Positions 1 through 20,347 of a stretch of DNA of 20,347 bases are shown one piece after another. The translations under genes and the position numbers were made by a program. Positions within the stretch are counted from its first letter, which is position 1, and every line of letters starts with the position of its first letter. Below the pieces are notes generated by a model, which saw nothing but the letters and a program-made list of their open reading frames with translations, had not been told where the DNA came from and did not search any database. Source of the stretch: a virus. Where the stretch lies: positions 1-20,347 of the IMG/VR virus record IMGVR_UViG_3300036985_000876; one strand, given 5' to 3'.

Positions 1-2
1 GA

Positions 3-1568
3 GATGCTCGTGCTGGATTGTGCTTGCTTGACTCGCTTGAAAGTTTAAAAGCTGGTCGTGACTTTATGGCTGAATATCCTGGTCTTAATAAGATGGCAGA
101 GCTAGAAGGTCATGCATCCCATACATCTGTTCATGCAGCTGCAGTTCTTATTTGTGCCACCCCGATTACTGACTATGCATCGGTGAGCTCAGAAGGTGTA
201 GCACAGATAGATAAAAAGGATGCTGAGATTCTTAACCTGATGAAGCTAGATGCTCTTGGTCTAAAAACTTTAGACATTGTGGCTGATACTTTAAAGATGG
301 TTGGCAAGACTGTTGAAGATATAAATATTCACGCAACTGAAGTTTATGAGCTGTTAAACTCTCAAAAGCTGACAGGCATATTTCAGCTTGAAGGAGATGC
401 AGCACGACAACTAATGCGTCAGATTAACATGCGTGGCTTTGACGACATTGTTGCAGTTTCTGCTATGGCTCGTCCTGGACCACTTCAATCAGGTGGTGCG
501 TCAAAGTATATCGCTGTTCGTGATGGTCGTGAAGAGCCAGAATATCACCACGAGATTCATAAGCAATGGACTCAGCAGACAGAAGGTGTGGTTGTTTATC
601 AAGAACAGATTTTGTTCCTAGGTCGTGACATGGGTAAGCTCGGTTGGCCAGAATTGACTGCATTGCGCAGAGCCATGAGCAAATCCATGGGCAAGGAATA
701 TTTTGATAAGTTCCGTGATGCTTTCTTAAAAGGTGCAGAAGAGCAGGATATCAGTGTTGCTTCAGCTGAAAAAGTCTGGAACTCTATGTTACATGCTGGC
801 TCATATGCTTTCGTGAAAGCACACTCAGCCAGCTATTCTGTAATCACTGCTTGGACTGCTTGGCTAAAAGCTAATCACCCTCTTGAATTTGCCTGTGCAA
901 ACATTAAATTTGCAGATGCAGATGGTACAATGCAACTGTTGCGAGAGCTAGTCAAGGAAGGTTATAAATACACACCCTTAGACCCTGAAAAGAGTCTTGC
1001 TACATGGTCTGTTCAAGATAATGCTATTATCGGTGGATTAACTGCCCTAAAAGGTGTTGGTCCAAAAACAGCAGAGAAGATTATCAAAGAGCGAGAAGAT
1101 GGAAAGCTCTCTGAAAGATCTAAAAAGCTATTGGCTGGCGAGAGTGAATTTGCAGAGATTTATCCATTTACTAAGAAATACAAAGATTATTATGACAATC
1201 CTGAGAAATATAAAATCTCAATGCCTTTGTCAAAGACATCTGAAATTCAAGGTGATGGGCACGAGAGAATTATTCTTGCTGAATTGCTTGAGAAGAATAT
1301 TCGTGACATGATGGAAACTGGTAACTTGGTAAAGTTTGGAATTCAATTAAAAGAAGGTGAAGTTGTTCCTGATAGATATTGGATAAACTTTACAGTGCGT
1401 GATGATGAAGGTCTTATCATGTGCACTATTAACAGAAAGAACTTTGAACGAATTGGCAGGAAATTATTAGAAGAAGTAGCACAAGGAGCAACCCTATTGA
1501 TTAAAGGTCGAGAAGGAAGCAATGGTATTCGTAAAATTTATGTTGAAAAATGGAAGGAAATAAAATGA
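3..1568 (+). CDS. dnaE: DNA polymerase III alpha subunit (DnaE-like), C-terminal part, cut by the window edge
   Basis: Replicative DNA polymerase of the bacterial C family, presumably copying the phage genome. The frame is open from base 3 with no stop, so the true start lies outside the window; TTG at 18 is only the first possible start inside it. Counting from that TTG: the third catalytic aspartate lies in KLDALGLKTL (D78, the FDFLGLRTL motif of E. coli DnaE), then GIFQLEGDAARQLM (about 118-131), the ARPGPLQSGG finger motif (about 151-160), VVYQEQILFLGRDM, LRRAMSKSMG and the KAHSASYSVITAW motif (about 268-280). A helix-hairpin-helix (GLTALKGVGPKTAEKII) lies at about 340-356 and an OB-fold-like end at about 425-516. 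I see no clear QxxLF-type clamp-binding motif between them. The PHP domain and the first two catalytic aspartates would be upstream. ATGA overlap with the next gene. Confidence 0.93.
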   Translation, partial: DARAGLCLLDSLESLKAGRDFMAEYPGLNKMAELEGHASHTSVHAAAVLICATPITDYASVSSEGVAQIDKKDAEILNLMKLDALGLKTLDIVADTLKMVGKTVEDINIHATEVYELLNSQKLTGIFQLEGDAARQLMRQINMRGFDDIVAVSAMARPGPLQSGGASKYIAVRDGREEPEYHHEIHKQWTQQTEGVVVYQEQILFLGRDMGKLGWPELTALRRAMSKSMGKEYFDKFRDAFLKGAEEQDISVASAEKVWNSMLHAGSYAFVKAHSASYSVITAWTAWLKANHPLEFACANIKFADADGTMQLLRELVKEGYKYTPLDPEKSLATWSVQDNAIIGGLTALKGVGPKTAEKIIKEREDGKLSERSKKLLAGESEFAEIYPFTKKYKDYYDNPEKYKISMPLSKTSEIQGDGHERIILAELLEKNIRDMMETGNLVKFGIQLKEGEVVPDRYWINFTVRDDEGLIMCTINRKNFERIGRKLLEEVAQGATLLIKGREGSNGIRKIYVEKWKEIK

Positions 1569-1738
1569 ATAGATTCTTAGAAGATCTTAAAAGATGGGGA
1601 ATTGCAGCAATCATCGGTGGATTACTTGGTGGTGTCCTTCAATTTCAAGTGTTTCAATCAAAAGTTGAATACGACTGTAAAGTTTTAAAAGCATTTAGAG
1701 TTGGCGACAAAGCATATGACTGTAAGGAGCGAGCATGA
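1565..1738 (+). CDS. Small single-pass membrane protein, function unknown
   Basis: A 57-residue protein starting at the ATG that overlaps the polymerase stop (ATGA, 1565-1568), with GGAAGGAA just upstream at 1551-1558. An in-frame GTG/ATG further up is unnecessary given this coupling. Residues about 11-27 form a hydrophobic stretch with GGLLGG spacing (WGIAAIIGGLLGG), long enough for one membrane pass. A basic N-terminus (NRFLEDLKR) precedes it and a polar tail with two cysteines (DCK...DCKE) follows. I do not recognise the family. Its coupling to a polymerase gene on one side and a DNA-binding-like gene on the other suggests an early or replication-stage role, possibly membrane anchoring, but this is only context. 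It ends in an ATGA overlap with the next gene. Confidence 0.7.
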   Translation: MNRFLEDLKRWGIAAIIGGLLGGVLQFQVFQSKVEYDCKVLKAFRVGDKAYDCKERA

Positions 1739-2049
1739 GCACAAAAGAAGTTTTAAGACAGATATTGATGGAAGGTAAATTCGTTTGGTACACTCGTGAT
1801 GAATTAAAAAAGACATCTGGTTACACACAACCAAATGTTAATGATGCATTAAACGAAATGATTCGTATGAAAATGATTGAAGTAAAAGGTGGCCACGGAG
1901 CTCACAGTCCTAGGAAGTATGCTCTTAAATCAAGGATAAATGGCGAAGTAATCCATGGTTCAAAAGTTGTAAGTAATAAGCCACTTCTGGGTTATGAAAA
2001 GTGGCTTAGAGCAAGGATGGATTTATGTAATTCTACTAGAAGGTCTTAG
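1735..2049 (+). CDS. Small winged-helix-like protein, probable DNA-binding regulator
   Basis: A 104-residue basic protein whose ATG overlaps the previous stop (ATGA 1735-1738), with AAGGAG at 1724-1729. Residues about 18-55 look like a winged helix-turn-helix: YTRDELKKTSGYTQPNVNDA gives helix-turn-recognition helix, ALNEMIRMKMIEVKGG the following helix and wing strand, and SPRKYALK the second strand. This reading comes from the pattern (hydrophobic spacing, T-x-P-N-V turn), not from a family match. It is the last gene of the rightward unit and its final 14 bases overlap the end of the oppositely oriented endolysin gene. A perfect 10-bp inverted repeat lies inside its 3' end (1977-2008). It may regulate the switch between the early and late units, or be a small replication accessory; neither can be decided here. 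Confidence 0.7.
   Translation: MSTKEVLRQILMEGKFVWYTRDELKKTSGYTQPNVNDALNEMIRMKMIEVKGGHGAHSPRKYALKSRINGEVIHGSKVVSNKPLLGYEKWLRARMDLCNSTRRS
1977..2008 (-). terminator. Hairpin at the convergence point, candidate terminator of the late operon
   Basis: Perfect 10-bp inverted repeat TAAGCCACTT (1977-1986) and AAGTGGCTTA (1999-2008) with a 12-base loop. For leftward transcription it begins 28 bases after the endolysin stop, where an operon terminator would be expected, and is followed by the weakly T-rich TTACTTAC. There is no strong U tract, so intrinsic termination is uncertain. On the other strand it falls within the coding end of the rightward gene. Confidence 0.4.
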
Positions 2050-2497
2050 AATATTCTTCTTGAGTCAATATTCCTGATACATATTTATTCTCAGGTCTAA
2101 AGATTGTTAAAAACTGACCACGCATCTCTGGAGCGAAAGATACATGAACCCATCTTCCGAATTCATGGATGCACTGGTCTAATTGAATGTTTGATTCTTT
2201 TATAGCTTGTGAAATCTTATAAGGATCTCCAAATGATGAGCAAGTAAAGTCAATTGCCCACCCATCCATATGAGAGCTTTTTGCAGATCCACCAACAGCG
2301 ATATTAACTTCAGGAAGTCTAAGCCAAGAATTAATTGTAATTGGCTTTCCTAGTAAAGCTCTTATTTTCTCCATGCCATTGGCTGCAATTTCCATATTTT
2401 TTAATTGAGCTTCACTTGGCTGATTATTTATGCCAAGACGAATAGCTGTTTCAGAATAAGTTGCTTCTGCTAATGTAAAGTTTGTAGATATGTTCAT
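2036..2497 (-). CDS. Endolysin, peptidase M15 family (D,D- or L,D-endopeptidase type)
   Basis: A zinc peptidase that would cut the peptide cross-links of peptidoglycan at lysis. The 153 residues match the M15_3-type fold. The zinc ligands are H76 and D83 in SSHMDGWAIDF and H118 in GRWVHVSF; E112 just before (HEFGRWVH) fits the catalytic acid position. NSWLRLPEVN (56-65) matches the SxxRxxxxN stretch ahead of the ligands. No signal peptide is visible, consistent with release through the holin encoded next to it. The ATG at 2497 overlaps the holin stop (ATGA). It is the last gene of the leftward operon and overlaps the opposing gene by 14 bases. The exact bond cut cannot be told from sequence. 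Confidence 0.88.
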   Translation of the reverse strand: MNISTNFTLAEATYSETAIRLGINNQPSEAQLKNMEIAANGMEKIRALLGKPITINSWLRLPEVNIAVGGSAKSSHMDGWAIDFTCSSFGDPYKISQAIKESNIQLDQCIHEFGRWVHVSFAPEMRGQFLTIFRPENKYVSGILTQEEYSKTF

Positions 2498-2892
2498 TTC
2501 TTAGCTTTCATATCCATAATTTTTTCAAGTGTACGACCACCAAAATAAAACGACATAACAAGCATACCCCATTGACCAAGTAATGTAACATATGCTTCAG
2601 CGATTTTAAATCCGAAGCCATCCATAACAGCAAAGATTAAATATGCTGTTAAGATATAAACTAAAGTCATCGGTCTAATGTTTTTAGATAACTTGCTATC
2701 ACTAGCCATATCAGCTTCAAGTCTTTTTGTAAGCTCTTGATTTTCTATGTTGTCTGCATTTAACTCTGCAATGCGACCTTCTTGCTGCATTTTTAATAAT
2801 TCAGCTTGAGCTTTTGCTTTAGCTTCAGGATCAGGGATAAATTTATCTAGCACTTTCATCCCAACATCTAGTAGAGCTTCAATTGGTAACAT
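2494..2892 (-). CDS. Holin, gene-transfer-agent / 3TM type
   Basis: Probable holin, forming membrane lesions that let the endolysin reach the cell wall. The N-terminal DKFIPDPEAKAKAQAELLKM (about 16-35) is the amphipathic, charged helix typical of the GTA_holin_3TM family. Hydrophobic segments lie at about 75-91 (TLVYILTAYLIFAVM) and 100-117, with RPM immediately before the first; the third, weaker segment would be the N-terminal amphipathic helix. Lysine-rich C-terminal tail. TAATG overlap with the preceding gene and ATGA overlap with the M15 endolysin make a compact lysis pair. Length (132 aa) is usual for the family. Confidence 0.8.
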   Translation of the reverse strand: MLPIEALLDVGMKVLDKFIPDPEAKAKAQAELLKMQQEGRIAELNADNIENQELTKRLEADMASDSKLSKNIRPMTLVYILTAYLIFAVMDGFGFKIAEAYVTLLGQWGMLVMSFYFGGRTLEKIMDMKAKK

Positions 2893-3152
2893 TATCTTTT
2901 GTTCCGCTCTTCAATTAGTTTTACACGAACATGAATGTCTTGAATGTCTTTCTGAAGTTCTGCTTTAAGAGCATGACGTTTTTCTGCTGATAATGGACTA
3001 TCAGTAGGAACTCCTTCAGTTGTAATCAATGCTGGCATTTTCCCTTCAATCTTAGTCAGACGCTCTTGGAAAGAAGACACTTGACCAAGCAACCAAGCAA
3101 TACACGCTACCAAAATAGGAATAACTGCTTTTAGTAAGTCTTGCATGTTCAT
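2892..3152 (-). CDS. Small membrane protein of the lysis cassette, function unassigned
   Basis: An 86-residue protein with a hydrophobic N-terminal segment (about 9-25, AVIPILVACIAWLLGQV) followed by a charged, probably coiled-coil region (SAEKRHALKAEL...VRVKLIEERNKR). The start at 3152 is supported by GAGG six bases upstream; ATG at 3146 would remove only two residues. Position between the XhlA-like gene and the holin suggests a lysis accessory such as an i-spanin-like or antiholin protein, but no Rz signature is evident. The LVAC at residues 14-17 resembles a lipobox, yet the hydrophobic stretch continues past the cysteine and the N-terminus has only one lysine, so a membrane anchor is more likely. 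Stop overlaps the holin start. Confidence 0.65.
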   Translation of the reverse strand: MNMQDLLKAVIPILVACIAWLLGQVSSFQERLTKIEGKMPALITTEGVPTDSPLSAEKRHALKAELQKDIQDIHVRVKLIEERNKR

Positions 3153-3153
3153 A

Positions 3154-3381
3154 TTAACCTCTATTCAATAATTGAAACAGCATCATGATAATTGAACCAA
3201 AACCACCAATAACCCCAACAGCAGCCATAACAAGCCAGCTCTCTATTCTTTTAAGACGAGCATTTGCACCAGTAAATTGATTGTTTATGTTTTCATATCT
3301 ATGAGCACAGACAGCTTCATGAGTATTTAATCTTGCTGCTGTTTCATCTATCATAGAATAATCTTGGTGCATGCCAGCCAT
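3154..3381 (-). CDS. XhlA-like membrane protein, probable lysis accessory
   Basis: A 75-residue protein with a soluble helical N-terminus (DETAARLNTHEAVCAHRYEN, then NARLKRIESWL) and one C-terminal membrane segment (about 48-71, VMAAVGVIGGFGSIIMMLFQLL). This helix plus C-terminal TM plan, with the RLKRIE motif just before the TM, is that of the XhlA haemolysin-like family, which assists phage lysis. AGGAG at 3388-3392 precedes the ATG and lies within the 3' end of the glycosyltransferase gene, whose stop (3384-3386) is only three bases away. It begins the lysis block: XhlA-like, 86-aa TM protein, holin, endolysin. Assignment rests on architecture and context. Confidence 0.7.
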   Translation of the reverse strand: MAGMHQDYSMIDETAARLNTHEAVCAHRYENINNQFTGANARLKRIESWLVMAAVGVIGGFGSIIMMLFQLLNRG

Positions 3382-3383
3382 TG

Positions 3384-4427
3384 CTAACTCCTGTAAAAGT
3401 CTAAATTTTTCTTTAATCTGTCATTTTCAGGATCTAATTTTAGTGCTAAATCACCTTGTTCAATAGCAATTTCTTTCAGTCCTAAATTGTATGCAGAAAG
3501 TGCAGCGAAATCGTTAAGTCTGTAATCCCAAGATGCAGCTGATGTTGTATAAATCTCTAATTTGTGAAGAATTTTTAAACCACTCATGGCTGCATAAAAG
3601 CACTCATTCCAATCACTTCTTTCGTATGATGCTTTGGCTAGATCAATCCATGGCTCACGTGTATCAGGAGCTTCAATGCATGCTTTCCTATACCATGGCA
3701 AACCATCTAAACCGAGCTCAGAATAGCATTGACCAAGCAATCGCATTGCATAGCATCGGTCATATTTATAAGTGGCGTCTGGTCGCTTTAAATAGTTCTC
3801 TAGAGCTTCAGCTCCTTCTTGCCATTTATAATTAAAAACCAATTCTCTTGCATAATAGAATGCATTTCTAATGCAATTAGGGTCTTCCTGTACAGAAACA
3901 GCAAGCAAATCTAAATATTGGCTTCTTGACTTTGTTGGATCTGGTAAATGTCTGACGAGTAATTTATCAGTTGATGCCCAGACCTCTTTAGTTCTTGGCT
4001 CTGGGTGAATATATTCGTGACAAGCATGGTGCCAGAAATATCCGTGTCTTGAGTGAATCTTTTCTGCGTGAAATACTATTCCACAACTCCAGTCAAATTT
4101 ATAGCGGAGTCTTGTAACTCCATCTTTCCAGAGTTTTTCTACTTCTTCTCGCCATCCTGGTTCAAGAACCTCATCGATATCTAAGCTGATACAAATGTCG
4201 ATATCTTTAGGGAGTAAAGCAAGAGCAGCATCACGAGCTTTATCAAATCTCCAAGGAGATATGCATATGTTATGAACCTCTGCTCCATTTAATCTAGCAG
4301 TTACAACACTGCTGTCATTAGAACCAGTGTCAGCAATCATAATAAGGTCTGCGTCCTTTGCAGAATCGCAGAACCTTTTTATAAAATGTGACTCATTCTT
4401 ATTTATTGCATATACAGCTATCTTCAT
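3384..4427 (-). CDS. Family 2 glycosyltransferase with C-terminal helical (TPR-like) repeats
   Basis: Transfers a sugar from a nucleotide-sugar donor. The N-terminal GT-A fold starts at once with IAVYAINKNESHFIKRF (nucleotide-binding strand, 3-19), IADTGSNDSS (31-40), PWRFDKARDAAL (58-69) and the metal-binding DxD in SLDIDEVLEP (D83, D85). W/H-rich acceptor-side residues (HGYFWHHACHEYIH) follow at about 128-141. From about 165 to 345 the protein is helical with TPR-like spacing (AFYYARELVFNYKWQEGAEA, YDRCYAMRLLGQCYSELGL, AIEQGDLALKLDPENDRLKK). A GT2 domain followed by helical repeats is also the layout of SunS-type glycosyltransferases, which modify peptides. The gene lies 30 bases downstream of the collagen-like fibre gene, so that fibre is the natural candidate acceptor (inference). 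Its RBS is the purine stretch GAGAGAAAA. Confidence 0.85.
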   Translation of the reverse strand: MKIAVYAINKNESHFIKRFCDSAKDADLIMIADTGSNDSSVVTARLNGAEVHNICISPWRFDKARDAALALLPKDIDICISLDIDEVLEPGWREEVEKLWKDGVTRLRYKFDWSCGIVFHAEKIHSRHGYFWHHACHEYIHPEPRTKEVWASTDKLLVRHLPDPTKSRSQYLDLLAVSVQEDPNCIRNAFYYARELVFNYKWQEGAEALENYLKRPDATYKYDRCYAMRLLGQCYSELGLDGLPWYRKACIEAPDTREPWIDLAKASYERSDWNECFYAAMSGLKILHKLEIYTTSAASWDYRLNDFAALSAYNLGLKEIAIEQGDLALKLDPENDRLKKNLDFYRS

Positions 4428-4432
4428 ATTTT

Positions 4433-4442
4433 CTCTCTGTCA
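4433..4442 (-). promoter_or_regulatory. TGACAGAGAG motif just upstream of the glycosyltransferase start
   Basis: On the leftward strand TGACAGAGAG is followed by AAAAT and the ATG, so it overlaps the only Shine-Dalgarno-like sequence of the glycosyltransferase. The same 10-mer occurs at 19104-19113 (leftward strand) and 19136-19145 (rightward strand) in the spacer after the tail tube gene. The repetition is seen directly; a regulatory role is inferred. Confidence 0.35.
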
Positions 4443-4457
4443 TGAAGTTGTTAAATT

Positions 4458-7364
4458 TTATGGTGTAGTGTACGCAGTTATGTTATTAGCAGAAATTGCA
4501 TTACCAGAAGTGTCAATACTAAATTTATTAGAGCCACCATAAGCAAAATACAATTTAGTTGCATTTCCTGTAATAGTCCAAGATCCTAGTGATACACCTG
4601 CTGGCTGTGGACCTGTTGGTCCAGTTGGGCCAGTAGCACCTGTTGCACCTGTGTTGCCTTGAATACCTTGTATGCCTTGTGGACCTTGTGGACCAGTTGG
4701 ACCTGTACCACCTGTTGAACCAGTAGCACCTGTTGGTCCTGTTGGGCCAGTAGCACCAGCAGTACCAGTAGCACCTGTCGGACCAGTTGGACCTGTATTA
4801 CCTGTCAAACCAGTAGCACCTGTTGGTCCTGTTGGACCTGTATTACCTGTCAAACCAGTAGCACCTGTCGGACCAGTCGGACCAGCAACAGTAGAAGCAG
4901 CACCTGTGGCACCTGTCGGACCAGTTGGACCTTGAATACCTTGGATACCTTGAGCACCTGTTGGGCCAGTTGGACCTGCAACAGTAGAAGCAGCACCAGT
5001 GGCACCTGTTGGTCCAGTTGGACCTTGAATACCTTGGATACCTTGGATACCTTGAGCACCTGTCGGACCAGTCGGACCAGCAACAGTAGAAGCAGCACCA
5101 GTGGCACCAGTTGGTCCTGTTGGACCTTGTATTCCTTGAATACCTTGAGCACCTGTTGGTCCTGTTGGACCTTGAGCACCTGTATTACCAGTCAAACCAG
5201 TGGCACCAGTTGGTCCTGTTGGACCTTGAATACCTTGGATGCCTTGAATACCTTGAATTCCTTGTGGACCTGTTGGACCTGTTGGACCTTGCGAACCTGT
5301 GTTGCCTGTCAAACCAGTAGCACCAGTTGGTCCTGTTGGACCTTGAATACCTTGGATGCCTTGAATACCCTGAGCACCAGTAGGACCAGTTGGACCTGTT
5401 GGACCTTGAATACCTTGTATGCCTTGAATTCCTTGCGCACCAGTAGGACCAGTTGGACCTGTTGGACCTTGAATACCCTGAGCACCTGTTGGACCTTGTA
5501 CACCTTGAATACCTTGAATACCCTGAGCACCTGTTGGTCCTGTTGGACCTTGGATGCCTTGGATACCTTGTGCACCTGTTGGTCCTGTTGGACCTTGAAT
5601 ACCTTGTATTCCCTGAGCACCAGTAGGACCAGTTGGACCTTGAGCACCTAATGCACCAGTTGGACCTGTTGGTCCTGTTGGACCTGTATTTCCTTGTGGA
5701 CCTGTTGGACCAACAACACCGATAGATTGAATAACAGCAATCAAATCGTGATTATTAGCAAATCCAGTTGTACCAGTTCCAGCTGAAGTGTCTAAAGAAA
5801 CAGGGACTGTAACATAGCTATTGGAAACAATAGTAGGAGTTCCAGAGACTATCCATCTTTGATAGTTATTAGAATCTGATTGATCTTGAATAACTAAACC
5901 ATCACCTGATTTTAAAACTGATAAGAATAAATCAATATCATTTCCAATTTGAGTTAAATGGCTAAATGTTATTGATGTAGCAGAGATCTGAGTTGTGTTA
6001 TTCCAATATAAATGACCACTGGTTGGTACACCAGATGTTTGAGGAACACTTGCTTGATAGTTATACAAATTGGAAGATATACCATCAGCACCTTGCGGAC
6101 CAGTAGCACCAGTTGGTCCTGTTGGACCTGTATTACCTTGAGCACCTGTTGGTCCTGTTGGACCTTGAATACCTTGAGCACCTGTTGGACCTGTTGCACC
6201 TGTTAAACCTGTGGCACCTGTTGGTCCAGTTGGACCTTGAATACCTTGGATACCTTGGATACCTTGGTCGCCTTGAATACCTTGAATGCCTTGTGGACCT
6301 GTTGGACCTTGAATACCTTGTATTCCTTGAGCACCTGTTGGACCTGTTGGACCTTGAGCACCTGTTGGACCTGTTGCACCCTGAATGCCTTGTGCACCTG
6401 TAGGACCAGTTGGTCCAACTTCACCTTGCACACCTTGAATACCTTGGATACCTTGAGCACCTGTTGGTCCTGTTGGACCTGTATTACCCTGAGCACCTGT
6501 TGGACCTGTGGCACCTTGAATACCTTGGATACCCTGATCACCTTGAATACCTTGAATACCTTGTGGACCTGTCGGTCCAACTTCACCTTGAATACCTTGT
6601 ATGCCTTGAGCACCAGTTGGTCCTGTTGGACCTTGAATACCCTGTATGCCTTGAATACCTTGAGCACCTGTTGGACCTGTTGGTCCAACTTCACCTTGAA
6701 TACCTTGAGCACCTGTTGGACCTTGAATACCTTGAGCACCTGTAGGACCAGTTGGTCCAACTTCACCTTGAATACCTTGAGCACCTGTTGGACCTTGAAT
6801 ACCTTGAATACCTTGTGAACCTGTTGGTCCTGTTGGACCTTGTATGCCTTGAATACCTTGAGCACCTGTAGGACCAGTTGGTCCAACTTCACCTTGAATA
6901 CCTTGTATGCCCTGAATACCTTGAGCACCTGTTGGTCCTGTTGGACCTACATCACCTTGAGCACCTGTTGGTCCAGTTGGACCTTGAATACCCTGTACAC
7001 CTTGAATACCTTGCGCACCTGTTGGTCCTGTTGGACCTTGAGCACCTGTTGGACCTTGTATGCCTTGAATACCCTGAGCACCTGTTGGACCTGTGGCACC
7101 TTGAATACCTTGTATTCCCTGAATGCCTTGCACACCTTGTGGACCTGTTGGCCCAATAGCACCTTGAATACCTTGAGCACCTGTCGGACCAGTCGGACCA
7201 ATAGCACCTGTCGGACCAGTTGGTCCAGCAGGACCACCAAGCATTAAGTCTAATGAATATGGTGTCCAAACTTCTTCAAGTGTAATAGATACAGGTGACC
7301 AATTAGGATCTATATCAACTGAAAGCTGTTTCCAGTCTGGTTGGATGACAATGGTTGTGCTCAT
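4458..7364 (-). CDS. Collagen-like tail fibre protein with two Gly-X-Y blocks and an internal globular domain
   Basis: A 968-residue fibre protein. Residues 1-42 (ending [13 protein letters not shown]) are a non-repetitive head, probably for virion attachment. Residues about 43-428 are nearly perfect Gly-X-Y triplets, dominated by GPT, GAQ, GIQ and GAT. Residues about 429-550 are globular ([20 protein letters not shown], then [20 protein letters not shown]), a domain type I associate with phage collagen-like proteins. Residues about 551-919 are a second Gly-X-Y block with three AASTVA interruptions, and 920-968 is a short beta-rich tip ([19 protein letters not shown]). Such proteins form trimeric rods; the insert and tip could nucleate folding and bind the host. 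The start overlaps the upstream stop (ATGA). The many long open frames on both strands here are by-products of the 9-base periodicity. The glycosyltransferase follows, and the many Gly-Pro-Thr triplets are possible O-glycosylation sites. Confidence 0.92.
4608..5714 (-). repeat. Collagen Gly-X-Y repeat block 2
   Basis: About 123 triplets coding for GPT, GAQ, GIQ and GAT units. At the DNA level the strand shows 9-base periodicity with near-identical 30-100 base segments recurring many times, which makes unequal recombination and assembly errors likely. The three AASTVA-coding interruptions lie at 4884-4901, 4977-4994 and 5079-5096. Confidence 0.9.
6081..7238 (-). repeat. Collagen Gly-X-Y repeat block 1
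   Basis: About 128 triplets of the same classes as block 2, ending in GPQGADG just before the globular insert. Unlike block 2 it has no AASTVA interruption, and it contains more GEVGPTG and GDQG units, so charged residues are more common here. Confidence 0.9.
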
Positions 7365-7702
7365 CTTGTAATGTCCACTACAACAGGAATGATAAATGTT
7401 GATGTTGAAACTACCACATTGTTATCTGTGACTTGAATATCGCAATACAAATTAGTTGGTGCTGGGAATGTGGATGAGCTAGATGGCACTGAAAGTGTCA
7501 GTGTAAACTTACCGACATTCAATGTTTGGTTTGGATCTTTCGTAACAACCAATGTTTGAACAAGAGTACCAGATTCTGTTCTTAACTGAGATGCAATTTG
7601 TTGTGTTGAAAGTGGCTGAGGAACTCCAGCAACTTTATATGTACAAGTCGCTGAGAATGTATCACCACGTTTAAATGGGTAAGTTTTTTGATATGTGGTC
7701 AT
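7361..7702 (-). CDS. Small beta-sandwich virion protein, BppU N-domain-like
   Basis: A 113-residue protein. The frame is open from 7732, but the ATG at 7702 overlaps the methyltransferase stop as ATGA and has AGGAA upstream, so [16 protein letters not shown] is the likely N-terminus. The pattern ([59 protein letters not shown], then IPVVVDITR) is an all-beta sandwich resembling the N-terminal domain of lactococcal baseplate protein BppU. It ends in an ATGA overlap with the collagen fibre gene. It may be an adaptor that attaches the fibre to the tail tip. The family match is by eye and tentative. Confidence 0.55.
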
Positions 7703-8349
7703 AATGTTCCTGTTATATAAACAACTGAGCAATTAGGATAAATTTCTTCTGTTTGAATAGTTGCTACTAAACCAGCATCTAAAAGTTGTTGCTGTATTTC
7801 TTCTACTGTAAATGAAGCTCTTAAAGTATTGTAAAAATCAGTTTTAAACACTTCAGGTGCATTCTCTGTCATTCCATCAACTATTTCTGTACAGATTGCA
7901 CTATCTTCAACCCTTAATAGATCAAAAACATAAAATGTTCCACCAGTTTTTCCTATTTGTTTTATTGTGTTCCAACAAGGTGCTGGGTCAGGCAATTGGT
8001 GCAAAAACAGCGAACTCAAAACAATATCGTATGTTTGGCTGGGCAGATTTTCATCAGGAATAAAACTATTAACTAATGTAACTTTTTCTTGGTCAATAAT
8101 TAAATTTGCTTTTTCAAGCATTAAAGAAGATGCATCATAAGCAGTAAAAACAGAATTTGGAAAAATTGATTTTAAGGTTGTAGCATATGCCATATTTCCA
8201 CAGCCAATATCAGCAATGACTAAATTATGGGTATTATTTGGCAATCTATACATTAAAAATGTAGCCAATCCACCGCCATAAGTTTCTGCTGTATAGGCAT
8301 CTACACTTGCTGGGTCGTTCATTACTTCAGTTTCAGGGATTCGTGCCAT
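7699..8349 (-). CDS. Class I SAM-dependent methyltransferase
   Basis: A 216-residue Rossmann-fold methyltransferase. Motif I is VIADIGCGN (44-52); the acidic residue binding the SAM ribose is D72 in FTAYDASS; the motif IV region is YDIVLSSLFLHQLPDP (107-122), followed by GGTFYVFDLLR. The C-terminal FTVEEIQQQLLDAGL is typical of the small-molecule and protein methyltransferase group. It has no DPPY/NPPF motif and no target-recognition domain, so a DNA methyltransferase is unlikely. GAGGTG precedes the ATG, and the start overlaps the cupin-like gene by 17 bases. Placed among fibre genes, it could methylate a virion protein or a sugar on it, or act on host metabolites; the substrate is unknown. 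Confidence 0.82.
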   Translation of the reverse strand: MARIPETEVMNDPASVDAYTAETYGGGLATFLMYRLPNNTHNLVIADIGCGNMAYATTLKSIFPNSVFTAYDASSLMLEKANLIIDQEKVTLVNSFIPDENLPSQTYDIVLSSLFLHQLPDPAPCWNTIKQIGKTGGTFYVFDLLRVEDSAICTEIVDGMTENAPEVFKTDFYNTLRASFTVEEIQQQLLDAGLVATIQTEEIYPNCSVVYITGTL

Positions 8350-8875
8350 TTTTTAACACCTCTAAATAATTACTTGGTTTTGTTACATCTGCATACCCAT
8401 TAAGTACCAATGAATTTGGATAAAATCTTTTTATTAATGCCTCATGCTTTGGACCTACTGTTTTTCCTTTCCAAGCAGCTGCAACAGTAGATGGAGTGGC
8501 TTTTTTCCAATGTTGAAATGCTAGCAAGGGAAATCCTTTTTTCTTATCTCCCGCTCTTGCACCTACTCCATGAGACATACCCATTTTTAATATTTCTGAA
8601 GCATTGCCAATACCATCTTCAATTGCTAGCTTTATAACTTCTACATTTGGGTGCTCGTGAATATTTACTAATGGATTTGCATGCACTAAATAAAGCTCAA
8701 CCTGAAAATTATTTTTTCTAAAAAGGCAAACGGAAGTTGCATCATCACTGCAATATATTTCTGTGTCAATCCCAAAATGAATTGGCATATCGTTTTTTAA
8801 ATACCAATCACAAAATTCTTGAACATCTGTCCAAGAATCAGGAACATCTACTTTTTTTAGATGATAACTAGTCAT
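8333..8875 (-). CDS. Cupin-like protein of unknown function
   Basis: A 180-residue protein. NIHEHPNVEVIKL contains H73, H75 and E79, the HxHx3E arrangement of cupin motif 1 that binds a metal. It is flanked by beta-rich sequence (CLFRKNNFQVELYLVHANP before; a Gly/His-rich SHGVGARAG and GFPLLAFQHW after), where H102 or H122 might be the fourth ligand. The C-terminal TVAAAWKGKTVGPKHEALIK is distinctive but I cannot name it. It does not have the HxD...H triad of 2-oxoglutarate oxygenases, so collagen prolyl hydroxylase activity is not supported. Coupled by ATGA to the upstream 79-aa gene and overlapping the methyltransferase by 17 bases. It may be a structural binding domain or a sugar-modifying enzyme. 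Confidence 0.6.
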   Translation of the reverse strand: MTSYHLKKVDVPDSWTDVQEFCDWYLKNDMPIHFGIDTEIYCSDDATSVCLFRKNNFQVELYLVHANPLVNIHEHPNVEVIKLAIEDGIGNASEILKMGMSHGVGARAGDKKKGFPLLAFQHWKKATPSTVAAAWKGKTVGPKHEALIKRFYPNSLVLNGYADVTKPSNYLEVLKNGTNP

Positions 8876-9111
8876 ATTGATTTTTCAATGCCAATAAGAT
8901 ACTCTTCAGGCAATTCTGTTCCGTTGTTTAAACTTTTCCAAGTTTCATCGCCATTTTCATTTACTTCAATAAGTGTAATTGGTGTTCCGTGAACATGAGA
9001 GTTAAAAAATTCCATTACGAATTTAACATATAATTTTTTTGCTTCTTCTTCAGAATCAACTTTTGTATATTGTCCGTTCGCTGGGTTTAACACTGCATAT
9101 TTATTTATCAC
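8872..9111 (-). CDS. Small acidic protein of unknown function
   Basis: 79 residues, starting with GTG at 9111, which overlaps the glycine-rich gene stop (GTGA 9108-9111). GGAG at 9119-9122, eight bases upstream, supports this start. Acidic and mixed alpha/beta (KVDSEEEAKKLYVKFVMEFF, then TPITLIEVNENGDETWKSL). No family recognised; no membrane segment or signal peptide. Tight coupling on both sides says it is expressed together with the adhesin and the cupin-like protein, perhaps as a fibre assembly factor. Confidence 0.6.
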   Translation of the reverse strand: MINKYAVLNPANGQYTKVDSEEEAKKLYVKFVMEFFNSHVHGTPITLIEVNENGDETWKSLNNGTELPEEYLIGIEKSI

Positions 9112-10277
9112 GAAATAGCTCCATAAACTCTAGTTGTATTTCCTGAAACCCATGTCACTGCTCTACCATTTAAGTTTACAGCCTTACCACCTGCTGCACC
9201 AGGATTTTGAGATGTATTGTTTAAGCCACCGCCACTTCCTGATGCACCCCATCCGCCACCGCTACCACCCATAGCAACAGTGCCAGATGTATAGCTTGAA
9301 ACACCAGCATTTGTTCCACCACCGCCAGTTTGAGTTGCAATATAATTGGTTGTTCCACCGCCAGTAGCTGGAACTGAGTTACCTTTAAATCCGCCAACAC
9401 CACCGCCACTTCCACCTAATCCGCCATCATATGAACCTGTTGAAGAACTTGAGTTATATGAACGTGTTGTATTTGTTCCTGGAAGAACTCTACCACCGCC
9501 ACCGCCACTTTGGAATCCATAAGTTCCTGAAGATCCAGTTGTAGAGCCATTTGCACCTGAAGCTCCAAGACCACCGCCAGCACCGCCAGTTGCCCTAACT
9601 GTACCAACGCCAGTTGTACCTGTATATGTTATTGCAGAACCACCAACACCACCGCCAGCACCGCCACCACCAGCGGATGATAATTCCCTAATATTGTAAC
9701 CAGGAGTCCAAGCCCAAGCACCGCCACCACTACCGCCACCACCAGCAATATAAGCTGACGCATTTGTATTGTTAATTGTAGGGTTTATGCCTATATTTAA
9801 ATTTAAAGCTGAACCTCCAGGATTAGCAGTTTGTGGTACAGGTGCTGATGTAGATGTGCTTACTGATGCATAATTAGTTGGAGAACCTCCCATACCCAAA
9901 ATCACACCATTATTTACAATGCTAAGTGTATCACCTAATGTACCACCTGATAGATTTAAACCATAATTAGCTGTAGATGTTGCATAAAGATATACCCCAC
10001 CATTAATAGTAATTGTGATATCAGATTTACCAGAAATATAACCACCTAATGCGGATAAATTCAATGATGCATCTGCTGTAGTTGCACTGAATGTATAACT
10101 TATTGAAACACGATTCGATTTACCACGAAGATCATTCATAGAAATAATAGTCCCTGAACCACCAACTCCTGCAAGTGTTCGCACGTTAGTTTGGTTCATG
10201 GAAATAGTTGTAGTGCCTGATAGACCAAGCTCCACATTCACATCATTAAGCGATATGGTACCTGTAGGAGTTGTCAT
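9108..10277 (-). CDS. Glycine-rich tail fibre / adhesin-like protein
   Basis: A 389-residue virion protein, probably host-binding. The N-terminal GTISLNDVNVELGLSGTTTI, then SMNQTNVRTLAGV and ISMNDLRGKS (1-53) is the repeated short motif typical of phage tail-fibre N-termini. Residues about 55-175 are beta-rich (TINGGVYLYATSTANYGLNL; INPTINNTNASAYIAGG). Residues about 178-365 alternate poly-glycine clusters (GGGGSGGG, GGGGAGGGVGG, GGAGGGLG, GGGGGR, GGLGGSGGGVGG, GGGG, GGSGGGWG, GSGGG) with variable polar loops. This resembles the glycine-rich adhesin design of T-even gp38, where glycine strands pack as polyglycine-II sheets and the loops contact the receptor. The start is coupled to the S74 fibre stop (TAATG) with AAGGA upstream. 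Whether it folds like gp38 is inference. Confidence 0.8.
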   Translation of the reverse strand: MTTPTGTISLNDVNVELGLSGTTTISMNQTNVRTLAGVGGSGTIISMNDLRGKSNRVSISYTFSATTADASLNLSALGGYISGKSDITITINGGVYLYATSTANYGLNLSGGTLGDTLSIVNNGVILGMGGSPTNYASVSTSTSAPVPQTANPGGSALNLNIGINPTINNTNASAYIAGGGGSGGGAWAWTPGYNIRELSSAGGGGAGGGVGGSAITYTGTTGVGTVRATGGAGGGLGASGANGSTTGSSGTYGFQSGGGGGRVLPGTNTTRSYNSSSSTGSYDGGLGGSGGGVGGFKGNSVPATGGGTTNYIATQTGGGGTNAGVSSYTSGTVAMGGSGGGWGASGSGGGLNNTSQNPGAAGGKAVNLNGRAVTWVSGNTTRVYGAIS

Positions 10278-10948
10278 TATTTATCCTTCAACTCTGCAAT
10301 TTGCCTTTTAAGCTCAACGATCTCTTTTGCTAATTCAACTGAAGCAACAAGAGCTGCATTTCCATATGCTACTGATAAACGATCTGACAGATCTTTAAAA
10401 ACAACTTCAGGCAAGAGTTTAGCTAATGACTGAGCACTTACACCAGCCTGAGTTAATTCAACATCTGTACGATCGTAAATGCCAGATTTAACTTGAGCTA
10501 ATTCATCTACGAAATTACTCTTAACAGCACGCCAATTTGTTTTTAAGTTCTCATCAGAATAAGCTGTTACATTACCCTCACAATAAATGTCAGGAGCATT
10601 AGCAGCTCCAAAAGTAGCAACAAGAGTGTTATTAGCAGATCTTACTTCTACTCCTGTTACACTTTCAGCTTGTAATGTTGCTAGTGATAAAGTTGAAATT
10701 TCAAATGTAATTGTGTGATCTGTAGGGTTAAATACAGCGATTTTTATATCAGATGTACCATCATAAAGATACCAATCCCACTGAGAAACTGAAACTTCAT
10801 CAAGCCATTGAAATCCAGCGACAGCATAAGCTGGTCGAGTTGCACCTCTTTGCATAGTGTAAACAGCGTCACGCCATGCATTTAGCTTATTTGATAATGT
10901 CGTACCTGTATCAGTTGTTGGTGAAATAACTAGGTTTGCTTGTGACAT
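10277..10948 (-). CDS. Short tail fibre with C-terminal peptidase S74 self-cleaving chaperone domain
   Basis: 223 residues. The N-terminal RPAYAVAGFQWLDEVSVSQWDWYLYDG region (38-64) is a motif common in phage fibres. The C-terminal domain matches Peptidase_S74, the intramolecular chaperone of phage tailspikes. TAYSDENLKTN gives S131 with D132 and K136, matching the S...K spacing of the endosialidase (endoNF) Ser-Lys dyad, with cleavage expected just before S131. Then come LAQVKSGIYDR, GVSAQSLAKLLPEVV, VAYGNAALVASVELAKEI and a coiled-coil end. After cleavage the mature fibre would be only about 130 residues per chain and would trimerise. GGAG at 10954-10957. It lies directly after J, where lambda carries its side-tail-fibre genes. 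Confidence 0.87.
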   Translation of the reverse strand: MSQANLVISPTTDTGTTLSNKLNAWRDAVYTMQRGATRPAYAVAGFQWLDEVSVSQWDWYLYDGTSDIKIAVFNPTDHTITFEISTLSLATLQAESVTGVEVRSANNTLVATFGAANAPDIYCEGNVTAYSDENLKTNWRAVKSNFVDELAQVKSGIYDRTDVELTQAGVSAQSLAKLLPEVVFKDLSDRLSVAYGNAALVASVELAKEIVELKRQIAELKDK

Positions 10949-10981
10949 TTTTACTCCAAATTTTTATTGATTTTAACTTGT

Positions 10982-13900
10982 TTAAGAAGGGATGGAAATA
11001 ACTTTTCTTCCGACACCAGATGCAACCCAATCAAATTGTCTGGATACAGAAGTTCCAGAAGAATTGAAAAACTCTATATCAAATCCTTGTAGATTTTGAT
11101 TTGTTAATGTATATCTATCACCTGCTTGAACACTATCTTGAGTTATTGAAATTGCAGGTCTTTCCTGGAATTCATAGTCGTAATTTATCCTGCTTCCACC
11201 AATAGCTGAAATTACATCATAATCACTATCAACTCGTTTTTGTGCAGTAATTTCAATTGATGCAGATTTAACAGCTACACCAATAGTTGGCAAATCACTA
11301 GAAGTTCTTAATCTAAATTGAAGTAGATAACCTGTAAAGTCACCAGCGTGGAAAGCTCTCCATTCATTAAAGTCACCTTCGCCATAAGCAAGACTTGTAA
11401 TAGTGCTTAAAGTTCCCCAATCAGAAAGTGTGGTAATATTAGTTCCTGTTCTTACTTCTAACCAAGCATCCCAATTTGTATTGGATGATATCGCTTCAGT
11501 TAATGTAAAACCATAAGCATCAATTGAACTAGAAATTCGAACAGGATAAATAGATCCAAAATCTATTGTGTCTGTGAAATAATAATAACCATCTTGATTA
11601 TATTCACCAACTGCACCTGTTGATGAAGTTCTTATTTTCGTTGAATCAAAAACTTCCATGCCAACTTTAGTTCCTGCCCAACTTGTATTCTGAACAGTTT
11701 GAATAAATTTATAATCAAATAAAGTATTTGTTGGTGTAATTGATATTGCTGCTGTTTGAGAATAATTCCCAGAAGTGTCAATTGTTTTAACTAAATATGT
11801 CCCGAACTTTGCAGAGACAGTTACATTGTTAGAAGGATAAGAAACTTTTTTAGCAGCAACAGTTGCAGTTTCAAAAGTTACTAAAGAGCTAAACAAAGGG
11901 CTGTATCTAACTTCATAACCATCTATGTCGTTGTTACTAGGGTGACCCCATTCAAGTGTTAATTGACTTGAGTTTTTTAAATCAAGATCTAAATAAGTTG
12001 GAGCTGCAGGTGGGACATCATCTTTTGTAGGTGTTATGCTAACTTTTGCACCTTGATCTGGCTGAATACGAGAACCATTAGATGCAACTCCAACAACTGC
12101 GAATTCTAATAATTGACCAATTAAAGAAACAACATTACCAGATTCATCAACTAATCTGACATTTTGATAAGCATAGAAAAACCTATCTTGAGTTGTTCCT
12201 ATGATAACCCAAACCCCATTCTGTTTTTGATAAACTTCATAATTAACTGCAATTTTCCCTGGAGGAGAGCCGATCCAACTTAATGCGATTGCGATATAAG
12301 GGTATCTGTTAATAAATGTAACATATTGAGATGCTTGTAAATTCCCAACTTCTCCTGGAATTAAATCATTAACAGTTGAAATTAATGGATTGTATGCTGG
12401 TATAGGATCTGTTTCTGCAGTATAAATAGCAGGTGCATAAGGTACTAAATCAATAGATGCTTTTAAATCAGAAAGTGGTGTAACACTCTTAACCAAACAA
12501 TCTAAAGACATTTGTGCAACAGGACCATACACACATAGATTTCCAACTGCGACAGAAGATAAACTACCAGAAACTGTAACTGTATCTTGATCAATAACTG
12601 CAGTAACTACAAAATCAGACTGAATGTCTGAATTTTTTCTTACACGAATATAATCACCAATAGAGATAGTTGTAAATTTCTCATCAAGAGTTATGTTCTG
12701 ACCAGATATGTTAGATATCCTTCCCCAACCTTTACCGATCTTTGGTACGTCATATGACAACCTAACTAAATCACCACGTGTTGCTAATAAGTTTTCAACA
12801 CCAGTTGTAATTGTATAAACTTCTTGACGCAAACGACCTTGAGCTAATGCTCTTCTTCCTATTCTCCAAGCTTGATGATAATTTGTAATTCCTGTTAATT
12901 CAAGAACTTCAAATTTTGTAGAATTACTAGAATTCTTACCATCATCATAAACTACAATCTCTCTAGGCAACCATTGCTCTTCAGGGTCAACAAATTGAAC
13001 CCTTAATGCATCTGGTTGTTCATGGAACATCCTATTAGCAGAGAAAGATAAACAGTTTCTTGGGGTAAATAACTGAACAGGAGTTGATTTAACTTTATCT
13101 ATTGTTACAGAATACTTTCCTGAGCGAACTGTTGGAGATGCATCACCAGTAGCAGCAACGAGTTTAAGAGCTTGCCAAGCAGTTGATTGTCCATTTATAA
13201 TAAAATCACATTGTGCTTTTGGCTTTGTCGGTTCATTAGCTGCTGGAGCATCGCACCAATTAGCCCATTCAAGAAGTGCAGTTTTATCTATCCTAGAATC
13301 ATTAATAGGATTAGGAGAAGCTGATCCTCTTAAAATATCAGCATAAATCCAAGCTGGATTTCTTGTTGCTTCCTCAACCCAATCTGTTCCATTCCATTTT
13401 CCTAATATAGAAGTTGCTATTGCAGAAAATTCATCAACGACACCATTAAGCTGTTCTGTCGCTAAAATTTTCATTTCAACGATCGTATGTGTTTCAGTTA
13501 CATTAATCGGTGAAGAATTTTTAATTGATCTTAATGCTGCTAGATAAACATCATCGTATGTATATTTCTCGGTTGAATCTGGGGTAATTCTTCTGCATCT
13601 TATCTCGTATTGATCAGCTGTTAAATTAGAAAGAGTGAGTGAAACGAAAAATGGTTTTGCAGTTTTAGCTGTGCAAGAAATTCCATTAACACCAGAAACA
13701 CTTGCATATTCACTATCTAGAGAATAACTATATGTCGTGTAATTAGACCAAGAAGACGCACCAACTTTTCTAACTTCAACTGAAAAAGACATGGTGAAAT
13801 TACCTATATCTCCCGTGCTTGTATTAACTTTATTTAAACCAGAAGGGAATTGAAAATCTAAAACAAGTTGAGTTGTATCTGCTGTTGTTGTAACAGTCCT

Positions 13901-14803
13901 ATATGTTACGTCTAAAAGTTTTAATGCATAAGCATCTTGCTCTACATCTTTATTGTAAAGATAAAGTGTAGAACCTGGTGTAAAATAAGAATAAACATTA
14001 TATTGAATGCCAGTATAAGTATTTATATCATTCTCACCAATTTTAAGATCTGTTAATTGAAGTGGACCATAGCCAAAATCAAATAACAAATAAATCCATT
14101 GCTGGTCGCCAATAGACTGAATAAAAGGTTTTGCAGCATAATTTGGTACAACTTTGTTTCTTCCATAAACTCTAGGAATTGGAGAGTATGGCTTAGTCAC
14201 ATTCTTTACTTGACTGAATCCAAAAACAGCGGAATCACTTAAACCTGTTCCAAGACCACTTATGTTAGGAAGTTTAGGTGGAGGAAAAATAGCATTAACC
14301 GCTAAAGCACCGACAAGTGCAATACCAGCAGCGACGAATTGACCTGTCGTTGTTAATGCTGTAACACCTGCAGTGGTTGTTGTAAAACCCATACTCGCTG
14401 CAATTTGTGGAGCATAAATAGCGATTGTAATAAGAGCGACAATTCTTAATACGTTTTTGCCACCACCACCACCTTGAGGGACTACAAGAATCTGAACTGG
14501 TGCATTTCTTTTTAACTTAACTCTTGCCCATTGTTCTTTTGGTATGTAATCTGTTCCTATCTTAACAACGATGTAATTTTTAAGCCAAGAATTATCTATA
14601 CAAACGAAATTAACAAGCTCATCAACAGAAGCACCTTCTTGATATTGAATTTCTGTATAGTTACCAACTTGTGCAAATGGATTGTCACGAAATATTGCGT
14701 GGCCATCTATAGAATGATGCAATTCTTTTTCTCCACGCAAAGGAGTCAAGCCTGTCAATGGCACTATCGTGTCCTGAGAGTGAGTGGAGGAATTCTGATT
14801 CAT
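10982..14803 (-). CDS. Tail tip attachment protein J (host specificity protein), with an I-like N-terminal region
   Basis: The large central tail-tip protein, 1273 residues. Residues about 48-108 look like a beta-grasp domain (YTEIQYQEGASVDELVNF...VKLKRNAPVQILVV), followed by GGGGG and two hydrophobic segments (117-137, 156-173). This is the layout of lambda gpI, suggesting an I-J fusion. Then SDSAVFGFSQVKNVTKPYSP and IPRVYGRNKVVPNYA (hub domains), NPAWIYADILRGSASPNPIN with the WANWCDA stretch (J hallmark), and an FN3-like domain at about 925-1010 (PPAAPTYLDLDLKNSS, LTLEWGHPSNNDIDGYEVRY). Start: the ATG at 14803 (AGGGG upstream) gives a 119-bp overlap with the NlpC gene; a TTG at 14722 with GGAG eight bases upstream (14731-14734) would give 1246 residues and a 38-bp overlap. 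I report the ATG but cannot exclude the TTG. Receptor specificity usually lies in the C-terminal part. Confidence 0.9.
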   Translation of the reverse strand: MNQNSSTHSQDTIVPLTGLTPLRGEKELHHSIDGHAIFRDNPFAQVGNYTEIQYQEGASVDELVNFVCIDNSWLKNYIVVKIGTDYIPKEQWARVKLKRNAPVQILVVPQGGGGGKNVLRIVALITIAIYAPQIAASMGFTTTTAGVTALTTTGQFVAAGIALVGALAVNAIFPPPKLPNISGLGTGLSDSAVFGFSQVKNVTKPYSPIPRVYGRNKVVPNYAAKPFIQSIGDQQWIYLLFDFGYGPLQLTDLKIGENDINTYTGIQYNVYSYFTPGSTLYLYNKDVEQDAYALKLLDVTYRTVTTTADTTQLVLDFQFPSGLNKVNTSTGDIGNFTMSFSVEVRKVGASSWSNYTTYSYSLDSEYASVSGVNGISCTAKTAKPFFVSLTLSNLTADQYEIRCRRITPDSTEKYTYDDVYLAALRSIKNSSPINVTETHTIVEMKILATEQLNGVVDEFSAIATSILGKWNGTDWVEEATRNPAWIYADILRGSASPNPINDSRIDKTALLEWANWCDAPAANEPTKPKAQCDFIINGQSTAWQALKLVAATGDASPTVRSGKYSVTIDKVKSTPVQLFTPRNCLSFSANRMFHEQPDALRVQFVDPEEQWLPREIVVYDDGKNSSNSTKFEVLELTGITNYHQAWRIGRRALAQGRLRQEVYTITTGVENLLATRGDLVRLSYDVPKIGKGWGRISNISGQNITLDEKFTTISIGDYIRVRKNSDIQSDFVVTAVIDQDTVTVSGSLSSVAVGNLCVYGPVAQMSLDCLVKSVTPLSDLKASIDLVPYAPAIYTAETDPIPAYNPLISTVNDLIPGEVGNLQASQYVTFINRYPYIAIALSWIGSPPGKIAVNYEVYQKQNGVWVIIGTTQDRFFYAYQNVRLVDESGNVVSLIGQLLEFAVVGVASNGSRIQPDQGAKVSITPTKDDVPPAAPTYLDLDLKNSSQLTLEWGHPSNNDIDGYEVRYSPLFSSLVTFETATVAAKKVSYPSNNVTVSAKFGTYLVKTIDTSGNYSQTAAISITPTNTLFDYKFIQTVQNTSWAGTKVGMEVFDSTKIRTSSTGAVGEYNQDGYYYFTDTIDFGSIYPVRISSSIDAYGFTLTEAISSNTNWDAWLEVRTGTNITTLSDWGTLSTITSLAYGEGDFNEWRAFHAGDFTGYLLQFRLRTSSDLPTIGVAVKSASIEITAQKRVDSDYDVISAIGGSRINYDYEFQERPAISITQDSVQAGDRYTLTNQNLQGFDIEFFNSSGTSVSRQFDWVASGVGRKVISIPS

Positions 14804-15083
14804 TTAAATATACCCCTGCGTGAACTGTTTTTCCAGCTATGTTAAATAAAACGACATCACCGAATACAGGTGATTTTACTTCTTTCCATTCATTTAAATG
14901 GGAATTTATTTTCCCTGAAACAGAATCAAAATCATCTGCATCTTTATAACCGATGTCGTATTTTGGTATTTCTATTTTGAAAATATCTTTGTAGAATAAA
15001 TAAAGTATTCCCCAACAATCAGATCCATCATATTCTCTCCCATGAGATTTATATTGAATTCCGATAAACTTTGATAAATCCAT
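14685..15083 (-). CDS. NlpC/P60 cysteine peptidase, tail tip protein K-like
   Basis: 132 residues of the NlpC/P60 papain-like fold. The nucleophile C23 lies in YDGSDCWGILYLFY, the catalytic histidine is H88 in KTVHAGVYL, and a third polar residue may be H100 (FLHSLSG). PVFGDVVLFN before the histidine is the usual PGDVVLF-type motif. In lambda-like phages this protein sits in the tail tip and may cleave peptidoglycan during DNA injection or process tail-tip proteins. It lacks the Mov34/JAB half found in lambda K. TAATG coupling to DUF1833 upstream. Its 3' end overlaps the J gene by up to 119 bases; the overlapped residues complete the NlpC fold (ends ASFYRWPRNIS). Confidence 0.85.
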   Translation of the reverse strand: MDLSKFIGIQYKSHGREYDGSDCWGILYLFYKDIFKIEIPKYDIGYKDADDFDSVSGKINSHLNEWKEVKSPVFGDVVLFNIAGKTVHAGVYLNESEFLHSLSGHDSAIDRLDSFAWRKRIASFYRWPRNIS

Positions 15084-15553
15084 TACTGGAAAAGTCCTGG
15101 GAAATTAGATGGCAAATAAGCATCTTTTGGGAAAGCTAAATTAAGTACATCTTCAATCTGACAAGTTGCTTCAATTTTCTGAGCATCATATTGAATTGAA
15201 ATAGTCTTCATTCCATCAATAGACATCTCGATATAATTTGGGTCACTCGCAAGAACAACTTCAAGTGTAACATCTAAAGAACTATTCAAAGATCTTATTT
15301 CATCAATTAAAGATAGATCGACGTTGCTCAATGAAATAATAACTTGAGGAAGTGTTTCTCCGTCATCTTGTGGCAATATAAGGTCAAATGGGAAAGCTGT
15401 AAATTCTCTACCAACTGAATATATATTTTGCACATTATTTACAACTCTAATTGGATTGATTAAGTCGTCATGACTTAATGTAAGCAAGAATAAGAATACC
15501 TCGTCTGTATTCTGATTAACAACAGCATCAATAAAATTAGCTGAATATGTCAC
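15083..15553 (-). CDS. DUF1833 tail tip protein, L-like position
   Basis: 156 residues matching the phage DUF1833 family: NQNTDEVFLFLLTLSHDDL, NPIRVVNN, FTAFPFDLILPQDD, then ISLSNVDLSLIDEIRSL, VTLEVVLASDPNYIE and the end PSNFPGLFQ. In lambdoid siphophages with this gene order it stands between the M-like protein and the NlpC peptidase, where lambda has gpL, and probably forms part of the distal tail cone. The start is GTG at 15553, overlapping the previous stop (GTGA), with AGAGG seven bases upstream. No cysteine cluster like the iron-sulfur site of lambda gpL is seen; the single cysteine lies in ATCQIEDV. Confidence 0.85.
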   Translation of the reverse strand: MTYSANFIDAVVNQNTDEVFLFLLTLSHDDLINPIRVVNNVQNIYSVGREFTAFPFDLILPQDDGETLPQVIISLSNVDLSLIDEIRSLNSSLDVTLEVVLASDPNYIEMSIDGMKTISIQYDAQKIEATCQIEDVLNLAFPKDAYLPSNFPGLFQ

Positions 15554-15897
15554 TCTGTAACCTCTGCACTAATGTCAATTTTAAAATTGTTTGGTCCAAC
15601 TGTTGAAATACTTGGTGGTGATAGGAATAATAAAGTTGCTGGATTTTGAGTGACAGGATCTTCCCAATCAAATGGAAGTGATCCACCTTGTAATTCCAAA
15701 TTATAGAATGCTTCAAAAATACTATATTGAGTTCTATCCACCCAAACAGTCATCTTCGCCATTTTACGAATTTTTGTGTAACGACGACGAGTCATAACTG
15801 GACCTTGGTCTGGCTGACTTCTTATCGTACCATCATCCCAACTCTCGCTGTAATCATAGTTTGCATTTTGTTGCAATGTAGCTGGCCATGTAGGCAT
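15550..15897 (-). CDS. Minor tail protein, gpM-like
   Basis: 115 residues: LQQNANYDYSESWDDGTIRS, then QGPVMTRRRYTKIRKMAKMT, FEAFYNLELQGGSLPFDWED and a beta-rich end. The position right after the tape measure, the length, the RRR(Y/F)T motif and the pFxWxxP stretch fit the Phage_min_tail (lambda gpM) group, which forms the ring joining tail tube to tip. GGGAGAAG lies upstream of the ATG at 15897, and the tape measure stop is at the same point, so translation is coupled. It ends in GTGA overlap with the DUF1833 gene. Confidence 0.75.
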   Translation of the reverse strand: MPTWPATLQQNANYDYSESWDDGTIRSQPDQGPVMTRRRYTKIRKMAKMTVWVDRTQYSIFEAFYNLELQGGSLPFDWEDPVTQNPATLLFLSPPSISTVGPNNFKIDISAEVTE

Positions 15898-17738
15898 TAT
15901 CTTCTCCCAACTCTATTTAAGCCATAAGTTGATTGCATAGTCTTATCCATAGAACCTGTGCTAATCATTCTTTCCATAACTTGCTTAATGTAAATATCAA
16001 TTTGCTTCTGACCATCTGAACCTGTTGATTCTTTTACTTCTGCTTGAGTTCCTGAGCTATTATAAACATTCACAGTCGTACCGCCACCAGAAACTCCGAG
16101 CTTTCCATCAGCACCACGCTTCAACGGCATAATAGCTTCAGGTCCAGCTTCACCCATAAGACCAGCACCATTAGCCATCGGGAATATTGTTGGACCATTA
16201 ACAATACCACCATTAGCAAATGGCGTCATTCTTCCACTGCTCATGACCTTGCCATTTGCAGCTGTTCCGCCAATATACAATCCTTCATATCCTGGGGTTG
16301 GACCTGATGATGTTGGAGTTGTTGAACTTCCTGGGCCAAAATCAAAGAAACCAGAGCCAACCATAGATAATTTAAGCTGACGAATCAATGGCTCAATAAT
16401 CATAATCTTAATAATTGCAGATTGAATATCAAGTGCCAAGCTATTCATCACTTGACTAAATGATTTGCCACCGATAATAGCACCTGCAAATGCATTTGAT
16501 AATGCATCGCCAAAACTATTTACCAATTTATTTGAATTAGCTAAAACACTCTGTGCTCTATAAAGTGCATTGTTATACTCATTCTGACTAATAATGTTGT
16601 CATTTAAAAGAACACGAGCTTTTTCAAGTGCAATCTCATAAGCCTGTAAAGGATTTGTTGCAGCACGCAATGCGTCAGCTTCTTTTATCCTTTGCTGTCT
16701 TAACTTCTCAAGAGCTTCAAATTGTTTTGAAATAGTATCTATTTCTTTGTCTGTAGATTTTTCCCATTCCTTTTGAGCTTGCTCTTCAGCTTTTACAGTA
16801 GTTGTATTTCCTTGTCTTAATCTTTCAAGAGCTGCTTCGTATTGATTCGTTGCTAATTCAAGCTCTCTTTGAGCTTTTGTAGCTTTTTGTAAACCCTGAA
16901 CCCAAGCTGTAAAGTCTTTTGTTGGCTTTTCTGTAGCAAGATAAACCTTAGAAACAGATGCAAAGAAATCAGTTGCAGATAATTTGGCTGCATTAAAGTC
17001 AGCTTGTAATTGTTTAATATTATCAAGTTGTTGCTGATCTATTCCGAAACCAAGTCTTAAAGATTCTTCTGGTTTAAATTCATAAGATCTTGACTCGCCA
17101 AATTTAGGTCTATTTATTATAAGATCTTGTAATTCAAGGAATTGTCTTTTGAAAAAGCCAATCTGATTTATACCTTCTTGAATGCTATCACCTAAACTTA
17201 CTTTTAAATCATTTGATGCGACTTTAGCAATAGCAACATTAAGCTCAAGATTGCTTAAAATAAGTTTCTTTGTTTCTTCATTAGCAGTTTTATATTGCTC
17301 AATTAAAGGGTCAAGAGATTTTCTATCTGTAAAATCAAAAGAAGATTTAAGATTTTTAAATGCTTCTTCTGCACCTTTTAAAGATTCTTCAAGTGTTTTT
17401 GAATCTTTTGTAATTGCCAAAATACCTTGAACTGCTGCAGGTGCAAGTGCAGCAATTAAACCGACAGCAGCACCAATAGCACCAAAACCTGCAAGCAACT
17501 GAGGAGCTTGTTGTGAGAATGCAAGCATTGCACTCTGACCACCTTGAACCTGAACAGCAAAGTCTGTTAATTGATAACTTGCATTTCGTACATTCTGCTG
17601 CAACTGACGCATCGGTCTTTGAGAATTGTTTGCAGCTGTAGTTAAATCTCCAACAGATTTAGAAGCTGTTTCCATTTGCTTAATAGCTTGGCCAGCTTCA
17701 ACCTGAAGTCTAATTAACATTTCTTGTTCAGTTGCCAT
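15897..17738 (-). CDS. Tail tape measure protein, lambda family
   Basis: 613 residues that set tail length and are delivered with the DNA. The N-terminus is helical (MLIRLQVEAGQAIKQMETAS), followed by a long hydrophobic stretch (about 78-110, with GFGAIGAAVGLIAALAPAAV) and then charged coiled coil (about 112-400: LEESLKGAEEAFKNLKSS; KEWEKSTDKEIDTISKQFEA). The C-terminal FANGGIVNGPTIFPMANGAG and GLMGEAGPEAIMPLKRG (about 505-545) is the signature of the lambda tape-measure C-terminal family. At the usual 0.15 nm per residue it predicts a tail of roughly 90 nm, shorter than lambda's. AGGAG at 17748-17752; TAATG coupling to the upstream gene. Confidence 0.93.
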   Translation of the reverse strand: MATEQEMLIRLQVEAGQAIKQMETASKSVGDLTTAANNSQRPMRQLQQNVRNASYQLTDFAVQVQGGQSAMLAFSQQAPQLLAGFGAIGAAVGLIAALAPAAVQGILAITKDSKTLEESLKGAEEAFKNLKSSFDFTDRKSLDPLIEQYKTANEETKKLILSNLELNVAIAKVASNDLKVSLGDSIQEGINQIGFFKRQFLELQDLIINRPKFGESRSYEFKPEESLRLGFGIDQQQLDNIKQLQADFNAAKLSATDFFASVSKVYLATEKPTKDFTAWVQGLQKATKAQRELELATNQYEAALERLRQGNTTTVKAEEQAQKEWEKSTDKEIDTISKQFEALEKLRQQRIKEADALRAATNPLQAYEIALEKARVLLNDNIISQNEYNNALYRAQSVLANSNKLVNSFGDALSNAFAGAIIGGKSFSQVMNSLALDIQSAIIKIMIIEPLIRQLKLSMVGSGFFDFGPGSSTTPTSSGPTPGYEGLYIGGTAANGKVMSSGRMTPFANGGIVNGPTIFPMANGAGLMGEAGPEAIMPLKRGADGKLGVSGGGTTVNVYNSSGTQAEVKESTGSDGQKQIDIYIKQVMERMISTGSMDKTMQSTYGLNRVGRR

Positions 17739-18445
17739 TATCTTGCTCTCCTAAATCCGAATAAAACTGCTGGCCATCTTTGATCTTTTCCAAATGCAAT
17801 CGGAATAGGAGATTTGCCACTTTCATACCATTTGTCTGTTACAACAATTGACTTGTATCTGTTCTTAAGTTTAACCGCTATATTCTTTGTTACATTAACT
17901 GCGCCACGATATCTTTTACGATTAATCCTTGCTTGAGCTTTTTTAAGTCTTCTTTGAAGAGCTTTTGTCCCTGCCCATTTACCAGATTCTAGGAATCTAG
18001 CATATTGTTTGTCTGATGTAATTCTAACATCATCATCTGTTTTAAGTTTAGAGAAGTCAACAGAATTTACTTCTGTTTTAACACCATTAATGTATAAAGC
18101 CCAAGAGTTTGACATTTCCCCTGTAGGTTGTCTTGCCAAAGAAAGAGACAAGCTCTTAGCCATGTCTAATGCTTCCTCTATGGCTTTTTTCATGACATTA
18201 GAAGCTCCGAACTCCCATGTCAAATTCCTTTTCATTTGCTCTGGATTTCTAGATTTATATCCATCTACATAAAATGCAGAAACCATGTTTCCTTTTGCTT
18301 CTTGTTTAGCTGCAATATCAGAGCCTATGTTATAAGCATAAGCTCTGATACCACGAGCACCATATTCAAGAAAAGCAGCAGGCACTTGAACTCCGCTGGC
18401 AACTAATCTGCCACCTTTACTACGGAATTCAATTTGATTTGCCAT
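17738..18445 (-). CDS. Basic protein between tail chaperone and tape measure, function unassigned
   Basis: 235 residues from the ATG at 18445 (MANQIEFRSKGG); the frame extends four codons to a TTG at 18457, but GGAG at 18450-18453 favours the ATG despite the short spacing. The N-terminal half is helix-rich (AYNIGSDIAAKQEAKGNM; VMKKAIEEALDMAKSLSLSL). The C-terminal half is strongly basic (KALQRRLKKAQARINRKRYR) and ends FGFRRAR. DKQYARFLESGKWAGT recalls the 'YARFLExG' motif of HK97 gp10-like tail-completion proteins, but such genes normally lie before the tail tube gene, so I do not assign it. Lambda has no gene in this slot. It overlaps the end of the T frame by 17 bases and couples to the tape measure by TAATG. 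Confidence 0.7.
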   Translation of the reverse strand: MANQIEFRSKGGRLVASGVQVPAAFLEYGARGIRAYAYNIGSDIAAKQEAKGNMVSAFYVDGYKSRNPEQMKRNLTWEFGASNVMKKAIEEALDMAKSLSLSLARQPTGEMSNSWALYINGVKTEVNSVDFSKLKTDDDVRITSDKQYARFLESGKWAGTKALQRRLKKAQARINRKRYRGAVNVTKNIAVKLKNRYKSIVVTDKWYESGKSPIPIAFGKDQRWPAVLFGFRRAR

Positions 18446-18731
18446 GATACTCCACAAATTTATTGTCTAACTGTTTTATCACTTCAATTACTGTTTCTGG
18501 GAATTTGTATCTTTCGATCGCACCCCATATAACAGTAATTGGTATGTGACCAATTGCCATCCCCATCTGTCTAGAATTAGAAAGATCAAAAAATACACTC
18601 AAAACTAATTCTTCACCAGAAGACAATTTAGGTTTTTTGTGTTCTTCTTTTACTTTCCCTTGCTTCTCTAAAACATCATAGAACTTCTCTTTACCGCTCC
18701 ACTGCAAAAACCATTGTAGAGCGGATATTAG
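18429..18731 (-). CDS. T-like frame, made as a G-T tail chaperone fusion by -1 frameshift
   Basis: This frame lacks a credible start of its own: the first in-frame candidate is a TTG at 18707 without a Shine-Dalgarno sequence. It is the -1 frame of the preceding gene and is open through the slippery site A AAA AAC at 18731-18737. After slippage the ribosome reads CTA ATA TCC GCT (LISA...) and adds 100 residues, giving a G-T fusion of about 220 residues. The T part (LQWSGKEKFYDVLEKQGKVK, then GMAIGHIPITVIWGAIERYKF) sits exactly between G and the tape measure, where lambda T lies. In lambda the fusion binds tail tube subunits and bridges them to the tape measure, and the G:GT ratio matters for assembly. 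Sequence similarity to lambda T is not evident by eye; the assignment rests on position and the frameshift signal. Confidence 0.85.
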   Translation of the reverse strand, partial: LISALQWFLQWSGKEKFYDVLEKQGKVKEEHKKPKLSSGEELVLSVFFDLSNSRQMGMAIGHIPITVIWGAIERYKFPETVIEVIKQLDNKFVEYHGKSN

Positions 18732-18737
18732 TTTTTT
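18694..18737 (-). promoter_or_regulatory. Programmed -1 ribosomal frameshift signal (slippery heptamer plus hairpin)
   Basis: On the leftward strand: the slippery heptamer A AAA AAC (18737-18731), in register with the G frame (GCA AAA AAC TAA); a 6-base spacer that starts with the G stop codon (18730-18725); then a stem of CCGCTCTAC (18724-18716) with GTGGAGCGG (18702-18694), nine pairs with one G-U, and a 13-base loop. All three standard parts of a -1 frameshift signal are present at the expected spacing. Confidence 0.88.
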
Positions 18738-19090
18738 GCTTCACCGTCCAGTCTTTGCTCATAAGTTGGAAGCAACTCTTGAACTTTAGACCAAAGCTCT
18801 TCAATAACAAGAGGATAATCTTTAAAGAATGTTTCTGGATTATCAACCCCTTCTAACTTCAAAATGCAGGATTCGATCAATTCAGTTCTTTGAGCTTCCA
18901 TTACATCAAATGGATTAGCTTCAAATTTACCGTCTTGTGTCATCGGCAATCTTTTAGCCCAACCAAATGCAAATTTCCTATTTGAAGAAATCGGCATTGC
19001 GACTGTAATCTTTACTTCAGGTGCATCATCAAGTGTAATTAAAACACCTTCTGTTAAGCACAATGGTAATTTGTATTTATCTAAACTCAT
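18728..19090 (-). CDS. Tail assembly chaperone, G-like
   Basis: 120 residues from the ATG at 19090 (MSLDKYKLPLCLTEGVLITL), with GGAG six bases upstream (19097-19100). The frame extends back to a TTG at 19114, but that would begin inside the inverted-repeat element and has no Shine-Dalgarno sequence. The N-terminal half is beta-rich and the C-terminal half helical (NPFDVMEAQRTELIESCILK; FFKDYPLVIEELWSKVQELL). Position between tail tube and tape measure, length, and the frameshift site just before its TAA mark it as the G-type chaperone that coats the tape measure during tail assembly and is absent from the finished virion. The same start yields both G (about 120 aa) and G-T (about 220 aa). Confidence 0.85.
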   Translation of the reverse strand: MSLDKYKLPLCLTEGVLITLDDAPEVKITVAMPISSNRKFAFGWAKRLPMTQDGKFEANPFDVMEAQRTELIESCILKLEGVDNPETFFKDYPLVIEELWSKVQELLPTYEQRLDGEAKN

Positions 19091-19178
19091 TTCTCTCTCC
19101 GTCCTCTCTGTCAAATTGGTGGGTGCGGATTAGGCTGACAGAGAGAAAGCCGTTTACGAATAAATCGCTCCGCACCCA
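19090..19178 (-). promoter_or_regulatory. Intercistronic RNA element with interleaved inverted repeats
   Basis: The 94-base spacer between tail tube and chaperone genes holds two perfect 10-bp inverted repeats that interleave. Stem A pairs 19120-19129 with 19169-19178 (TGGGTGCGGA/TCCGCACCCA on the plus strand); stem B pairs 19104-19113 with 19136-19145 (CTCTCTGTCA/TGACAGAGAG). The order A, B, A', B' permits an H-type pseudoknot or alternative single hairpins. A third 9-bp complementarity (19140-19148 with 19090-19098) would let an arm of stem B instead cover the chaperone Shine-Dalgarno region and the first base of its start codon. No U tract follows, so it is not an ordinary terminator. Confidence 0.6.
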
Positions 19179-19184
19179 AAGACT

Positions 19185-20333
19185 TTAGATCCAGTAGATA
19201 TCCAAATAACCTGCAGTTACAGATTTAGCTGAACCTGTAAATGCGATACTTACTTGTTGATCCATACCAGCTGATGAAGGGTCAGGGAAACTCAACTGAG
19301 CACCATGAACAACAACACCAATACCACCATTATCATTAATCGCTGTGTAGCCAATCATAACAGGTGCTTGAGAAATCTTCTTAGCCATTAATGACCAATC
19401 TGAATCAGCTAAATAAGCTGAACCAGAGATTTCAACAGCAGCAGTTCCTAATGAATAGTTCTGAGGAGCCAACTCACCCAAACAAACACTTGGTGTCATT
19501 CCGTTTGAGATAGTCAAATTCAAATTCTGAATACAGAATGTTGCAGGAGCACCCTCAACGAAAACAGTACCAACATCAGAAGAAGCATTTAATGGTTGAT
19601 CAGTGCCAGCTGCAAGAACTGTACGACCATCAGTCATAGGAACAGTTGGAGTTTCATATCCATTACCCATGAAGCTGAAAACTGCATTTGCAATAGAACC
19701 ATATTCAAAATTCAAAGCAAAAGAATTTACAAGCATACCACGGTATGAAATAGTCTTGTCTGTTAAGTCTTGGAAATCTTTCTCAATGCTAAAAGATTGC
19801 TCAGAAGTACCAACTTGAACACGAAGTGGACGAGTGATAGTTGCAGAAGCATCAGTTTCACTAGCAATTGTCTCTTTAGAAACAGTGATAGTTGTGCCAA
19901 CGATGTTTGTGATGTAAGCAGTACCATTATTTCTTTCATCTGTAAAGTTTGAAAGAATAACTAGGTCGCCAATTGCAAAGCTAGAAGCATTTGTAACACC
20001 AGCAATTGTCTTACCAATAGCTGTTACAGTTAATGAACCTGTAAATGTTACAACTGCTGTCCATGCAGCTTGCATCATACCAGCACGAAGAAAATCTTTA
20101 ATAGCAACATCACCAGATAACTCTGTATTGATATCACCACCGACATCTAAGCCAACTTGCACTTGACCAGCTGATTTGCGACTTGCCTGAATTTCTTCAG
20201 AAGTTGCAATCTGTGGTGTTCCAGAAAGCGATTCAGATGTGAATCGGGCAGTTTGAAAATCTCCACTCGCTGGCGTCGTGCCATAAGTGGCTTCAGCAAT
20301 ATATGCCAAACGAACTAGATTACTTGAACTCAT
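19185..20333 (-). CDS. Major tail tube protein (Phage_tube_2-like)
   Basis: 382 residues. The N-terminus NLVRLAYIAEATYGTTPASG, then FTSESLSG, EEIQASRKSAGQVQVGLDVG and GDINTELSGDVAIKDFLRAG matches the tail tube family seen in many siphophages (Phage_tube_2). Residues about 95-170 contain a small beta insert (KTIAGVTNASSFAIGDLVIL, RNNGTAYITNIVGTTITVS) of a kind that recurs in this family. From about 175 the tube-fold strands resume (SFSIEKDFQDLTDK, YRGMLVNSFALNF, VFSFMGNG), and it ends AGYLDIYWI. Hexameric rings of it would stack around the tape measure. AAGGAG at 20340-20345, six bases from the ATG, is the strongest ribosome binding site in the window, as expected for the most abundant tail protein. 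Confidence 0.88.
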   Translation of the reverse strand: MSSSNLVRLAYIAEATYGTTPASGDFQTARFTSESLSGTPQIATSEEIQASRKSAGQVQVGLDVGGDINTELSGDVAIKDFLRAGMMQAAWTAVVTFTGSLTVTAIGKTIAGVTNASSFAIGDLVILSNFTDERNNGTAYITNIVGTTITVSKETIASETDASATITRPLRVQVGTSEQSFSIEKDFQDLTDKTISYRGMLVNSFALNFEYGSIANAVFSFMGNGYETPTVPMTDGRTVLAAGTDQPLNASSDVGTVFVEGAPATFCIQNLNLTISNGMTPSVCLGELAPQNYSLGTAAVEISGSAYLADSDWSLMAKKISQAPVMIGYTAINDNGGIGVVVHGAQLSFPDPSSAGMDQQVSIAFTGSAKSVTAGYLDIYWI

Positions 20334-20339
20334 GACTAA

Positions 20340-20345
20340 CTCCTT
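20340..20345 (-). promoter_or_regulatory. Strong ribosome binding site of the tail tube gene
   Basis: AAGGAG on the leftward strand, six bases before the ATG at 20333. It fixes the start of the tail tube protein. Confidence 0.8.
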
Positions 20346-20347
20346 AT

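Follow-up and report, generated by a model that had tools for sequence, protein, structure and literature searches.

The window analysed here is a virus record of 20,347 bases, and the element lies on its minus strand, in the 94-nt intergenic gap that separates the stop codon of a tail tube gene (19187-19185) from the ATG of a tail assembly chaperone gene (19090-19088). The chaperone gene carries a slippery AAAAAAC (18737-18731, minus strand) just ahead of its stop codon, and the -1 frame then enters the Phage_TAC_18 domain. As read from the sequence, the slippery site and the extension appear to form a programmed frameshift of the G/GT type, the usual arrangement at such loci, so that the gene names given in a first-pass annotation of this DNA, tail tube and chaperone, stand (PF18906/phrog_290 and PF23812/phrog_3817, respectively). 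The genes and the parts of the element are as follows.

19185 to 20333, minus strand: tail tube protein coding sequence, 382 aa (PF18906 Phage_tube_2; phrog_290)
19169 to 19178, minus strand: 5' arm of stem S1 (A), TGGGUGCGGA, beginning 7 nt past the tail-tube stop codon; supported by covariation
19133 to 19151, minus strand: short apical stem around B, GGC (19151-19149) with GCC (19135-19133), from sequence reading and prediction
19136 to 19145, minus strand: 5' arm of stem S2 (B), CUCUCUGUCA, within the S1 loop; could alternatively pair with the Shine-Dalgarno
19120 to 19129, minus strand: 3' arm of S1 (A'), UCCGCACCCA; supported by covariation
19114 to 19119, minus strand: L3, CCAAUU, the 6-nt linker from S1 to B' (5-8 nt in most other lineages)
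19104 to 19113, minus strand: 3' arm of S2 (B'), UGACAGAGAG, ending 13 nt before the AUG
19097 to 19100, minus strand: chaperone Shine-Dalgarno GGAG, 3 nt past S2 and 6 nt before the AUG
18728 to 19090, minus strand: tail assembly chaperone coding sequence, 120 aa, ATG start, ending with the slippery AAAAAAC and then UAA
18429 to 18707, minus strand: C-terminal extension of the chaperone in the -1 frame (PF23812 Phage_TAC_18; phrog_3817)

The two perfect 10-bp repeats in A-B-A'-B' order that the annotation had reported for this gap are present. On the coding strand, A (19178-19169, TGGGTGCGGA) pairs with A' (19129-19120, TCCGCACCCA) to form S1, and B (19145-19136, CTCTCTGTCA), which sits in the S1 loop, pairs with B' (19113-19104, TGACAGAGAG) downstream of the hairpin to form S2. 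When G-U and flanking pairs are included, S2 reaches 13 bp (19147-19135 with 19114-19102) and the connecting loops become 5 nt. Since B' and the Shine-Dalgarno region are imperfect tandem copies (the copy at the Shine-Dalgarno being GACGGAGAGAG), B is able to pair with the Shine-Dalgarno as well in the four main lineages; in the window the computed energy of this pairing is -16.8 kcal/mol, and that of the Shine-Dalgarno with the anti-Shine-Dalgarno is -6.6 kcal/mol. In order to evaluate chance, the gap was shuffled 3000 times with dinucleotide composition preserved. Interleaved perfect Watson-Crick pairs of at least 6 bp arose in 4.5% of the shuffles and of at least 7 bp in 0.3%, and none arose at 8 bp or more or at 10 bp or more, in agreement with the earlier judgement that such pairings are unlikely by chance. 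Stacking energies sum to -45.6 in the best knot, well beyond the values of 400 shuffles (mean -19.7, sd 4.1), and when S1 was held fixed and only the loop and downstream sequence were shuffled, S2 gave p 0.0005, which is the floor of the test. Two interleaved helices in this gap thus pair beyond chance, as expected of an RNA pseudoknot, and coincidence is excluded as the source of the pairings in the window.

A canonical H-type knot has a short L1, an L2 near 0 and an L3 whose length suffices to span S1. With connecting loops of 23 (L1), 6 (L2) and 6 nt (L3), the knot of the window and its close relatives does not appear to be of this type, as it holds 23 nt and 6 nt inside the loop and 6 nt across the 10-bp S1. 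S1, the apical stem and S2 may be unable to coexist in these sequences; for an L3 of 6 nt the extended hairpin as a whole is long, and the apical stem would have to open or the hairpin to bend. Three relatives (L005, L006 and L059) have a stem of 7-9 bp where the window has its short apical stem. A rough energy sum, with -24.0 for S1 when the S2 bases are left free, -15 to -19 for the S2 duplex and an assumed knot penalty near 9, equals or beats the best nested fold (-29.4). In nested folding the Shine-Dalgarno is mostly free (paired probability 0.10-0.22), so that any repression must come from S2.

To follow the helices through related phages, eight relatives were aligned with MAFFT in a structure-free manner. 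In L002-L004, whose tail tube proteins are 92-96% identical, both arm pairs are nearly unchanged; the loop from A to B is rewritten and lengthened in close relatives, and the arms are conserved in L003 and L004. In L005, L006 and L032 (tail tube 59-60%) and in L059 (56%) the arms have different sequences and the pairing is retained. S1 pairing was found in 100% of the alignment cells, with double changes at 6 of the 10 pairs, amounting to 18 cells compared to 6.6 in shuffles and 0 in slid registers, where cells count sequences and not events and the changes separate about four lineages. The comparison of S2 rests on arms matched by hand, because MAFFT misplaces B; these arms are CUCUCUGUCA/UGACAGAGAG in the window, GUCUCUCCU/AGGAGAGAC in L059, CCUUUCA/UGAAAGG in L006 and CUUUCA/UGAAAG in L005, and taken alone S2 was not significant in either L005 (p 0.16) or L006 (p 0.12). 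Compensatory change was found in both helices, for S1 by formal count and for S2 on the hand-aligned arms only. Arms that change without compensation in relatives had been named beforehand as evidence against the structure, and here S1 stood in full and S2 in part, since L002 and L004 each keep 9 of 10 S2 pairs with one uncompensated terminal mismatch in B', and in the sister clade L034-L039 S1 is kept while the pairing of the loop to the ribosome site is weak. Overall, the pseudoknot that had been proposed as possible is conserved by compensatory change, and the structure is well supported by comparison of the sequences.

The rewriting of arms with pairing kept is a mark of RNA, because a DNA site would keep its sequence. 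Inverted repeats do occur as DNA features, including sites for DNA-binding proteins, and a separate perfect palindrome is present in phiCbK-like gaps; nevertheless, we give very little credence to a DNA-level feature or a coincidence at this position, chance being excluded by the shuffles and the covariation. A scan of the window for promoter-like sites found none.

Other phages with a PF18906 tail tube show this arrangement again in unrelated sequence, with a hairpin loop paired to the stretch immediately 5' of the chaperone Shine-Dalgarno. We found it in the cultured phages R5C, Pan1, RpAliso, CcrColossus, phiCbK, Cp1R7A-A1, EliS-L02, DSS3P8 and Bajun, in the metagenomic contigs L013, L043, L045, L046, L048, L077 and L011, and in the genome loci L213/L214 (titled Micavibrio MAG) and L240, with a gap-wide shuffle p of at most 0.02 in the distant phages. 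As controls, the gaps that precede the tail-tube gene gave p 0.10-0.94 in eight of these cultured phages, and another control gap (Mwe_2) gave p 0.02. The knot is near-canonical H-type in phiCbK, CcrColossus, Cp1R7A-A1, EliS-L02, Pan1 and L013, with an S1 of 8-12 bp and an S2 of 6-8 bp; in the five cultured phages of this set L1 is 1-2 nt (to 3 nt when L013 is included), L2 0-1 nt and L3 5-8 nt. In 21 tabulated cases the distance from the end of the S2 3' arm to the start codon is 6-21 nt, and mostly 9-17 nt; this spacing and the near-100% self-pairing of the distant arms are descriptive only, because the arms were picked by complementarity in a scan range of 2-45 nt. A formal covariation count does not extend to the distant gaps, as MAFFT puts S1 of phiCbK and CcrColossus out of register, and independent support comes from shuffling each gap and from the covariation count within the clade. 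A pooled Fisher value over the gaps draws on related phages and on a set that had been inspected beforehand, and does not stand for a probability. The gaps of L056/L057/L072, L060/L178, L061 and L145 did not fit the knot model. One further locus (L074) has a knot and was left uncounted, since its downstream gene is unlike the chaperone. By sequence similarity, blastn of the element region against cultured phages gave no match, a search with the chaperone protein returned near-identical contigs only, and a search of genome contigs with a closer alignment returned a single genome locus.

In most of the alphaproteobacterial members the loop is approximately GUCGGG and its downstream partner approximately CCCGAC, with freely varying stems. 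Conservation of this loop together with several CCCGA copies, and the precedent of gp32 in T4 (PMC3014915), would fit a protein operator, where free tail tube, chaperone or another phage protein would bind the knot or the repeats complementary to its loop and thereby repress the chaperone message. However, no loop sequence is common to the window clade and the alphaproteobacterial group, and an RNA-binding domain was not found in the two flanking proteins; we consider such an operator improbable.

The S2 target is duplicated on the 5' side of the hairpin in L013, L045, L043, L046, L077, Pan1, RpAliso, DSS3P8, CcrColossus, phiCbK, Bajun, Cp1R7A-A1, EliS-L02 and L214. This extra copy starts 0-2 nt past the tail-tube stop codon in L013, L045, L043 and Pan1, 9-10 nt past it in L046, L077 and L214, and tens of nucleotides past it in the others; the window has no upstream copy. 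That the loop faces two competing targets suggests a switch between 1:2 and 2:3 pairing. We tentatively raise the possibility of a recurrent class of switches in phage late operons, in which the loop would pick either the segment upstream of the hairpin or the one at the chaperone Shine-Dalgarno, and the traffic of ribosomes leaving the tail-tube gene would set chaperone translation with no protein or ligand; the window would then be a reduced form whose targets are B' and the Shine-Dalgarno.

Several gaps in these relatives contain additional repeats. In L141, L135 and L150 a perfect palindrome, CTCAGCGCTGAG (CTCACCGGTGAG in Bajun), lies between the upstream CCCGA copy and S1 and itself shows compensated changes. 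L141 and L135 have more CCCCGA/CCCGA copies, located between the Shine-Dalgarno and the AUG and in the loop of the hairpin that comes first past the tail-tube stop, giving their S1 loop up to four possible partners. In the L211 and L147 gaps the hairpin loop is UUGGUCGG, and two tandem copies of CCGACCAA are located at the Shine-Dalgarno; L211 also has an upstream hairpin with CGACCAA in its loop, a possible kissing loop, and the CGACCAA hairpin is kept in Azospirillum phage Cd. The gap of L220, a prophage-like locus, is flanked by a 24-nt near-perfect inverted repeat (CCCUCUCCCCUUGCGGGAGAGGGU) that looks like a different repeat element.

Other relatives have a different device at the junction. 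An intrinsic terminator, consisting of a hairpin and a U-run, is found in the same gap in Vibrio and Acinetobacter phages, in JenP1 and in many contigs at approximately 40% tail-tube identity; the loci that have it include L040, L063, L065-L068, L073, L139, L140, L144 and many more. Nine terminator gaps gave p 0.04 to 1 in the knot test, or no knot. Three loci (L180, L188 and L200) have an anti-Shine-Dalgarno (CCUCC; in L200, 13 nt complementary to the ribosome-binding site of the chaperone) upstream of or inside the terminator loop, which suggests long-range masking combined with a terminator. Many other relatives have no gap between the two genes. Among 385 genomes of one class, surveyed as unselected alphaproteobacterial prophages, 46 had the tail-tube family, and the best 30 loci were mostly abutting genes, with a knot in two (L214 and L240). 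Since most of these prophage junctions are gapless, tail assembly does not as a rule require the element, which is one of several devices at this junction and is not universal.

The true terminators in exactly the same gap of several relatives might suggest that the hairpin of the window likewise pauses or terminates RNA polymerase between the two genes, and a partial stop of transcription had been one of three functions offered in the first-pass annotation. This suggestion did not hold up, as neither stem is followed by a U-run, a terminator scan of the window was negative, and the pairing of the loop to downstream RNA has no role in intrinsic termination; we regard transcriptional attenuation by the element as highly improbable. 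A second offered function was stabilization of the upstream message, whereby tail-tube mRNA, once processed, would be capped by the knot at its 3' end, shielded from 3' exonucleases and so outlast the downstream message. The site directly follows the most abundant tail gene, S1 is strong, and the terminator hairpins at the same place in other relatives also protect 3' ends. However, a plain hairpin would suffice for this purpose, and stabilization leaves unexplained both the constant place of the loop partner by the chaperone Shine-Dalgarno and the covariation of that partner, making it an unlikely account.

The remaining offer, control of chaperone translation, appears from the sequences to fit best, and it is favored because the downstream arm of the knot adjoins the Shine-Dalgarno in every knot-bearing lineage. 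The terminators at the same junction in sister lineages further suggest that a drop in downstream expression is the shared purpose. We consider it probable that the element is a translational attenuator that holds chaperone synthesis low relative to the tail tube. The S1 hairpin would display the pyrimidine-rich loop B, which would pair with B' directly 5' of the chaperone Shine-Dalgarno or with the Shine-Dalgarno instead; the folded knot would put the S2 helix against the ribosome-binding site and slow the loading of the 30S subunit, so that one transcript could yield much tail tube and little chaperone. Folding of the knot in the cell, reduced initiation as its consequence and selection acting on stoichiometry are all inferred here. 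A position 7 nt past a stop codon is within reach of the terminating ribosome, and the start of S1 at this distance makes coupling to tail-tube translation possible. In long-tailed phages the tail tube is made in far larger amounts than the chaperone although the genes are adjacent, and such wide tuning of adjacent genes in one message is mostly unexplained beyond the frameshift of lambda. As phiCbK and other laboratory phages have a knot where ribosomes would load on the chaperone message, and other relatives have terminators in its place, the proposal is directly testable.

The annotation had also stated that no named element matches, and this agrees with our searches. Rfam, at gathering and permissive thresholds and with riboswitches and phage motifs included, gave no family match and chance-level hits only, and a description of the element was not found in open-licence papers, which given that scope is weak evidence of novelty. 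The phiCbK genome paper covers the tail-tube gene, the chaperone and its frameshift, and the words stem-loop, hairpin and pseudoknot were looked for in its text and not found (PMC3556154). The G/GT-type -1 frameshift signal of lambda belongs to the same chaperone gene, whose end in the window is the slippery AAAAAAC. Approximately 370 nt separate this site from the knot upstream, which therefore does not act as its stimulator. Translational riboswitches such as SAM-II and preQ1 are H-type knots whose 3' strand includes or borders the Shine-Dalgarno. In contrast to these, the element has no conserved ligand pocket, its stems and (in the window clade) its loop are freely rewritten, and it has no Rfam match. 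The ermC and trp attenuators choose between alternative pairings of segments 1:2 and 2:3, and in the distant group the loop can likewise pair with a copy upstream of the hairpin or with a copy at the Shine-Dalgarno; unlike ermC and trp, the element is preceded by an entire structural gene in place of a leader peptide, and the window has no such upstream copy. The element resembles the pseudoknot in the gene 32 leader of T4, T2 and RB69 in being a phage mRNA knot located 5' of the gene whose translation it would control. A 2010 review described the T4-type gene 32 knot as perhaps the sole viral example in translational autoregulation (PMC3014915), and the present element would considerably widen the set of phage regulatory knots. 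In gene 32, approximately 67 nt separate the knot from the start codon, and the knot is where cooperative binding of gp32 is nucleated (PMC3014915), whereas the element described here occupies a gap between two late-operon genes, no protein is known for it, and its own 3' arm abuts the ribosome-binding site.
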